Source: Pseudomonas sp. DY-1 (GTDB taxonomy: Bacteria; Pseudomonadota; Gammaproteobacteria; Pseudomonadales; Pseudomonadaceae). Taken from it: DNA of 64,000 nucleotides. A program made the position numbers and the translations under genes. The DNA lies in NCBI RefSeq assembly GCF_003626975.1, contig NZ_CP032616.1, positions 1,116,001 through 1,180,000 of the forward strand, read 5' to 3'. Below, piece after piece: positions 1 through 64,000 of the stretch. A model generated the notes under the pieces. That model had not been told where the DNA came from, ran no database searches, and saw only the letters and a list, made by a program, of their open reading frames with translations. Position 1 is the stretch's first letter; each line of letters begins with the position of its first letter.

Positions 1-1099
1 CTTCATCGATGAACTTGGCCAGGGTCCACTGGGTCAAGGTGGAGCAGTGGCAGTCAGCGAGCTGCTTGGCGGCGGTAACGGCAGCGATCAGTGCCGGCGG
101 CAGGATGCAGTAGCCCAGGCGAAGCTCGGGCTGCAAGGATTTGGAGAAGGTGCCGACGTAGGCCACCACGCCTTGGCTGTCCAGGCTCTGCAGGGTTTCT
201 GTGGGGCGGCCTTCGTAGCGGAACTCGCAGTCGTAGTCATCCTCGATGATCACCGCGCCGATACGCAGGGCTTTCTCCAGCAGCGCTTCGCGCCGGGCCT
301 GGCTCATGGGCATGCCGAGGGGGAACTGGTGCGACGGGGTCACGTAGATCAACCGCACATGCTCGGGGATGGCGTCGACGCAGATGCCTTCCGCATCCAC
401 CGGAATGCCAATTACCTCGGCGCCCTGGGCAGCGAACAACTGGCGTGCCGGCGGGTAGCCGGGGTCCTCCACGGCCACGCTGCACCCCGGCTCGATCAGC
501 ACACGGGCGAGCAGGTCCAACGCTTGCTGCGCGCCATTGCACACCACGACATCTTCGGCGTTGCAGCGCACGCCGCGGGAAAAGGCCACATGGCGCGCAA
601 TGGCATCGCGCAGGGCGGGCAAGCCGGCTGTTTCGCTGTAGAGGCCCCGAGATTTCGCCGTCTGGCGCAGGGCATGCTGGGTGCAGCGGCGCCAATCGTC
701 CTGGGGGAACTGGTTGCGGGTGGTCGCGCCACCGATGAAGTCGTAGCGCAACATCGCGTCGGGGGATGGATGGCGCAGGCTGGTAGAGATATTGCGCCAC
801 CGGGAAATGATCGCCGCGCTGGCCAGCGATTCGTGCCCCTGCTTGCGTCCCTGTCCGGCGGACTGGGCATTGACGAAGGTGCCCGAGCCAACCTTGCCGG
901 TGAGCAGGTTGTCGTAGGTAAGCAGGGCATAAGTATCGGACACCGTCTTGCGCGAGATGCCGAGCTGCTCGGCCAGCAAGCGGCTGGGTGGCAGCCGGGT
1001 TCCCGCCTTCAGGCGGCCGGACTCGATGGCTTCGCGTAACTGGCGATACAGCTGACCGGACAGGTCCTTGCTGCCCTGGATGACGATGTGGAGTTCCAT
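1..1099 (-). CDS. MocR-family (GntR-aminotransferase) transcriptional regulator, 3' end missing
   Basis: The reverse strand from the ATG at 1099 encodes at least 366 residues and runs off the left edge. Residues about 1-75 form a GntR winged helix (QLYRQLREAI, then LPPSRLLAEQLGISRKTVSDTYALL). From about residue 100 it is a class I aminotransferase fold, with the PLP-binding lysine in GTFSKSLQPELRLGY (Lys320). MocR proteins are usually 450-500 residues, so roughly 100-130 C-terminal residues lie outside the window. Such regulators use PLP or an amino compound as effector and often control a neighbouring gene; the AhpD-like gene upstream on the same strand is a possible target (inference). The effector cannot be told from sequence. 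Confidence 0.9.
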   Translation of the reverse strand, partial: MELHIVIQGSKDLSGQLYRQLREAIESGRLKAGTRLPPSRLLAEQLGISRKTVSDTYALLTYDNLLTGKVGSGTFVNAQSAGQGRKQGHESLASAAIISRWRNISTSLRHPSPDAMLRYDFIGGATTRNQFPQDDWRRCTQHALRQTAKSRGLYSETAGLPALRDAIARHVAFSRGVRCNAEDVVVCNGAQQALDLLARVLIEPGCSVAVEDPGYPPARQLFAAQGAEVIGIPVDAEGICVDAIPEHVRLIYVTPSHQFPLGMPMSQARREALLEKALRIGAVIIEDDYDCEFRYEGRPTETLQSLDSQGVVAYVGTFSKSLQPELRLGYCILPPALIAAVTAAKQLADCHCSTLTQWTLAKFIDE

Positions 1100-1168
1100 A
1101 CATGGCTCCGGCGAGGGACTGTCAGAAAAAATACCGCATTGCCGGTCGTTGTGGATGGCTCGGAAATG

Positions 1169-1195
1169 CAATGGGCCGCACGCGGCGGCCCATTG
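1169..1195 (-). terminator. Stem-loop terminator after the AhpD-like gene
   Basis: A perfect 11-bp inverted repeat, CAATGGGCCGC and GCGGCCCATTG, surrounds a 5-nt loop. It starts 19 bp beyond the stop of the minus-strand gene at 1215 and is followed on that strand by a short T-containing stretch (TGCATTT). The position and stem strength suit a Rho-independent terminator, although the U-tract is weak. Confidence 0.6.
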
Positions 1196-1214
1196 GTAAG
1201 GTGCGGATATTGCC

Positions 1215-1643
1215 TCAGGGGACCAGCTCGAAGCCCACGCCGAAGCGGTTCCAGGCGTTGATGGTGGCGATGGCCAGCGTCAGGTTGACGATCTCGACTT
1301 CGCTGAAGTGTTCGCGCAGGGCATCGAACTGATGTTGCGGCGCGTGGCGTTCGGGCAGCAATGTCAGACTCTCGACCCAGTCCAGGGCAGCACGCTCTCT
1401 CTCGCTGAAAAAGCGGGTTTCCTTCCAGACGCTCAGGGTCTGCAGGCGAGCTTCGGTTTCACCCGCCTTGCGTGCGTCATTGGCATGCTGGTTGACGCAG
1501 TAGGCGCAACCGTTGATCTGCGACGCGCGCAGGCGGATCAGCTCAAGCAGGGAATTCTCCAGGCCGGATTTGGCGAGGGCCTGCTCCAGGCCCAGCATGG
1601 CCTTGAAGACTTCGGGCGCTTGCTGCTTCCACTCGATTCGCAT
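1215..1643 (-). CDS. Carboxymuconolactone decarboxylase / AhpD-like alkylhydroperoxidase
   Basis: A protein of 142 residues of the CMD/AhpD all-helical family. The signature INGCAYCVNQH provides the redox pair Cys46 and Cys49 with His53, the AhpD-type active site that reduces peroxides with electrons from lipoyl or thiol partners. The length is typical. An AGAGAG-like ribosome site precedes the ATG at 1643. It is followed by its own hairpin terminator and then by the MocR gene on the same strand. It is probably an oxidative-stress or thiol-dependent peroxidase; the CxxC motif makes a true carboxymuconolactone decarboxylase (PcaC) unlikely, despite the nearby pca genes. Confidence 0.88.
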   Translation of the reverse strand: MRIEWKQQAPEVFKAMLGLEQALAKSGLENSLLELIRLRASQINGCAYCVNQHANDARKAGETEARLQTLSVWKETRFFSERERAALDWVESLTLLPERHAPQHQFDALREHFSEVEIVNLTLAIATINAWNRFGVGFELVP

Positions 1644-1903
1644 CTTGCTCTCTCCAGTCGGGACCCGCAGGTTGCGGGGATGGACGTAAGTTATCGTGCG
1701 GTCCGGTGCCGTCGAATAGCCAATTTGCGGGAAACCCGGCAGGCCAATGGGATGACCCCCGGTCAGGTGAAACGTCCCGGATTGCTCCCTGTGCTATATC
1801 CGGAAGTGAGCAAGGCATGCGCCGACCTTCAGTTGAACTTCATTCACGCCCGCCGGGCTGGCCGACTCCATGGCTCCGGGCATTCAACAAAGAGGTAGAC
1901 CCC

Positions 1904-2164
1904 ATGAGCACCCTGCAATGCGTTCACCGCAACCACACCGTAGTCGCTGACGTCTTCGAGCATCCGGGCATTCCGACGCCCTGGGCAGCCGGCTGCCACA
2001 TCATCGCGCCTGACGGCCAGACCACGCGCCGCATTGCGCTTCCGGTCCGCTATTCCTTCCTGGCGGAACTCGGCAAGGCCCAGCAGGCATCATTGGCCCA
2101 CGGCAGGTGGCTGGTGGATCAGTACCTGGATCAGGGCCGCGAACTTTTCGACACCGCCGCCTGA
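1904..2164 (+). CDS. Small conserved-looking hypothetical protein (86 aa)
   Basis: An open reading frame of 86 residues starts at an ATG preceded by AGAGG at a proper distance. The protein is soluble, with no signal peptide or membrane segment; it contains a GCHIIAPDGQTTRRIALP stretch and ends in a helical tail. I do not recognise the family. It stands alone between the divergent AhpD-like gene and the convergent MarR gene. Pseudomonas-like codon use and the ribosome site support its being real. Confidence 0.6.
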   Translation: MSTLQCVHRNHTVVADVFEHPGIPTPWAAGCHIIAPDGQTTRRIALPVRYSFLAELGKAQQASLAHGRWLVDQYLDQGRELFDTAA

Positions 2165-2214
2165 ATTCATGTGGGGCAGGGAGGCCCCAGCCTGCCCATC
2201 AGGTACTGGCGCGA

Positions 2215-2778
2215 TCAGGCCGCGCTGTCGAGAGGTTCGTGCTCGCGGCAGATCAGCTCGATGGCGGGGCGGCTCAGGGGTTCCCGGGTCAGTCCGCAGA
2301 AGGGCTCGCCGTCCCGCTGCTGGTGGAAGCGGCAGGTCTTGCACAGGCCGAAACCGGGCACGTCGACCTGGCGCTGCACAGTGCGCAGCAACTCTCCCAG
2401 TAGCCGCTCCAGTTGTGCCGCGTCCGCCCCCATTTCCGCCGCGGCGTCAGCCAGGAATGCCGGCGGCGTCACCGCAGCCAGCAACTCCCGCGCCGCAGGC
2501 GTCAACACCAGGTGCACGCTGCGCTTGTCGTTGAGGTCCTGACGCTTCTCGATCAGCCCCTTCGCTTCCAGTGCTTTCAGCGATTGCGACACGGTGCCCT
2601 TGGTCAGCCCGAGGTAGTCGGTCACCGCCAGCGGCGTATCTGAGTAGTGGTTGCAGCGCGCCAGGTACTCGAGCGCGCTGAGCTGCACCGGCTGCAGGTC
2701 GGCGAGCAGCGGGTGCTCGCGGTGCCAGATGCGCATCAGGCTGGTCAGTCTTTCGAACAGGTCGAATAGGGTGCTCAT
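2215..2778 (-). CDS. MarR-family transcriptional regulator with cysteine-rich tail
   Basis: A protein of 187 residues. Residues about 25-105 are a MarR winged helix (LSALEYLARC, then LAVTDYLGLTKGTVSQSLKALEAKGLIEKRQ and the wing DKRSVHLVLT). The start at 2778 is chosen because GGAGGTGAAC lies directly upstream; an in-frame start at 2871 would swallow the promoter. An unusual C-terminal extension (residues 140-187) carries Cys146, Cys149, His152, Cys161 and Cys177, which could bind a metal or sense oxidants (inference). It is divergent from the thioredoxin-fold/DUF2024/Rof genes. Two TATCGA-type inverted repeats fill the shared promoter, so autoregulation and control of the divergent operon are likely. 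Confidence 0.88.
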   Translation of the reverse strand: MSTLFDLFERLTSLMRIWHREHPLLADLQPVQLSALEYLARCNHYSDTPLAVTDYLGLTKGTVSQSLKALEAKGLIEKRQDLNDKRSVHLVLTPAARELLAAVTPPAFLADAAAEMGADAAQLERLLGELLRTVQRQVDVPGFGLCKTCRFHQQRDGEPFCGLTREPLSRPAIELICREHEPLDSAA

Positions 2779-2789
2779 GTTCACCTCCG

Positions 2790-2806
2790 TCGATAGATAG
2801 TATCGA
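2790..2806. promoter_or_regulatory. Candidate MarR operator 1
   Basis: Inverted repeat with arms TCGATA and TATCGA around GATAG. It lies 12 bp upstream of the MarR start codon and shares its half-site with the second palindrome at 2854-2868. Assignment to this MarR protein is inferred from position. Confidence 0.55.
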
Positions 2807-2818
2807 GTAAAAACTATA

Positions 2819-2868
2819 TTGACAAAGGGGTGCCTCCGGGTAATCTGAATAACGTATCGATTCGATAC
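2819..2868 (+). promoter_or_regulatory. Candidate promoter and MarR operator 2 for the divergent redox operon
   Basis: A consensus -35 hexamer, TTGACA, lies at 2819-2824 with a poor -10 match about 16 bp on (TAATCT, 2841-2846). Downstream is a perfect palindrome at 2854-2868, arms GTATCGA and TCGATAC around one T, 23 bp before the ATG of the thioredoxin-fold gene. A repressor bound there would block transcription or its start. The hexamers and palindrome are visible; function is inferred. Confidence 0.5.
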
Positions 2869-2890
2869 CAAATCAACCAGGAGACTGAAG

Positions 2891-3121
2891 ATGACTACCG
2901 CTCGTTACTACCACGCCGGCTGCCCGGTATGCGTTTCCGCTGAACAGACCCTGCTCAACCTGCTCGCCCCTGAGGTGAAGGTGGAAGTGGTGCACCTGGG
3001 CGAGGCCCCGGCCCGCGTCGCCGAAGCTGAAGCCGCCGGCGTGAAATCGGTTCCTGCCCTGGTGGTGGACGACCAGGTACTGCACATTAACTTTGGCGCC
3101 GCGATTGCGGACCTGAAGTAA
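2891..3121 (+). CDS. Small glutaredoxin/thioredoxin-fold protein
   Basis: A protein of 76 residues with the start of a thioredoxin fold, MTTARYYHAGCPVC, giving a CPVC redox pair at Cys11 and Cys14. The cis-proline region VKSVPALVVDD lies at about residues 51-61. Its length fits small glutaredoxin-like proteins. It has a good ribosome site (CAGGAG) and is followed 13 bp later by DUF2024. It is first in a three-gene set divergent from the MarR regulator and is probably a cytoplasmic thiol-disulfide oxidoreductase; the partner is unknown. Confidence 0.82.
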   Translation: MTTARYYHAGCPVCVSAEQTLLNLLAPEVKVEVVHLGEAPARVAEAEAAGVKSVPALVVDDQVLHINFGAAIADLK

Positions 3122-3134
3122 GGAGGGCATCGAA

Positions 3135-3389
3135 ATGCAGGTGAAAGTCTTCGATACCCATGTCCGTACCCGCGATGGCCGTTACCTGCACTTCGACGTG
3201 CTCACCGACGGCGGCGACAAGATCCAGGCTGGACGCTTCGCCGCCGAGTGGCTGGCCAGCCGGGGTGTGCAGGACGCCGACATCGCCGCCAGCGAATGCC
3301 TGTTCTGCCACAGCGAGATCGCCAGCCCGCAGGTGGCCGAAGCCATCGGCCAGTACGGCTACTCGATCATTCCACTGCAAGGTTGCTGA
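3135..3389 (+). CDS. DUF2024 family protein
   Basis: A protein of 84 residues starting MQVKVFDTHVRTRDGRYLHFDVLT, the hallmark beginning of DUF2024. A CLFCHSE motif in the second half holds a CxxCH that is unlikely to bind heme because there is no signal peptide. The family has no established function. It lies between the thioredoxin-fold protein and the Rof homologue in one apparent operon, with an AGGAGG ribosome site. Shared cysteine content with its neighbours hints at thiol or metal chemistry (inference). Confidence 0.85.
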   Translation: MQVKVFDTHVRTRDGRYLHFDVLTDGGDKIQAGRFAAEWLASRGVQDADIAASECLFCHSEIASPQVAEAIGQYGYSIIPLQGC

Positions 3390-3399
3390 GGAGCTCGCG

Positions 3400-3672
3400 A
3401 TGTATCAGCCCCTGGATTGCGACCTGCACGATTTCCTTGAAATCGCCTGTCTCTATCGCTACCTGGTGAAGGTGGAACTGGTGGACGGCGGCGGGTTCGA
3501 GGCCAGGGCGCTGACCACCCACACCAGCGCGGAGAAGGAAGAATTCTTCGTGCTGGAAGTGGAGGACGGACCCTGTTCAGTGCGCATGGACCGACTGCTG
3601 GCGATTACGCCGCTAGAGCCCGGAGCACGCTTCGGACGAATGGAACTGGCCGGGAAGGTGTGCGCGGCCTGA
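3400..3672 (+). CDS. rof: Rho-binding antiterminator (Rof/YaeO family)
   Basis: A protein of 90 residues with the Rof layout: YQPLDCDLHDFLEIACLYRY at the start, then a small Sm-like beta barrel (VKVELVDGG, KEEFFVLEVEDG, VRMDRLLAITPLEPG). Rof binds Rho at its primary RNA sites and inhibits Rho-dependent termination in the cytoplasm. The ATG at 3400 follows GAGGAG and is 10 bp after DUF2024, so it is probably co-transcribed with the redox genes. Identification rests on the conserved N-terminal pattern and size. Confidence 0.8.
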   Translation: MYQPLDCDLHDFLEIACLYRYLVKVELVDGGGFEARALTTHTSAEKEEFFVLEVEDGPCSVRMDRLLAITPLEPGARFGRMELAGKVCAA

Positions 3673-3688
3673 CCGTCTGACTATTCCT

Positions 3689-3726
3689 GTGGGAGCGATT
3701 TCAATCGCGAATGAATTCGCTCCCAC
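3689..3726. repeat. REP-type hairpin
   Basis: A 38-bp imperfect inverted repeat beginning GTGGGAGCGATTTCAATCGC and ending GAATTCGCTCCCAC. The same family recurs between other genes of this window. It lies in the rof-pcaQ gap and can form a stable stem. Confidence 0.8.
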
Positions 3727-3802
3727 AAATGCCGCCAACGAATGGCTCCACAGCCCGTCCTTGCGCTAGCCTTCGCAGGCCAGCCGCAACAGGACCGCGA
3801 CG

Positions 3803-4732
3803 TTGAACATCGATACCCGCATCAAATTCCGCCATCTGCTGTGCTTCCTCGAAGTGGCACGCCAGGGCAGCCTGGCTCGTGCTGCGGACCAGTTGGCGGT
3901 GAGTCAGCCGGCCATCTCCAAGACCCTGAAGGAGCTGGAAGAGGTCCTCGACGCCAGCCTGTTCGATCGCAGCAAGAGCGGCGTCAGCCTGACCGAGGCG
4001 GGCCTGGCCTTCATGCGCTATGCCGGCCCTTGCGTGCAGGCGCTGCGTGACGGGGTCAACAGCCTGCGCGAAGGCGAATATGCCGCCGGCACCGTGCGTC
4101 TTGGCGTGCTCTCCACGGTGGAAGGCCTGCTAGTGCCGGAAGTCGTGCGGCGTCTGCATCACAGTCATCCCTCGCTGGTGGTCAGTGTGCTGACCGGGCC
4201 GGGCGCTTACCTGCTGTCGCAGTTGCGGGTAGGCGAGCTGGATCTGGTGGTCGGACGCATGACCGACAACCCGGAAATTCATGGCCTGACCTTCGAACAC
4301 CTGTACAGCGAATCCATGACCCTGGTTGTGCGCGCCGGCCACCCGTTGCTGGAAGAGGGCGCCGATCGCCGCTCGCTGGACGGATTCCCCCTGGTACTGC
4401 CTCTTGCCGGAACCACCATCCGCAAGCATGCCGACGGCTTCTTCGTGCAAAGCGGCATCAGCCCGCCGCGACAACGCCTGGAAACGCTTTCCCTGGCCCT
4501 GAGTCGACGCTATGTGTTGAACGGCGATGCGGTATGGATTGCTCCGCTGGATGCCGTGCGCCTGGACCTGGCGAGCGGAGAACTGGTGGAGCTGGACCTG
4601 GGGTTCAAGGAGCCCGGAGGCTCGGTCGGCATCTGCAGCAATGCGTCCTTGCCGCTTTCGCTGGCGGCACACTGGGCGGTGGAGACCCTGCGCGAGGTGG
4701 CGCTGGACTATCGCGAGGGGCGTCTTCCATAA
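3803..4732 (+). CDS. pcaQ: LysR-type regulator of protocatechuate genes, PcaQ
   Basis: A protein of 309 residues from a TTG start (MNIDTRIKFRHLLCFLEVARQGSLARAADQLAVSQPAISKTLKELEE), a LysR helix-turn-helix at residues about 10-65 followed by the effector-binding domain. Sequence and position directly upstream of pcaHG identify PcaQ, which activates pca genes in response to the pathway intermediate beta-carboxymuconate. It reads in the same direction as pcaHG. Its stop codon lies inside a palindrome matching the PcaQ site, so its 3' end doubles as the pcaH control region. The TTG start is supported by the conserved N-terminus and an upstream AGGA. Confidence 0.92.
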   Translation: MNIDTRIKFRHLLCFLEVARQGSLARAADQLAVSQPAISKTLKELEEVLDASLFDRSKSGVSLTEAGLAFMRYAGPCVQALRDGVNSLREGEYAAGTVRLGVLSTVEGLLVPEVVRRLHHSHPSLVVSVLTGPGAYLLSQLRVGELDLVVGRMTDNPEIHGLTFEHLYSESMTLVVRAGHPLLEEGADRRSLDGFPLVLPLAGTTIRKHADGFFVQSGISPPRQRLETLSLALSRRYVLNGDAVWIAPLDAVRLDLASGELVELDLGFKEPGGSVGICSNASLPLSLAAHWAVETLREVALDYREGRLP

Positions 4733-4748
4733 CCAAATGGTTATGGAA
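4725..4748. promoter_or_regulatory. PcaQ operator upstream of pcaH
   Basis: A nearly perfect 24-bp palindrome with arms TTCCATAACCA and TGGTTATGGAA around AA. Its core is ATAACC-N4-GGTTAT, one base from the ATAACC-N4-GGTTAA motif known for PcaQ in rhizobia. It overlaps the pcaQ stop codon (4730-4732) and lies 113 bp before the pcaH ATG, a usual distance for a LysR activation site. Confidence 0.75.
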
Positions 4749-4861
4749 GGCCGGCAGGATTTCAATTTTCTGCCAGCCTCTGTTGGATGAGACTGTGCGT
4801 CACGGCCCACTGCCCTGTGTATCGATGGGCCGCCCGACAAATCCAATAAGAGGAAACCGTG

Positions 4862-5581
4862 ATGTCCGATGCGGAAAATAGCCGCTTCGTCATTCGTGAC
4901 CGAAACTGGCACCCGAAAGCCCTCACGCCCGACTACAAGACCTCCATCGCCCGGTCGCCGCGCCAGGCGCTGGTGAGCATTCCGCAGTCCGTTTCCGAGA
5001 CCAGCGGCCCTGACTTCTCCCACTTGAAGATGGGTCAGCACGACAACGACCTGCTGCTCAACTTCAATAACGGCGGACTGCCAATCGGCGAGCGAATCAT
5101 CGTTTCCGGACGGGTCGTGGACCAATACGGCAAGCCGGTTCCGCACACCCTGGTAGAAATGTGGCAGGCCAACGCCGGCGGCCGCTATCGCCACAAGAAT
5201 GACCGCTACCTGGCGCCGCTCGATCCGAACTTCGGTGGTGTCGGCCGTGCGCTGACCGATCGCGACGGCTACTACCAGTTCCGCACCATCAAGCCGGGCC
5301 CGTATCCCTGGCGTAATGGCCCGAACGATTGGCGCCCCGCGCACATCCACTTCTCCATCAGCGGGCCGTCCATCTCTACCCGCCTGATTACCCAGCTGTA
5401 TTTCGAGGGTGATCCGATGATCCCGATGTGCCCCATCGTCAAGAGCATCGCCAACCCCGACGCGGTAGAAACGCTGATCGCCAAGCTCGACATGAGCAAC
5501 GCCATCCCGATGGATTGCCTGGCGTACCGCTTCGACATCGTCCTGCGCGGCCAGCGCAAGACCCACTTCGAAAACCGCTGA
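4862..5581 (+). CDS. pcaH: Protocatechuate 3,4-dioxygenase beta subunit
   Basis: A protein of 239 residues, the normal PcaH length. It carries the Fe(III) ligands of intradiol dioxygenases: Tyr109 (GGRYRHKND), Tyr148 (GPYPW), His161 and His163 (RPAHIHF). With PcaG it opens protocatechuate to 3-carboxy-cis,cis-muconate in the cytoplasm, the entry step of the beta-ketoadipate pathway. The start ATG at 4862 follows AGAGGA; a GTG three bases upstream is in frame but less likely. pcaG follows after 12 bp. Control by PcaQ is inferred from the palindrome upstream. Confidence 0.97.
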
Positions 5582-5593
5582 GGAGGCACGCGC

Positions 5594-6199
5594 ATGCCTA
5601 TCGAACTGCTGCCGGAAACCCCCTCGCAAACCGCCGGCCCCTACGTGCATATCGGCCTGGCCCTGGATGCGGCCGGCAACCCGACCCGCGACCAGGAAAT
5701 CTGGAACCAGATGGCCAAGGCAGATGCTCCCGGCCAGCACATCCTGCTGCTCGGCAGTGTCTACGACGGCAACGGCCACCTGGTGCGCGACTCCTTCCTG
5801 GAGTTCTGGCAGGCCAACCATGAAGGGGTGTATGACACCGCCTTCGACCTGGAAAAGCCGTTTAACAGCTTCGGCCGCACCGCGACCACCTTCGACGCCG
5901 GCGAGTGGACCCTGCACACCATCAAGCCAGGCGTGGTGAAGAACGCCGCTGGCGTAGCCATGGCGCCGCACATCAACCTGTCGCTGTTCGCCCGTGGCAT
6001 CAACATCCACTTGCAGACGCGCATCTACTTCGACGACGAAGCCAGCGCCAATGCCGTCGACCCGGTGTTGAACCTGATCGAGCAGCCACAACGCCGCGAA
6101 ACCCTGGTGGCGCGTCGCTGCGAAGTGGACGGCAAACTGGCCTATCGCTTCGACATTCGTATCCAGGGAGAAGGGGAAACGGTCTTCTTTGACTTCTAG
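5594..6199 (+). CDS. pcaG: Protocatechuate 3,4-dioxygenase alpha subunit
   Basis: A protein of 201 residues beginning MPIELLPETPSQTAGPYVHIG, typical of PcaG, with the DSFLEFWQAN and GVYDTAFD segments of the intradiol dioxygenase fold. The alpha subunit lacks the iron ligands but completes the active site of the (alpha-beta)-Fe complex. It is co-transcribed with pcaH, with GAGGAGGC as ribosome site. Its stop overlaps the start of the next gene by 11 bp, suggesting translational coupling to the ZapE-like ATPase. Confidence 0.97.
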   Translation: MPIELLPETPSQTAGPYVHIGLALDAAGNPTRDQEIWNQMAKADAPGQHILLLGSVYDGNGHLVRDSFLEFWQANHEGVYDTAFDLEKPFNSFGRTATTFDAGEWTLHTIKPGVVKNAAGVAMAPHINLSLFARGINIHLQTRIYFDDEASANAVDPVLNLIEQPQRRETLVARRCEVDGKLAYRFDIRIQGEGETVFFDF

Positions 6200-7289
6200 G
6201 GAGCGGGAACTCGCATTCGATGTGCCGGCCGAAGCCGTCGGCCAGCGCATCGGAAGGCATTTCGATGCACTGCTGGAAGCCCGTGGTTATCGGGCCGACA
6301 CGGCGCAACGCACAGCCATTGCCCATCTTGGGCAATGGCTGGAGTCGTTCATGGCCGGAAAAAGGGGCTGGCTGCGACGTCCCGTCGCCGGCCTGTACCT
6401 CTGGGGTGGAGTAGGGCGCGGCAAGAGCTTCGTGATGGACGCCTTCTTTGCCGCCGCGCCGCTTTCCGCCAAGCGTCGCGTGCACTTCCACGCCTTCCTC
6501 CAGGAGTTGCAGGAGCGCATGCGTGCCTTCGCCGGCCAGGCCGATCCGCTGGCGCTGGCGGCCAGGGCACTTGCCGTGGATACACGGCTGCTCTGCTTCG
6601 ACGAATTCCACGTCCACGACATCGGCGATGCCGTGCTCCTTGGGCGCCTGCTCAAGGTGCTGGTAGAGGAGGGGGTGGGCATGGTCTGCACCTCCAACTA
6701 CGACCCCGACGGGCTTTGCCCGAACCCGCTGTACCGTGAACGTTTCCAACCGGCCATTGCGTTGATCGAAAAACGCTTCGAGGTACTCAATCTGGACGGC
6801 GGCGAAGACTATCGGCTGCGGCGTGGGGAGCTCGAAGCCTGGGGCACATACTGCTGGCCGCTGTCAGCCACCGATGAGCCCTGGATCGAGCGCCAGCTGG
6901 GGTTGAGCTCCGCCGCCGAGCGGGATGCGGTCGTGGTGGTCAACCACCATCCGCTGAGGCTGCGCGCCATGGACGCCGAGCGTGCCTGGCTGGACTTCGA
7001 CGAGCTGTGCCGGCGCCCCCATTCCAGCGCCGATTTGCTATGGCTGAGCAGGCGCTTCCAGCAGCTCGCCATCAGCGGCGTACCTCGCCTGGGTGAGGAA
7101 GCCATCGACGTGCAGCAACGCTTCGTCAATCTGATCGACATCGCCTACGACGCCGGTACCCGGCTCCTGCTGGCCAGCGAAGCCAGTCTGGACGACTTGT
7201 GTCGGGGCAAACCCCATATGGACTTTTCCCGTACCCGCAGCCGGTTGCAGCAACTGAAGCCGATCCAGCCCGCGGACGGGACCTGCTGA
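6189..7289 (+). CDS. ZapE/AFG1-family P-loop ATPase
   Basis: A protein of 366 residues of the AFG1/ZapE family. Walker A is GGVGRGKS (residues 73-80) and Walker B is LLCFDEFHVHDIGDA (from 134), a family signature; the sensor region CTSNYDPDGL follows. Family members contact FtsZ in bacteria or act on mitochondrial proteins. The TTG start at 6189 overlaps pcaG by 11 bp; a GTG at 6222 is an alternative start. Its place in a pca operon is odd, and it may be a second copy rather than the main ZapE, which usually sits elsewhere in Pseudomonas genomes (inference). Confidence 0.87.
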   Translation: MTSRERELAFDVPAEAVGQRIGRHFDALLEARGYRADTAQRTAIAHLGQWLESFMAGKRGWLRRPVAGLYLWGGVGRGKSFVMDAFFAAAPLSAKRRVHFHAFLQELQERMRAFAGQADPLALAARALAVDTRLLCFDEFHVHDIGDAVLLGRLLKVLVEEGVGMVCTSNYDPDGLCPNPLYRERFQPAIALIEKRFEVLNLDGGEDYRLRRGELEAWGTYCWPLSATDEPWIERQLGLSSAAERDAVVVVNHHPLRLRAMDAERAWLDFDELCRRPHSSADLLWLSRRFQQLAISGVPRLGEEAIDVQQRFVNLIDIAYDAGTRLLLASEASLDDLCRGKPHMDFSRTRSRLQQLKPIQPADGTC

Positions 7290-7303
7290 CCGAAGAGCCC
7301 CGA

Positions 7304-8233
7304 ATGTTCCAGATACTTGGTATTACCGCGCCCATCTTCATCCTCATCGGCATCGGCTACCTGTCAGCCCGCGGACGGCTGGTCAGCCCGGAGCAGGTGC
7401 TGGGCATGGGCAAGTTCGTCATTACCTTCGCCCTGCCGGCCCTGGTCATACGGGCGCTGCTGGAGAAACCCCTGGACGAGGTGTTCGACGCGACCTACCT
7501 GCTGGCCTACGGCATCGGGTCCCAGGTGGTGTTCTGGGGTGGCTTCCTGTTTTCCCGGCTAGTGCGCAAGGACAGCCTCAGCGGCAGTGCCCTGGCAGGC
7601 CTTGGCATGTCGGTGTCCAACAGTGGCTTCATCGGTTATCCCATCGTGGCCATGGTCCTCGGTTCGCCGGCAGCGGTAGCTCTAGCCCTGGGGATGCTGG
7701 TGGAGAACCTGCTGATGATCCCGTTGGCACTGGCCCTGGCTGAACTGGGGCGACAGAACGGCAGCGGCTTGCGCGCAGCGCTGCTGGATACCTTCCTGCG
7801 CCTGCTGCGCAATCCGGTGATCATCTCCATCAGCATCGGCCTGGGATTGGCCCTGCTCGGGGTACGCCTGCCAAGCGTGCCGGCGAAAGTGGTGGAGATG
7901 CTGGCGATGGCCTCGGCGCCGGTTGCGCTCTTCGTCATCGGCGCCAGCCTCAACGGCCTCCGGGCCGGTGGCCTGATCAAGGATGTTGCCCAGCTCAGCA
8001 TCGGCAAGCTGCTCCTTCACCCGCTGGTGGTCTTGCTCAGCTTTCAGTTGCTGCCACCGGTAGACCCTGTACTACGGATCGCGGGCGTACTTTTCGCGTG
8101 TTCGCCGATGATGAGCATTTACCCGATCCTCGGTCAGCGTTACGGGCTTGAAGGTCGCTGCGCCGCGGCATTGGTGGTCTGCACCATCCTCGCCTTTGTC
8201 AGCATCAGCAGCTTCATCGGTCTGTTGACTTGA
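7304..8233 (+). CDS. AEC-family (auxin efflux carrier) permease
   Basis: A protein of 309 residues with about ten hydrophobic segments in two halves, beginning MFQILGITAPIFILIGIGYLSARGRL and containing SNSGFIGYPIV and a matching second-half motif CSPMMSIYPILGQRYG, both typical of AEC carriers. Family members move small organic acids such as malonate or malate across the inner membrane. It starts 14 bp after the ZapE-like gene, so it probably belongs to the pcaHG transcript. An aromatic acid or pathway-intermediate substrate is suggested only by location. Confidence 0.85.
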   Translation: MFQILGITAPIFILIGIGYLSARGRLVSPEQVLGMGKFVITFALPALVIRALLEKPLDEVFDATYLLAYGIGSQVVFWGGFLFSRLVRKDSLSGSALAGLGMSVSNSGFIGYPIVAMVLGSPAAVALALGMLVENLLMIPLALALAELGRQNGSGLRAALLDTFLRLLRNPVIISISIGLGLALLGVRLPSVPAKVVEMLAMASAPVALFVIGASLNGLRAGGLIKDVAQLSIGKLLLHPLVVLLSFQLLPPVDPVLRIAGVLFACSPMMSIYPILGQRYGLEGRCAAALVVCTILAFVSISSFIGLLT

Positions 8234-8249
8234 GGTAACGGCTAAAGCC

Positions 8250-8269
8250 TGGGGGCTGCTTCGCCCCCA
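8250..8269 (+). terminator. Stem-loop after the AEC permease gene
   Basis: TGGGGGC and GCCCCCA pair around a TGCTTC loop, 16 bp past the stop codon. No T-run follows, so it is a weak or Rho-assisted terminator, or simply an mRNA 3' stabiliser. Confidence 0.45.
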
Positions 8270-8348
8270 CAAGTGGAGCTCGGCACTGACTATCCTCACT
8301 AGGTCATCCGCACGCGCGTGCGGCCAATCCTGACCAGAGGAGACAGCG

Positions 8349-8981
8349 ATGAGCGAAAAATTGAGCGAGGAAGGCCTGGACCTGCTGTTCCGCAACGCAC
8401 GAACCCATAGTGCCTGGCTGGAAAAGCCCGTGAGTGACGACACCCTGCGCCAGCTCTACGACCTGATGAAGTGGGGCCCGACCAGCGCCAATTGCTGTCC
8501 GGTGCGTATCCTCTTCCTGCGTACTCCCGAGGCCAAACATCGCCTGATGCCGGCCCTGGCACCAGGCAACGTGGACAAGACCATGGCGGCGCCGGTCACC
8601 GCCATCATTGCTTATGACCTGAAGTTCTACGAACAGCTGCCCAAGCTCTTCCCCCACACCGATGCACGCGCCTGGTTCGCCAACACGCCAGAGCTCGCCG
8701 GCCTCACCGCGCGGCGCAACAGCTCTCTGCAAGGCGCCTATTTCATCATCGCGGCGCGGGCCCTGGGCCTGGACTGTGGCCCCATGTCGGGATTCGACAA
8801 TGCGCTGGTAGACCACGAGTTCTTACCCGCGGATGGTGCGGGGGATGCCTTCCAGCTGGAACACTTCGCGGACAGCCAGGTGAAGTCCAGTTTCCTGTGC
8901 AACCTGGGCTACGGCGATCCGTCGAAGCTGCATGCGCGCGGACCGCGCCTGGAATTCGATGAGGTGTGCAAGCTGTTGTAG
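8349..8981 (+). CDS. rutE: RutE-like malonic semialdehyde reductase (nitroreductase fold)
   Basis: A protein of 210 residues closely following Rut[33 protein letters not shown] at the FMN site, then [28 protein letters not shown]. RutE reduces malonic semialdehyde (3-oxopropanoate) to 3-hydroxypropanoate in pyrimidine breakdown. The usual length is near 196; the extra residues sit after PADGAG (about 165-180), before the conserved [11 protein letters not shown]. No other rut gene is nearby, so the real substrate here may be another aldehyde, nitro compound or quinone. A good GAGGAGA ribosome site precedes the ATG. Confidence 0.85.
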
Positions 8982-9000
8982 GGATGGGACCACGGGAATT

Positions 9001-9066
9001 GTGGGGGTCGATTTCAATCGCCAGGCAGACCACAGGTCTGCCCTTGGCGAATGAAATCGACCCCAC
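9001..9066. repeat. Composite REP-type inverted repeat
   Basis: The outer arms GTGGGGGTCGATTTC and GAAATCGACCCCAC enclose a second small inverted repeat (GGCAGACC...GGTCTGCC). It is a BIME-like element in the 304-bp gap between the rutE-like gene and pcaR. The remainder of the gap (9067-9217) shows nothing I can assign. Confidence 0.75.
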
Positions 9067-9217
9067 ATGGCACGCCGGGGTGTTGACGTTTGCCGCGGTG
9101 GGGGAGTCCGGCTGCGCCTCATGAGCGAAGCCGATGCCGGGCGCCGAGGTACCTGATCAAACCGGGGCGCTGGTTGGCGGCGGCAAAAGTAAGAGCCGAA
9201 GGCATCAGGGTCAATTG

Positions 9218-9245
9218 CGATTATCGAACTTTGGTTCGATAATCG
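9218..9245. promoter_or_regulatory. PcaR autoregulatory operator
   Basis: A perfect inverted repeat: arms CGATTATCGAAC and GTTCGATAATCG around TTTG, 40 bp before the pcaR ATG. GTTCGATAATCG matches the sequence I recall as the PcaR site in Pseudomonas putida. Two degenerate copies lie before pcaK, supporting a PcaR assignment. Confidence 0.75.
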
Positions 9246-9285
9246 GCCGACTTGCCGCGACCGCGATCCACCAAGGACAACAAGA

Positions 9286-10128
9286 ATGACCGAAGAACTG
9301 CGTGCCCCTCTGGCGCCCCTGGCCCCGCCGATCATCGCCTCGCCGGCCAAGCGCATCGAAGCCTTCACCGGCGATCCCAACTTCATGACCTCGCTGGCCC
9401 GGGGCCTGGCGGTGATCCATGCGTTCCAGGAACGTAAGCGTCACCTGACCATTGCCCAGATCAGTCACCGCACCGAGATTCCCCGCGCCGCCGTGCGCCG
9501 CTGCCTGCACACCCTGATGAAGCTGGGCTACGTCACGACCGACGGGCGCACCTACTCGCTACTGCCCAAGGTCCTGACCCTGGGCCATGCCTATCTGTCG
9601 TCGACCCCGCTGGCGGTAACCGCCCAGCCGATCCTCGACCGACTCAGCGATCAGCTCCACGAAGCCTGTTCCATGGCCACCCTGGAAGGCGACGAGATCC
9701 TCTATATCGCCCGCTCGGCCACGCCCAACCGACTGATCTCGGTGGACCTGAGCGTTGGCAGCCGGCTGCCAGCCTATTGCACCTCCATGGGTCGTATTCT
9801 CCTGGCCGCGCTGGATGACGCCGCCCTGGACGACTACCTCGAGCACGCCGACCTGCAGATCAAGACCAGCCGCACCGTGCATACCGTCGACGGGCTACGC
9901 GCCAGCATCGCGGAAATCCGCCGCCAGGGCTGGGTGATCATCGATCAGGAACTGGAAATGGGCTTGCGGTCTGTGGCGGTGCCGGTGCGCGATTCCGCCG
10001 GCCAGGTGCTCGCCGCATTGAACGTCGGCACCCACGTCGGCCGCGTCAGCCGCCAGGAACTGGAAACCCGCTTCCTCCCGGCGTTGCTGGAAGCGAGCAA
10101 GGACCTGAGCACGCGGTTGTTCCATTGA
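9286..10128 (+). CDS. pcaR: IclR-family pca regulon regulator PcaR
   Basis: A protein of 280 residues with the PcaR-specific start of its folded part, PPIIASPAKRIEAFTGDPNFMTSLARGLAVIHAFQ. A winged helix follows (LTIAQISHRTEIPRAAVRRCLHTLMKLGYV), then the IclR effector domain with LPAYCTSMGRILLAA. PcaR activates pcaIJ, pcaBDC, pcaF and pcaK with beta-ketoadipate as inducer and represses itself. A strong palindromic operator precedes it. pcaK lies downstream in the same direction, with its own PcaR-like sites. Confidence 0.95.
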   Translation: MTEELRAPLAPLAPPIIASPAKRIEAFTGDPNFMTSLARGLAVIHAFQERKRHLTIAQISHRTEIPRAAVRRCLHTLMKLGYVTTDGRTYSLLPKVLTLGHAYLSSTPLAVTAQPILDRLSDQLHEACSMATLEGDEILYIARSATPNRLISVDLSVGSRLPAYCTSMGRILLAALDDAALDDYLEHADLQIKTSRTVHTVDGLRASIAEIRRQGWVIIDQELEMGLRSVAVPVRDSAGQVLAALNVGTHVGRVSRQELETRFLPALLEASKDLSTRLFH

Positions 10129-10148
10129 GTGGTGCGGTGATTTCAACT

Positions 10149-10241
10149 GTAGGGGCGATTTCAATCGCCAAGGGCTGCGACGCAGCCCCATGTTTCGACG
10201 GCAGACCTTCGGCCTGTTTGGCGAATGAGTTCGCCCCTCAC
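10149..10241. repeat. REP pair (BIME-like)
   Basis: GTAGGGGCGATTTCAATCGCC at the left is inverted as GGCGAATGAGTTCGCCCCTCAC at the right, with a small GGCTGCG/CGCAGCC stem and a CAGACC spacer between. It is the same class as the elements at 9001 and 21137 and lies between pcaR and pcaK. Confidence 0.75.
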
Positions 10242-10269
10242 AAGGGATTCATCGCTCCAGCCAATCTTT

Positions 10270-10303
10270 GTTCGACTATCGAACGCTTTGCCGATTATCG
10301 AAT
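10270..10303. promoter_or_regulatory. Tandem PcaR-like sites upstream of pcaK
   Basis: Two sites: GTTCGACTATCGAAC (10270-10284, palindromic apart from its centre) and CGATTATCGAAT (10292-10303, 11 of 12 bases equal to one arm of the pcaR operator). They lie about 200 bp before the pcaK start. The rest of the 375-bp pcaR-pcaK gap holds a REP pair and unremarkable sequence. Confidence 0.6.
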
Positions 10304-10503
10304 TGAACCCTCAGTCGTCTATTCGTAAGGTCTGCACAGCCGCGCCACCAGCCAGCGCGGCCAATAACAACAATGAGAGTCTGTTTCGGTCGTAGCCTGT
10401 ATTACCGGAAACGCCCTCATTCCTGTCCAGTCCGAGTCTTCCCCGTCAGAGGCCGCATAGAACGGCCCGCATGCGGAGGAAGGCCAATCGCAGGAATCCT
10501 TGC

Positions 10504-11853
10504 ATGACCAGCCCAGCCCATCTGCCCGCCACGGGCACGCTCGACGTTCAATCCTTCATCAACGCCCAGCCGCTATCCGCCTATCAATGGCGTGTCGTGC
10601 TGCTGTGTTTTCTCATCGTTTTCCTCGACGGCCTGGATACCGCCGCCATGGGCTTCATCGCTCCGGCGCTGACCCAGGACTGGGGTATCGACCGCGCCAG
10701 CCTCGGCCCTGTGATGAGCGCAGCGCTCATCGGCATGGTCTTCGGTGCCCTCGGTTCCGGTCCTATGGCCGACCGCTTCGGCCGCAAGGTGGTATTGGTG
10801 ACCGCGGTGTTCCTGTTCGGGCTGTTCAGCCTGATCTCCGCCTTCAGCGCCAACCTCGAGCAACTGCTGATTCTTCGCTTCCTTACCGGCCTCGGCCTTG
10901 GCGCCGCCATGCCCAACGCCACGACGCTGCTGTCCGAATACACCCCCGAGCGCCTGAAGTCGCTGCTGGTCACCAGCATGTTCTGCGGCTTCAACCTCGG
11001 CATGGCCTCCGGTGGCTTCGTATCCGCCTCGATGATCCCGGCCTTTGGCTGGCACAGCCTGCTGCTGCTCGGCGGCATCCTGCCGCTGGCGCTGGCCGTG
11101 GTGCTGCTGATCTGGCTGCCGGAATCGGCGCGCTTCCTGGTCGTGCGCAACAAGGGCACGGACAAGATACGCAAGACACTCGCCCCCATTGCGCCGGCTG
11201 AAGTGGCGACTGCCACCGGCTTCAGCGTGCCGGAACAGAAGACCGTGCAGAGCCGCAACGTCTTCAAGGTGATCTTCTCCGGCACCTACAGCGCGGGAAC
11301 CCTGCTGCTCTGGCTGACCTATTTCATGGGCCTGGTGATCGTTTACCTGCTCACCAGCTGGCTGCCCACCCTGATGCGCGACAGCGGTGCCAGCATGGAG
11401 CAGGCCGCGTTCATCGGCGCGTTGTTCCAGTTCGGCGGCGTACTCAGCGCCGTCGGCGTAGGCTGGGCCATGGACCGTTTCAACCCACACAAGGTCATTG
11501 GCGTGTTCTACCTGATGGCCGGTGTCTTCGCTTATTTTGTCGGTCAGAGCCTGGGTGAAGTGACCCTGCTGGCCACTCTGGTGCTGCTGGCCGGCATGTG
11601 CGTCAACGGCGCGCAATCGGCCATGCCGTCCCTGGCGGCGCGCTTCTACCCGACCCAGGGTCGTGCCACAGGCGTGTCCTGGATGCTCGGCATCGGCCGC
11701 TTCGGTGCCATTCTCGGAGCCTGGATCGGCGCGACCCTGCTGGGCCTGGGCTGGAACTTCGAACAAGTGCTGACCGCGCTGGTGGTGCCTGCTGCCATCG
11801 CAACCACAGCCGTGGTGATAAAGGGGCTCGTGAGCCACGCCGACGCTACATGA
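10504..11853 (+). CDS. pcaK: 4-hydroxybenzoate/protocatechuate MFS transporter PcaK
   Basis: A protein of 449 residues with 12 predicted membrane segments. It has the aromatic acid:H+ symporter signatures: DGLDTAAMGFIAPAL in TM1, the loop 2-3 motif GPMADRFGRK, and LPESARFLVV after TM6. PcaK takes up 4-hydroxybenzoate and protocatechuate and contributes to chemotaxis toward them in P. putida. The ATG at 10504 has AGGA upstream; an ATG at 10471 is also in frame. PcaR-like sites precede it, and benR follows in the same direction. Confidence 0.92.
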   Translation: MTSPAHLPATGTLDVQSFINAQPLSAYQWRVVLLCFLIVFLDGLDTAAMGFIAPALTQDWGIDRASLGPVMSAALIGMVFGALGSGPMADRFGRKVVLVTAVFLFGLFSLISAFSANLEQLLILRFLTGLGLGAAMPNATTLLSEYTPERLKSLLVTSMFCGFNLGMASGGFVSASMIPAFGWHSLLLLGGILPLALAVVLLIWLPESARFLVVRNKGTDKIRKTLAPIAPAEVATATGFSVPEQKTVQSRNVFKVIFSGTYSAGTLLLWLTYFMGLVIVYLLTSWLPTLMRDSGASMEQAAFIGALFQFGGVLSAVGVGWAMDRFNPHKVIGVFYLMAGVFAYFVGQSLGEVTLLATLVLLAGMCVNGAQSAMPSLAARFYPTQGRATGVSWMLGIGRFGAILGAWIGATLLGLGWNFEQVLTALVVPAAIATTAVVIKGLVSHADAT

Positions 11854-11933
11854 CGTCCGGCGATTGATTCGTAACCGTTTATCTCCATTGAGGGCGTGTA
11901 GGAAAAGGCTCACATAGAATCGCGTAATGATGA

Positions 11934-11968
11934 TCGCGGGCGCTTGCCAACCGGCATGACGCCCGCGA
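11934..11968. terminator. Stem-loop between pcaK and benR
   Basis: Arms TCGCGGGCG and CGCCCGCGA with an inner TGCC/GGCA pairing form a strong hairpin, but there is no T-run after it. It ends 28 bp before the benR ATG, so it may end pcaK transcripts or act in the benR leader. Confidence 0.45.
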
Positions 11969-11996
11969 CTTACAACAACTAGAAAGAGTGCCTGTG

Positions 11997-12956
11997 ATGG
12001 ATAGTCGCCTGCTGAGTGAACGCAGTAAGGTGTTCGAGCGTGCGGACCCCTATGCCGTGTCCGGATATGTGAACCAGCATGTCGGCTCGCACTGCATTCG
12101 CCTGCCCGCCGCGGGCCATCCCGAGGCCAGCCTCAACCACCGCAAGTTCGCCAATCTCGATTTGTGCCGCATCAGCTACGGCGGTGCCGTGCGCGTCACC
12201 TCACCGGCGCTGGAAACCATCTACCACCTGCAGATACTGCTCAGCGGCCATTGCCTGTGGCGCGGTCACAAGCAGGAGCACTACCTGGCGCCGGGCGAGT
12301 TGCTATTGATCAATCCCGACGACCCGGTGGACCTGACCTACTCGGACGATTGCGAGAAGTTCATCCTGAAGATGCCCACCACACTGCTGGAAAGCATCTG
12401 CGATGAGCAGCGTTGGCACCGTCCCAGTCTTGGCGTGCGCTTCCTGCAGAACAACTACCGGCTCGAAGAGCTGGAAGGCTTCGTCAACCTGCTGGCGATG
12501 GTCTGCCAGGAGGCCGAAGCCAGCGACGCGCTGCCAAGGGTGCAGGAGCATTACGCGCAGATCGTCGCGAGCAAGATGCTCAGCCTGATGAAGACCAACG
12601 TCAGCCGCGAGAGCCTGGGCTGCCAGGAGGCTTCCTTCGATCGCATCCTGGCCTATATCGAGCACAACCTGAAACAGGACATCAGCAGCGAATTCCTCGC
12701 CCGCCAGGCCAGCATGAGCCTGCGCTCCCTCTACGCGCTGTTCGAGCGCCACCTGGGCACCACGCCCAAGCACTACATCCGCCAGAAGAAGCTGGAGCGC
12801 ATCCGCGCCTGCCTGGCCGACCCCAGCTGCAACGTACGCAACGTCACCGAGCTGGCGCTGGACTACGGCTTCCTGCACCTGGGGCGCTTCTCCGAGAGCT
12901 ACAAGAGCCTGTTCGGCGAACTGCCGTCGGATACGCTGAAGCGGCGCGGGCTCTGA
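11997..12956 (+). CDS. benR: AraC/XylS-type benzoate activator BenR
   Basis: A protein of 319 residues of the XylS/BenR group. The N-terminal part (about 1-210) is the effector domain starting DSRLLSERSKVFERADPYAVSGYVNQHVGSHCI. The AraC pair of helix-turn-helices occupies the last 100 residues (ISSEFLARQASMSLRSLYALFERHLGTTPKHYIRQKKLERI, then VTELALDYGFLHLGRFSESYKSLFGELPSDTLKRR). BenR binds benzoate and activates benABCDKEF. The ATG at 11997 is chosen over in-frame GTGs at 11988 and 11994 because of its spacing to AGAAAGAG. The matching target repeats lie before benA. Confidence 0.94.
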   Translation: MDSRLLSERSKVFERADPYAVSGYVNQHVGSHCIRLPAAGHPEASLNHRKFANLDLCRISYGGAVRVTSPALETIYHLQILLSGHCLWRGHKQEHYLAPGELLLINPDDPVDLTYSDDCEKFILKMPTTLLESICDEQRWHRPSLGVRFLQNNYRLEELEGFVNLLAMVCQEAEASDALPRVQEHYAQIVASKMLSLMKTNVSRESLGCQEASFDRILAYIEHNLKQDISSEFLARQASMSLRSLYALFERHLGTTPKHYIRQKKLERIRACLADPSCNVRNVTELALDYGFLHLGRFSESYKSLFGELPSDTLKRRGL

Positions 12957-12976
12957 TCCCACCTGCTTTCCTCCTT

Positions 12977-13065
12977 GTGGGAGCGAATTCATTCGCGATC
13001 GGGCCCTCAGCGGCGACGACAACGGCAATGCTGCACGTTGCCTTCGCGAATGAATTCGCTCCTAC
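12977..13065. repeat. REP pair (BIME-like) between benR and benA
   Basis: GTGGGAGCGAATTCATTCGCG and its inverted partner ending GAATTCGCTCCTAC flank about 45 bp containing a small ACGGCAA/TTGCCTT-like pairing. It is the same REP family as at 3689 and 16992, and it sits just upstream of the BenR binding repeats. Confidence 0.8.
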
Positions 13066-13083
13066 AGGCGTTCACCACCGCTT

Positions 13084-13119
13084 TGCAAAAAACGGATAGC
13101 GATCTGCACAAAGCGGATA
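13084..13119 (+). promoter_or_regulatory. BenR (XylS-type) tandem binding sites of the benA promoter
   Basis: Two direct repeats fit TGCA-N6-GGNTA exactly: 13084-13098 and 13105-13119, both ending GGATA and exactly 21 bp apart. This is the arrangement of XylS sites in the Pm promoter of TOL plasmids. The distal edge lies 63 bp before the benA ATG, leaving room for a -10 region near 13125-13145. Confidence 0.82.
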
Positions 13120-13182
13120 TTGCCGTTTGCCCCGCATCCCTAACCTGACCTGGCCTGAACAATAACAACGGAGGCCCTGGCC

Positions 13183-14541
13183 ATGTCCCTGGGATTCGAT
13201 TTCCTGCACTCGCTGCTTGAGGATGACAAAGAGAAGGGCGTCTACCGCTGCAAGCGGGAGATGTTCACCGACCCGCGTCTGTTCGAACTGGAAATGAAAC
13301 ATATCTTCGAAGGTAACTGGATCTATCTCGCCCACGAGAGCCAGATTCCCGAGAAGAACGACTACCTCACCCTCAACATGGGGCGCCAGCCGATCTTCAT
13401 CGCGCGCAACAAGGACGGGGTACTCAACGCTTTCCTCAACGCCTGCAGCCATCGCGGTGCACAGCTGTGCCGGCACAAGAGCGGCAACCGTTCCTCCTAT
13501 ACCTGCCCGTTCCATGGCTGGACGTTCAACAACTCCGGCAAGCTGCTGAAAGTGAAGGACCCGGCCGAAGCCGGCTATCCGTCCAGCTTCAACTGCGAGG
13601 GCTCCCACGACCTGACGAAAGTGGCTCGCTTCGAGTCTTATCGCGGCTTCCTCTTCGGCAGCCTGAATGCCGACGTGAAACCCCTGGTCGAGCATCTCGG
13701 CGAGTCCGCCAAGATCATCGACATGATCGTCGACCAGTCCCCCGAGGGCCTGGAAGTCCTGCGCGGATCAAGCAGCTACATCTACGAGGGCAACTGGAAG
13801 CTGACCGCCGAGAACGGCGCCGACGGCTACCACGTGAGCTCCGTGCACTGGAACTACGCCGCCACCCAGAACCAGCGCAAGCAGCGCGAAGCGGGCGAAG
13901 AAATCAAGACCATGAGTGCTGGCAGCTGGGCCAAGAACGGCGGCGGCTTCTACTCCTTCGACCACGGCCACCTGCTGCTCTGGACCCGCTGGGCCAACCC
14001 CGAAGATCGTCCGCTCTACGAGCGCCGCGATGAACTCGTCCAGGACTTCGGCAAGGCTCGTGCCGACTGGATGATCGAGAACTCCCGTAACCTCTGCCTG
14101 TACCCGAACGTGTACCTGATGGACCAGTTCAGCTCGCAGATCCGTATCGCCCGGCCGATTTCCGTCAACCAGACCGAGATCACCATCTACTGCATCGCGC
14201 CGAAAGGCGAGAGTCCGGACGCCCGCGCCAAGCGCATCCGCCAGTACGAAGACTTCTTCAACGTCAGCGGCATGGCCACCCCGGACGACCTCGAGGAATT
14301 CCGCTCCTGTCAGCTGGGCTATCAGGGCAGCCGTGGCTGGAACGACATGTCCCGTGGTGCCGAGCACTGGGTCGAAGGCGCCGATGCCGCCGCCCAGGAA
14401 ATCGACCTGCACCCGTTGCTTTCCGGCGTACGCACCGAAGACGAAGGCCTGTTCGTGCTGCAGCACAAGTACTGGCAGGAGACCATGCTCAAGGCCGCCG
14501 CGGCCGAGCAGCAACTGATCCCCGTGGAGGCCGTGCAATGA
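13183..14541 (+). CDS. benA: Benzoate 1,2-dioxygenase large (alpha) subunit
   Basis: A protein of 452 residues. The Rieske [2Fe-2S] centre is Cys88-x-His90 with Cys108-xx-His111 (CSHRG, CPFHGW). The catalytic mononuclear iron ligands lie in [16 protein letters not shown] (His217, His222, with the bridging Asp214). With BenB it forms the terminal oxygenase that makes benzoate cis-diol from benzoate. It is first in the ben operon behind XylS-type sites, with a GGAGG ribosome site. Its stop overlaps the benB start (ATGA). Close relatives include XylX and AntA; the benR-K-E-F context supports BenA. Confidence 0.96.
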
Positions 14542-15026
14542 GCATCTCTTACGACGCCGTGCGCGACTTCCTCTATCGCGAAGCGCGCTACCTGGACGAC
14601 AAGGACTGGGACAACTGGCTGGAGCTGTACGCCAGCGACGCCAGTTTCTGGATGCCTTCCTGGGACGATCGCGACGAGCTGACCATCGATCCGCAGACTG
14701 AAATCTCGCTGATCTGGTACGGCAGCCGCGGCGGCCTGGAAGACCGCGTCTTCCGCATCAAGACCGACCGTTCCAGCGCGACCATGCCGGACACTCGCAC
14801 CTCCCACAACATCAGCAACATCGAGATCCTCGAAGTGGCCGACGGGCAGTGCAAGGTGCGTTTCAACTGGCACACCCTGAGCTTCCGCTACAAGACCGTG
14901 GACAGCTACTTCGGCACCAGCTTCTACACCCTCGACGTGCGCGGCGAGAGCCCGCTGATCAAGGCGAAGAAGGTCGTTCTCAAGAATGACTACGTTCGCC
15001 AAGTGATCGACATCTACCACATCTGA
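14538..15026 (+). CDS. benB: Benzoate 1,2-dioxygenase small (beta) subunit
   Basis: A protein of 162 residues of the ring-hydroxylating dioxygenase beta-subunit family: [33 protein letters not shown] at the start and DIYHI at the end. It is structural and stabilises the alpha3-beta3 oxygenase. It overlaps benA by 4 bp, which implies translational coupling and equal stoichiometry. benC follows after 10 bp. Confidence 0.96.
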
Positions 15027-15036
15027 GGGCACGGTC

Positions 15037-16050
15037 ATGACTCACAAAATCGCACTGACTTTCGAAGACGGCGTCACCCGTTTCATCGACGCCACCCCGA
15101 GCGAAACCGTGGCCGATGCGGCCTATCGCCAGGGCATCAATATCCCGCTGGACTGCCGCGACGGCGCCTGCGGCACCTGCAAGTGCTTCGCTGAAGCCGG
15201 CCGCTACGACCTGGGCCAGGACTACATCGAGGACGCCCTTAGCGAGGACGAAGCCGCACAGGGCTACGTGCTCACCTGCCAGATGCGCGCCGAGAGCGAC
15301 TGCGTGGTGCGCGTACCTGCGTCCTCCGACGTCTGCAAGACCCAGCAGGCCAGCTTCGAGGCCAGCATCATTGCGGTCCGCCAGCTGTCCGACAGCACCA
15401 TCGCGTTGTCCATCAAGGGCGAGTCCCTGAGCAAGCTGGCCTTCCTGCCGGGCCAGTACGTCAACCTGCAAGTGCCGGGCAGCGAACAGACCCGCGCCTA
15501 CTCCTTCAGCTCCTTGCAGAAGGACGGTGAAGTCAGTTTCCTGATCCGCAATGTCCCCGGCGGCCTGATGAGCAGCTTCCTCACCGGCCTGGCCAAGGCT
15601 GGCGACAGCATGTCCCTGGCCGGCCCGCTTGGCAGCTTCTACCTGCGTGACATCCGTCGTCCTCTGCTGCTGCTTGCTGGCGGTACCGGCCTTGCGCCCT
15701 TCACCGCGATGCTGGAGAAAATTGCGGAAGAGGGCAGCGAGCACCCGCTGCACCTGATCTATGGCGTGACCCACGACCACGACCTGGTCGAGATGGACAA
15801 GCTGGAAGCCTTCGCCGCGCGCATCCCCAACTTCACCTTCAGCGCTTGCGTGGCCAGTCCGGACAGCAGCTATCCGCAGAAGGGCTACGTGACCCAGCAC
15901 ATCGCGCCCAAGCACCTCAACGACGGCGACGTGGATGTCTACCTGTGTGGCCCGCCGCCCATGGTCGAGGCGGTCAGCCAGTACATCCGCGAGCAGGGCA
16001 TTTCGCCGGCGAACTTCTACTACGAGAAGTTCGCCGCCAGCGCGGCTTGA
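15037..16050 (+). CDS. benC: Benzoate 1,2-dioxygenase electron-transfer reductase
   Basis: A protein of 337 residues. It has an N-terminal plant-type [2Fe-2S] ferredoxin domain (Cys40, Cys45, Cys48, Cys81 in LDCRDGACGTCKC and LTCQ). An FAD domain follows with RAYSFSS at about residue 150, then an NAD-binding domain (LLLAGGTGLAPF, YLCGPPPMV). It passes electrons from NADH to BenA. The final residues NFYYEKFAASAA are typical. It is followed by a hairpin cluster before benD, which may lower downstream expression (inference). Confidence 0.96.
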   Translation: MTHKIALTFEDGVTRFIDATPSETVADAAYRQGINIPLDCRDGACGTCKCFAEAGRYDLGQDYIEDALSEDEAAQGYVLTCQMRAESDCVVRVPASSDVCKTQQASFEASIIAVRQLSDSTIALSIKGESLSKLAFLPGQYVNLQVPGSEQTRAYSFSSLQKDGEVSFLIRNVPGGLMSSFLTGLAKAGDSMSLAGPLGSFYLRDIRRPLLLLAGGTGLAPFTAMLEKIAEEGSEHPLHLIYGVTHDHDLVEMDKLEAFAARIPNFTFSACVASPDSSYPQKGYVTQHIAPKHLNDGDVDVYLCGPPPMVEAVSQYIREQGISPANFYYEKFAASAA

Positions 16051-16054
16051 AGCG

Positions 16055-16150
16055 CCCCTCTCCCGCTTGCGGGAGAGGGGCCGGGGGAGAGGGCCGTTCA
16101 GCTGACTCGGACGTCACCCTCTCCCCAACCCTCTCCCTGAAGGGAGAGGG
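16055..16150. repeat. Hairpin cluster between benC and benD
   Basis: Two strong hairpins: CCCCTCTCCCGC with GCGGGAGAGGGG (16055-16080) and CCCTCTCCCT with AGGGAGAGGG (16129-16150). Between them, GGGGGAGAGGG (16083-16093) can pair with CCCTCTCCCC (16117-16126). This is the common CTCTCCC-type intergenic repeat of proteobacteria. It sits inside the operon and could act as a partial terminator or RNA processing site. Confidence 0.75.
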
Positions 16151-16208
16151 GGCTGATCCGTATCCCGGATCGAATCCGCGATACCAGAACCCAATTGCAG
16201 GGGCTGCC

Positions 16209-16985
16209 ATGTACAAGAGATTCCAAGACAAAGTCGCGGTAGTTACTGGCGCGGCGCAGGGCATCGGTCGTCGCGTTGTCGAGCGGCTGGTGGAAGAGGG
16301 CGCGCACGTCGTTGCCGTGGATCGCTCTGAACTGGTCTTCGAGCTGCAGGACGAACTGAGTGCCGCCGCCTCGATGCTGGCGCTCACCGCCGACCTGGAA
16401 CAGTTCACCGAGTGCCACCGTGTAGCTGCCGCCGCGGTGGAGCGCTTCGGCCGCCTGGACATCCTGATCAACAACGTGGGCGGGACCATCTGGGCCAAGC
16501 CCTACGAGCATTACCAGCAGCACGAGATCGAGGCCGAAGTGCGTCGCTCGCTGTTCCCCACGCTCTGGTGCTGTCACGCCGCGCTGCCTTACATGCTGGA
16601 GCAGGGCGCGGGCGCCATCGTCAACGTGTCCTCCATCGCCACCCGTGGGGTGAATCGCGTCCCCTACGGCGCCGCCAAGGGCGGAGTGAACGCCCTGACT
16701 GCCTGCCTCGCCTTCGAGAACGCCGAGCGCGGTATCCGCGTCAACGCCACCGCGCCGGGTGGTACCGAAGCGCCGCCGCGTCGCATCCCGCGCAACACGG
16801 CCCAGCAGAGCGAACAGGAGAAGGTCTGGTACCAGCAGATCGTCGACCAGACGATCGACAGCAGTCTGATGAAGCGCTACGGCACCATCGACGAACAGGC
16901 CGGCGCCATCCTCTTCCTGGCCTCCGACGACGCCTCCTACATCACCGGCGTGACCCTGCCGGTGGGCGGAGGTGACCTGGGATAA
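16209..16985 (+). CDS. benD: cis-Benzoate diol dehydrogenase
   Basis: A protein of 258 residues, a short-chain dehydrogenase. The NAD-binding motif TGAAQGIG is at 13-20; NNVGGTIW at 88-95 is typical of BenD/XylL, and the catalytic residues are Ser142, Tyr153 and Lys157. It oxidises and decarboxylates benzoate cis-diol to catechol with NAD+. It starts 158 bp after benC, behind a hairpin cluster, but in the same direction. No catechol dioxygenase gene lies in the window, so catechol must be handled elsewhere. Confidence 0.95.
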   Translation: MYKRFQDKVAVVTGAAQGIGRRVVERLVEEGAHVVAVDRSELVFELQDELSAAASMLALTADLEQFTECHRVAAAAVERFGRLDILINNVGGTIWAKPYEHYQQHEIEAEVRRSLFPTLWCCHAALPYMLEQGAGAIVNVSSIATRGVNRVPYGAAKGGVNALTACLAFENAERGIRVNATAPGGTEAPPRRIPRNTAQQSEQEKVWYQQIVDQTIDSSLMKRYGTIDEQAGAILFLASDDASYITGVTLPVGGGDLG

Positions 16986-16991
16986 CAGCCA

Positions 16992-17029
16992 GTGGGAGCG
17001 AATTCATTCGCGAATGAACTCGCTCCCAC
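16992..17029. repeat. REP-type hairpin
   Basis: GTGGGAGCGAATTCATTCGCG with its inverted copy ending GAACTCGCTCCCAC, 38 bp. It begins 6 bp after the benD stop and lies in the benD-benK gap. Confidence 0.8.
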
Positions 17030-17120
17030 AAGAGGTCTCCTGCAGAGCAATACCGGACAGGCACCGTCACGCGCCCGTCCCTGCGGTTTCTACACAACAA
17101 AAACAAAAGAGACAGATGCC

Positions 17121-18452
17121 ATGCGAAAACTCGACGTACACGAGATCATCGATAACGCGCGCTTCACGCCCTTCCACTGGATGGTGATGTGCTGGTGCGC
17201 ACTCCTGCTCATCTTCGACGGCTATGACCTGTTCATCTACGGCGTGGTACTGCCGGTACTGATGAAGGAGTGGGGCCTGACCCCGCTGGAAGCCGGCGCC
17301 CTGGGCAGCTACGCGCTGTTCGGGATGATGTTCGGCGCGCTGTTCTTCGGCCCTCTGGCTGACAGGATCGGCCGCAAGAAGGGCATCGCCATCTGCTTCG
17401 TGCTCTTCTCCGGTTTCACAGTCCTCAATGGCTTCACCAGCTCCCCGACCGAGTTCGGCATCTGCCGCTTCATGGCGGGCCTGGGTATCGGCGGGCTGAT
17501 GCCCAACGTGGTGGCGCTGATGAACGAGTATGCGCCGAAGAAACTGCGCAGCACCCTGGTCGCCATCATGTTCAGCGGCTATTCCCTGGGCGGCATGCTG
17601 TCCGCCGGCGTGGGCATCTACATGCTCCCGCGTTTCGGCTGGGAAGCCATGTTCTTCGCCGCCGCCGTTCCGCTGCTGATGCTGCCGCTGATCCTCTGGT
17701 ACCTGCCGGAATCGGTCGGCTTCCTGCTGCGCCAGGGCCGTGTCGAGCAGGCGCGCGCCATCCTCAAGCGCGTCAACCCGCAGCTCGAACTGCGTGATGA
17801 CGACCTCCTGGAACTCACCGAAGCGAAGAAACAAGGCGCTCCGGTGCTGGAGCTCTTCCGCGAAGGCCGTGCGCTGCGCACCCTGATGATCTGGGTAGCG
17901 TTCTTCTGCTGCCTGTTGATGGTCTACGCCCTGAGTTCCTGGCTGCCGAAGTTGATGGCCAACGCCGGCTACAGCCTGGGCTCCAGCCTGTCGTTCCTGC
18001 TCGCCCTGAACTTCGGCGGCATGTTCGGCGCCATTGCCGGCGGCTTCCTCGGTGACCGCTTCAACCTGCCGAAGGTGGTTGCCGCCTTCTTCATCGTCGC
18101 GGCCGTCTCCATCAGCCTGCTGGGCTTCAAGAGTCCGACTCCGGTGCTCTACCTGCTGATCGGGATCGCCGGTGCCACCACCATCGGCACGCAGATCCTG
18201 TTGTACGCCACCGCCGCGCAGTTTTACGGCCTGGCGATCCGTTCGACCGGTCTCGGTTGGGCCTCGGGTATCGGTCGCAACGGTGCCATCGTCGGCCCGC
18301 TGCTGGGCGGTGCGCTGCTGGGTATCAACCTGCCGCTGCAACTGAACTTCATGGCCTTCGCCATTCCCGGTGCCATTGCCGCCCTGGCCATGTGCTTCGT
18401 CCACCTGCAGCAAACCCGCGTTGCACCGCTGGCGACCGCTGCACAGGGCTGA
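17121..18452 (+). CDS. benK: Benzoate MFS transporter
   Basis: A protein of 443 residues with 12 membrane segments of the aromatic acid:H+ symporter family: DGYDLFIYGVVLPVL in TM1, GPLADRIGRKKG in loop 2-3, and WYLPESVGFLL after TM6. Its place between benD and benE identifies it as the benzoate importer. It resembles PcaK upstream but is a separate gene. The ATG at 17121 has a weak AGAGA ribosome site. Confidence 0.93.
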   Translation: MRKLDVHEIIDNARFTPFHWMVMCWCALLLIFDGYDLFIYGVVLPVLMKEWGLTPLEAGALGSYALFGMMFGALFFGPLADRIGRKKGIAICFVLFSGFTVLNGFTSSPTEFGICRFMAGLGIGGLMPNVVALMNEYAPKKLRSTLVAIMFSGYSLGGMLSAGVGIYMLPRFGWEAMFFAAAVPLLMLPLILWYLPESVGFLLRQGRVEQARAILKRVNPQLELRDDDLLELTEAKKQGAPVLELFREGRALRTLMIWVAFFCCLLMVYALSSWLPKLMANAGYSLGSSLSFLLALNFGGMFGAIAGGFLGDRFNLPKVVAAFFIVAAVSISLLGFKSPTPVLYLLIGIAGATTIGTQILLYATAAQFYGLAIRSTGLGWASGIGRNGAIVGPLLGGALLGINLPLQLNFMAFAIPGAIAALAMCFVHLQQTRVAPLATAAQG

Positions 18453-18489
18453 GTCCAACCACGCGTCGCACCACTGGCCAGGAGGCAGC

Positions 18490-19704
18490 ATGCGCACCTT
18501 GTTCAAGGAATGTTCATTGTCCGCTGTGGTGGCGGGTTTCATCGCCACCATGATTTCCTACGCCGGCCCCCTGGTCATCGTGTTCCAGGCGGCCGAGAGC
18601 GGCGGCATGCCGGCAGAGCTACTGTCTTCCTGGGTGTGGGCCATCTCCATCGGTAGCGGGGGGCTGGGAATCGTCCTCAGCCTGCGCTACCGGGTGCCGG
18701 TGATCATCGCCTGGTCGGCGCCGGGCTCGGCACTGCTGGTGTCGATGCTGCCGGGTATCAGCGCCGGCGAGGCGGTGGGGGCCTATGTGATGGCCAACGC
18801 CATCATCCTGCTGGTGGGCCTGTCAGGCGCCTTTGACCGCATCGTCGGCAAGCTGCCGGCGGCCATCTCGGCGGCGATGCTGGCGGGCATCCTGTTCAGC
18901 TTCGGCACCCGGTTGTTCACGTCACTCAAGGACGAGCCACTGATGGTGATGGCGATGTTCATCACCTATCTGCTGGTGCGGCGCCTGTCGCCGCGTTACG
19001 CGGTAATGGCCGTGCTGCTGGTGGGCTGCACCATCGCCGCTGGCAGTGGCCAGCTCAACACCTCGGCCTTGGTGATCGGCTTCGCCACCCCGGAATGGGT
19101 GACGCCGGCTTTCAGCTGGCACGGGTTGTTCAACATCGCGCTGCCGCTGGTAATGGTGGCCCTGACCGGGCAGTTCGTGCCTGGCGTGGCCGTGCTGCGC
19201 AATGCCGGTTACCCGACCCCGGCGAGCCCGATCATTTCCGCCAGCGGTCTGGGCAGTCTGTTGCTGGCGCCTTTCGGTTGCCACGGCCTGACCCTGGCGG
19301 CCATCACCGCGGCCATCTGCACTGGCCGCGAGGCCCATGAGGACCCAGCCCGGCGTTACGTCTCCGGCGTTGTGGGTGGGGTGTTCTACCTGTTGCTGGG
19401 GGTCTTCGGCGCAACCCTGGTATCGATCTTCACCGCGCTGCCCAAGGAGCTGATCGCCGCACTCGCGGGCCTGGCACTGTTCGGCGCCATCGCCGGTGCG
19501 CTGGCCGGGTCCATGGCTGTGCCCGAAGACCGCGAGTCCGCCCTGATCACCTTCCTGGTCACAGCGTCGGGGATGTCCTTCCTCGGTCTGTCGGCTGCGT
19601 TCTGGGGGCTGATCTTCGGCATCTTCGCCCACCTGCTGCTGACTGCCCGCCGCATACCCAAGGCTTCACCGGAACGGGAGGAGGTGCTCGAACCCAATCC
19701 CTGA
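18490..19704 (+). CDS. benE: Benzoate/H+ symporter BenE
   Basis: A protein of 404 residues with about 12 hydrophobic segments, beginning MRTLFKECSLSAVVAGFIATMISYAGPLVIVFQAA, the BenE signature. The conserved APFGCHGLTLAAITAAICTG lies near residues 260-280. BenE proteins are a separate secondary-transporter family for benzoate, so this locus encodes two unrelated inner-membrane benzoate importers. It has a strong AGGAGG ribosome site and lies 37 bp after benK. Confidence 0.94.
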   Translation: MRTLFKECSLSAVVAGFIATMISYAGPLVIVFQAAESGGMPAELLSSWVWAISIGSGGLGIVLSLRYRVPVIIAWSAPGSALLVSMLPGISAGEAVGAYVMANAIILLVGLSGAFDRIVGKLPAAISAAMLAGILFSFGTRLFTSLKDEPLMVMAMFITYLLVRRLSPRYAVMAVLLVGCTIAAGSGQLNTSALVIGFATPEWVTPAFSWHGLFNIALPLVMVALTGQFVPGVAVLRNAGYPTPASPIISASGLGSLLLAPFGCHGLTLAAITAAICTGREAHEDPARRYVSGVVGGVFYLLLGVFGATLVSIFTALPKELIAALAGLALFGAIAGALAGSMAVPEDRESALITFLVTASGMSFLGLSAAFWGLIFGIFAHLLLTARRIPKASPEREEVLEPNP

Positions 19705-19833
19705 CCTGACCCGGTGATGGAACGACTGCGGGAGCTGTCCGCAGCCATCGCCACACCTTCCCCGACTTGCGTGCATGGCCCCGAAAGAGGGTCGGCGGGG
19801 AAGTTTTGTCCCAATAAAAACAAGAGCGACGAA

Positions 19834-21093
19834 ATGACCAACACCACGAGCAAGCTTTCCGTAATGCTTTGCGCCGGCGTCAGCGCCGGCTTCGCCCAGG
19901 CCACCGAGTCCGGATTCATCGAGGACTCCACCGCGACCCTGCAGGCGCGCAACTACTACTTCAGCCGTGACTATTCCGACATCGTCGGCGCCAACAAGCA
20001 GTCCAAGGCCGAAGAATGGGCCCAGGGCTTCATCCTCAACTTCAAGTCCGGCTACACGCCTGGCCCGGTGGGTTTCGGCCTCGATGCCATCGGTACTCTC
20101 GGCATCAAGCTCGACAGCAGCCCTGACCGGGTCAATACCGGCCTGCTGCCGGTGAAGGAAGACGGCAGGGCAGCCGACGATTACAGCCGCCTGGGCGTGG
20201 CCGGCAAGATGCGTTTTTCGAAGACCGAGCTGAAAGTCGGCGAGTTGCAACCCAACCTGCCGGTGCTGGTGTTCAGCGATATCCGTCTGCTGCCGCCGAG
20301 CTACCAGGGCGCGAGCATCACCTCCAACGAAGTCGCCGGACTGACCCTGCAGGGCGGCCACCTCACCAGCACCAGCCTGCGCAACGAGGCGGGCGACGAC
20401 AAGATGCAGGCCATGCTCGGTCACGTGCCGCAGCGTCAGGCATCCAGCGACGCCTTCAACTACGCTGGCGCCGATTACGCCTTCAATTCCAATCGCACCA
20501 CGCTCAGCGCCTGGTATGCGCAGCTGGAAGATATCTACGACCAGCGCTTCTTCGGCCTCAAGCACAGCGAGCCGGTGGGCAACTGGGTGCTGGGCGCCAA
20601 CGTCGGCTACTTCGACTCCAGCGAAGACGGCAAGAAACTGATTGGCGACATCGACAACCAGGCCTTCTTCTCACTGCTGTCGGCCAAGCGTGGCGGCCAT
20701 ACCTTCTATGTCGGCTATCAGGCGATGTATGGCGACAGCTCATTCCCGCGCGTGTTCGCCAACGTCAGCCCGCTAGGTAACGAAGTGCCCACCTACGAGT
20801 TCGCCTTCGCCGACGAACGCTCCTGGCAGGCGCGCTATGACTATGACTTCGCTGCGCTCGGCATTCCCGGCCTGGTGGCCAGTACCCGCTACATCACCGG
20901 AGACAACGTGGATACCGGCCAGGGCTTCGAAGGCAAGGACCGGGAGCGCGACCTGGACATCAGCTACGCCTTCCAAAGCGGCGCCCTCAAGGGACTCGGC
21001 GTGCGTGTGCGCAACGTGATGGCGCGCTCCAACTACCGCACCGATATTGACGAGAACCGGCTGATCCTGTCCTACACCTGGACGCTGTTCTAA
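19834..21093 (+). CDS. benF: OprD-family outer-membrane porin for benzoate (BenF-like)
   Basis: A protein of 419 residues with a signal peptide ending near FAQA/TESGF and the OprD-family opening [23 protein letters not shown]. It has an aromatic C-terminal strand ending in Phe (ILSYTWTLF), as required for outer-membrane assembly. OprD porins form 18-strand channels for small carboxylates; its place after benE marks it as the benzoate channel BenF. It starts 129 bp after benE and probably belongs to the same BenR regulon. The exact substrate is inferred. Confidence 0.9.
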
Positions 21094-21136
21094 GACCGAG
21101 CGCCGTGGCCTGTCATGGGCACGGCCTGCTTTACCC

Positions 21137-21235
21137 GTAGGGGCGATTTCAATCGCCAAGTGGACCGGAGGCCCACCACGTTCAGGCCAAGAGGCGGGTA
21201 GCTGTGCTGCCCTTGGCGAATGAATTCGCCCCTAC
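21137..21235. repeat. REP pair (BIME-like)
   Basis: GTAGGGGCGATTTCAATCGCC at the left and GGCGAATGAATTCGCCCCTAC at the right, separated by about 55 bp. It is the same class as at 10149 and marks the end of the ben region. Confidence 0.8.
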
Positions 21236-21274
21236 AGGATCTTGTATCCCGCGATATGGAAGGAGTTCCTTTCA

Positions 21275-22138
21275 ATGCCCCGCAAACCCCTCGCCGCACT
21301 GCTGCTTGGCAGTGGCGGCGTGCTCTCCCTGTTGGCCTTCCTGACGGCTAGCGGATGGCTGATGGCCGGTACTCTCGCCGCCCTCGTTGCCGCTGGCCTG
21401 CTGTATCACTTCCAGCCGCCGCTAGTGGTTGAAGTGCGCGTGGAGGTGCCGGTCGAGCGAGTCGCCCGAGTAGTCGCCGCTACCGAGCCGGAGCCGGTCC
21501 GCATCCCCTCGAATGCTCACCTGCAAGGTCCACTGGACGAGTTGCTCGATGCCATTCTCCATTGCGAGTCAGACATGCAGTACGCCAACGCCCTGGCTCG
21601 CGCCGCAGGCGAGAAGGTCCAGCTGGGCGCGGAAAGCATGCAGGCCACCGCCGGGGCTATCGGCGAGCTGGATGCCTACATGGCCCACATCGGCCAGGTG
21701 TTCAACGAGCTGGGCAGCCAGTCCATGCGCATCGGCGCCATCGTCGGCAGCATCCAGGACATCGCAAAGCAGACCAACCTGCTGGCGTTGAATGCCGCCA
21801 TCGAAGCAGCGCGGGCCGGCTCCCATGGTCGCGGCTTCGCCGTGGTGGCGGATGAAGTGCGCAACCTGTCGCTGAGCGCCAATGAGTCCAGTGGGCAGAT
21901 TCGCCTGATTGCCGAGGGCCTGCAAAAGGCGGCCGAGGAGGCGAGGGCGGGCATGGAGCATGTCAGCGGATCAACCCGCGCGGGACTGGAAAAGTCCGCC
22001 GCGGCCCTCCATGCAATGGGTGAGATGAGGGCCGGTGCGGCGGCACGGGTCGAGATCGTCGAACGGATCGTCCAGCGCCTCGCCGGGCAGCGAGGGCTGG
22101 CACAACGGATGGCGGGGTTGTTGGAACAGGGCGCCTGA
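21275..22138 (+). CDS. Minimal methyl-accepting chemotaxis-type protein lacking a sensor domain
   Basis: A protein of 287 residues. Two membrane segments (about residues 5-23 and 29-46) form a short hairpin with no periplasmic sensor and no HAMP domain. A linker rich in Val/Glu/Arg leads to a shortened signalling domain with the conserved tip [38 protein letters not shown] (about 165-203). Canonical receptors are 500 or more residues. The ATG at 21275 follows AAGGAG. It could sense through the membrane or a partner, or act as a scaffold; its place beside the benzoate porin suggests, but does not show, a link to benzoate taxis. Confidence 0.85.
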
Positions 22139-22153
22139 GGACGCCCTGCGGCG

Positions 22154-23137
22154 TCAGGCGTTGACGTTAACCACCACCCGGCCGCGCACCTTGCCGGCCA
22201 GCAGGTCGTCTGCCACGGCGATGGCATCGCCCAGGCCGATCTCGCGGGTGATGGCGTCCAGCTGGGCGATATCCAGGTCCCGTGCCAGTCGGTCCCAGGC
22301 TTCGATGCGCTCGGCGCGTGGGCGGGTGACGCTATTGATGCCCAGCAGGCTCACGCCACGCAGGATGAACGGTGCCACGCTGGCGGGGAAATCCATGCCC
22401 TGGGCCAAGCCACAGGCGGCAACAGCACCGTCGGCACGGAGTCCGGCGCAGACGTTGGCGAGGGTATGGCTGCCCACCGAATCAATGGCGGCGACCCAGC
22501 GTTCCTTGGCCAGCGGGCGACCTGGTTCGCACAGCTCCGCGCGGTCGATGATTTCGGCAGCACCCAGGCCCTTCAGATAATCCACTTCACTGGTACGGCC
22601 GGTGGCCGCGACAACGCGGTAACCGAGGCGAGCAAGCAGTGCGATGGAAAAACTGCCCACGCCGCCGTTGGCGCCGGTGACCAACACATCACCCTGGCCG
22701 GGTTTCAGGCCGTGGCGCTCCAGTGCCAGCAGGCAGAGCATGGCGGTGTAGCCGGCAGTGCCGATGGCCATGGCCTGGCGCGGGGTGAAGGCGCTGGGCA
22801 GTGGGATCAGCCAGTCACCTTTCAGGCGGGCCTTCTGCGCCAGTCCGCCCCAATGGGTTTCGCCCACGCCCCAGCCATTGAGCACGACCGCGTCGCCCAC
22901 CTGGTAGTCCGGGTGGCTGCTGCTCTCTACCGTGCCGGCCAGGTCGATGCCCGGCACCATGGGGAACTGCCGTACCACCGGGCTCTTGCCGGTAATGGCC
23001 AACCCATCCTTGTAGTTCAGGGTGCTGTAGGCCACGCGAACCGTGACGTCGCCTTCCGGCAACTGCGCTTCATCCAGTTTGGTATTGCGGGCGCGGTAAC
23101 CGGCCTCGTCTTTCTCGATCAGGATTGCGTCGAACAT
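22154..23137 (-). CDS. acuI: Acrylyl-CoA reductase (AcuI/YhdH), MDR family
   Basis: A protein of 327 residues of the zinc-free quinone-oxidoreductase-like MDR family. It has the AcuI pattern [50 protein letters not shown], the NADPH-binding motif [18 protein letters not shown] and the late [12 protein letters not shown]. AcuI reduces toxic acryloyl-CoA to propionyl-CoA. It lies 63 bp downstream of acuR on the same strand, and both genes carry the same TAGAC-N5-GTCTA operator, so acrylate-type induction through AcuR is likely. Confidence 0.9.
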
Positions 23138-23152
23138 GCTTGCACCTCCAAT

Positions 23153-23167
23153 TAGACCACTCGTCTA
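23153..23167 (-). promoter_or_regulatory. Candidate AcuR operator upstream of acuI
   Basis: TAGAC-N5-GTCTA lies 16 bp upstream of the acuI ATG. The same half-sites and spacing recur upstream of acuR at 23847-23861. Confidence 0.65.
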
Positions 23168-23200
23168 TAAATAGCCCCGGAAAACCGCGCGCCCGTTGGG

Positions 23201-23833
23201 CTAGCGCGGCAGTCCGGCTAAAAAACCTTTGAAGAAAACATCCAGCGGAACGTTGTCCCGCGTCAGCCGGGCACGCAACACAGCACCTTCCCAGCCGATC
23301 CAGAAGAATGCCGCAAGCCCGTCGCAGTCCGCCTTCGCCGACAACTCACCAGCCGCACGGGCTTCGCGCAGGCATTGGGCCAGGCGGTCCTGCCAACTGC
23401 ACAGGATGGCCTCCAGTTCCAGGCGGAAACCCTCCGGCAGGATGGCCACTTCCTGGCCAAGGTTGCCCACCAGGCAACCTCGGCAGAACTGGTGGCGGAG
23501 CATGCCGGCCTTGGCATCTTCGACGAAGTTGTCGAGGCGTTGCAGCGGGGGCACGTCCTCTTGCAGCAGGTAGCGATCGAGCTTGTGGGCGAAGTAGCCG
23601 GCATAGCTCTGCAGCACCGCCTGCCCGAAGGCTTCCTTGCTGTCGAAGTAGTGATAGAACGAGCCCTTCGGCACACCCACGCGTTTGAGCACCGCGTCGA
23701 TACCAGTGGACATGAATCCCTGCTCGGTCAGGATCTCCATGCCGCAGCGAATCAGCGCGGCACGGGTATCGGCGAAGTCGCGGTCGACCTTGGGCGGCCG
23801 GCCGCGGCGGGGTTTGGGTGGAGTGTCGGTCAT
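23201..23833 (-). CDS. acuR: TetR-family repressor (AcuR-like)
   Basis: A protein of 210 residues. Arg/Pro-rich start (KPRRGRPPKVDRDFADTRAALIRCGMEILTEQGF), TetR helix-turn-helix (STGIDAVLKRVGVPKGSFYHYFDSKEAFG, about residues 42-70), and a ligand-binding C-terminus with MLRHQFCRGCLVGNLGQEVA. AcuR represses acuI and related genes and is released by acrylate. Gene pairing with acuI and the repeated TAGAC-N5-GTCTA palindromes support this identification. A ribosome site is weak but present before the ATG at 23833. Confidence 0.85.
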   Translation of the reverse strand: MTDTPPKPRRGRPPKVDRDFADTRAALIRCGMEILTEQGFMSTGIDAVLKRVGVPKGSFYHYFDSKEAFGQAVLQSYAGYFAHKLDRYLLQEDVPPLQRLDNFVEDAKAGMLRHQFCRGCLVGNLGQEVAILPEGFRLELEAILCSWQDRLAQCLREARAAGELSAKADCDGLAAFFWIGWEGAVLRARLTRDNVPLDVFFKGFLAGLPR

Positions 23834-23846
23834 GGGGAGGAGATTT

Positions 23847-23861
23847 TAGACTGATCGTCTA
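23847..23861 (-). promoter_or_regulatory. Candidate AcuR operator upstream of acuR
   Basis: TAGAC-N5-GTCTA lies 14 bp upstream of the acuR ATG. It is identical in half-site and spacing to the site before acuI, which suggests autorepression. Confidence 0.65.
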
Positions 23862-23920
23862 GAAGGTCAATCACTACGGATGTCTCACAGGGGCACCACA
23901 GGGGCATTGCCCCCGGAGCC

Positions 23921-24454
23921 TCAGAGCGGTCCGATTTCCACCTTGCCGTCGTGACGGTCGTTCATCCAGCGCAGTACCTGTTCGCCGAATTCGGGCGGAG
24001 CCTTGCGTGCGACGCGACGCACCAGGTCGAGCACGGTTTGCTGGGCGAGGGCTTCTTCCATGCGTTTCTGCGCCTGCTGCATCACGGCGTGGATGGAGCA
24101 GGGGTCGGCAACGGCCCAGTTCGGCGCCGGGCAGTCACTCCCGAAGATGGCGCAACGCTCGCGCACGCCCCGGCATTCGAAGATCTGCTTTTCGCCATCG
24201 ATGGCGCGGACGATATCCAGCACGCTGATCTGGTCGGCAGGCCGTGCCAGGCGGAAACCGCCGCGCACGCCTTCGGTTGCTGCCACCAGGCCCGCTCGCG
24301 CCAGGCGGGTGAATACCTTGGCCAGCAATTCCGGTGGTACGCCTTGCAATTCGGCCAGGGTGCGCACGCTGGCTTCGCGACCGTCGCCTTTTTCGTCCGC
24401 CAGGTAGAGGAGGCAATGGATGCCGTACTCCACGCCTGCACTGTACAAAGCCAT
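23921..24454 (-). CDS. Rrf2-family transcriptional regulator, probably cofactor-binding
   Basis: A protein of 177 residues. The Rrf2 winged helix covers residues 1-85 (YSAGVEYGIHCLLYLAD, VRTLAELQGVPPELLAKVFTRLARAGLVAATEGVRGGFRLAR). Cys94, Cys101 and Cys108 have spacing close to the Fe-S ligands of IscR and NsrR, and Cys119 is extra. It could bind an iron-sulfur cluster and sense oxygen, NO or redox state (inference). It is divergent from the NDH-2-like oxidoreductase, and matching 27-bp sites lie before both genes. It differs from IscR in lacking isc neighbours. Confidence 0.87.
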   Translation of the reverse strand: MALYSAGVEYGIHCLLYLADEKGDGREASVRTLAELQGVPPELLAKVFTRLARAGLVAATEGVRGGFRLARPADQISVLDIVRAIDGEKQIFECRGVRERCAIFGSDCPAPNWAVADPCSIHAVMQQAQKRMEEALAQQTVLDLVRRVARKAPPEFGEQVLRWMNDRHDGKVEIGPL

Positions 24455-24457
24455 GGG

Positions 24458-24484
24458 TAACTCCGACTAATTGTGTCGCCATTG
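24458..24484. promoter_or_regulatory. Candidate Rrf2 operator (own promoter)
   Basis: Begins TAACTCCGACTAAT, 4 bp upstream of the Rrf2 start codon. It matches the perfect palindrome at 24661-24687 at 19 of 27 positions, including the CGACTAAT and GTCG blocks, and suggests autoregulation. Confidence 0.55.
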
Positions 24485-24660
24485 TTGCGACTGTTCTCTA
24501 TTGCTCTTCCCGTGTTTCGAGCTTCCTTCAGGAAGCCTTCTATCACTTCATACGCCTTAATGCTAAAGGATTGAAGCCTTAACGCCCAGATTTGTCGCGG
24601 CGTGAAGCGAATGATGGCGACGAGCGGCACTCCCCGGCAAGAAAAAACGCTTGCCGAAAG

Positions 24661-24687
24661 TAACTACGACTAATACAGTCGTAGTTA
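24661..24687. promoter_or_regulatory. Perfect palindromic operator of the NDH-2-like gene
   Basis: Arms TAACTACGACT and AGTCGTAGTTA, 11 bp each, around AATAC, 98 bp before the ATG of the oxidoreductase gene. A 7-bp hairpin (CGGCAAG/CTTGCCG, 24635-24656) abuts it, and a CGGGCG/CGCCCG hairpin (24735-24750) lies in the likely leader. The rest of this 330-bp gap is AT-richer than the flanks and shows nothing else clear. Confidence 0.7.
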
Positions 24688-24784
24688 GCCGGTGTGGTTA
24701 GGGGCGATGACCTCACAGCCCGGCATGTAGATGTCGGGCGCATCCGCCCGGAATAACCTCGCTTTTCGCCTTGTGGAGAAAACT

Positions 24785-25987
24785 ATGAAACAACGCATTC
24801 TGATTGTCGGCGCCGGTTTCGGTGGTATGTGGAGCGCCTTGAGCGCGACTCGCTTGCTGGACCAGCATGGCCGCCACGACGTCGAAGTGGTGGTACTTGC
24901 ACCCCAGGCCGAGCTGCGCGTACGTCCGCGCTTCTACGAACCCGAGGTGCACAAGATGGTGGCACCGCTGGGTGAGCTGTTCGACGCAGTGGGCGTTACC
25001 TTTGTCAAAGGCTTCGCCGAACGTATCGATGTCGAGGGCAAGCGCGTCGGTTATCGTGGTGTCGACGGCCAGTTCGCTGAACTGAGCTACGACCGCTTGG
25101 TCCTGGCCACTGGAAGCCACGTAGTGCGCCCGGCAATGTCTGGCGTCGAACACGCTTTCGATGTCGACCAACTGGATGAGGCAATTCGACTGGATCGCCA
25201 CATCCAGTCCCTGGCCGAGCGTCCCCAGTCCATCAGTCGCAACACCGTGGTTGTCGCCGGTGGCGGTTTCACCGGTATCGAGACCGCTGCCGAAATGCCG
25301 GCCCGCCTACGTGCAGTGCTTGGCGAGGGCGCTGATGTCCGAGTGATCGTCGTCGACCGTGGCAGCGAAATCGGTGCAGCACTGGGCGAGGGGCCGCGCA
25401 GGGCCATCGTCGAGGCGTCCACCGAACTGGGTATCGAGTGGCGCCTGAACAGCGGCGTGGCTTCGGTGGATGCCGCCGGGGTAACCCTCTTCAGTGGTGA
25501 GCGCATCGAAGCGGACACCGTGATCTGGACCGTTGGCGTGCGCGCCAGCTCGCTGACCGAGCAGGTTCCGGCGGAGCGTGACGGCCAGGGCCGTCTCCAC
25601 GTAAACGCCAATCTGCAGGTGCATGGACATGACGACGTGTTCGCTACCGGCGACGTTGCCCGCGCGGCATGCGACGACCAGGGCAACCATGCACTGATGT
25701 CCTGCCAGCACGCGATCGCCCTGGGGCGTTCCGCCGGCAACAACGTCGCCGCCAGCCTGCTGGGCGTCGCGTCGATCCCCTACAGCCAGCCCAAGTACGT
25801 CACCTGCCTGGATCTCGGCGCCTGGGGGGCCGTGTTCACCGAAGGTTGGGACCGCCAGATCAAGTTCGAACGGCAGGAAGGCAAGTCCATCAAGCAGCAG
25901 ATCAACTCCGTGTGGATCTATCCGCCGGCGGCTGATCGCGCCACCGCGCTGGCTGCCGCCGATCCGCTGATCCCGGTTGTTGCCTGA
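24785..25987 (+). CDS. NDH-2-like FAD/NAD(P) oxidoreductase
   Basis: A protein of 400 residues. The FAD motif ILIVGAGFGGMWSALSA is at the N-terminus and a second dinucleotide motif, VVVAGGGFTGIETAAE, lies mid-protein. TVIWTVGVRASSL and the FAD-anchoring DVFATGDVA complete the type II NADH dehydrogenase-like fold. Such enzymes pass electrons from NAD(P)H to quinones. The C-terminus lacks an obvious membrane anchor and ends IPVVA, so a soluble role is possible. It follows a perfect palindrome that is probably the target of the divergent Rrf2 protein. Confidence 0.87.
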   Translation: MKQRILIVGAGFGGMWSALSATRLLDQHGRHDVEVVVLAPQAELRVRPRFYEPEVHKMVAPLGELFDAVGVTFVKGFAERIDVEGKRVGYRGVDGQFAELSYDRLVLATGSHVVRPAMSGVEHAFDVDQLDEAIRLDRHIQSLAERPQSISRNTVVVAGGGFTGIETAAEMPARLRAVLGEGADVRVIVVDRGSEIGAALGEGPRRAIVEASTELGIEWRLNSGVASVDAAGVTLFSGERIEADTVIWTVGVRASSLTEQVPAERDGQGRLHVNANLQVHGHDDVFATGDVARAACDDQGNHALMSCQHAIALGRSAGNNVAASLLGVASIPYSQPKYVTCLDLGAWGAVFTEGWDRQIKFERQEGKSIKQQINSVWIYPPAADRATALAAADPLIPVVA

Positions 25988-26072
25988 TACCCGTAGTCGC
26001 TAACCAATCGTCTGGGTCGCCCGTCCTGTAACGGGCGATCCCAGGCCCCGATCTACATGCCCGGAGCCTGCC

Positions 26073-26345
26073 ATGAGCCTGACGGTCATGATTCTCACCC
26101 GCCCCCTGGCTGCCGCAGCCATCGAACAGATCATCAGCCAGTGCCTGCCCGGCGTCGCCTGGACGCTCCAGTCGATATCGGCCGAAGGTTGCGCCTGGCG
26201 TCTGCACCTTTGCATCGATCCGTGCGCCGAGCCGGTGTGCGGCATGTTCTCCTCGATCGTGGCCAACGAATGGCTGACAGGCATTGAGTTCGTGTCACCA
26301 GCACCTACCGAGTGTTCGCTGTCGCAGGCAGCTACTTTCCAGTAA
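26073..26345 (+). CDS. Small hypothetical protein (90 aa)
   Basis: An open frame of 90 residues, MSLTVMILTRPLAAAAIEQIISQCLPGVAW, with an amphipathic first half and four Cys in the second. It is not recognised. The ribosome site is only GGAG at 9-10 bp. It lies 85 bp after the NDH-2-like gene in the same direction. Coding is plausible but unproven. The 194 bp between it and the next gene show nothing I can assign. Confidence 0.45.
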   Translation: MSLTVMILTRPLAAAAIEQIISQCLPGVAWTLQSISAEGCAWRLHLCIDPCAEPVCGMFSSIVANEWLTGIEFVSPAPTECSLSQAATFQ

Positions 26346-26539
26346 CGGTCTCGAATGCACTGGCAATCGCATCGGCGACCACAGGCACCCGCGGGCATGG
26401 CACACATCCTTGGCGGACGGACCCGCGATTCCATGCTTTTGGATAGTGCCGACCGGTGCTTGTTGGAACCATAGTCCGGCTCTAGCCTCAAGCATGGCTT
26501 TGCCACGCGTGGTCCTGACAACAAGCACAAGGAACCGCC

Positions 26540-28069
26540 ATGACCGCCCAATCGAATCCATCGTCCGATCTACTCGATGTGCTGATCGTCGGCGCCGGTC
26601 TATCCGGTATCGGCGCCGCCTGTTACCTGAAGCGGGACCAACCCTCCAAACGCTTCCAGGTACTCGAAGCGCGCAACGACCTGGGCGGTACCTGGGACCT
26701 GTTCCGCTATCCCGGCATCCGCTCGGATTCCGACCTCTATACCTTCGGCTTCGAGTTCAAGCCCTGGAAGGACGAGAAGGCGATCGCCGATGCCAGCGCG
26801 ATCATGGGGTACCTGCGCGAAACCGTGGCGGAGCATTGCATCGAGCAGCACATTCGCTACGGCCAGAAGGTGGTGTCGGCGGACTGGCATAGCGAACGTG
26901 GCTGCTGGGAAGTGCTGGTGGAGGATGTCGCGACTGGCCAGCGCAGCATCGTACGCAGCCGCTGGCTGTTCTCGGCAGGTGGGTACTACCGCTATGACCA
27001 GGGTTTCGCCCCTGCTTTCGAGGGCGTCGAACGATTCCGAGGGCAGGTGATCCATCCGCAGCACTGGCCGGAGGACCTGGATTACAGCGGCAAGCGCGTC
27101 GTGGTGATCGGCAGCGGCGCCACCGCCGTGACTTTGGTGCCGGCGATGGCCGAAAAGGCAGCCCACGTGACCATGCTGCAACGCACGCCGAGCTACGTGA
27201 TTCCGCTGCCGGCGAAGGATCCGATCGCACTGCTGCTGCGCAAGTTGCTTCCGGAGCAAACCGCCTACGCCCTGGTTCGCTACAAGAACGCCAAGGTGGC
27301 GCTGGCCATGTGGCGCTTCTGCCAGCGCTTTCCCAATGCCGCGCGGCGCATCATCCGCTTCGTCAACCAGCGTGCGTTGCCCAGGGACTACCCGGTCGAT
27401 CAGCACTTCAACCCGCCCTACAACCCTTGGGACCAGCGTCTGTGCGTCGTACCGGACAGCGACTTGTTCCGGGCGCTGGGCAGCGGCAAGGCGTCCATCG
27501 TCACCGATCACATCGAGACCTTTACCGAGCAGGGCGTACGCCTGAAGTCCGGCGCGGAACTGGAGGCGGACATCGTCATCACTGCGACGGGCCTCAACGT
27601 GCAGGTGTTCGGCGGTGTCCAGCTTTCCCGCGACGGCCAGCCCATCGCCTGGAACGAAACGGTCGCCTACAAGGGCATGATGCTGTCCGGCATTCCCAAC
27701 TTCGCTTTCGCGGTGGGCTACACCAACGCATCCTGGACGCTCAAGGTGAGCCTGCTCTGCGAGCACTTCTGCCGATTGCTGGGCTACATGGATGACCACG
27801 ACCACGCCGTATGCCAGCCCCTTGCGCCAGCGGGCATGGAGACCCGGCCGCTGCTGGATTTCGGTGCCGGCTACGTGCAGCGTGTCCTGGCCAACCTGCC
27901 GCGCCAGGGGCCGGGCACGCCCTGGGTGATGTCCATGGATTACTTCAAGGATGTGAAGCTGCTGCGCAAAGGCCCGGTCGCCGATGCCTGCCTGCAATTC
28001 TCCGCCGTACCGGCTGTTCATTCGCCTGCATCGCCTGAAGCGGCGATGGCGCTGGACGGCGCGTCCTGA
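26540..28069 (+). CDS. Flavin-containing / Baeyer-Villiger-type monooxygenase
   Basis: A protein of 509 residues. FAD motif GAGLSG (residues 18-23) and NADPH motif GSGATA (191-196). Between them is the Baeyer-Villiger fingerprint FxGxxxHxxxWP (Phe166 to Pro177, [12 protein letters not shown]). [25 protein letters not shown] is typical of EthA-like enzymes. It would insert oxygen into ketones or oxidise S/N atoms with NADPH and O2; the substrate is unknown. AAGGA precedes the ATG. It is followed by a 13-bp hairpin and appears to be a single-gene unit. Confidence 0.9.
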
Positions 28070-28074
28070 CGCTT

Positions 28075-28112
28075 GCCGTGCCGCGAGAGGGGATGCCCAC
28101 TCGCGGCACGGC
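28075..28112. terminator. Bidirectional stem-loop between converging genes
   Basis: A perfect 13-bp stem, GCCGTGCCGCGAG with CTCGCGGCACGGC, and a 12-nt loop, 6 bp past the monooxygenase stop and 8 bp before the stop of the convergent YgiN-like gene. There is no T-run on either side, but position and strength fit shared termination. Confidence 0.65.
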
Positions 28113-28120
28113 ATTGCGGC

Positions 28121-28429
28121 TCAGGTGGCTGCGGTGTTCTTCAGACCCAGTACTTCGATGGGCTCGATGCTCGGCGGGTAGGCGAGCATTTCCGCTGCGT
28201 TAGCCATCAGTGCGGCTGCGATGGGACCGTTCAGGTGAGCCTGGCGGCCGGCTTCGTCGATGAAGGCATCGAATACACCGAAGGTCGTTGGCGACAAACG
28301 CAGGGCGAACCAGAGCGGCGTGGTGGCTTCCTGGTTGGCCAGGGCCAGTCCGGTCTCCAAAAAGGCGGCCACATCGGCCTCCTTGCCGGGCTTGGCTTCC
28401 AGTCGGGCGAACAGTGCGAGCTTGATCAT
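28121..28429 (-). CDS. YgiN/ABM-family small monooxygenase
   Basis: A protein of 102 residues from the ATG at 28429, chosen because TAGGAGAAAG lies 6 bp upstream; a longer frame to 28516 has no ribosome site. MIKLALFARLEAKPGKEADVAAFLETGLALANQEATTPLWFALRLSPTTFGVFDAFIDEAGRQAHL is the ferredoxin-like ABM fold of quinol monooxygenase YgiN. Family members oxidise quinols or aromatic polyketides without cofactor, as dimers. Two TATCGATA boxes lie upstream. It converges with the Baeyer-Villiger-type gene. Confidence 0.85.
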   Translation of the reverse strand: MIKLALFARLEAKPGKEADVAAFLETGLALANQEATTPLWFALRLSPTTFGVFDAFIDEAGRQAHLNGPIAAALMANAAEMLAYPPSIEPIEVLGLKNTAAT

Positions 28430-28491
28430 TGCGCTTTCTCCTAAAGGCGATCCCACATGGGAACGGCCCAAAGGTACGGCCACGACTGGAT

Positions 28492-28533
28492 GTATCGATA
28501 TTGGCGAGAATGACATCTTTGGTATCGATATTG
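28492..28533. promoter_or_regulatory. Direct-repeat boxes upstream of the YgiN-like gene
   Basis: GTATCGATATTG occurs at 28492-28503 and again at 28522-28533, exactly 30 bp apart; each copy contains the palindrome TATCGATA. They lie 63-104 bp upstream of the gene start. The boxes resemble the TATCGA half-sites near the MarR gene at 2.8 kb. Confidence 0.5.
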
Positions 28534-28592
28534 CCGGAACCCTCAGCTCAGTAATTTCGGCAACGTCCCGCTGACGCTGTTATCGCATGGCG

Positions 28593-29495
28593 TCAGGGTC
28601 TTGCGGGCTCGCCCCTCAACTGTTCCCGCAAGAGTTCCAGGTAACGGGTGGCACCCAGCCCGCGCGGACGGGCCTTGATCCACACCACGTCTACCCAGAG
28701 CCGCAACTGGCTGGCCATGTTGTCGAAGACCACTTCGGTGAGCGTGCCCGATGCCAGCAAGGGCTGGATCAGCGGCTGCGGCAGGTATGCCCAGCCAAGG
28801 CCCGCCTGCACCAGGTCGAGGGTTGCCAGGTAGCTGTCGGTCAGCCAGACCCGGTGCGACAGCACGATCTGCGGATCGGACGCGGTGGGTTCGCCAGTGG
28901 CGACGATGATCTGGCGGGTGTCGGCCATCTGCGCTTCACCCAGGGGCAACTGCCCACCCGCAGCCGGGAAACCGGGCGCCGCCACGGCGACCAGCAACTG
29001 GCTGCCAGCCTCGAGAAAGGCCTCGCGCTCGTCGATTCCTGGTCGCTCGAATACCAGTGCCAGTTGCACGCTACCCTCATGCAGCATGCGCACAGCTTCG
29101 GATTGCGAAGCCGAGCGCACCTCGATCTCCAGTGTTGGAAACTCACGGGCCAGGATCGCCAGCGGGCGGCTCCAGGCGCCCGTTTGCAGCTCGGGCGCCA
29201 TGGCCAGGACCAGGCGTCGCTCCAGGCCCTGATGCAATTGCAGCGCATGGGCGTCCAGCAGGTTGAGCTGGCTGGCGACCTGCCGCGCCTGGGGCTCCAA
29301 TGCAAGGGCCGCCGCTGTTGGCAGCGCCTTGCGCGTGGCGCGATCGAACAGCGGCATGTCCAGTTCGGCCTCCAGCTGGGCGATGGCCATGCTGACGGCG
29401 GATGGCACGCGACCAAGGTTTCGCGCGGCCGCGGAGAAGGAACCGCCGTCCAGCACGGCAAGGAACACTTTCAGGGATTCGCTGGTAAAGGCCAT
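28593..29495 (-). CDS. LysR-family transcriptional regulator
   Basis: A protein of 300 residues. LysR helix-turn-helix in residues 5-60 ([45 protein letters not shown]), followed by a periplasmic-binding-protein-like effector domain. It is divergent from two short-chain dehydrogenase genes, with 97 bp between start codons, so these are the probable targets. A CCTGAT/ATCAGG inverted repeat (29512-29540) lies in the gap. The effector is unknown. The ATG at 29495 has a weak ribosome site (AAAACAAC). Confidence 0.9.
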
Positions 29496-29592
29496 GTTGT
29501 TTTCAGTTTTCCTGATGACAGTTGTCTTTTTCTATCAGGAGCGCGCACGTAATTTCTACTCCAGCGATGACAACGAGCATGAGGAGCTTGAA

Positions 29593-30372
29593 ATGACCCA
29601 AACGAATTGTCAGGGCCAGGTGGCACTGGTCAGTGGTGCCGGCAGCGAACTGGGAATCGGCATGGCCATTGCCCGCAGGCTCGGGGCTGCCGGGGCGAAG
29701 CTGATCGTCACGGCGAGCAGCGCGCGTATTGCCGAACGGGTGGCCGAGCTGCGCGCGGAGGGCTTCGAGGCGGAAGGCCGGGCGGCGGACCTGACCGATG
29801 AAACCCAGGTTCGCGCGCTGGCTGACTGGGCCGAAGCACTCTGGGGCCGCATCGACATCCTGGTGAACAATGCCGGCATGGCCATGCAAGGCAGCCCCGA
29901 GCCTTTCGCTGAAGTCGCCAGCATGGACCTGGAAACCTGGAACCTGTCCATCTCGCGAAACCTGACCACCGCCTTCCTGCTGACCCGCGCCGTGCTGCCG
30001 GGCATGCAGGCGAGGGGATATGGGCGTGTCGTGCAGATCAGCTCAACCACCGGCACCCGTGGCAGCAATCCGGGCGAAGCCGCCTACAGTGCTGCCAAGG
30101 CCGGCATGGTGGGCCTGAACATGGGATTGGCGCTGGAAGTCGCGCGCCAGGGCATCACTGTCAACTGCGTTGCGCCGGGCTGGATCGGCACTGGCTCCAG
30201 CACGGATGAAGAGCGTCATGCGGCCAGCTACGTTCCCGTGGGCCGGGCAGGGCGGCCCGAAGAGGTTGCGGCAGCGGTGGCGTTCCTCGCTTCGCCCGAA
30301 GCCAGCTACATCACCGGCGAAACGCTGGTGGTGGATGGCGGCAACTGCCTGATCGAGAACAAAGCGCCTTGA
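29593..30372 (+). CDS. Short-chain dehydrogenase/reductase
   Basis: A protein of 259 residues, classical SDR. Glycine motif [10 protein letters not shown] (14-23), NNAG at 92-95, catalytic Ser150/151, Tyr165 and Lys169 ([11 protein letters not shown]), and C-terminal [11 protein letters not shown]. The substrate is unknown. GAGGAG precedes the ATG. It is followed 14 bp later by another SDR and is divergent from a LysR regulator, so the pair is probably an inducible two-step oxidation of an alcohol or diol (inference). Confidence 0.9.
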
Positions 30373-30386
30373 GGGAGGTGGTCACC

Positions 30387-31145
30387 ATGAGCAATCCCGT
30401 TGTACTGGTCACGGGCGCGGCAGGCGGTGTTGGCCGGGCGTTGGTCAAACGCTTCATTCAGGGCGGCTGGCAGGTCTTCACCACCGACCTCTCGACCGAG
30501 GGGCTGGCACGACTGCAATCGGAGCATCCTGCCTGCGGCATCTTCGCCGGCGATATCCGTCGGCCGTCGACCTGCACCGCAGTGGTCGCCGCGGCACTGG
30601 CGTCCTTCGGCCGGCTGGATGCGCTGGTCAACGCTGCCGGCGTGTGGCGCGAAGGTCCGGTGGAATCCTTCAGCGAAGAGGACTTCGATCTGGTGCTCGA
30701 TGTGAACCTGAAGGCCACCTTCTTCATGTGCTCGGCCGCGATTCCACCGCTCAAGGCATCCGCTGGCGCCATCGTCAACATCTCCAGCGATGCCGGCCGC
30801 CAGGGCAACCGTAATGCGGCGGCCTACTGCGCCAGCAAGGGCGGGGTGACGTTGCTGACCAAGACCCTGGCTCTGGACCTGGCGCCATGCGGCGTGCGCT
30901 GCAACGCCGTGTCGCCCGGTGATATCGAGACGCCGATGCTGAAGTTCCAGGCCGAGCATTACGGCCAGGGCGACCCCGAAGGCTACTACCGCGAGCTGTT
31001 GGCCAAGTATCCGCAGGGCGACCGGGCCTGCTTCATCCAGCCCGAGGAGGTTGCCGAGCTGGCGTACTTCCTCTGCCAGCCAGGCGCGCGCTCGATCACC
31101 GGTGCGGACATGGCGATTGATAGGGGGGTGTCGGCGGGGAATTGA
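30387..31145 (+). CDS. Short-chain dehydrogenase/reductase
   Basis: A protein of 252 residues, classical SDR. TGAAGGVG at 9-16, Ser133/134, Tyr147 and Lys151 (AAAYCASKGG), and C-terminal ITGADMAIDRG. It is distinct from the preceding SDR and probably co-transcribed (14-bp gap, GGGAGG ribosome site). The insert after DIETPMLKFQ (about 190-215) with GYYRELLAKYPQ may form the substrate lid. It is the last gene before the 151-bp repeat array. Confidence 0.9.
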   Translation: MSNPVVLVTGAAGGVGRALVKRFIQGGWQVFTTDLSTEGLARLQSEHPACGIFAGDIRRPSTCTAVVAAALASFGRLDALVNAAGVWREGPVESFSEEDFDLVLDVNLKATFFMCSAAIPPLKASAGAIVNISSDAGRQGNRNAAAYCASKGGVTLLTKTLALDLAPCGVRCNAVSPGDIETPMLKFQAEHYGQGDPEGYYRELLAKYPQGDRACFIQPEEVAELAYFLCQPGARSITGADMAIDRGVSAGN

Positions 31146-31202
31146 GCCATCATTGATCTGAAAAGCTCTCGTAGGCTGGACCACGCTTCACCGGTCCACC
31201 AT

Positions 31203-32187
31203 TGGCGGTTGGCCTCGTCTGGTGGAAATAAAAAACGAGTTCCACCCTACGGGGTGCCACGGCGCACTTGTAGGAGCGAGCTTGCTCGCGAACCTTCAGG
31301 GCCGGCGTTTCGCGAGCAAGCACGCTCCTACACAAAGCCTTGGAATCCGATGTCGGCGGTTGGCCTCGTGTGGTGGAGATAGAAAACGATTTCCACCCTA
31401 CGGGGTGCCACGGAGCACTTGTAGGAGCGAGCCTTGGAATCCGATGTCAGCGGTTGGCCTCGTGTGGTGGAGATAGAAAACGAGTTCCACCCTACGGGGT
31501 ACCACGGAGCACTTGTAGGAGCGAGCTTGCTCGCGAACCTTCAGGGCAGGCCTTTCGCGAGCAAGCTTGCTCCTACACAAAGCCTTGGAATCCGATGTCG
31601 GCGGTTAGCCTCGTGTGGTGGAGATAGAAAACGATTTCCACCCTACGGGGTACCACGGCGCACTTGTAGGAGCGAGCTTGCTCGCGAACCTTCAGGGCCG
31701 GCGTTTCGCGAGCAAGCACGCTCCTACACAAAGCCTTGGAATCCGATGTCGGCGGTTGGCCTCGTGTGGTGGAGATAGAAAACGATTTCCACCCTACGGG
31801 GTGCCACGGAGCACTTGTAGGAGCGAGCTTGCTCGCGAACCTTCAGGGCCGGCGTTTCGCGAGCAAGCACGCTCCTACACAAAGCCTTGGAATCCGATGT
31901 CGGCGGTTGGCCTCGTGTGGTGGAGATAGAAAACGATTTCCACCCTACGGGGTGCCACGGAGCACTTGTAGGAGCGAGCTTGCTCGCGAACCTTCAGCAC
32001 CGGCCTTTCGCGAGCAAGCTCGCTCCTACACAAAGCCTTGGAATCCGATTTCTGCGGTTGGCCTCGTGTAGTGGAGATAGAAAACGAGTTCCACCCTACG
32101 GGGTGCCACGGCGCACTTGTAGGAGCGAGCTTGCTCGCGAACCTTCAGGGCAGGCGTTTCGCGAGCAAGCTTGCTCCTACACAAAGC
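31203..32187. repeat. Array of seven 151-bp tandem units each carrying a REP pair
   Basis: The marker GTTGGCCTCGT (one copy reads GTTAGCCTCGT) recurs at 31208, 31359, 31453, 31604, 31755, 31906 and 32057: steps of 151, 94, 151, 151, 151, 151. Each full unit holds a stem-forming CACCC-TACG-GGGTG, then an inverted REP pair, GTAGGAGCGAGCTTGCTCGC and its partner ending GCTCCTAC. Unit 2 lacks 57 bp covering most of the REP pair. The array runs to the base before the stop codon of the convergent operon. No coding potential is credible, since 151 is not a multiple of three. The bases 31146-31202 hold another hairpin (GGACCACG/GGTCCACC). Confidence 0.95.
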
Positions 32188-34287
32188 TCAGAACCCGCTT
32201 TCCCTCAGCAATACCGCCGCTACATGGGTCAGGCCTTCGGCCAACAGGCTGCGGCGGTTGCCGTCGATCTGCAGATGGCCGCGGGTTTCGCGCAGGGTGT
32301 GCGGGGCGGCTTCAAGCTGCACCAGCACATGGAACAGCGGCGGCGTCGGCACCAGTTCCTTGCCCTGGCTGGCCACGGTGAGCGGGCCGCCGTAGCGGGA
32401 GGCGAGCATCGGGTGTTCGAGTTTGCTGACGCGGGTGCTGCCAATGGCCACCACCTTGCCGGGGATGGGCGTCGGCTGGCCTTCGGGATAGAAACTCACC
32501 GCGCTGCCTTGCACCAGACGCTGCACGTCATCCTGGTCGACGTAGGCATCCACCTGCCAGCGGCTCGGGTCCACCAGCATGCCGATGGGCTCGCGGCTGT
32601 GCACCCATTGGCCGGGGCGCCAGTCGGGGTCGAGGTCCAGCCAGCGCCCGGAGAAGGGGGCCTGGAGCTTGAGCCGGGCGATCTCCGAGCGTGCGGCACG
32701 GGCCTCCTCGAACTGCACGCGCAGGCGCTGGCGAGTGGCCAGGGCCTGGTCGGCGCCACCCGGGTCGGCGATCAGGCCGCCAAGGCGCGCCTCGTAGCTC
32801 TTCACGCTGGCTTCGCTACTGGACAGGCGCGACGAGATGTCCGGTTCCTCAAGGGTGACCAGGGTCGCGCCAGCCTCAACCTCACCGGCCGGATGAATGG
32901 CCTGCAAGCGCGCGGGGTAGGGCGCGAAAACACGCAATTGCTGCTCCGCGCGAGCGACGCCAAGCGCATGGATCTCGCTGCGCCAGGGCACCGCCAGGAG
33001 TAGCAGGAGCGCGGCCAGCACGCCCCACCAGAAGTACCTGCGGCTATTGTGGATGGCGGCTCGATTGGCCCACCAGTGTTTCAATTCGCGCGCTATCGGC
33101 ATGACGATGAACCAGGAGATTTCCACGGCGAACAGCAGTATCCCGAGCAGTTTGAAGAAGAGCAGGTAAACCGCCACGGCAATACCGAGGAACAGCACCA
33201 GGCGATAGACCCAGGTGACGATGGCGAACGCCACCAGGGCGCGGCGTTTACCGGGGCTGAAGGATTCCGGCCAGTCTTCGTCAATCCCTAGCAGCATGCG
33301 CCGCAGGGTGGTCCGGGCCAGGGCCGAAGAGCGCTCATGGAGGTTGGGGAAGTCCAGCAGGTCGGACAGGATGAAGTAGCCGTCAAAACGCATGAACGGA
33401 CTGGCGTTCAGGGCCAGCGACAGGACCCAACTGGTCGTGGCGAGGTAGAGCAGGGCGTTGCGCAACGGGCCGGGGTCGGACAGGGCCCAACCGAGTGTGG
33501 CGAGGCCCGCCAGGGCCAGTTCGGTGAGGATGCCCGCCGAGGCGATGGCCAGGCGTTGCCGGGAGCTGCGCAGCTTCCAGCTCTCACCGGTATCGGTATA
33601 GAGCATTGGCCAGAGCACCACGAAGGCGATGCCCATGTGCCCGACGCGAAGGCCGAGGCGTGTCGCCACCAAAGCGTGGCCGAGTTCGTGAAGGGTCTTG
33701 GCCAGGGCCAGCGCCAAGGCGAAGCTGACCAGCCCGGACGCGGAGAAGGATTCCACCACCGCCGTGGTGAAGGCGTCCCATTGTTGCAATACCAGTAGCA
33801 CGCCGATCACGCCCAAGGTCACCACCAGCACCCCGGTCAGTGGCCGGAACAACCAGTCCAGATAGCCCGCCAGGTGTTCCAGATGCCGTTGCGGGCGCAG
33901 CAACGGGATACGAAAGAACAGGTAGTGGTGCAGCCACCATTTCCAGTTGAGCCAGGCATTGCCTTCACTGCGGGACGCCAAGCGGGCGGCGGCATCCGGC
34001 GTCGGGCGCAACAGCTGGTGCTGTTCGAGGAACTGGCGGAGCTCCAGTACCTGCTCCACATCCGGGCGCAGTGGCGTCTGTTGCTGGATGTCCTGGCAGA
34101 TCCGTTGCGGCGTGTCTTCCCAGCGCAGCAGGCATTCGAACTCCAGCCAGCCAATGCGATAGAAGCGATTGATCACTGTGTCCTGGATCACCCACGCCGG
34201 CTCGCCGTCGCTGCCGGGCGCGGTCTCCAGCAGCCGCAGGTCTTCGCGCAAAGGCGGGAGCGGCATCTGCGCCGCGTCGACGATCAC
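32188..34287 (-). CDS. RRE-like / M50 site-2 metalloprotease / HlyD adaptor fusion
   Basis: A protein of 699 residues. Residues about 28-95 resemble a PqqD/RiPP-recognition winged helix (WVIQDTVINRFYRIGWLEFECLLRW, then CQDIQQQT). An M50 membrane protease follows, with zinc motif HELGH at 200-204 and the third-ligand segment NASPFMRFDGY at 294-304 (Asp302), among about eight membrane segments. From about residue 440 it is a HlyD-type adaptor (lipoyl-like halves, coiled coil 510-570, beta barrel). It overlaps the preceding gene by 4 bp. A role in recognising, cutting or exporting the giant protein of the operon is inference; related fusions occur in peptide export loci (YydH type). Confidence 0.85.
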   Translation of the reverse strand: MIVDAAQMPLPPLREDLRLLETAPGSDGEPAWVIQDTVINRFYRIGWLEFECLLRWEDTPQRICQDIQQQTPLRPDVEQVLELRQFLEQHQLLRPTPDAAARLASRSEGNAWLNWKWWLHHYLFFRIPLLRPQRHLEHLAGYLDWLFRPLTGVLVVTLGVIGVLLVLQQWDAFTTAVVESFSASGLVSFALALALAKTLHELGHALVATRLGLRVGHMGIAFVVLWPMLYTDTGESWKLRSSRQRLAIASAGILTELALAGLATLGWALSDPGPLRNALLYLATTSWVLSLALNASPFMRFDGYFILSDLLDFPNLHERSSALARTTLRRMLLGIDEDWPESFSPGKRRALVAFAIVTWVYRLVLFLGIAVAVYLLFFKLLGILLFAVEISWFIVMPIARELKHWWANRAAIHNSRRYFWWGVLAALLLLLAVPWRSEIHALGVARAEQQLRVFAPYPARLQAIHPAGEVEAGATLVTLEEPDISSRLSSSEASVKSYEARLGGLIADPGGADQALATRQRLRVQFEEARAARSEIARLKLQAPFSGRWLDLDPDWRPGQWVHSREPIGMLVDPSRWQVDAYVDQDDVQRLVQGSAVSFYPEGQPTPIPGKVVAIGSTRVSKLEHPMLASRYGGPLTVASQGKELVPTPPLFHVLVQLEAAPHTLRETRGHLQIDGNRRSLLAEGLTHVAAVLLRESGF

Positions 34288-35624
34288 AGCCCGGTCCAGG
34301 CACGCAGCGCGGCGTATGGCCGGCGCAGCAGGTAGTAGCCCAGCACCACCCGCTCGCCGTAGAGCTTGGCGGTACCGTGCAGGCCGAGGCGGGCGTGTTC
34401 CGGCTGGCCTTCGATGCTGGCGAGCAGCCGGTAGGCCACTACACCCTCTTCATTGGCGCGGGCCTGGTAGCTGGTTTCCAGCACCTGGCCTTTTAGCGGC
34501 GAGAGTGGGTAGGCGGTGAGAAACAGGGTGACCTCGGCGCCGGGTTCCAGGGCGATGGCGTCGGCCACCGGCAGCTGGATCAGCATGGCCGGTTGCGCTG
34601 GGTCGGCCACTTGGAGAATGCGTTCCCCGGTTGCCACCGGTTTGCCCAGCCAATCGTTGGGGTCGCTGAACACAGCCACGCCAGCGCGCGGCGAGCGCAC
34701 GCGGGTACGTTGCAACTGCGCCTGGACCGCCGCCAGTTCGGCTCGGCGCTGCTGGGCGCGGCCGTTGAGCAAGGTCAGCTCGCTCTTGCTCTGCGGGTTG
34801 TCGAATGCGCGCTGGCTGGCCGCCATCAGCTCGGCATCGGCTACCGCCACTTCCTTGCCGAGCACTTCGGCGCGGCTTTTCAGGGTGGTTTCGTCGAGGG
34901 TGAAGAGCAGGGTGCCTGCTTCCACGGGTTGATTCGGCCGCACCTGCATGCGCTCGATCACCCCATCGATGGGGGAGCTGATGACCTCCGCCTGGCGCGA
35001 GACGATCTCAGTCGGCGCCAGCGCCGTTTGCCGCACCGGCACCAGCATCAGCGCAGCGGCCACCGCCAGTGCGGCCAGGAGCTGGCGCTTGCTGGGGCGC
35101 CAGCCGAACAGACGGCGCCGGCCAGCGAAGGCGGCCCAGCAGTGGGCCCAGGTCTGCCAGAGCCCATCGGTCAGCGGCGCCAGGGATTCGGCCGGCGGCG
35201 CATCCAGCAGGAACAGCACCAGCCCCAGGCGCGTGCCTTCGCGGTCATGCAGGGGAATGCACCAGAGTCCGGACGGCCACCACTCGGCCCAGCCTTCGGC
35301 GATGTCCTCGGGGGGCTCCACGGCCTCGCGGGCCAGCCAGCATGGCTGGGCGTCGGTCAATTGGGTGTTCAGCCAGCGGCTGGCGCGGCGCAACCAGACC
35401 AGGTAGGGCGAATCTTCGCTGGGCCGGGCAAGGCCGGATACGCAGAGCAGTTCCAGGTCCGCGCCGCGCTGCGCGAGCACCAGTGCCTGGTGGTAACGCA
35501 GCAACGCATAGGGGTCATTGGCAATGGAGAAAGCCAGGGCATTGAGCGAGTCGGCGGCCAGGGCGCGGTCGCGCAGTGCGGCCAGGGCAAGCAGCAATTG
35601 CGGGTGCGGCAGGCGGTCATTCAT
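34284..35624 (-). CDS. HlyD-family adaptor with N-terminal GAF-like domain
   Basis: A protein of 446 residues. Residues about 15-165 look like a cytoplasmic GAF-type domain (LNALAFSIANDPYALLRYHQALVLAQRG, LWCIPLHDREGTRLGLVLFLLD). One membrane segment (181-197) follows, then a periplasmic HlyD adaptor (EVISSPIDGVIERMQVRPNQPVEAGTLLFTLDE, coiled coil, RSPRAGVAVF). The layout would let a cytoplasmic signal or cargo meet the periplasmic adaptor. It overlaps the upstream adaptor gene by 8 bp and the downstream M50 fusion by 4 bp, so translation is coupled. The GAF call rests on pattern only. Confidence 0.82.
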   Translation of the reverse strand: MNDRLPHPQLLLALAALRDRALAADSLNALAFSIANDPYALLRYHQALVLAQRGADLELLCVSGLARPSEDSPYLVWLRRASRWLNTQLTDAQPCWLAREAVEPPEDIAEGWAEWWPSGLWCIPLHDREGTRLGLVLFLLDAPPAESLAPLTDGLWQTWAHCWAAFAGRRRLFGWRPSKRQLLAALAVAAALMLVPVRQTALAPTEIVSRQAEVISSPIDGVIERMQVRPNQPVEAGTLLFTLDETTLKSRAEVLGKEVAVADAELMAASQRAFDNPQSKSELTLLNGRAQQRRAELAAVQAQLQRTRVRSPRAGVAVFSDPNDWLGKPVATGERILQVADPAQPAMLIQLPVADAIALEPGAEVTLFLTAYPLSPLKGQVLETSYQARANEEGVVAYRLLASIEGQPEHARLGLHGTAKLYGERVVLGYYLLRRPYAALRAWTGL

Positions 35625-36396
35625 GGGCTTGCGGGAATCGTGCGGTGCCGCTCATGCCGGCGATCAGTTCCGGGTGCTCGGCATCGAGCCGTGCTTCCAG
35701 TTCCACGGTCTGGGCCACGGCGTCGACCCGCGAGTTGATGGCGCTGATATGGGCGCCATAGGACTTGCCGGTTTCCAGGATGCTGACCTCCAACGGCATG
35801 CCGGGCTTGAGCTGTGGCAACAGGCTCGACGGCACGTTGAGGCGCACCTTGAGGGCGCCGTCGCTGACCAGGTCGAACAGCGGCGTTCCGGCCGCCACCG
35901 TCTGGTAGGGCTTCACGTGGACCTTGGCGACCCGTCCGGAGAAGGGCGCTTGTATCCGGCAGTAGCCACTCTGGGCCTGGGCCAGGGAGCGTGCGCCTTC
36001 GGCCTTCTGGACTTCGGTGTTGGCCATGGCCACTTCCAGGTCGCCTACCGCATCCAGCTTGCGCAGATTGCGTTTGGCATCGAGGTTCTGCCGGGCCATG
36101 GTCAGCTCGGCGGCGGCAACCTTGGCGCGGGCGTGGGCTTCCTCGCAATTGAGCTGGGCCAGCAGGGCGTCCTTTGCTACCGGCTGGCCGAGGGAGGCCT
36201 TGAGCTCGCCGAGGGTGCCGTTCATCTGGCTGGAGAGCGTGGTCTCCAGGTCTGAACTGAGCAGTACGCGGATGGCGCCGGGGTCCTCGGCAGGGTTGGC
36301 CGGCGGCAGGTCATCGGCAAAGGCGACGGGTAATGGAAAAGACAGGACAAGGGACGCAAACAGGGCGAGCAGACTGCGCTCAGCGTTGTACGGCAT
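35617..36396 (-). CDS. Periplasmic adaptor (HlyD/RND membrane-fusion type)
   Basis: A protein of 259 residues from the ATG at 36396 (AAGGAA upstream; a longer frame reaching 36612 is an artefact inside tolC). Signal peptide MPYNAERSLLALFASLVLSFPLPVAFA, then a lipoyl-like half (MNGTLGELKASLGQPVAKDALLAQLNC), a helical hairpin (95-160), the second lipoyl half (IQAPFSGRVAKVHVKPYQTV) and a beta barrel. It is shorter than typical adaptors. It lies 10 bp after tolC and would link the inner-membrane parts to TolC in the periplasm. Confidence 0.87.
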   Translation of the reverse strand: MPYNAERSLLALFASLVLSFPLPVAFADDLPPANPAEDPGAIRVLLSSDLETTLSSQMNGTLGELKASLGQPVAKDALLAQLNCEEAHARAKVAAAELTMARQNLDAKRNLRKLDAVGDLEVAMANTEVQKAEGARSLAQAQSGYCRIQAPFSGRVAKVHVKPYQTVAAGTPLFDLVSDGALKVRLNVPSSLLPQLKPGMPLEVSILETGKSYGAHISAINSRVDAVAQTVELEARLDAEHPELIAGMSGTARFPQAHE

Positions 36397-36406
36397 GCGG
36401 TGTTCC

Positions 36407-37912
36407 TTATTTGCTGACGAGAAGTTTGCTGTGTTCCTGTTCACCCAGGGTGCGCTGGATTTCCCGGGCGAGCGTCTGGATGTCGTGCTTTTCGATCTGC
36501 TCCGGGAGGGTATCCAGGCCAATGGAGTTGTACAGCCGACCCCAGGCCGCCTGGGCGTCGGAGTAGGCGGCCTCGCGCTGGTAGCGCGAAAGCAGGTAGC
36601 GGCCTTCGGCACGGATCAGCTCCAGTTCCGAACCATAGGAGGTCGTACGTGCGGCCTGGGCGTAGTCCAGCAGGCTCTGGTCCACCCGCAGGCTCTGGTC
36701 GGCGAATTCCACTTCCTGGCGCGCCAGCTGATAGCGCAGGGTGCCCACCCTTACCTGAGTGAGGATGGCCATGGACAGTGCGACACGGCGCATGTCGTCG
36801 GTCTGCTCCTGGGATTCGGCAGCCGCGTTCAGCGACGGCAGTTGCAGCAGGCGCAGCAGATTCAGCGACACCTGCAGGCCGGTCTCGGTCCAGTGACTGT
36901 TGTAGAGGAATTTGTTGGAGTCGTACTTGTAGCCGAAGTCCAGGCTGACGTTAGGCCAGAGCTGGGCCTTGGCGATCTTCAGGTCATTCTCGTTGACCCG
37001 CTTGCGGTACCACTCCTCCATGATTTCCGGACGGTTCTCCAGGGAGATCTGTTCCAGCCGGTTGATGTCCTGATTCAGTTCCGGCAGTGGCGGCTCGGCC
37101 TGGTCGGCGAGGATCAGCTTCGAGCCTGGCGGCAGCGACATCAGCGCGGACAGTTCGGCTTGAGCGAACTCCAGGTCCTGGCGGCGTACGGTGAGCAGGT
37201 AGATCGAGTCGAGCAGGGCGCGCTGGTAGGACAGCACTTCCTGGCGCGGCAGCAGGCCCTTGGTCTCGGCCTCGCGGGCGGAAAGCAGTGCCTGGTGAGT
37301 ACGTACCAGAAGGCGGTCGACCTGGGGCATCAGGCGCTGGGCACCGACGGCGCGCCAGTAGGCGTTGCGCACGTCCTGCAGGACGTTCTGCGCCACCTTG
37401 CGGCGGCGTTCCTCGGCCATGAGGATCTGGTCGCTCTTCTGCTGGGTACGGTAGTAGGCGACGCCGAAGTCCAGCAGGCTCCAGGACAGACCCAGGCCGT
37501 AGAGTTCGCGGTAGCGCTCTTCGGAGGTGGAAGCCCGCAAGCTTTCTTCACGGTCCTCGATGCCGATGGAGGTGCCGCCGGAGTCGTTGTTACGCCCGGC
37601 ATATCCGGCCGAGGCGACCAGGCGCGGCAGCATCTCGTGACTGGAGACGTCGCGCAGGTCACTGGCCAGGGCGCTTTCCATGAGCTTGAGGCGATAGTCC
37701 AGGTTGTATTTCAGGGCCCGGGCCGCGGCCTCGTAGAAGGTGATCGGGGCGGTCACCGGCTCCTGATTGGAATACATCTGTGACTGATCGCGAATGATGC
37801 GCTGCCGGCTTTCCTCATCCGTGTACTCGTGGGGTTTCATGGCCGAGCAGGCACCTAGCAGCAGGCTGGAGGCGATGGCGGCGCTGAGGAGCGTTTGGGG
37901 CGTTCTTGGCAT
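36407..37912 (-). CDS. TolC-family outer-membrane channel lipoprotein
   Basis: A protein of 501 residues. A lipoprotein signal, SSLLLGAC with Cys22, means the mature protein is lipid-anchored like OprM. Repeated TolC alpha-hairpin elements follow, e.g. VLQDVRNAYWRAVGAQRLMPQVDRLL and LVRTHQALLSAREAETKGLLPRQEVL. The channel would give the giant protein or another product passage through the outer membrane. It lies 20 bp downstream of the giant gene and 10 bp before the adaptor gene, clearly one operon. Confidence 0.9.
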   Translation of the reverse strand: MPRTPQTLLSAAIASSLLLGACSAMKPHEYTDEESRQRIIRDQSQMYSNQEPVTAPITFYEAAARALKYNLDYRLKLMESALASDLRDVSSHEMLPRLVASAGYAGRNNDSGGTSIGIEDREESLRASTSEERYRELYGLGLSWSLLDFGVAYYRTQQKSDQILMAEERRRKVAQNVLQDVRNAYWRAVGAQRLMPQVDRLLVRTHQALLSAREAETKGLLPRQEVLSYQRALLDSIYLLTVRRQDLEFAQAELSALMSLPPGSKLILADQAEPPLPELNQDINRLEQISLENRPEIMEEWYRKRVNENDLKIAKAQLWPNVSLDFGYKYDSNKFLYNSHWTETGLQVSLNLLRLLQLPSLNAAAESQEQTDDMRRVALSMAILTQVRVGTLRYQLARQEVEFADQSLRVDQSLLDYAQAARTTSYGSELELIRAEGRYLLSRYQREAAYSDAQAAWGRLYNSIGLDTLPEQIEKHDIQTLAREIQRTLGEQEHSKLLVSK

Positions 37913-37932
37913 GGTCGATCCTTGTTCCTTGC

Positions 37933-40900
37933 TTATTCGGTTGACCGGTTGCCCAGCGCGCGCAGGCGCTCGGCGGCCTCGCGTAACTGGGCACGGAAGC
38001 CGGGGGCGGTACGGGAGTCGGAAGGCGGCGGCAGCTGGGCATCGCCCTGGGTCAGGTTGTCCGGGGTGGTGGCGAACACCGAGGGGTCGGGCAGCAGGCC
38101 GTCGGCGCTCAGGCTGGTTCGGCCGTGGCGACCGAGAATCCAGGCCAGGTCCAGGTCGCTGCTGGCACTGCTATCGCGCACGGCGTGGGAGACGAACTGG
38201 CCCTTGACCTGGCCGAAGTGCGCGCTCAGGGTTTCGCTCTCGATTTCCGGCTCCAGCCCCAGCCGCAGATCGCTGCCGTCAGCGTCCCAGCCGGACAACA
38301 TCAGCTGGCGATCATTCCGTTCCACCACCGGGCCGACGAAGACCACCGGGTCCACGCCGGGCAGAGGCAGACGCCGGAATGGATCGAGATCGCCACGGTC
38401 CTCGTGTGGGCCAATGGGGTCATGGTTGGGAGCGGGGATGAAGGGCGCGGCGATATCCAGGTCTATCACCAGTTGCGCCAGGTCGGTTGCACCGGCGCGG
38501 TCGCCGAGCGTGTAGGTGAAGACGTCCTGCAGGACGCGGCCGAGGCCGGCGGCCCTGAGCACTTCGGGGTTGGTCAGGTCGATGCTGTAGGTGTAGCTGC
38601 CGTCGGCATTGATCACCAGGGTGCCGTAGCGACCGGCGATGGGTTGGCCGACGAGCCCGGTCGTGCCGCTGCCATTCTCCGCACCGCTGCGGATGCCCAC
38701 CACTTGCAACTGTTCGCCACCGTCCACGTCCGAGTCGTTGGGCAGCACATTGCCCGTAGCCTGGGGCGCCGGGGTCTGGTCGCTGGCGACGTTGCTGTCG
38801 TCCCGGGCGACCGGATTGTCGTTGGCACCCTGGATCAGGATGTTCAGGCGGGCTTCCGATTGTGCACCTGTCGTGTCGCGCATGACGTAGGTGAAGGACT
38901 CGCGCAGGGATTCACCGGCAGTGCGCAGGGCTTGCACCAGCGGGTTGGTGTTATCCAGCACATAGACATAGCTGCCATCGGCATTGAGGGTCAGCGTGCC
39001 GTAGCGACCCACCAGGGCCTGTCCCGCAAGAGCGCCGCTGCCCAGCTCGCTGGTGGCCGAAAGGACCTGCCGGGTCTCGCCATTGGCGACGCTGTCCACG
39101 TCCTGGTCGTTGGTCAGGACATTGCCGGTAGGGTCGCTGCCAGGGATGTCGTTGCCCACGCCGCCTGCCTCGACCGCCGTGGTGTCGTCATCCTGGGCGA
39201 CCGGCGTGTCGTTGCGACCATCGATGGTGATGCGCAGCTCGGCGGTATCGGTGGCCAGATGCGTGTCGGCAAGCGTGTAGGTGAAGGTGTCCACCAGGGT
39301 CTGGCCACTGATGCGCAGCGCCTGGACTACAGCCAGGCTGTTGTCGACCACGTAGGTCCAGCTGCCATCGGCATTCATCGTCAGATCGCCGTAGAGGCCG
39401 CGCAGCACCGTGCCGACGGTCCCGCTGGTGCCACTGCCGGCTTCGCTGCCGGTGCGAATGGCCAATACCGACAGCTGCTGCCCTTCGAGATCCGTGTCGT
39501 TGCTCAGCACATTGCCGCTGGGATTCACGCCCGGTACGTCGTTGTTCAAGCCGCCGGCCTCGATAGCGGTGGCCTCGTCGTCGAAGCCATCCGGCACGTC
39601 GTTGCGGCCGACGACGATGATCGACAGTTGCGCCAGGTCGGTGAGGCCGCCCAGGTCGGTGACCTCATAGGTGAAGTGATCCACCAGGGTGTCCAGCAGG
39701 TCGAGGGCGAGCACGTCCGGGTTGGAAATGTCGATGGTGTAGTGGTAGCTGCCGTCGGCATTGATCACCAGGGTGCCGTACTGGCCTACCAGCACGCTGC
39801 CGACCGAGCCGGCGGTGCCGCTGCCGTTCTCCGGCCCCGTACGGATACCGGTGACGGTGAGCTGGTCGCCCTGGTCGATATCGGTGTCATTGGGCAGGAC
39901 GTTGCCGCTGGGGTTGAGCACCAGGCCGTCGCCATTGTCGGTGACGCCGACGTTCACGTCGTCCTGCGCCACCGGGCTGTCCCACGCGCCTTGGATTGTG
40001 ATGCTGAACTGAGCGATATCCTCGGCACCTGCGGTATCGCGCATGCGGTAGGAGAAGATTTCCTGCAGGCTGTCTCCCGGTTTGAGGGCCTGGACCGCAG
40101 CAAGGTTGTTGTTCACCACATAACTGTATTGGCCGCTGGCCGAGACTGTCAGGATTCCATAGAGACCCGCAATGACCTGGTTGCCGGCAACGTTGGTGAA
40201 GGTGCCGCCTTCAGCTTCGCTACCGGTACGAATGCCGTTGATGGCCTTGGTATCGCCAGCATCGACGTCACGGTCATTGTTGAGAAGGTTTCCATTTGGG
40301 TTCACTCCCAGCGTGGCGTTGTCGGTTCCGCCGGCTTCCACTGCAATGGCTCCATCGTTGACGGACAGTGGGTTATCGTTGACGCCACGGATGGTGATTG
40401 TCAGGTCCGCGATGCTGTTTGAGCCCGCTTCGTCGCGTGTGGCGTAAGTGAAGATTTCGACGAGGGTGTCGCCGTTGACACGCAGGGCCTGAACCTGCGG
40501 ATCGTTGTTATCGACCACGTAGGTGTAGCTGCCGTCGTCATTGAGCGTCAGGGTGCCGTAGCGACCTGCGAATGGGACACCGATCGTACCCAGGGTGCCT
40601 CCCTGGCGGATACCGATGACGGTGACGGTCTCGCCGAACTGATCCACATCAATATCGTTGTCCAGCACATTGCCGCTGGGGTCGAAACCGGGGGTCCCAT
40701 TGTTCAGCCCGCCGGCTTCGATCGCTGTCGCGAAGTCGTTATTGTCCTCGCGAGCGTCATTGGCGCCTTGGATGGTGATGCTCAGCCAAGCGATGTCGGT
40801 GGTGCCAGAGGCATCAATCAGGGTGTAGTTGAATCCGTCCAACAGGGTGTCCGCTGCAGTGCGAAGCGCCTCGACTTCCGGCATGTCATTGTCCAGGCGA

Positions 40901-43900
40901 TAGCTGTAGCTGCCGTCGGCGTTCAGGGTCAGCCATCCATAGGTGCCGCGCAATTCGGTACCGAGGATGCCAGTCGTGCCTGCTCCTTCGACAACACCAG
41001 TGCGCACCGACGCCACCGCCCGGGTCTCGCCATAGTCGATGGGGTCGAGGGCGCTGCCGTCGACGTCCGTATCGTTGTCCAGGACATTGCCGGTCGGGTC
41101 AACGCCGGGAATCTGGTTGTTCCGACCGCCGGCTTCCACTGCCGTAGCGGTGTCGTTGGTCGCCACCGGGTTGTCGTTGCGGCCAAGGATGAGGATCACC
41201 AGTTGCGCTGATTCAGGTGCTTCCTGGCCATCGGAAATGGCGTAGGTGAAGCGCTCTATGAGGAAGTCCGAGAGCAGGCGCAGGGCCTCCACTTCGGGAT
41301 TGGTGTTATCCAGGACGTAGCTGTAGGTGCCATCGGCGTTCAGGGTCAGGGTGCCGTACTGGCCCGCGAAGGCCTGGCCGATCACGCCGGTGGTTCCCAG
41401 TTCGTCGTTGCTGACGGAGACCACCGTGATCGGGTCGCCGTCAGGGTCGACATCGAACAGCAGAGCGTCGCCCGTGGGGTCGATGCCTGCCTGGCCGTTG
41501 GCGACGCCGCCGCGTTCGACGGCGATGTTGAAGTGATTCTGAGCCACCGGCGGGTCGTTTACGCCGCGGACAGTAATGACCAGTTGCGCCAGGTCGGTGA
41601 AACCGTTGGTGTCGATGATCTGGTAAGTGAAGGTCTCGGTCAGCGTCTGGCCAGCGAGCAGGGCCTGGACCGTGGGGTTGGCGCTGTCTACGTCATAGGT
41701 GAAGGAACCGTCAGCACCCATGCGCAGGAGGCCGAAGTTGCCCAGTAGCAAGGTGGCGCCGGTGGTGCTGGTGGAACCGGTCGCTACTCCAATCAGCACC
41801 CCGCCGGCGGTTTCCAGGCCCGAACGCACGCCATTGACCCGGAGCAGGGTATTGGGCCGGTCGGCCGCGTCGACGTCGTTGTCCACGCCGTTGCCACCGG
41901 GCTGGGTGACCGGGCCGGGGCGGCTGGGGAAGCGGATGACGTTGCCGCTGGGGTTGCTTTCACCGATGGCAGCGGGGCCGGAGCCGGCCTGGGCCACGGC
42001 CTGGTCATCGCTGGCCAGGGGGTTGTCGTAGTTGCCACGAATGGTGATGCGCAATTCCGCGAGGTCGTTCAAGCCAGCCGTATCAGTGACCTGGTAGCTG
42101 AAGAACTCGGTCAGCGTGTCGTTGGGCCCCAGCCGTTGCACGGCGGTGGCGTTCTCGTTCAGCACATAGGTGTACGTGCCATCGGACGCAATGGTCAGGG
42201 TGCCGTAAGTGCCGATGATGTTTACGCTGCCACCAGTGGGGACGATGGTCAGTACGCCCTGCGCGAGCTCACGCAGGGCGCGCGCGCCGGTGACTGTCTT
42301 GGTTTCGCCATAGTCGATCGGGTCCGCCGGGTTTTCGCCGCCGTCCACATCGAAGTCGTTGTCCAGCACATTACCGGTGGCGTTGGCACCGGGAGCGGGG
42401 AAGCCGGCCGGCGGGGTATCGCCGGGGTTACCGATATCGGTGTTGTTGACGCCACCTTTCTCGATGGCTGTGCCTACGTCATTGACACCCACTGGGGTGT
42501 CGTTGGCGCCCTGGATGACCACCGAGAAGTTGGCTGAGGATTGCAACGGTGGACCGCCCAGGCCGATGTCCGAGATCACGTAGGTGAAACTCTCGTTCAA
42601 CTGGTCGCCCGCCTGGCGCAGCGCCTGCACCTCGGGATTGGCGTTGTCGATGATGTACTGGTAGGCGCCATTGGACTGCAGCACCAGCTTGCCGTAGCGC
42701 CCGAACACCTCCACCGATCCCAGCGCTGGAAGCGGAACCACTACGCCGAGTGGGGAGGTGACCGATACGACGAATATCTGGTCGCCGTTGGTACCGATAT
42801 CGATGTCGGTATCGTTGCTCAGCAGATTGCCGCGCGGATCGATGCCCGGGAGGCGGTTGGCGGTACCGCCAGCTTCCACCGCCGTGGCGTTGTCGTCCAC
42901 GGCGTTCGGCGCGTCGTTCACCGGATCGAGGCGGATCACCAGGAAGTCGCTGTCGGTGCGGGCGTCCGCCAGTTCGCCGGGAATGCCATTGCCGTTGAAG
43001 TCGCCGTAGTTGCCCAGGTCGTTGGTCAGCACCTCGAGGAAATCGACGCCGTTGAAGTCGAGGTTGCCCAGATAGCTGACGCCGGCCAGGGCCGCGTTGA
43101 TGTCGGCGATCCGGCCCAGCAGGACCAGGTTCGTCGTCCCGGCCCCGGTCACCGTTACGCCAGTGGTCGGACCGGTGAGTGTGAGCGTGCCGTGAAGAAC
43201 GTTGAGGTTGACCTCGATGGCGCGGCTGGCGACGACCGGATCGCGCTCGGCATCGATGTCGCTGACGCTGATGCCGGAAATCGCCAGGGGCGTGTCTTCT
43301 CGTCCCTGCTGGAAGCCGGGCAGGGTATTGACCGGCGCATCGTTGAGCTCGACATAGCCGGAGTTGGCCTGCTGCGTGACACCTTCGCCAAGGGTCACCT
43401 GGACCTGGCCGAGGGTTCCGGCATCGGTGTCGATGCGAATCCGCAGTTCGCCGAACTGGGCAATGCTGTTCACAGTGTTCGGTGCATCGATGCGGAACAG
43501 GCCGCTGGGTAGCACGCCGAAGGAAAAACGGCCGTTGGCGTTGGTAGTGGTGGTGAAGGTCTTGTCGTCGCCACTACCGAACACGCCGTCGTTACCGGCC
43601 CAGATCAGGTTGATGGTCTGGTTGGCGATGGCCAGTTCGTACGCGGGGGTGCCCGGAAACGGGTCCGGATCCGGTGTGGCGTCGTTGGGGGCGGTGGCGG
43701 CCGTGCCCGTATCGTTCCACAGGGTGCCGCTGATGATCCCGAGGCCGGCGCCTTCGCGGAGCACGTAGTTGTTCAGGGTGGTGCTATCCGGACCGGGGCC
43801 ATTGGAGCCGTTGCGCTCGCCGGTAGCGGTGCCATCGGGGCCGACCGAAGTGCCCCCCCAGCTGGTGAAGGTTTCCGGCAGGCTGCTCCAGGTCAGGTTG

Positions 43901-46900
43901 GCGTCGGTACTGGCGATGCTTGCGTTATTGGGCACCTGGACGCTGTAGACCACGCTGACGCTGGTGCCGGGGTCGATCCGCGCGATGTCCACTGTCACGC
44001 CGCCCGTGGTGCTGAAACTGACACCGGCCGGCAGGTTGCTCGGGCCGTAGGTGTTGGCACCGATGGTGATGCTGAGCAGGGTGTAGTTGCTGCCGGTGGG
44101 GAAGCCGTCGGTCAGGCGGACATCGTAGGCCGGCAAGCTGCCGTTGGCGGTGAAATCGACGGTGACGGTGGCGGTGCCCAGGCTGCCACCCGGGTTCGCG
44201 TTGAAGTCGGTGACGGTCTTGTCGAGGTTGGCGAAACCGGGTTCTACGATGCGCTCGAACAGGGTATCGCTGGTGGTACGGATGATGCCGTTGACGCGAT
44301 CATGCACCGTGACGCCGAGCTGGACGGCGGACTGGTTGCCCAGGCTGTTATCCACGCGGGCATTGAACTCGAACACAATCCCTTCCAGGTCGTCATCGTT
44401 ACCATCGTTGCCCCCGGCGAATCCCTCGTTGGTGATGTTGCCCAGGTTGAGGGTCACCACCTGGTTGCCATTGCCGTCGGTGCCGAGCGTGACGTAGATG
44501 GGATTCAGCACCCCGGTTGGGGCCGGTCCGGACAGATTCGGGGTGATGAGCTGGGCTTGCGGGCTGTCTTCGTTGCCGATGATCTGCAGGGTGCCGCTGG
44601 TGATCAGGTCGCCGAGGCTGGTGACCAGCCCGCCGTCGGAAATGAACCCAATACGCATGGTGCTGAGGTCATCCACCGTCAGCCCGTCGTCGAGGGTGAC
44701 AACCAGCTGGTAGTTGGGGTTGATGCCCTCGGGAATCAGGACGGCGGTGCGGTAGCGGATGATCTCGCCAACGGCCACGACCTCGATCGGTGCATTGGTG
44801 GGGTTGGGGGCGGCCGTATCGTTCAACCCCCCCACGCGGGACAGGCGTATGCCCTGGGCGATGGGAAAAATAAGAATGCTGTCGCGCTGGTAGTCGTTGA
44901 GCACGCCGGTGTTGAGCAGGCCGTCCTGGCCGGTGCGTTCGCCGGCCGGATCAGCGGCACCGTTGGTGTTGTTGCCGTTGAGGCTGGTCCAGCGCACATC
45001 GGCGAGGTTGTCGAAGCGGGCCACCGAGGCACCGGTGGCATTGACTACGCCACTGATGCGGATGGTGATGGTGCCGCCCTTGGCGATGTCGACGTTGCCG
45101 GTGTTGATCAGCGTACGGCCATTCGGGTCGAGGACGAAGCTGCCCCTGATATCCGTGCTGACCCCGCCTACGGTATAGGTCACGCTGACCAATGTGAGCT
45201 GGTCCAGTTCGGTGGGCAGCTGGCTGGAGAAGGCGATGTCGAAGGCGTCGTAATCGCTACCGGCGTTGCCATTGGCGATGGTGATGCTGAAGTCGACCGG
45301 GTCGCCTTCATCGAAGCCCAGGCCCGGGTTGGTGATCAATTGCTGGCTGAGCTGCAGGGTGGGTTCCTGAATGGTGATCGCGGGCTTGGTGCCGGTCAGG
45401 TTCACATCGCGATTCAGCGGCGCGCTGCCGTTCGGGGTGTTCCCATCGGGGTCGCTGTAGCTCAGGCGGGCGTCGTTCTGGCGCACGCCACCGGCCTGGT
45501 TGCCGAGCACGTTGCTGGCCACCAGCCGCACGCGGATGACGAAGCTGTTGTTGCCGATGTTGTTGTCGCCCGTGGCGCCGGAGGCGCTGAAAATGAAGCG
45601 CGCATCGGCGCCGTCGGCACCCAGGGTGCCGGTGGGGGCGGTGAGACTACCGATGGTGACCGTGCCGGCGAAGTTGGCGGTCAACGCGCCGCCAGCGGTG
45701 GTAATCAATTGGTAGCCCTGGTTGGCATTGAAGCTGGTGTCCAGGCGCAGGCCGGGCGGGATCAGGTCGTCGATGCGCAAACTCTGGGTAGTGCCTTCAG
45801 GCAGCGTGACGATGATGTCGTAGAGCATGCTTTCGCCGACTACCAGGTTCGCACCGGTGGTGTGAGCGGCACTGGAATCGCCATTGTCCAGGCTGCCGCC
45901 GGCGAAGTTCTTGCTGATCACCGGCGCTGCGACCTGCTGGCTGGCGAGGTCGGAGAGCGGCACCGGCACGAAGTTCTGCCCACCCTCGGCGCTGGCGTAG
46001 TGGGTCAGCTCGGCAGTGCTTTGCAGGGTGGCGCTGGCGCCGATGGCCGCCGCCACCTGCACGTCATAGGTAATGACCACGACGTTGGCGCCGCTGTTAT
46101 CCGCCGCGGTCCCGGGGCGGCCGGCCAGCAGGGCGCCAGCTCCGGGTGAGTCGATGAAGGTGATGGTGTTGGTGGCGTTGTCCACGGTGAAGTGGGTGCC
46201 GGCTATCAGTCGGGTGCCGTCGCCGCGATAGATCAGCAGGTTTGAACTGGCCAGGTTGCCACCCACGAAGGACAGGCCCGGCGGCAGGCTGATGCGGGTG
46301 CTGACGTCATAGGCGTTGCCGCCCCCATGGTTCTCGATGGCGGTGGCCAGGCGCAGGCGGTCGCTGGCATCGATGCCGGTGACATTGCCATTGACCGCGA
46401 GGATATCGGTGATGCTGCCGCTGAAGGGCACGCCGGTGGTGCCCGGCGCGTTCCAGGCGCCGGTGGTGCCGGTCACCGTGCCATGGCTGGTGGAAACCAC
46501 GCCGTGGCTCATGGTGAGCACCGGTTCGGCCACCGAGGCGATCAGGGTCACGTCATCGGTGGTGAGCAGGACGCTCTTGTCCAGGGTACGGGTCTGGCTG
46601 GATTCGCCCAGCACGTTGAAGGCGCGCTGGTCGGCGAACGGCTGGTCGCTGACGGTGAGGGTGAAGTCGATGGCGACGCGGCTGCCGTTGATACCGGGGT
46701 TCACGTAGTCAGCGAAGGTGAATACCAGCGAATTGCCGGCGCCGATGGTGACCGAGATAGGGCTGTTGGGGTTGGTATTGCCCGTGGCCAGGCGCCAGAT
46801 GGCATTGGGATCGACGCCACTCAGGTCGAACAGCGGCAGCGGCAGGTAGGCGGTGAGCTTGAAGTTCTCGTAATCGCCGGTGACCAGGTCGTAGGTCAGG

Positions 46901-49398
46901 CGGAAGGTGACGGTATCGCCTGGCCGCAATTCGGTGCCGGGCGCCGGCGCACCTCCACCGTTGAGGCCGGCCAGATCGATCTGCACCTGGCTGGTAGGAA
47001 TGGTGCTGACGGTGTTGGAGGTGTCGCTTTCGTCGAAACCGCTGAGGTTGTTCGGGTCGAACAGTATGGTGGCGGTCACCGTGGCGTTATTGCCGACCGA
47101 GTCGCCTTCGTTGATTTCGCTGTGGGGCGCGCCGGCGGGCGGCGTGTAACTTTGGGCAACCCGAGCCTGATAACCGATTACCGCCAGGGTGGCACCTTGC
47201 AGCAGGTCATCGAAGGCCAGGTCACCGTTGAGCCAATCGCGGATACCGAATGCGTTGGCCAGCGACTGGGCAATGTCGAACTGCATCGAGGTGCTGCCGT
47301 CGGCATTGACCACGCTGCTGCTGACCAGGGCGATGGTCTGGGTCACTCCGTTCTGGGTGATCGTCAGGGTCGCGGTGCCGGCTATCAGGTTCTGCCCGTC
47401 GCCCAGCTGGTCCGATACCAGGAAGCTGCCGTTGCCGAGGAAGGTCTTGCCGAAGGCGAAGTAGTCCGACAGCGCGATGTTCAGCCTGTAGTCCAGGACA
47501 TCCCCCGGACTGATGCCGGGGCTGCCGACATCGGTGCGTACGCTGACCTGCTTCTGCAGGGTGATGGACTTGGCGACGAAACTGACGTCGTTGCCGGTGC
47601 CGTCGAAGGCGATCTGGCCATTGGGAGCATCGCGCGGGTCGAGGGGTATCCAGTTCCCCGCGGCCTCGGGCCTGGCAAACGTGATGGTGACATCGTCGCC
47701 GGTGGCGGCGTTGAGCACCGGCACACCATCGGCGTCGTCGTCCGGAACGAAGAACTGCACGTTGGTGGTCGTCGGTGCGGTCAAGGTCGCATAGCTGACA
47801 GTGAACTCGCTGATGTACAGGTCGTTGCTGAGGTCACCGTCGCTGTTCTGCGCCAGGATGCGCTGAATGAACGTCGGGTCGGTGACTGTATTGCCGTTGT
47901 GAAGGGTGATCGAGGTGATGGTGCCGCCGCCACCGGGTGTGATGGCGGTCACAATGACGTTGTCCGGTACCGGCTGGGTCAGTACCACGTTGGTCAAGGT
48001 CTGGGAGTCGGCCGGATTGATGGTGACGTCCAGTTCGCGGCCATAGTTCGGTCCGGTCGCGGTTTCGCCTTCGGGCGTGGTGATCACCTGGTCGAAGGTG
48101 ATTACCGTCGGATGCACCACGAAGCTGTCGGCGTTGGCCGATGGCTCCAGAATGCTGGGGTCGGTGGCCGGGTTGTTCAGCGAGTCATTGCCGTACTGGA
48201 AGCCGCTGCGCGCACGGATGGTCAGGTCCGGCGTCGTCCCGGAGAAGGAGAAGTCGGTGTCAGCCAGGTCGCTCAGAGAAGCCGTCACTTGCACGGTGAT
48301 GGGCGGCTGGCCCAGGGTGACACTGGCGAACGGCAGTTCTACCACCACCATCTGGTCGCCGGCACGCATGCCGAAGTCTGCGGCGTTGATGATCAGCGGC
48401 TTGCCGTCGGTTCCTACTGCCAGCGGGTGGCTGGCCTGGCCGTTGGCGTCGAAGGTCAGCACGTGGGCGGTGAGGTTCTGCCCGAGGTAGGTGGCGGAGA
48501 CGAAGGTGACACCGTCGTCTATTTCCGCGCCAGCACCATCCTTGCCCGTAGCCGGGAAGAACAGGTCGATGAAGGGCGCGTAGCCCGTATCGGTGGTGAT
48601 ATTGGTAAACGTAACGTTGAAGCTGAAGGTTTCTCCCAGCAGCACATCCGCGCCACCGGTGAGGGTGGTGGTCGGCCCGGCCGCCAGCAGCCGGTCGTAG
48701 CCAGCGGTGGCCGCGACAGCCAGCGCGATGGGCTTGTCGATGTCGCCGCGGGCGACTTCCAGCTCCCAGTCGCCGCCCGCGCGGGCACTGCCGGTGTCAT
48801 CGCTGGAGGCTGCGACGTCGGCGCCGGTCCAGCGCGCCAGCTCGTTGACCAGGGTGCGCCCGGCGCTGCCTTCGCCGACCTTGCAACCATAAAGCTGGAT
48901 ATCGGCGCCTTCGCTGAGCGACTGGCTCCACTGGCTGAGGGGCTGGGCGAACTGGTCGATGTTGTCGGCGGTCAGGGTGGTCTTGCCGAGGGTGAACTCG
49001 CCTGAAGCACCGTGGGACAGGATCTGGATGGAATCCACCTGGCCAAGCTGGGCCAGTGCAGCAGAGATGGCGGCGAGGCCATCCTGGTTGGCTTCCACCA
49101 CCAGTACTTCGACATTGCCTGGGAGCTGCGCCGTCAGCTTCTCGCGACCGTCTATACGGCTGTCGAGCACCAGCAGGTGGCGGCTTGCGGAAGGTTGCTG
49201 GCCGGGCTCGCTGCGGGCGTCGCTGGGCGTGGCGTGATCGGCGACGGGTTTGCCGGCGTCGCCAGTGTCCTGGTGCTGCTGGTCCGCTGCGGTGGCGGCT
49301 GCACCGTCGAAGAGAATGCGGGGCTCCAGGGCCAGGGCACGGCGCTGGGGTCTGAATGCGGGCGGCACAAAGGTACCGGGCTTGGTATCAATATCCAT
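37933..49398 (-). CDS. Giant surface/exported protein: LEPR motif, DUF4347, adhesin-like repeats, 11 VCBS repeats
   Basis: A protein of 3821 residues. The N-terminus has no classical signal peptide but carries LEPRILFDGAA at 24-34. DUF4347 spans about 74-240 (HLLVLDSR, ILSHGASGEF, IQLYGCKVGEG). Residues about 250-1880 are DUF11-like beta domains with many Asn/Thr. An SdrD-B-like domain is near 1885-1990 (SGTLWNDTG) and a cadherin-like stretch near 2016-2160. Eleven VCBS units follow at about 2162-3645 (NDNPVA-DD, GNVLxNDxDVD, YGTLTLNADGSYTYxxDN). The tail (3646-3821) is Pro-rich and lacks RTX nonapeptides. It is first in an operon with TolC and three HlyD-type genes. A secreted or cell-surface adhesin is likely; the export route is inferred. 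Confidence 0.93.
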   Translation of the reverse strand: MDIDTKPGTFVPPAFRPQRRALALEPRILFDGAAATAADQQHQDTGDAGKPVADHATPSDARSEPGQQPSASRHLLVLDSRIDGREKLTAQLPGNVEVLVVEANQDGLAAISAALAQLGQVDSIQILSHGASGEFTLGKTTLTADNIDQFAQPLSQWSQSLSEGADIQLYGCKVGEGSAGRTLVNELARWTGADVAASSDDTGSARAGGDWELEVARGDIDKPIALAVAATAGYDRLLAAGPTTTLTGGADVLLGETFSFNVTFTNITTDTGYAPFIDLFFPATGKDGAGAEIDDGVTFVSATYLGQNLTAHVLTFDANGQASHPLAVGTDGKPLIINAADFGMRAGDQMVVVELPFASVTLGQPPITVQVTASLSDLADTDFSFSGTTPDLTIRARSGFQYGNDSLNNPATDPSILEPSANADSFVVHPTVITFDQVITTPEGETATGPNYGRELDVTINPADSQTLTNVVLTQPVPDNVIVTAITPGGGGTITSITLHNGNTVTDPTFIQRILAQNSDGDLSNDLYISEFTVSYATLTAPTTTNVQFFVPDDDADGVPVLNAATGDDVTITFARPEAAGNWIPLDPRDAPNGQIAFDGTGNDVSFVAKSITLQKQVSVRTDVGSPGISPGDVLDYRLNIALSDYFAFGKTFLGNGSFLVSDQLGDGQNLIAGTATLTITQNGVTQTIALVSSSVVNADGSTSMQFDIAQSLANAFGIRDWLNGDLAFDDLLQGATLAVIGYQARVAQSYTPPAGAPHSEINEGDSVGNNATVTATILFDPNNLSGFDESDTSNTVSTIPTSQVQIDLAGLNGGGAPAPGTELRPGDTVTFRLTYDLVTGDYENFKLTAYLPLPLFDLSGVDPNAIWRLATGNTNPNSPISVTIGAGNSLVFTFADYVNPGINGSRVAIDFTLTVSDQPFADQRAFNVLGESSQTRTLDKSVLLTTDDVTLIASVAEPVLTMSHGVVSTSHGTVTGTTGAWNAPGTTGVPFSGSITDILAVNGNVTGIDASDRLRLATAIENHGGGNAYDVSTRISLPPGLSFVGGNLASSNLLIYRGDGTRLIAGTHFTVDNATNTITFIDSPGAGALLAGRPGTAADNSGANVVVITYDVQVAAAIGASATLQSTAELTHYASAEGGQNFVPVPLSDLASQQVAAPVISKNFAGGSLDNGDSSAAHTTGANLVVGESMLYDIIVTLPEGTTQSLRIDDLIPPGLRLDTSFNANQGYQLITTAGGALTANFAGTVTIGSLTAPTGTLGADGADARFIFSASGATGDNNIGNNSFVIRVRLVASNVLGNQAGGVRQNDARLSYSDPDGNTPNGSAPLNRDVNLTGTKPAITIQEPTLQLSQQLITNPGLGFDEGDPVDFSITIANGNAGSDYDAFDIAFSSQLPTELDQLTLVSVTYTVGGVSTDIRGSFVLDPNGRTLINTGNVDIAKGGTITIRISGVVNATGASVARFDNLADVRWTSLNGNNTNGAADPAGERTGQDGLLNTGVLNDYQRDSILIFPIAQGIRLSRVGGLNDTAAPNPTNAPIEVVAVGEIIRYRTAVLIPEGINPNYQLVVTLDDGLTVDDLSTMRIGFISDGGLVTSLGDLITSGTLQIIGNEDSPQAQLITPNLSGPAPTGVLNPIYVTLGTDGNGNQVVTLNLGNITNEGFAGGNDGNDDDLEGIVFEFNARVDNSLGNQSAVQLGVTVHDRVNGIIRTTSDTLFERIVEPGFANLDKTVTDFNANPGGSLGTATVTVDFTANGSLPAYDVRLTDGFPTGSNYTLLSITIGANTYGPSNLPAGVSFSTTGGVTVDIARIDPGTSVSVVYSVQVPNNASIASTDANLTWSSLPETFTSWGGTSVGPDGTATGERNGSNGPGPDSTTLNNYVLREGAGLGIISGTLWNDTGTAATAPNDATPDPDPFPGTPAYELAIANQTINLIWAGNDGVFGSGDDKTFTTTTNANGRFSFGVLPSGLFRIDAPNTVNSIAQFGELRIRIDTDAGTLGQVQVTLGEGVTQQANSGYVELNDAPVNTLPGFQQGREDTPLAISGISVSDIDAERDPVVASRAIEVNLNVLHGTLTLTGPTTGVTVTGAGTTNLVLLGRIADINAALAGVSYLGNLDFNGVDFLEVLTNDLGNYGDFNGNGIPGELADARTDSDFLVIRLDPVNDAPNAVDDNATAVEAGGTANRLPGIDPRGNLLSNDTDIDIGTNGDQIFVVSVTSPLGVVVPLPALGSVEVFGRYGKLVLQSNGAYQYIIDNANPEVQALRQAGDQLNESFTYVISDIGLGGPPLQSSANFSVVIQGANDTPVGVNDVGTAIEKGGVNNTDIGNPGDTPPAGFPAPGANATGNVLDNDFDVDGGENPADPIDYGETKTVTGARALRELAQGVLTIVPTGGSVNIIGTYGTLTIASDGTYTYVLNENATAVQRLGPNDTLTEFFSYQVTDTAGLNDLAELRITIRGNYDNPLASDDQAVAQAGSGPAAIGESNPSGNVIRFPSRPGPVTQPGGNGVDNDVDAADRPNTLLRVNGVRSGLETAGGVLIGVATGSTSTTGATLLLGNFGLLRMGADGSFTYDVDSANPTVQALLAGQTLTETFTYQIIDTNGFTDLAQLVITVRGVNDPPVAQNHFNIAVERGGVANGQAGIDPTGDALLFDVDPDGDPITVVSVSNDELGTTGVIGQAFAGQYGTLTLNADGTYSYVLDNTNPEVEALRLLSDFLIERFTYAISDGQEAPESAQLVILILGRNDNPVATNDTATAVEAGGRNNQIPGVDPTGNVLDNDTDVDGSALDPIDYGETRAVASVRTGVVEGAGTTGILGTELRGTYGWLTLNADGSYSYRLDNDMPEVEALRTAADTLLDGFNYTLIDASGTTDIAWLSITIQGANDAREDNNDFATAIEAGGLNNGTPGFDPSGNVLDNDIDVDQFGETVTVIGIRQGGTLGTIGVPFAGRYGTLTLNDDGSYTYVVDNNDPQVQALRVNGDTLVEIFTYATRDEAGSNSIADLTITIRGVNDNPLSVNDGAIAVEAGGTDNATLGVNPNGNLLNNDRDVDAGDTKAINGIRTGSEAEGGTFTNVAGNQVIAGLYGILTVSASGQYSYVVNNNLAAVQALKPGDSLQEIFSYRMRDTAGAEDIAQFSITIQGAWDSPVAQDDVNVGVTDNGDGLVLNPSGNVLPNDTDIDQGDQLTVTGIRTGPENGSGTAGSVGSVLVGQYGTLVINADGSYHYTIDISNPDVLALDLLDTLVDHFTYEVTDLGGLTDLAQLSIIVVGRNDVPDGFDDEATAIEAGGLNNDVPGVNPSGNVLSNDTDLEGQQLSVLAIRTGSEAGSGTSGTVGTVLRGLYGDLTMNADGSWTYVVDNSLAVVQALRISGQTLVDTFTYTLADTHLATDTAELRITIDGRNDTPVAQDDDTTAVEAGGVGNDIPGSDPTGNVLTNDQDVDSVANGETRQVLSATSELGSGALAGQALVGRYGTLTLNADGSYVYVLDNTNPLVQALRTAGESLRESFTYVMRDTTGAQSEARLNILIQGANDNPVARDDSNVASDQTPAPQATGNVLPNDSDVDGGEQLQVVGIRSGAENGSGTTGLVGQPIAGRYGTLVINADGSYTYSIDLTNPEVLRAAGLGRVLQDVFTYTLGDRAGATDLAQLVIDLDIAAPFIPAPNHDPIGPHEDRGDLDPFRRLPLPGVDPVVFVGPVVERNDRQLMLSGWDADGSDLRLGLEPEIESETLSAHFGQVKGQFVSHAVRDSSASSDLDLAWILGRHGRTSLSADGLLPDPSVFATTPDNLTQGDAQLPPPSDSRTAPGFRAQLREAAERLRALGNRSTE

Positions 49399-49937
49399 AT
49401 GTTCACCAAGAAACCTGTCACGTATGGGCAGGCCTGCAACGTTTGAGATTCAGTACATCGAGAGCACCTCGCGCCCCGGAGGGTGCAAGATGCGGGTTCA
49501 ACCTGTACTGGGTACTGCGGCGCAGAAACCCGGCGTCGTCCGGGGCATGTCGATGACCCGTCAAAAGCCAAGGTGGGAAGTTTCGCCTGTCTGCGGCCGA
49601 GTCCAGTCCTGAAGTCCGGTTTGCTGAGCAGAAGTCCGTTTTCTGTCAGAAAATTCTCACGATGAGCCTACACAAGTTTTTTTGAAACGCCAGCCCATCC
49701 GTCCGCCACAAGGCGTGGCAAATCCAGCTGCCGCGCTACTTTCGAGGCGAAACCGTGACGGGGTCGGCCATCGCATGTAGAGATCGAGAGTGCGGATGAA
49801 TCCCCAACTGGCGAGCCGGGGTGAATCAGGCGCGCAGGGAGGCAACCCCGGTTCAACGAACTGAACTAGGCTGCAACTGGCCGGGCCAGGAGTTGGGGGC
49901 GCCCGGCGAACAAAAAGAATTGGCTGGAGCGCGCTAC
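49399..49937. other. Divergent 539-bp control region of the giant-protein operon and mscS
   Basis: No convincing gene. The region must hold promoters for both directions. It is locally AT-richer at 49620-49690 (a run of T at 49675-49683), and the visible symmetric elements lie at 49611-49653. I cannot place -35/-10 boxes with confidence on either strand. Confidence 0.6.
49611..49653. promoter_or_regulatory. Direct repeat and palindrome upstream of the giant-protein operon
   Basis: GAAGTCCG occurs at 49611-49618 and 49631-49638, 20 bp apart (about two helical turns). It is followed at once by the palindrome TTTTCTG-T-CAGAAAA (49639-49653). They lie 213-255 bp upstream of the giant gene's start and 285 bp or more from mscS. 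The spacing suits an activator dimer; the regulator is unknown. Confidence 0.45.
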
Positions 49938-51569
49938 ATGGACAAACGGATCAGTTGGTGGGGAGCCACGATCTTCTGGATTTTCTCGATGGTGCTTTCC
50001 GCTACCGCACATGGCGCCGATGAAGCGGCGACCGCCGCGGCGGAACCCTCCGAACTGAAAATCGCCAATCGCAGCATCTTCGTCTTTCGTGCCACGCTCC
50101 TGGGTGAATCACCCGCCGCTCGCGCTAGCCGCGCCCGCGCCGTGATCCGCGAGATGCTGGACGGCACTGAGGAGACCGACGTCAGGCTCGATAGCATCCA
50201 GGACAACTACATGGTGTTGCTGGGTGACCGGCGCGCCTTCATCGTCTCGCCGAACGATCTGGATGCCGGTGAAACCTCGGTGCGGCAGGATGCCGAAGAC
50301 GCGGCCCAGCGGTTGCGCCTGGTGGTGGCGGAGTCTGCGCAAGCCCGTAGTCTGCGCTTCCTGCTGACCGCAGGCGGGTACTCGGTGGCGGCCACGCTGC
50401 TGTATATCGCATTGTTGAAATTGCTCGGCTGGGCGCATCGCAAGGCGTTGTCCTGGTTACCCAGGCACATGCGCAGGCACACCAGTGCACTGAAGATCGG
50501 GGAAACCCAGCTGGTGGATACCAGCAACCTGTTTCCGGTGGTTCGGCGCCTGTTGGCACTGGTGTTCTGGTCACTGGTGCTGCTGCTCACCTATGAATGG
50601 CTGAGCTTCGTACTACAGCGATTCCCCTATACCCGGCCCTGGGGCGAAAGCCTGAACCACTACCTGGTGGACCTGGTGCGTTATGTACTGGACGCCATGG
50701 TCAGCGCCATACCGGGACTGGTCATCGCGCTGCTGATCTTCTTCATCGCGCGCGGCATCAGCGCCTTCAGCAAACGTCTGCTGGAGCGCCTTTCCCGTCC
50801 TGGCACCATCACCTGGCTCAACGACGAAACACTGCAACCCACCACGCGTCTGACTTCACTGGCCATCTGGCTGTTCGCCCTGGCCATGGCCTATCCCTAC
50901 CTGCCGGGCGCCGGGACCGAGGCGTTCAAAGGGTTGTCCGTGCTGATCGGTCTGATGATTTCCCTGGGCGCGTCCAGCGTGGTCGGGCAGGCAGCGGCAG
51001 GGCTGATTCTGACTTACACCCGCACCCTGAGGCCCGGCGAGTACGTCCGCATTGGCGACAACGAGGGTACAGTCACCGAGCTGGGTATGTTCACCACCAG
51101 TATCCGCACCGGCCTGGGTGAGGTGCTGACCATCCCCAACTCGATGATCACCGGCTCGGTGACGCGCAACTACTCCCGCGTCGTGCAGGGCCGGGGCTAT
51201 GTGGTGGATACCACTGTGACCATCGGCTACGACACGCCCTGGCGCCAGGTCGAGGCCATGCTGCTGGAAGCGGCCCGACGCACTCCCGGCATCCTCCAGA
51301 ATCCCGTGCCACAGGTGTTCCAGACGGCGCTGTCGGACTTCTACCCCGAGTACCGGCTGGTGGCACAGGCAGTGCCCAGCGAACCACGTCCACGGGCCGA
51401 GCTGCTGACGATGCTGCACGCCAATATCCAGGACGTGTTCAACGAGTACGGCGTGCAGATCATGTCGCCGCACTACCTGGGCGATCCCACGCAGGAGAAG
51501 TGGGTGCCAAAGGAGCGCTGGTACACGGCACCCGCCAGAGAAGTGGATCAGGAAGAAGGCGGGCGGTGA
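49938..51569 (+). CDS. Exported-domain MscS-family mechanosensitive channel
   Basis: A protein of 543 residues from the ATG at 49938 (GGAG upstream; an earlier in-frame start at 49821 would add an implausible leader before a signal peptide). Signal peptide MDKRISWWGATIFWIFSMVLSATAHGA, a periplasmic domain (about 35-145), then four or five membrane segments. The MscS pore helix and beta domain follow (LGASSVVGQAAAGLILTYTRTLRPGEYVRIGDNEGTVTELGMFTTSIRTGLGEVLTIPNS). It relieves osmotic stress across the inner membrane. It lies 78 bp before the octaheme cytochrome gene and is probably co-transcribed with it. Confidence 0.9.
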   Translation: MDKRISWWGATIFWIFSMVLSATAHGADEAATAAAEPSELKIANRSIFVFRATLLGESPAARASRARAVIREMLDGTEETDVRLDSIQDNYMVLLGDRRAFIVSPNDLDAGETSVRQDAEDAAQRLRLVVAESAQARSLRFLLTAGGYSVAATLLYIALLKLLGWAHRKALSWLPRHMRRHTSALKIGETQLVDTSNLFPVVRRLLALVFWSLVLLLTYEWLSFVLQRFPYTRPWGESLNHYLVDLVRYVLDAMVSAIPGLVIALLIFFIARGISAFSKRLLERLSRPGTITWLNDETLQPTTRLTSLAIWLFALAMAYPYLPGAGTEAFKGLSVLIGLMISLGASSVVGQAAAGLILTYTRTLRPGEYVRIGDNEGTVTELGMFTTSIRTGLGEVLTIPNSMITGSVTRNYSRVVQGRGYVVDTTVTIGYDTPWRQVEAMLLEAARRTPGILQNPVPQVFQTALSDFYPEYRLVAQAVPSEPRPRAELLTMLHANIQDVFNEYGVQIMSPHYLGDPTQEKWVPKERWYTAPAREVDQEEGGR

Positions 51570-51647
51570 TCGAATCCGTCCTGGACTCGCTGCAAACAGG
51601 AAATAAGCCCGACCAGGGGCAAGTCGAACTGATCATGGAGCAAGGGA

Positions 51648-53972
51648 ATGAGGGGGCGAGATTCGGAGGGACGACTTTGCGCCGTTCTGCAGTCCGCAGT
51701 GTTGACGCTGGCGCTGATGACGGGGCAGGCAGCCTGGGCTGTCGGGGAAGCGCCAGGCAGGTTGCCGGGACCTGCCAGCGAGGTGGAAGGCTATGCCGCC
51801 AGCGACAGTTGCCTGGGATGTCACGCCACGGAGGCCGGGCAATGGAAAGACTCCGACCACGGTTGGGCCATGCGCAAGGCAGAGGCAGGCAATGTGCTGG
51901 GCGACTTCGATGCGGCCACTTTCGATGAGGTTGGTGTCAAGGCGCGTTTCTTCCGCAAGGGCGATGACTACTTCGTCAACACGGAAGGTGAAGACGGCAA
52001 GTCCGCTGACTTCCAGATCCTCTACACCTTCGGCTTCTCCCCGTTGCAGCAGTACCTGGTGGCCCTGCCGCGTGGACGCCTGCAGGCCCTGACGATCGCC
52101 TGGGACAGCCGTCCCAAGGGGGAGGGTGGCCAACGCTGGTTCTCCCTCTATCCGGGGCAGCGTTTTGCGCCGAGCGACCCGCTGCACTGGACCGGCCGCT
52201 ACCAGAACTGGAATGCCATGTGCGCTGACTGCCACTCGACGCGCCTGATGAAGAACTACGACGACAGGCAGGACAGCTTCGCCTCCACCTGGCACGAACA
52301 AACTGTCGGCTGCCAGGGTTGCCACGGTCCGGGCCAGGCTCACGTCGACTGGGCGAAGCAGGACAAGTCGGCCAACAAGACCTACGCTGCGGCCGCCGAC
52401 CTGGGACTGAAGGTCGACTTCAAGGCGTTGGGCAGCCAGGGTCTGGTGGAGCAGTGCGCCTACTGCCATAGCCGCCGACAGGGGCTGGGCACGGGGCAGG
52501 AACCGGGGCAGCCGCAACTGGATCAGAGCCTGCCGGCCACGCTGCGCGCGGGCCTCTACCACGCTGACGGCCAGATTGACGGCGAAGTCTATGAGTTCGG
52601 TTCGTTCACCCAGAGCAAGATGTACGCGGCCGGCGTTGCCTGTACCGACTGCCACAACCCGCATACCACCCAAGTGAAGATCGAAGGCAACGGCCTCTGC
52701 CTGCAATGCCACAACAGCAATCCGCCGCTGGCGCGCTTCGCCAGCCTCCCGTCCAAGGACTACGACAGCAAGGCTCACCACCGCCATGTGCCAGGCACGC
52801 CTGGTGCGCAGTGCGTCAACTGCCACATGCCGAGCAAGACTTACATGGTCGTGGACCCGCGCTGCGATCACAGCCTGCGCATTCCGCGCCCGGACCTGGC
52901 CGACAAGGACGGAAGCCCGGATGCTTGCACCAGCTGCCATCAGGACCAGAAACCCGCATGGGCAGCCAAGGCCATTGAAGGCTGGTTCGGCAAGCCGCAA
53001 CGGCCACCGCACTATGGCGAGGACCTTCATGCGGTGCGCAGCGGCCAGGGTATCTCGCTGAGCCTGCTCGGCTCGGTGTTGGCGGACAAGGGCAAGCCGG
53101 CCATCGTCCGCGCCACCGCCGCCGAGCAGATGGCCGACCTCGGCCCGCCGGCCATCTCCAATTTGCAGTGGGCGCTCAAGGACGACAGCGAGCTGGTGCG
53201 TGCCTATGCCGTTTCGGGCTTTACCAGCGTGCCACCGGCCGAGCGGCTGAAGCCGTTGCTGGCGTTGCTGGATGACCCGACGCGTGCAGTGCGGGATGAA
53301 ACCGTCCGTGCCCTGGCGGATGTCCCGCCTGATCTGTTGCCGGTCGAGCGGCGAGCGCCGTTTCAGGCATTGCTGGCCGACTATGAACGGCGCCTGCGCG
53401 GCAATGCCGATCTACCCGGTGGCCGCCTCAACCTGGCAGTACTGTTGTCGCGTCAGGGGCGTGATGGCGAGGCGATGGAGGAGTATCGCCAGGCGCTCAG
53501 GCTCGACCCGTACTTCTCGCCGGCACGAGTGAACCTGGTCACCCTGGCCAGTGCGACGCAGCCCGACGAGGCCGAGCGGCTGCTGCGCGAAGGCCTGGCG
53601 CTGGAAAAGATGCCGGAAACCGACCACGGCAACCTGGCCTACATGCTGGCCTTGCTGCTCGTGGAACGGGGTAGGGCGGAGGAGGCGTTGAACTGGATGG
53701 AAAAGGCCGCAGTCCAACTGCCCGGCAATTCACGTATCCGCTACAACCAGGGGTTGCTGCTGTCACGCATGCACCGTCGCAATGACGCGCTGAGTGCGCT
53801 GCGTAGCGGCCTTGAGCAATCCCCGTCGGACCCGGACCTGCTCTATTCGCTGATCTATCTGCACGCTGTGGAGGGCGAGCGAAGCGAGGCGTTCGAATAC
53901 GTCAAACGCATGCGTGAAGTGGCACCGGATGACCCTCGCCTGCACGCGATCGAGCCCTATTGGCGGCAGTGA
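51648..53972 (+). CDS. Octaheme c-type cytochrome with C-terminal HEAT/TPR repeats
   Basis: A protein of 774 residues with a Sec signal (cleavage near AAWA/VGEA, residue 31). Eight CxxCH heme sites begin at 55, 192, 222, 270, 332, 351, 389 and 427. HEAT-like repeats (about 460-560: RATAAEQMADLG, VRDETVRALADV) and TPRs (about 575-760: NLAVLLSRQGRDGEAMEEYRQALRLDPYFSPA) follow. It is periplasmic and probably redox-active, with a protein-binding tail. The family occurs in many proteobacteria; the reaction is unknown. The pairing with an MscS channel is notable. Its start has GGAGCAAGGGA just upstream. Confidence 0.9.
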   Translation: MRGRDSEGRLCAVLQSAVLTLALMTGQAAWAVGEAPGRLPGPASEVEGYAASDSCLGCHATEAGQWKDSDHGWAMRKAEAGNVLGDFDAATFDEVGVKARFFRKGDDYFVNTEGEDGKSADFQILYTFGFSPLQQYLVALPRGRLQALTIAWDSRPKGEGGQRWFSLYPGQRFAPSDPLHWTGRYQNWNAMCADCHSTRLMKNYDDRQDSFASTWHEQTVGCQGCHGPGQAHVDWAKQDKSANKTYAAAADLGLKVDFKALGSQGLVEQCAYCHSRRQGLGTGQEPGQPQLDQSLPATLRAGLYHADGQIDGEVYEFGSFTQSKMYAAGVACTDCHNPHTTQVKIEGNGLCLQCHNSNPPLARFASLPSKDYDSKAHHRHVPGTPGAQCVNCHMPSKTYMVVDPRCDHSLRIPRPDLADKDGSPDACTSCHQDQKPAWAAKAIEGWFGKPQRPPHYGEDLHAVRSGQGISLSLLGSVLADKGKPAIVRATAAEQMADLGPPAISNLQWALKDDSELVRAYAVSGFTSVPPAERLKPLLALLDDPTRAVRDETVRALADVPPDLLPVERRAPFQALLADYERRLRGNADLPGGRLNLAVLLSRQGRDGEAMEEYRQALRLDPYFSPARVNLVTLASATQPDEAERLLREGLALEKMPETDHGNLAYMLALLLVERGRAEEALNWMEKAAVQLPGNSRIRYNQGLLLSRMHRRNDALSALRSGLEQSPSDPDLLYSLIYLHAVEGERSEAFEYVKRMREVAPDDPRLHAIEPYWRQ

Positions 53973-54091
53973 GACACGGCAGGCAGCGCAAACAGGCGAG
54001 CTTACTGGCGACATCGCATTTGAAAGTCGTGGTTCTCTCGCCTAAACCTTCAAAACGTTTACGTGTCGTTCAGTGTGGAAGTCGTACGTGC

Positions 54092-54103
54092 AGTCACGTG
54101 ACT
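54092..54103. promoter_or_regulatory. Palindrome upstream of the DUF3015 gene
   Basis: AGTCACGTGACT, a perfect 12-bp palindrome 30 bp before the start codon. It may be an operator or chance; no related copy was noticed elsewhere in the window. Confidence 0.3.
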
Positions 54104-54132
54104 TGCTGTCTAACAACCAAGGAATGAAAAAC

Positions 54133-54639
54133 ATGACGAACAAACTGATTGGCAAGGCCATTATCTTCGGACTTCTCAGCACCGCCGGCGTTGCGGCGTA
54201 CGCGGGGCAGGCCGGGGGCGGCGGCTGCGGCTGGGGGAACATGGTGTTCGAAGGTCAGCGCGGCCTGGTTCCGCACCTGCTGGCCACCACCACCAACGGC
54301 ACCTCGGGCAACGCCACCTTTGGCTTGACCTCGGGTACCAACGGTTGCGACTCCAGCGTGAAGCTGGGCTACGGCGGCCGTTCCCTGTTCGCCATGAATG
54401 GCATGCTCGACAGCATCGCCGAGGACATGGCGCAGGGGCAGGGCGAAGCGCTGGATGCCTATGCCACCCTGCTGGGCATCGAACAGGCTGACCGCGCCCA
54501 CTTCGCGAAGGTCACCCAGGCCAACTTCTCGAGCATCTTCGCAAGTCCTGACGCGACCGGCGAAGAGGTACTCGCCGCGACTCTCGACGTGATGAGCCGC
54601 GACCAGCAACTGGCTCGCTACGCCAAGCTGCCGAGCTGA
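54133..54639 (+). CDS. DUF3015 family exported protein
   Basis: A protein of 168 residues. Signal peptide MTNKLIGKAIIFGLLSTAGVAAYA, then GQAGGGGCGWGNMVFEGQRGLVPHLLATTTNGTSGNATFGLTSGTNGC, the DUF3015 signature. The ATG at 54133 is preferred to the one at 54124 because AAGGA ends 9 bp before it. It is probably periplasmic or outer-membrane-associated; function unknown. A strong hairpin terminator follows directly, so it is a single-gene unit. Confidence 0.9.
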   Translation: MTNKLIGKAIIFGLLSTAGVAAYAGQAGGGGCGWGNMVFEGQRGLVPHLLATTTNGTSGNATFGLTSGTNGCDSSVKLGYGGRSLFAMNGMLDSIAEDMAQGQGEALDAYATLLGIEQADRAHFAKVTQANFSSIFASPDATGEEVLAATLDVMSRDQQLARYAKLPS

Positions 54640-54654
54640 TACCACTCGCAAACG

Positions 54655-54681
54655 AAAATGCCCTCTTAGGAGGGCATTTTT
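54655..54681 (+). terminator. Rho-independent terminator of the DUF3015 gene
   Basis: Perfect 11-bp stem, AAAATGCCCTC with GAGGGCATTTT, TTAG loop, ending in a T-run. It begins 15 bp past the stop codon. It is the clearest intrinsic terminator in the window. Confidence 0.92.
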
Positions 54682-54830
54682 GTGGGTGGTGGAATATCTG
54701 CAGGAGCGAATTCTGCCCGCGATCAGCTGCCCAGCTTCAGGCCGCTGGTGGATTCAGGATTGTTTGTGCCTCACCCTTTTGGGGAGCGGGTAGTTTCAGG
54801 CTGTGTTGTCCGGCATTTGGCGCCTCGAAC

Positions 54831-54910
54831 GTTGGGCCTCGTTCCTCGGACCAACCTACGGCCGGTGAATTCGCCCGCTTCTCGTAGGTTGGCGCAGAGC
54901 GAAGCCCAAC
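54831..54910. repeat. Intergenic inverted repeat (CCAACCTACG type) beside the fadL-like gene
   Basis: GTTGGGCCTCGTTCC ... CCAACCTACGG at the left is mirrored by CGTAGGTTGG ... GAGCGAAGCCCAAC at the right. This cloverleaf-like element is common in Pseudomonas. Upstream (about 54701-54724) is a single degenerate REP half. The rest of 54682-54939 shows nothing clear. The element may double as the end of the convergent fadL-like transcript. Confidence 0.75.
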
Positions 54911-54939
54911 GGACGGGCTGTCTGCGGGGGCTGGGCCTT

Positions 54940-56241
54940 TCAAAACCGCCAGGTTGCGCCACCGCCGATAACGTGCAGCGCGGCATTGTCATAGCTGCCG
55001 GACAGGCTATTGCCCGAGCGCTGCTTGGTCTGCTCAACGTCCATGTCGCCCAGCCAGATCAGGGTATAGACCATGTGCAGGTCGAGCCCTTCGTCGACCT
55101 GATAGTTCACACCCGCAGCCAGGCGCCAGGATTCGGCCATGGGGTTGTCCACGGTGCGGTCTTCGTCGTCCACCGCCGAGCTGTCGTAGCCGACGCCCAT
55201 GCTCCAGCGCAGTTGATGAGTGGCCTGGTACTGGGCGCCTACCGAGGCGTGCCAGGTGTCCTTGTACTGCCGGTCCACGGTCCGGCTGGTGCCGAAGTTG
55301 TCAGCGTCCACTTCGACACCGATGTTCCCGAACTCGCTCCAGTCCTGCCAGCCGAGGCTGGCCAGCAGCTTCCATTGCGGATCCAGGTCGTGGGCGATGC
55401 TCAGTACCGCGGTTTGCGGCACTTCCATGTCGATGTCCAGGTTGTCCACGTCCAAGCGCCGCAGCGCCAGGTTCAGCAGCGGGTTGCTGATATCGTCGAC
55501 GCTGGGGCGGTCGGAGAACTCAAGGTCCACTTTGCTGGTGTAGGCGAGACCGACCTGGGTACGTTCATCGAGTCGGTACAGCAGGCCGATGTTGAAGCCC
55601 ACGCCGAAGTCGGTGTCCTCGTATTCGAGCTGGCCATCCGGGCGGTCGGCCAGGCCGAGCAGGTTGTTGTTGACCGCCACTTCGGTCCGGTAGTAGGCGT
55701 ACATCATGCGCGGCCCGAAGCCGATGGAGAGGTCGTCGTTGATCTTGTAGGCATAGGTCGGCTGCAGCGACACACCAATGATGGCGGACTCCTGGGTGAA
55801 GTATCGGCCGGCCCAGTCGTCGTCGTAGTCCAGCGCCAGGCCGAAATTCCCGTACATGCCGAAGCCGATGCTTGCCTGGTCGTTGATCTGGTGGCTGACG
55901 AACAGGCTGGTGCCCGGCAGGTACTGGAGCGCGTTGCCACCTTCGTTGCCGTCGAACTGGTTGCCGGCATCGCGGGAAAAGGTGATGTCGCCGAAGATCA
56001 CCTGGCCGTTGGCGCTGATCTGGGTGCCGGGCAGTTCGGTGAGGCCTGCCGGGTTGTTCATCAACACGCTGGGGTCGGTGGCCAGTGCCGCCGCGCCGGC
56101 ATTGGCCAGGCCGGCGCCTTCCTGTCCGGCCTCGTAGATCAGGATGCCGCCCGCCCAGCTTGCTCCCGGAAGCGTCCAGAGCGCAGTGGTCAGGGCGGAG
56201 AGTCTGATGACGCGTGGTGCTAGGGAGCGGGTACTGGACAT
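54940..56241 (-). CDS. FadL/TodX-family outer-membrane transporter
   Basis: A protein of 433 residues from the ATG at 56241 (AGAGGAAG upstream; an earlier in-frame start at 56361 has no signal context). Signal peptide ends near GASWA/GGILIYE. The FadL hatch region GAGLANAGAAALATDPSVLMNNPAGLTELPGTQ is clear, and the barrel ends with the aromatic strand ALHVIGGGATWRF. Such proteins take up hydrophobic compounds (fatty acids, alkanes, aromatic hydrocarbons). It is monocistronic; the substrate is unknown. It ends about 30 bp from an inverted repeat that may end transcription. Confidence 0.9.
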   Translation of the reverse strand: MSSTRSLAPRVIRLSALTTALWTLPGASWAGGILIYEAGQEGAGLANAGAAALATDPSVLMNNPAGLTELPGTQISANGQVIFGDITFSRDAGNQFDGNEGGNALQYLPGTSLFVSHQINDQASIGFGMYGNFGLALDYDDDWAGRYFTQESAIIGVSLQPTYAYKINDDLSIGFGPRMMYAYYRTEVAVNNNLLGLADRPDGQLEYEDTDFGVGFNIGLLYRLDERTQVGLAYTSKVDLEFSDRPSVDDISNPLLNLALRRLDVDNLDIDMEVPQTAVLSIAHDLDPQWKLLASLGWQDWSEFGNIGVEVDADNFGTSRTVDRQYKDTWHASVGAQYQATHQLRWSMGVGYDSSAVDDEDRTVDNPMAESWRLAAGVNYQVDEGLDLHMVYTLIWLGDMDVEQTKQRSGNSLSGSYDNAALHVIGGGATWRF

Positions 56242-56559
56242 GGTGCTTCCTCTGCCGGTCAGTCGAACCAGATGGCGCCGTACCCGCCTGACTGCGTGGG
56301 GCGTCGACGTTATCCAGCCTAGATGCTCGTCCTCTGCGTGCAACTCGACTTGGCGCCGCACTTCTCAGAGCGAATTCCCTGATCGTCCGGTCAGGTGCTA
56401 GCTGGCGCATGGAGCACTTGCGGCTAGAGTTACGAAAGCCGCAGTTCACGAATGCGTCTCGTGTGGTCGATCCAGGCCTGTGTAGTGGAAGCAGTTCGCC
56501 ACGCTATGCAGGCGTCGATGGTCAACCTTCCGAACCACGTTCAGTCAGGGAATCGATAA
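56242..56559. other. 318-bp divergent gap between the fadL-like and moxR genes
   Basis: No credible gene, RNA or strong hairpin seen. It must contain both promoters; I cannot identify -35/-10 pairs with confidence. A weak CCTGA/TCAGG inverted repeat lies near 56379. Confidence 0.5.
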
Positions 56560-57534
56560 GTGACTACACGCGAGCAGATTGCCGAGTTGGAGGCCAGTGT
56601 TTCGGAGTTGGTCCTGGGGCAGGCCGAAACCATTCGCCACGTCCTGCTGGGGCTGTTGGCCAATGGTCATGTACTCCTGGAAAGCCTGCCGGGCCTGGCC
56701 AAGACCCGTACCGTCAAGGCGCTCGCCACCCATCTCGAAGCGCAAATGCGCCGTATCCAGTTCACCCCTGACCTGTTGCCCTCGGACATCACCGGCGGCG
56801 AGATTCTCCAGCAAACCGCCGAGGGCAACCAGATCAAGTTCCAGCCGGGGCCGCTGTTCGGCAATGTGATCCTCGCCGACGAGATCAATCGTGCACCAGC
56901 CAAAGTCCAGGCCGCTCTGCTGGAAGCCATGGAGGAGCGGCAGATCACCGTCGCCGGCCATAGCTACCCGATGCCCGGCCTGTTCATGGTGCTGGCGACG
57001 CAGAACCCCATCGAGCAGGAAGGCACTTATCCGCTGCCGGAAGCGCAGATGGACCGTTTCCTGATGAAGCTGCAACTGGATTACCCGAAAGTGGAAGACG
57101 AGACGCGAGTCCTACGCCTGGTGCGTGGCGAGGAACAGGCCGCGCAGGGCGAGCAGCGGGAACCGGTACGCCTGCCCCAGGAGGTGCTCTTCGCGGCGCG
57201 GCGTGACATGGCCAGCGTGCATGTTTCGGAGGCCATCGATCGCTACTTGATCGACCTGATCAATGCGACACGGCACCCGGCCGACTACGACGCCGACCTT
57301 GCCCGCTGGATCAATATCGGTGCCAGCCCCCGGGGTGGCATCAGCCTGGATCGCGTTTCGCGGGCGCACGCCTGGCTGTCCGGCAACGAGTTCGTGTCAC
57401 CGGACGACGTGCGTGCCGTGCTGCACCCGGTATTGCGCCACCGCCTGCAGCTTTCCTACGACGCCATTGCCGACGGCGTAAGTGCGGACCAGGTGCTGGA
57501 CCGCCTGCTGGACAAGGTGGCGATTCCTGCCTGA
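56560..57534 (+). CDS. moxR: MoxR-family AAA+ ATPase
   Basis: A protein of 324 residues from a GTG start (AGGGA upstream). P-loop ESLPGLAKTRT (residues about 41-51; the first Gly of the usual Walker A is replaced). ILADEINRAPAKVQAALLEAMEERQ is Walker B plus the MoxR signature, then VLATQNPIEQEGTYPLPEAQMDRF and a C-terminal lid. MoxR ATPases act as chaperones for VWA-domain partners, which follow in this operon. The next gene starts 14 bp downstream. Confidence 0.93.
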   Translation: MTTREQIAELEASVSELVLGQAETIRHVLLGLLANGHVLLESLPGLAKTRTVKALATHLEAQMRRIQFTPDLLPSDITGGEILQQTAEGNQIKFQPGPLFGNVILADEINRAPAKVQAALLEAMEERQITVAGHSYPMPGLFMVLATQNPIEQEGTYPLPEAQMDRFLMKLQLDYPKVEDETRVLRLVRGEEQAAQGEQREPVRLPQEVLFAARRDMASVHVSEAIDRYLIDLINATRHPADYDADLARWINIGASPRGGISLDRVSRAHAWLSGNEFVSPDDVRAVLHPVLRHRLQLSYDAIADGVSADQVLDRLLDKVAIPA

Positions 57535-57548
57535 GTGGACCCAAGGCC

Positions 57549-58499
57549 ATGCAACTGACCCAATCGGCTCCCGACGGATTCGTTTACGCCACGCTCGCCC
57601 AACTGATGGCGCTGGAGCAGCGTGTCCGTGGCCTGAGTTTCCTTTCGCGGCAGCCGCTGTCGAGCATCCTCTCAGGTAGCCACGCTTCCCGCCTGCGAGG
57701 ACGTGGGCTGAGCTTCGACGAACTGCGCCACTACATTCCCGGTGACGACCTGCGGCATCTCGACTGGCGTGCTTCGATGCGCTTCGGCAAGCCCTTCGTG
57801 CGCACCTATACCGAGGAGCGCGACCGGCCGACACTGGTGGTGGTGGATCAGCGCATGAACATGTATTTCGGCTCCCGGCGCAACTTCAAGTCGGTCACGG
57901 CGGCGGAGCTGGCAGCTTTGTCGGCCTGGGTGGCTTTCCACGCCGGCGACCGGGTGGGCGGTCTGGTGTTCAACGACCAGCGGCTGGAGCACATCCGCCC
58001 GCTGCGCAGCCGAAACCGGGTCCAGGCCCTGTGCGCGGCGGTGGTCCGGGCCAACCAAGGCCTGAACGCTACGATGCCGGACAGCGAGGACAACGACCAA
58101 CTCGATAACGTGCTGCGCAGTTGTATCGGTGTGGCGGGGCATGACCACCTGATCTGCATCATCAGCGACTTCGCCGGCGTCACTTCGCAGACGGTGCAAC
58201 TGCTGCGCCAGCTCAGCGCTCACAACGATGTGATCGCCATGCAGGTCTACGACCCGCTTGCGCTGAATGTTCCCGAGAAGGGGCGCGTCACTGTCACACA
58301 GGGAGAGCTGCAGGTCGAACTGGAGGTGGAGCGTCGCCAGGTTCATCGCCCCTTGGGTGAGTTCCTCTCCGGACGCCTGCGGGATGTAGCCGAGCTGCTG
58401 CGCCGCAGCCAGGTGCCGGTGATGATGATCAGTACCGGTGAGGACAGCCTCGATCAGGTGCGCCGCGAGCTGGGCCGGCTGTCGGGGATGCCGCGATGA
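57549..58499 (+). CDS. DUF58 / degenerate VWA-domain protein
   Basis: A protein of 316 residues with the DUF58 core GRGLSFDELRHYIPGDDLRHLDWRASMRFGKPFVRTYTEERDRPTLVVVDQRMNMYF at about residues 50-105. A VWA-like fold follows with a degenerate metal site (DQRMN instead of DxSxS). It is cytoplasmic and a standard partner of MoxR. Its stop overlaps the start of the DUF4381 gene (ATGA). Function is inferred from the conserved MoxR-VWA operon. Confidence 0.92.
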   Translation: MQLTQSAPDGFVYATLAQLMALEQRVRGLSFLSRQPLSSILSGSHASRLRGRGLSFDELRHYIPGDDLRHLDWRASMRFGKPFVRTYTEERDRPTLVVVDQRMNMYFGSRRNFKSVTAAELAALSAWVAFHAGDRVGGLVFNDQRLEHIRPLRSRNRVQALCAAVVRANQGLNATMPDSEDNDQLDNVLRSCIGVAGHDHLICIISDFAGVTSQTVQLLRQLSAHNDVIAMQVYDPLALNVPEKGRVTVTQGELQVELEVERRQVHRPLGEFLSGRLRDVAELLRRSQVPVMMISTGEDSLDQVRRELGRLSGMPR

Positions 58500-59002
58500 G
58501 CGCCACGCCGGTGCCGGGTATCGACCAGCTCAAGGAACTGGCCCTGCCGGTGCCCCCCTACAATTATTTTCCGCAGACCTGGGGCTGGCTGGTGTTGCTG
58601 CTGGTGGTGGTGTCCATTGCCCTGGTGTGGGGCGCCCTGAAATGGCGACGCTGGCAGCGTGACCGCTACCGGCGGGAAGCCCTGGTACGTCTCGATACCC
58701 TGGTAGGGGCACTGGAAGACGCCGGGCAGCGTCTTGCGGCCCTGCGTGAACTGCCCGAGCTGCTCAAGCGGGTTGCCCTGTCCATGCCCGATGCGCCATC
58801 AGTGGCGCGCCTGGGGGGCCAGGCATGGCAGGCGTTCCTCGCCGAGCGCGCCCCTGCGCCCTTGCCAGAGGGTTTCGCCAAAGGCCTGTTCACTATCGCC
58901 TACGCACCGGATGCCCGAGTCCTGGCGATCCCGGATGCGGAGGTGCGCTCGCTCTTCATCACCAGCCGACACTGGATAGAGGCGCACCGTGTGGCAGTTT
59001 GA
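58496..59002 (+). CDS. DUF4381 membrane protein of the MoxR operon
   Basis: A protein of 168 residues. One membrane segment at about residues 28-50 (GWLVLLLVVVSIALVWGALKW) follows a Pro-rich start (LPVPPYNYFPQTWGW, a DUF4381 feature). A cytoplasmic helical domain ends in RSLFITSRHWIEAHRVAV. It is always found between DUF58 and VWA genes in such operons; the role is unknown, perhaps anchoring the complex. It overlaps its upstream neighbour by 4 bp and its downstream neighbour by 14 bp. Confidence 0.9.
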   Translation: MSATPVPGIDQLKELALPVPPYNYFPQTWGWLVLLLVVVSIALVWGALKWRRWQRDRYRREALVRLDTLVGALEDAGQRLAALRELPELLKRVALSMPDAPSVARLGGQAWQAFLAERAPAPLPEGFAKGLFTIAYAPDARVLAIPDAEVRSLFITSRHWIEAHRVAV

Positions 59003-59990
59003 CTACCCCTGGGTGCTCTTCCTGCTGCCGTTGCCGTGGCTGGCGTGGCGTTATCTGGACGAATACCGCGAAGCCCACAGCGCCTTGCGGGTGCCGTTCT
59101 TCTCGGCGATGAGCCGGGCCGTGGGTCAGGTACCGGGACACAACGGAAAGCGGGAAGGGCGCTGGCAGCTACTGCTCAATATGCTGGTCTGGGCCCTGCT
59201 GCTGGCTGCCTGCGCACGCCCGGTGTTCGTCGAGAAGGCCATCCAGCACGAACAACCGATCCGCGACCTGATGCTCGCCATCGATATTTCCCAGTCCATG
59301 GAAACCACCGACTACACCGACGCCAGCGGCAAACAGGTGGACCGCCTGACGGCAGTCAAAGGCGTGGTGCGTGACTTCATCGAGCGGCGCAAGGAGGACC
59401 GCATCGGCCTCATCGTGTTCGGCACCGGCGCGTACCCCCAGTCCCCGCTCACCCTCGACCACGCCAGCTTGCGAGTGCTGCTGGATGAGGTCGGCATCGG
59501 CATGGCCGGACCGAATACCGCCCTGGGCGATGCCATCGGGCTGACCATCAAGCTGCTGGAGACCGCCAAGGAGCAGGAAAAGGTGCTGATCCTGCTCACC
59601 GATGGCAACGATACCGGCAGTGCAATCACTCCGGCTCATGCCGCGAAGATGGCCCGGGAGCGCGGTATCATCGTGCACACCATCGGCATCGGCGACCCCG
59701 AGGCCACCGGCGATGCCAAGGTGGACCTGCAAACGCTCCGGGACATCGCCGCGACCACGGGTGGCCGCTTTTTCCGTGCCGATGATCGCGGCGCACTGCT
59801 GGACGTCTACGCCACCCTCGACCGGCTTACTCCGCACAAGGTGAAGACCTTCAGCCATCAGCCCAAGCGGGACCTGTTCTGGTGGCCGCTGGGCGCGGCA
59901 CTCCTGCTCCTGGCGGGCTGTCATCTGCTTGCGGCATCGTTCGGCCGGCTTTCCAAAGGTCCGGCTGCTCGGACGGAAAGGGGACGCTGA
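58989..59990 (+). CDS. BatA-like membrane protein with VWA domain
   Basis: A protein of 333 residues from GTG at 58989. An N-terminal membrane segment (FDYPWVLFLLPLPWLAWRYL) and another near residues 60-75, then a VWA domain with intact metal site DISQS (LMLAIDISQSMETTD) and LLTDGND. A C-terminal membrane segment (WWPLGAALLLLAGCHLLA) completes the BatA layout. It overlaps DUF4381 by 14 bp and precedes the VWA-TPR gene with a 1-bp gap. Confidence 0.92.
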   Translation: MWQFDYPWVLFLLPLPWLAWRYLDEYREAHSALRVPFFSAMSRAVGQVPGHNGKREGRWQLLLNMLVWALLLAACARPVFVEKAIQHEQPIRDLMLAIDISQSMETTDYTDASGKQVDRLTAVKGVVRDFIERRKEDRIGLIVFGTGAYPQSPLTLDHASLRVLLDEVGIGMAGPNTALGDAIGLTIKLLETAKEQEKVLILLTDGNDTGSAITPAHAAKMARERGIIVHTIGIGDPEATGDAKVDLQTLRDIAATTGGRFFRADDRGALLDVYATLDRLTPHKVKTFSHQPKRDLFWWPLGAALLLLAGCHLLAASFGRLSKGPAARTERGR

Positions 59991-59991
59991 G

Positions 59992-61593
59992 ATGGAAATT
60001 GACTTCGGCGCCTTCCATTTCCTGCGACCCCTCTGGTTGTTGCTGATCCTTCCTGGCGTGCTGCTGCCGCTCCTCTGGATACGTCGCCATGACCTCAAGC
60101 ACCAGCTCGAGGGTGTCATCGCGCCGCACCTGATGGAGCGACTGCTCATCACCCCCGAGGACCGCCAGCGCCTGCGCCCGGTGTATCTGCTCGGCGCTTT
60201 GCTGGTCCTTGGTGGGCTGGCCGCGGCCGGCCCTACCTGGGAACAGGACAAACCGGCCTTCCTCGATAACCGGGCGCCGCTGATCCTCGCCGTCGACCTT
60301 TCGCCGTCCATGGATGCCGACGACGTGCCGCCTACGCGGCTTGCCGCCACCAAGCACAAGCTGCATGACCTGATCCAGCGCCGCGCAGGGGCCCGCACTG
60401 CGCTGATCGCCTATGCCGGTGGGGCCCACCTGGTGCTTCCCGCCACCGAAGACCCGCTGCTGTTGGACACCTTCGTCCAGGCCATGGCCACAGATCTGAT
60501 TGCGCAACCCGGCAAGGACGTGCTCGGTGTGATCGACGAAGCACGCAAGTTGCTGGATGCGGAGAAGGCACCCGGTACCCTGGTGCTGATTACCGATGGC
60601 GCCGACGCCAGCCAGTTCGAGTCGATCGGCAAGCGCCTGGCGGGTGGCGACCTGCAGATGCTCGTCCTTGCTGTGGGAAGTCGGGACGGCGGTCTGGTTC
60701 GCGATGCTCGTGGCCAGCCGCGCATCGCGGCGGATGGCCGGCCGGTAGCGGTGAGCTTCGACGAGGCTGGACTGAAGCGCCTCGCCGATGCCGCCGATGC
60801 CCCGCTGGGCAGCCTGACCCTCAACGACGATGACCTCGATTGGATCGAACTGCACGCCCAGCAGCACTTCCAGGCAGTGCAGGGCGATGGCCGGCAAGTG
60901 CACTGGAAAGACGCCGGCTACTGGCTGTGCTGGCCCCTGGCGCTTATTGCCTTGTGCTGCGTGCGGCGCGGTTGGCAGGTTCGCTGGCTGGGTGGGCTGA
61001 TGCTTGCCGTGTCGCTACTTGGCACATCGGCGCCCACACGGGCCGGCGCCCTGGCGGATGCTTTCTTCACCCCTGACCAGCAGGGGCGCTGGGCCTTCGA
61101 ACATCAGCATTACCCGGAGGCCGCCGCGCACTTTTCCGACCCTTACTGGAAAGGGCTGGCCGCTTACCAGGCCGCGGATTTCGACCTGGCGCTGGCCAGC
61201 TTTGCGCGGCTGGACAGCGCGGTTGCGTACTTCTACCTCGGCAACACCTACGTCCGGCTATTCAAATTCCCTGAAGCCATCGCCGCCTATAAGCAGGCCT
61301 TGCAGAAGCAGCCCGATTTTCCCGAGGCCACTGCCAACCTGGCCCTGGCCGAGGCGTTGCTGAAGGATTACGAGGACCAGCAGGAGGAGGGCACTCCCAA
61401 CGAGAAGCCCGACAAGGTGGTGGAAGACCAGACGCCCTCGCAGGGCGGCAAGTCGGTGCAACAGGACAAGGCCCAGGCCGCTTCCGACCAGGTCTGGCTG
61501 AACAACCTGACTACCTCGCCGGCGATGTTCCTCAAGCGCAAGTTCTCGTTGCAGGAAGCCGCCCGCCAGAAAGCTCAGGAGGCAACCCGATGA
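59992..61593 (+). CDS. BatB/BatC-like VWA-TPR membrane protein
   Basis: A protein of 533 residues. Two N-terminal membrane segments, a VWA domain with metal site DLSPS (LAVDLSPSMDADD), a central membrane pair (about residues 307-345) and TPR repeats (about 360-470: YFYLGNTYVRLFKFPEAIAAYKQALQKQPDFPEATANLALAEALL). A charged tail follows with EEGTPNEKPDKVVEDQTPS. It combines the features split into BatB and BatC in other bacteria. Its stop overlaps the batD-like gene by 4 bp. Confidence 0.91.
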   Translation: MEIDFGAFHFLRPLWLLLILPGVLLPLLWIRRHDLKHQLEGVIAPHLMERLLITPEDRQRLRPVYLLGALLVLGGLAAAGPTWEQDKPAFLDNRAPLILAVDLSPSMDADDVPPTRLAATKHKLHDLIQRRAGARTALIAYAGGAHLVLPATEDPLLLDTFVQAMATDLIAQPGKDVLGVIDEARKLLDAEKAPGTLVLITDGADASQFESIGKRLAGGDLQMLVLAVGSRDGGLVRDARGQPRIAADGRPVAVSFDEAGLKRLADAADAPLGSLTLNDDDLDWIELHAQQHFQAVQGDGRQVHWKDAGYWLCWPLALIALCCVRRGWQVRWLGGLMLAVSLLGTSAPTRAGALADAFFTPDQQGRWAFEHQHYPEAAAHFSDPYWKGLAAYQAADFDLALASFARLDSAVAYFYLGNTYVRLFKFPEAIAAYKQALQKQPDFPEATANLALAEALLKDYEDQQEEGTPNEKPDKVVEDQTPSQGGKSVQQDKAQAASDQVWLNNLTTSPAMFLKRKFSLQEAARQKAQEATR

Positions 61594-62900
61594 AGCGCCT
61601 GGCATGCCTGCTGCTGCTCTGCCTGTCGTGGCTGGTACAGGCGACTGAGCCCGAGGTACGGGTACAGCAGCGTTTGGTGCCAGCGGAAGGCGCGGTGGTG
61701 GGAGGCATCGTCAATCTGGAGGTGGATCTCCTGGTGGATACCTGGTTCACCGAAGCGCCCATCCTGCCGGGGCTGGACCTGCCCGGTGCGGTGGTTGACC
61801 CGCCCAGCGGCGAAGCGCAGCACCTGACCGAACAACTGGATGGCAAAACGTTCTTCGGCCTGCGCTTCACGTACCAGATCACCCCGCAGGCGGCCCAGCG
61901 TTTCGATATCCCCGCACTGGCATTCCAGGTCCAGCCGGGACAGGCCAGCGGCCCGGTGAAAATCAGTGGCCAGCCGCTGTCCTTCGTCGCCAGGGCCCTG
62001 GCCGGAGCCGGTGACGAGAGCCGGCTGGTGGCGCGCAGCGTGAAACTCACCCAGGAGATCCAGCGCTCCCACGATCCGTTGCGCCAGGGAGACAGCATCA
62101 CGCGCCGCCTGCGCGTAGAGGCCGAGGGCGCCCAGGCCATGCTCATTCCGCCACCGCTGTTCGCCGAGGTGAAAGGGCTCAAACGCTATGTGCAGACCCC
62201 CAAGGTGCAACCCCTCAGCGATGGGCGTGGCGGCACCAGCGGTGGCACCCGCGAGGACTCGGCCACGTACGTGATTGGCGATATCGGCACGTACAGCCTG
62301 CCGGCCGTCGAACTGAAGTGGTGGGATGCTGCTACCGGCGAGGCGCAAAGTGTCTCGGTACCGGCGGTGCCGCTCGAGGCTGCCAAAGGTGCTTACCAGG
62401 CTCCGTTCTCCATCAACGAAGACCTGCGTGCCCTCGGGCGGAAGGCGCAGGTGAGGATATCCGGCCACTGGTTGCTATTGGCCGTGCTGCTGTCTTTGCT
62501 GGCCGGGCTCGCATACTTCGGTCGGCCCTGGGGGCATGCCACGCTGACTTGGCTGCGGCATTGGCGAGCGGCCCGCCAGCAGGCCTGGCTGGACTCGGCA
62601 GAGTATGCCCGGCGACTGGCACAGCAGCAGTTGAAAGCCCGTCCTGTTCAGTTGGGCGGTCTGTATCTTTGGGTTCGCCGCAGTAATGGCAGTAGGACAC
62701 TGTCGGAATTTTCCCGTGCGTTGCCCGACCGGACTACAAATCATTTGCTAGCCTTCCTCAAAGTTCACTACGGGGCGGCACATGCTGAGAGTCAAGCAGC
62801 AACCGACGCGTCGCAGGCATTGCCGGATGTAGGGCGAGCGGTAGCCGCAATGAAGAAGACACCCCGTGCACGGCGCGGACTGAAACCGCTAAATCCCTGA
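61590..62900 (+). CDS. BatD-like exported/membrane protein
   Basis: A protein of 436 residues. Signal peptide MKRLACLLLLCLSWLVQA, a BatD oxygen-tolerance-type beta domain (PEVRVQQRLVPAEGAVVGGIVNLEVDLLV, then DSITRRLRVEAEGAQAMLIPPPLF), a single membrane segment near residues 290-310 (WLLLAVLLSLLAGLAYFG) and a basic cytoplasmic tail. It is last in the MoxR operon and may bind the VWA proteins from the periplasmic side. The aerotolerance role known for Bacteroides BatD is not proven here. Confidence 0.9.
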   Translation: MKRLACLLLLCLSWLVQATEPEVRVQQRLVPAEGAVVGGIVNLEVDLLVDTWFTEAPILPGLDLPGAVVDPPSGEAQHLTEQLDGKTFFGLRFTYQITPQAAQRFDIPALAFQVQPGQASGPVKISGQPLSFVARALAGAGDESRLVARSVKLTQEIQRSHDPLRQGDSITRRLRVEAEGAQAMLIPPPLFAEVKGLKRYVQTPKVQPLSDGRGGTSGGTREDSATYVIGDIGTYSLPAVELKWWDAATGEAQSVSVPAVPLEAAKGAYQAPFSINEDLRALGRKAQVRISGHWLLLAVLLSLLAGLAYFGRPWGHATLTWLRHWRAARQQAWLDSAEYARRLAQQQLKARPVQLGGLYLWVRRSNGSRTLSEFSRALPDRTTNHLLAFLKVHYGAAHAESQAATDASQALPDVGRAVAAMKKTPRARRGLKPLNP

Positions 62901-62942
62901 GCCGGTCGTCTCAGGCAAACCGCTACTCAGCAAGGACGTCAA

Positions 62943-63944
62943 ATGCGCCAGTCGCTCGCTTCGCGCAATCTGCGCTGGTTGTTCACGCTCCTCCTGATCC
63001 TGCCTCTGCTGGTGCAGGCGCAGGAACCGTTGCCTTCCTGGAAGGACGGCCCCTCGCGCCAGGCCATCGAGGCTTTCGTCAGCGCTGTGACCAAAGAGGG
63101 CGGCAAGGATTACGTTCCCCCCGCAGAACGTATCGCGGTGTTCGACAACGATGGCACCCTCTGGAGCGAGCAGCCGATGTACTTCGAAGTGCTGTTCGCC
63201 CTGGACGAAGTGAAGCGCCTTGCCCCGCAGCACCCGGAATGGAAGGAGCAGCAACCCTTCAAGGCGGTGCTGGAAGGTGACCAGAAAGCATTGGCCGAGA
63301 GCGGTACCGAAGGCTTGATGAAAATCATTGGCGCTACCCACTCGGGCATGAGCACCGAGCAATTCATCGAGCAGAGCCAGGGTTGGCTGGCGAAGGCGGT
63401 CCACCCCCGCAGCAAGAAGCCCTACACCGAAATGGTCTACCAGCCGATGCTGGAACTGCTGGCCTACCTGCGGGCCAACGGTTTCAGGACCTATATCGTT
63501 TCTGGCGGCGAAGTGGCGTTCATGCGTGCCTTTGCTGAAGAGGTCTACGGAATTCCCCCGGAACAGGTGATCGGCACCACTTTCGAATCCCAGTTCCAGG
63601 ACAAGGACGGCCAGCTGTCGATCCAGCGCTTGCCGAAGCTGGCGCACAACGACGACGGGCCGGGCAAACCGGTCAGCATCGACACAATCATCGGCCGGCG
63701 GCCGATCTTCGCTTTCGGCAACTCCGACGGCGACCTGCAGATGCTCCAGTGGACCATGGCCGGCAATGGCAAGCGCTTCGCCGGTCTGGTCCACCACACC
63801 GACGCCACGCGCGAATGGGCCTATGACCGCGAAAGCAAGATCGGCCGGTTGGACAAGGCGCTGGACGCGGCGAAAGCCGGCAACTGGACAGTGGTGGACA
63901 TGGCAGGGGAGTGGAGCCGTGTCTATCCCTTCGAGAACAACTGA
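62943..63944 (+). CDS. Exported HAD-family phosphatase-like hydrolase
   Basis: A protein of 333 residues. Signal peptide (RWLFTLLLILPLLVQAQ) and HAD motif I DNDGT at 68-72 (AVFDNDGTLWSEQPMYFE). Motif II is in TYIVSGGE and the late acidic motif in FAFGNSDGDLQM. The fold would remove a phosphate or similar group from a periplasmic substrate. CAAGGACG precedes the ATG. It stands 42 bp after the batD-like gene but is probably separate in function. The remaining 56 bp of the window hold no visible gene start. Confidence 0.88.
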   Translation: MRQSLASRNLRWLFTLLLILPLLVQAQEPLPSWKDGPSRQAIEAFVSAVTKEGGKDYVPPAERIAVFDNDGTLWSEQPMYFEVLFALDEVKRLAPQHPEWKEQQPFKAVLEGDQKALAESGTEGLMKIIGATHSGMSTEQFIEQSQGWLAKAVHPRSKKPYTEMVYQPMLELLAYLRANGFRTYIVSGGEVAFMRAFAEEVYGIPPEQVIGTTFESQFQDKDGQLSIQRLPKLAHNDDGPGKPVSIDTIIGRRPIFAFGNSDGDLQMLQWTMAGNGKRFAGLVHHTDATREWAYDRESKIGRLDKALDAAKAGNWTVVDMAGEWSRVYPFENN

Positions 63945-64000
63945 CCACCCCTAACGAGGAACCGCAGGAACACAGGGACTCCAGCCAGGCAGTCGGCATC

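Follow-up and report, generated by a model that had tools for sequence, protein, structure and literature searches.

A putative five-gene export unit for a giant LEPR protein in Pseudomonas sp. DY-1 that lacks an ABC transporter gene

Introduction

How might a protein of 3821 residues leave the cell when the operon that encodes it holds a TolC-family channel, three adaptors and a membrane protease, and no ABC transporter? This question is raised by five genes of Pseudomonas sp. DY-1 located in a 64,000-nt stretch of contig NZ_CP032616.1 (positions 1,116,001-1,180,000), which is called the window here and whose numbering is used for the coordinates below. Type I secretion as represented by LapA-LapBCE shares with this unit a TolC channel, an HlyD adaptor and a giant repetitive surface protein, and the unit thus contains the TolC-family channel and the HlyD-type adaptor by which a type I system would be recognized. 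However, in contrast to LapA-LapBCE, the unit has no ABC protein, it has three adaptors of which one is fused to an RRE and an M50 protease, and its giant protein carries an N-terminal LEPR motif and no RTX array. Throughout the text, clade A (type A) denotes the clade of M50-HlyD proteins to which that of the window belongs, and clade B (type B) its sister clade.

Layout of the Locus

The five genes lie on the minus strand in the order and with the spacing that the initial annotation had given. The gene of the giant LEPR/DUF4347/VCBS protein, the presumed exported substrate (37933..49398; assigned with Pfam/NCBIfam), is followed after 20 bp by that of a TolC-family outer-membrane lipoprotein (36407..37912; 501 aa, OEP by Pfam/NCBIfam, lipobox LLGAC as read by eye) and after a further 10 bp by that of a short periplasmic HlyD/RND-type adaptor (35617..36396; 259 aa), for which the ATG of MPYNAERS was taken as start since a longer GTG open reading frame would begin within tolC. 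The next gene overlaps by 8 bp and encodes an adaptor, GAF-HlyD (34284..35624; 446 aa), composed of an N-terminal cytoplasmic domain, GAF-type by homology, and an HlyD domain. An overlap of 4 bp leads to the last gene, which encodes M50-HlyD (32188..34287; 699 aa), a fusion of an RRE, an M50 site-2 protease and an HlyD domain. Pfam/NCBIfam models detect the HlyD domain in all three adaptors, M50-HlyD included. The GAF label is weaker and derives from relatives: the adaptor of the window itself has no Pfam GAF match at E≤1, and a match is present in five of the eight proteins aligned for this family.

Ten flanking open reading frames were scanned, and those with a Pfam match (oxidoreductases, SDRs, an MscS channel and a TPR/cytochrome-like protein) are, judged by these matches, metabolic and channel genes unrelated to the export unit. 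The closest named relatives of M50-HlyD, at 87-90% identity, are found in Pseudomonas sp. JM0905a and the P. resinovorans group.

The Giant Protein and Its Ends

The motif LEPRILFDGAA at residues 24-34 of the giant protein (49297..49329, minus strand), identified with the LEPR-8K model (NF012209, LEPR-XLL domain), is its presumed leader or recognition signal. This short naming model, which likewise describes an N-terminal motif of very long proteins, scored 13.5 bits in one search and 19.8 in another at a cut-off of 17, and it gave no match to the giant of the other such locus of this genome, although the motif of the latter, LEARMMFDGA, is similar. Proteins with the LEPR motif can be very long, with open frames reaching 13,848 aa in the present data. 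In the giants, a common N-terminal motif LExRxx[LF] continues with D[GA]A (D type) in clade A and with S[AG] (S type) in clade B. Looser fits were found in further clade-B giants (LEPRVLLNSD, MEPRLLLSAD, IEPRLLLSAD, LEDRILLSAE), in Cupriavidus metallidurans (LEPRLLYDAA) and in E. coli (LESRQLFDGA). The regular expression used for counting misses four of these six giants, which were read later, and therefore it undercounts; at the D/S position a clade-B giant of genome G250 carries N. A simple hydropathy scan found no classical signal peptide in the giant of the window; near the motif the best 12-residue mean is 1.0 (0.75-2.11 in other giants), with charged residues in the stretch.

The motif is followed by a DUF4347 domain (residues 75-238; 48685..49176, minus strand), which is matched at E 7e-52, and by 11 VCBS/cadherin-like stretches (Pfam/NCBIfam), in agreement with the domains first assigned to the protein. 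DUF4347 is predicted to adopt a Tce1/TcdB-like cysteine protease fold with the corresponding His/Cys pair, its His129-Gly130 and Cys172 being invariant. The underlying model covers the first 260 residues but is of poor quality except at residues 71-200, and after Tce1 the Foldseek matches are mostly flavodoxin-like proteins and further Rossmann-like folds, with legumain and caspase-3 among them; that the domain cleaves the giant protein in cis would be a guess. Tce1 (PA0256) is reported to be a T6SS effector with a DUF4347 domain (PMC13323088), in contrast to the domain described here, which comes second, after the motif, in a giant LEPR protein and is not T6SS cargo. A DUF4347 protein of Burkholderia thailandensis is reported to be up in stationary phase (PMC12322963).

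The RTX array is missing as proposed earlier, with GGxGxD occurring twice in 3821 residues and 0-6 times per protein among 24 giants. The C-terminal segment APGFRAQLREAAERLRALGNRSTE (37936..38007, minus strand) contains a pattern, [FL]xxQ[LVI], that recurs in type-A giants: it lies within the last 60 residues of 16 of the 21 clade-A giants whose end is complete. The corresponding shares are 3.6% for internal windows and 9.6% for shuffled ends, where the pattern was picked after viewing the same ends and several of the giants are related. One of the five giants without it (L192) and the S-type giants of L159 and L184 end in a terminal hydrophobic stretch and PLW/PAW...DPL. The motif could act as a secretion signal, and a role in holding the giant protein at the cell surface is a guess.

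Domain Composition of M50-HlyD

The N-terminal domain of M50-HlyD (residues 9-95; 34003..34263, minus strand) resembles the B1 proteins of lasso-peptide systems that were solved with their leader peptide. Although Pfam calls no RRE in the window protein itself, PqqD matches at E≤1 were obtained for 6 of 13 relatives (best 7e-7), and the predicted fold shows three strands followed by three helices as in PqqD and the B1 proteins, which bears out the RRE-like part proposed earlier. The zinc site HExxH (residues 200-204; 33676..33690) and the motif NxxPxxxxD (residues 294-302; 33382..33408) were both located by alignment on the minus strand and are present in 113 and 114, respectively, of 117 aligned M50-HlyD rows; as in site-2 proteases, these motifs lie in membrane helices. 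They are followed by a HlyD/MacA-like adaptor domain (residues 433-683; 32239..32991, minus strand), so that protease and adaptor reside in the same protein, as had been claimed, and by the C-terminal residues RESGF (32191..32205, minus strand), which are invariant in the 14 sequences of an alignment of 13 window-type proteins and one paralogue from the second locus.

A single predicted model combines RRE, RseP and MacA folds in Foldseek searches, where the matches listed first for the whole model were adaptors in 50 of 50 cases and the RRE and RseP folds appeared on a second look. Aligned motifs and predicted model together establish M50-HlyD as one chain in which a leader-binding-type RRE and a MacA/HlyD adaptor are joined to a site-2 protease whose catalytic motifs are intact. 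Residues 30-395 are matched by the daptide protease model (daptide_HExxH, NF041824) at E 8e-47 and 160.2 bits against a cut-off of 300, and the LiaK/YydH model (NF058609) reaches 28.6 bits against a cut-off of 225, which places the protein outside both families at their curated cut-offs.

Co-occurrence and Neighborhoods Across Genomes

Among 114 gammaproteobacterial genomes drawn evenly, the listed rows all being of different families, M50-HlyD was found in 17, DUF4347 over its cut-off in 11 and LEPR-8K at E≤0.01 in 11. The M50-HlyD threshold of 90 bits was chosen after a gap between 99.5 and 44.5 bits had been seen, and that for LEPR was likewise set after viewing the match list. M50-HlyD is present in 10 of the DUF4347 genomes, in 10 of the LEPR genomes and in 12 of the 14 genomes of their union (Fisher p 3e-9, 3e-9 and 9e-11). 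The two exceptions are a DUF4347 match in a 249-aa frame (G034) and a LEPR match (G076). Conversely, 5 of the 17 M50-HlyD genomes yielded no LEPR or DUF4347 match: three of them are 67-81% complete (G100, G038, G008), in one a protein with LEQRVVLDAA adjoins the M50 gene (G112), and for one no explanation was found (G060). A lack of co-occurrence, which had been named as a finding that would speak against a link between M50-HlyD and LEPR proteins, was thus not observed.

The neighborhoods of 117 M50-HlyD loci were analyzed, consisting of the best 80 of at least 591 from named genomes, 15 loci of the class sample, 20 loci picked by hand in a phylum search, mostly for the type of the window, and the two loci of the window's own genome; left out were the M50 gene of G100 on a short contig, a locus of G034 that has no M50-HlyD (L077) and a second contig of G077 (L078). 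GAF-HlyD lies near M50-HlyD in 114 of 117 loci, the short adaptor in at least 93 and TolC in at least 37, these counts being lower bounds because many stretches are incomplete and TolC is diverse. An open reading frame with a LEPR motif was found at 19 of the 20 hand-picked loci, at both own loci, at 4 of 15 class loci and at 13 of 80 scan loci; at many scan loci the N-terminus of the giant lies beyond the fetched stretch. These 38 frames are separated from the nearest gene of the machine by a median of 147 bp, and 33 are on the strand of the M50 gene.

The unit is also found in E. coli. Plasmid NZ_CP081687.1 carries, between IS5-like and IS1-like elements, the genes for a giant protein (4459 aa, LESRQLFDGA, DUF4347 at E 3e-46), TolC, an adaptor, an HlyD protein and M50-HlyD in this order, and thus the five genes travel together. 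A match to the unit was obtained in 25 of 5426 E. coli genomes, and in 22 of 5426 at least 80% of its length lies in one place; 19 of these 22 records are plasmid-sized and three chromosome-sized, and they are not independent because about half of them share one accession series.

A SecA-Like Gene in the Sister Clade and a Possible Role of Sec

The initial annotation had placed the protease-adaptor fusion in the inner-membrane position of the ABC protein. It had overlooked the driving force: M50-family proteases are not known to hydrolyze ATP, M50 was therefore dismissed as export motor, and the search for a motor that followed turned up a SecA-like gene. At 84 of the 117 loci a SecA-like protein of about 660 aa (≥150 bits) is encoded, in all 84 cases on the same strand as and downstream of M50-HlyD, at a distance of at most 1283 bp and of more than 300 bp in nine. 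All five clade-B proteins tested have the DEAD, P-loop and preprotein cross-linking domains and, at E≤1, none of the five has the wing/scaffold domain PF07516, which is present in the genome's own SecA of Pseudomonas sp. DY-1 (E 1e-71); matches to SecA2 models stay below the cut-offs of these models. The SecA-like ATPase is thus the likely motor in clade B.

Clade A loci have no motor gene of their own. The presence of the SecA-like gene agrees with the letter at the D/S position: all 22 clade-A giants found have the D-type motif and none has a SecA-like gene nearby, and of the clade-B giants with the S-type motif 12 have one nearby and four do not (p 7e-7). In one of these four (L075) the genome carries a SecA-like gene on another contig, in another (L184/G293) there is no second SecA, and the other two are L159 and L160. 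In the M50 tree (FastTree), in which three rows, probably wrong-frame readings, sit on a long branch, clade A forms a single branch with a support of 99. Because the letter changes once on this tree, the agreement counts as one evolutionary event; a reading as many independent events was rejected, only two independent pairs being found on starred branches.

The possibility that the window genome hides a second SecA was considered and ruled out, as one SecA was found there. One SecA, in an open frame of more than 900 aa, was likewise the only one in 19 of the 24 genomes searched (18 genomes with a type-A locus, including that of the window, and G293), and the five with extra SecA-like genes (G107, G393, G081, G118, G250) all also have a clade-B M50-HlyD. 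A second SecY that would serve the extra SecA was also looked for and rejected: five of seven clade-B genomes searched have one SecY, one has two of which one is partial (G250), and in one none was found (G081).

Such observations bear on an alternative in which the giant protein crosses the inner membrane by ordinary Sec, and M50-HlyD and TolC provide passage of the outer membrane or N-terminal clipping in a second step. The lack of a motor in clade A and the single SecY of those five clade-B genomes are in its favor. However, the giant of the window has no classical signal peptide in the hydropathy scan, and the dedicated SecA of clade B together with an RRE on an adaptor point to a leader that is read in the cytoplasm, and we regard this two-step route as unlikely, although it survives better than the other alternatives. 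A self-contained unit, in which the RRE would read the leader and a SecA-family protein would push, is the reading that we prefer.

The ABC Transporter Question

The absence of an ABC gene from the operon, noted already in the initial annotation, is solid because the nearest of 81 matches to the ABC (LssB) model in the window genome, for which 77 of 100 candidates were scored, lies about 71 kb away (C2:1076118-1076765). Tested with two LapB-type references, none of the 117 M50-HlyD loci has a LapB-like ABC at 250 bits or more, and weaker matches (≥60 bits) occur at 14; plain type I secretion was rejected on these grounds.

A type I system might nevertheless borrow an unlinked LapB/HlyB-type ABC, with M50-HlyD processing or anchoring the substrate. 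The genome of Pseudomonas sp. DY-1 does have two LapB-type ABC genes, but each of them is accompanied by a TolC and an HlyD of its own, as identified by Pfam, and by a neighboring large repeat protein, of at least 2271 aa with 20 cadherin-like stretches in one case and at least 1940 aa in the other. Across the 17 type-A genomes, in which at most 37 candidates of the LssB/LapB type were scored per genome, six have an ABC of this type over the family cut-off but 11 have none; at least three of the 11 (G056, G128, G167) contain a full-length match of 563-604 bits, which probably represents another type I ABC, and in two of the 17 (G134, G404) matches at E≤1e-90 are lacking. Moreover, plasmid NZ_CP081687.1 is free of ABC ATPase matches above the Pfam cut-off, and the recurrent signal-like motif of the giants is N-terminal. 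Export by an unlinked ABC transporter, which had been put forward as the result that would overturn the initial interpretation, did not hold up in this comparison of LssB/LapB-type proteins, and the genomes support the view that an unlinked LapB-type ABC would not be needed as a rule; a borrowed transporter seems to us quite improbable, and the self-contained unit is again preferred.

The window genome contains a second locus of the same kind (C2:2441140-2463095) with TolC, a DUF4347 giant of 4223 aa, an M50-HlyD that is 37% identical to that of the window, GAF-HlyD and a short adaptor. Genes for tail-collar, GNAT, sulfotransferase-like and Asp/Asn-hydroxylase-like proteins lie between the giant and the M50 gene; no ABC gene is found inside the locus, the nearest among the matches listed being 14 kb off. 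As the genome has both M50-HlyD loci and LapB-type systems, it seems to combine two different kinds of exporter for giant proteins.

Discussion

The locus had originally been described as a distinct, M50-dependent export or surface-display system, and this description is supported by the missing ABC gene and the strong co-occurrence of M50-HlyD with LEPR proteins; export of the giant protein by these genes would follow from gene content and neighborhood. We assign a probability of roughly 0.6 to the reading that the five genes form a self-contained export unit, in which the RRE would bind the LEPR leader in the cytoplasm, a SecA-family protein would provide the push, the adaptors and TolC would form the conduit to the outside, and M50 would cleave the leader within the membrane or close to it. 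In clade B the push would come from the dedicated SecA-like protein. For clade A, housekeeping SecA as motor with SecYEG as pore may be the simplest choice, and this is the least certain step and the weakest point of the model. A tentative, more specific version, which we consider possible though doubtful, is a class of one-step export systems of Gram-negative bacteria in which the SecA-family motor, lacking the wing/scaffold domain in clade B, docks on M50-HlyD in place of an ABC protein, the RRE reading the LEPR leader and the protein leaving via adaptors and TolC. That M50-HlyD is instead a regulator which senses or releases the giant protein by intramembrane proteolysis, in a LapD/LapG-like switch, and that something else exports it, is the least probable of the alternatives, even though M50 proteases such as RseP are regulators and a signal input is suggested by the GAF domain that relatives of the partner adaptor have.

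By the tests made, the unit resembles both a tripartite exporter and the leader processing of RiPPs, and its sequences place it in neither. Similar to the RiPP M50 proteases (daptide_HExxH, LiaK/YydH), M50-HlyD is an intramembrane metalloprotease by its motifs and predicted fold, and the match spans most of the RRE; in contrast to them it is fused to an HlyD adaptor and its partner is a giant protein and not a small peptide. Accessory Sec systems with SecA2 likewise encode a second SecA in a cluster with a presumed substrate, as does clade B, but the clade-B SecA has about 660 aa and no wing/scaffold domain, it occurs in Gram-negative bacteria with TolC and adaptors alongside, and it is absent from clade A. 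Within the titles and abstract openings of the literature searched we found no export machine for LEPR-XLL proteins, and a module of M50, HlyD, TolC and RRE for export is named nowhere in this partial coverage. Our preferred reading is a putative export system that stands apart from type I secretion and is assembled from known parts.

Many Proteobacteria and some E. coli plasmids carry the putative export unit, often together with a SecA-like motor of its own. A minimal parts list is already suggested by those plasmids, where these five genes are again found together. If the model is true, it would provide an export route and named parts for very long LEPR proteins. It would furthermore mean that a TolC conduit need not be fed by an ABC, RND or MFS transporter, that a trimmed SecA can work outside its usual setting, and that leader recognition in the style of RiPPs is joined to the secretion of giant proteins.

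SecA, SecY and Atypical Module Loci

At locus L184 of genome G293 the giant protein carries a motif of the S type, as typical for clade B, and the M50-HlyD fusion also resembles that clade, while a search for a second SecA across this genome retrieved none. A partial match to a second SecY (C5:326165-326842; 100.6 bits) was found in G250, a genome with a clade-B locus. The M50-HlyD protein of L076 (genome G060) is strongly diverged and the SecA-like gene there is short; neither LEPR nor DUF4347 was matched when both were sought. Genome G053 contains two LEPR matches (C1:429854 and 474843) close to a single M50-HlyD/SecA locus, one of them lying within an open frame of 13,848 amino acids.

Further Copies of the Module

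A five-gene copy flanked by two IS elements is located on the E. coli plasmid NZ_CP081687.1 (L228, 2271-22022). Among 5426 E. coli genomes, 22 contain at least 80% of its length, and in 19 of these 22 it lies on a record of plasmid size. The genome of Pseudomonas sp. DY-1 itself encodes a second, diverged copy (L014/L015, C2:2441140-2463095), in which tail-collar, GNAT, sulfotransferase-like and Asp/Asn-hydroxylase-like genes separate the giant from M50-HlyD. Counterparts of all four were detected by tblastn in G166 (L180), and their products may be modifiers of the giant or additional substrates.

Terminal Regions of the Giant Proteins

The C-terminal segment of the window's giant (37936-38007) contains a [FL]xxQ[LVI] motif, which recurs at the C-terminus in 16/21 type-A giants, the window's type, and which might perhaps act in surface retention. 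At the C-termini of the L159, L184 and L192 giants, PLW/PAW...DPL and a terminal LF[DE] come after a hydrophobic stretch that resembles a membrane span. A cysteine protease fold of the Tce1/TcdB type is predicted for the DUF4347 domain (48685-49176), in which a His and a Cys are invariant; the domain need probably no longer carry the label "unknown function".
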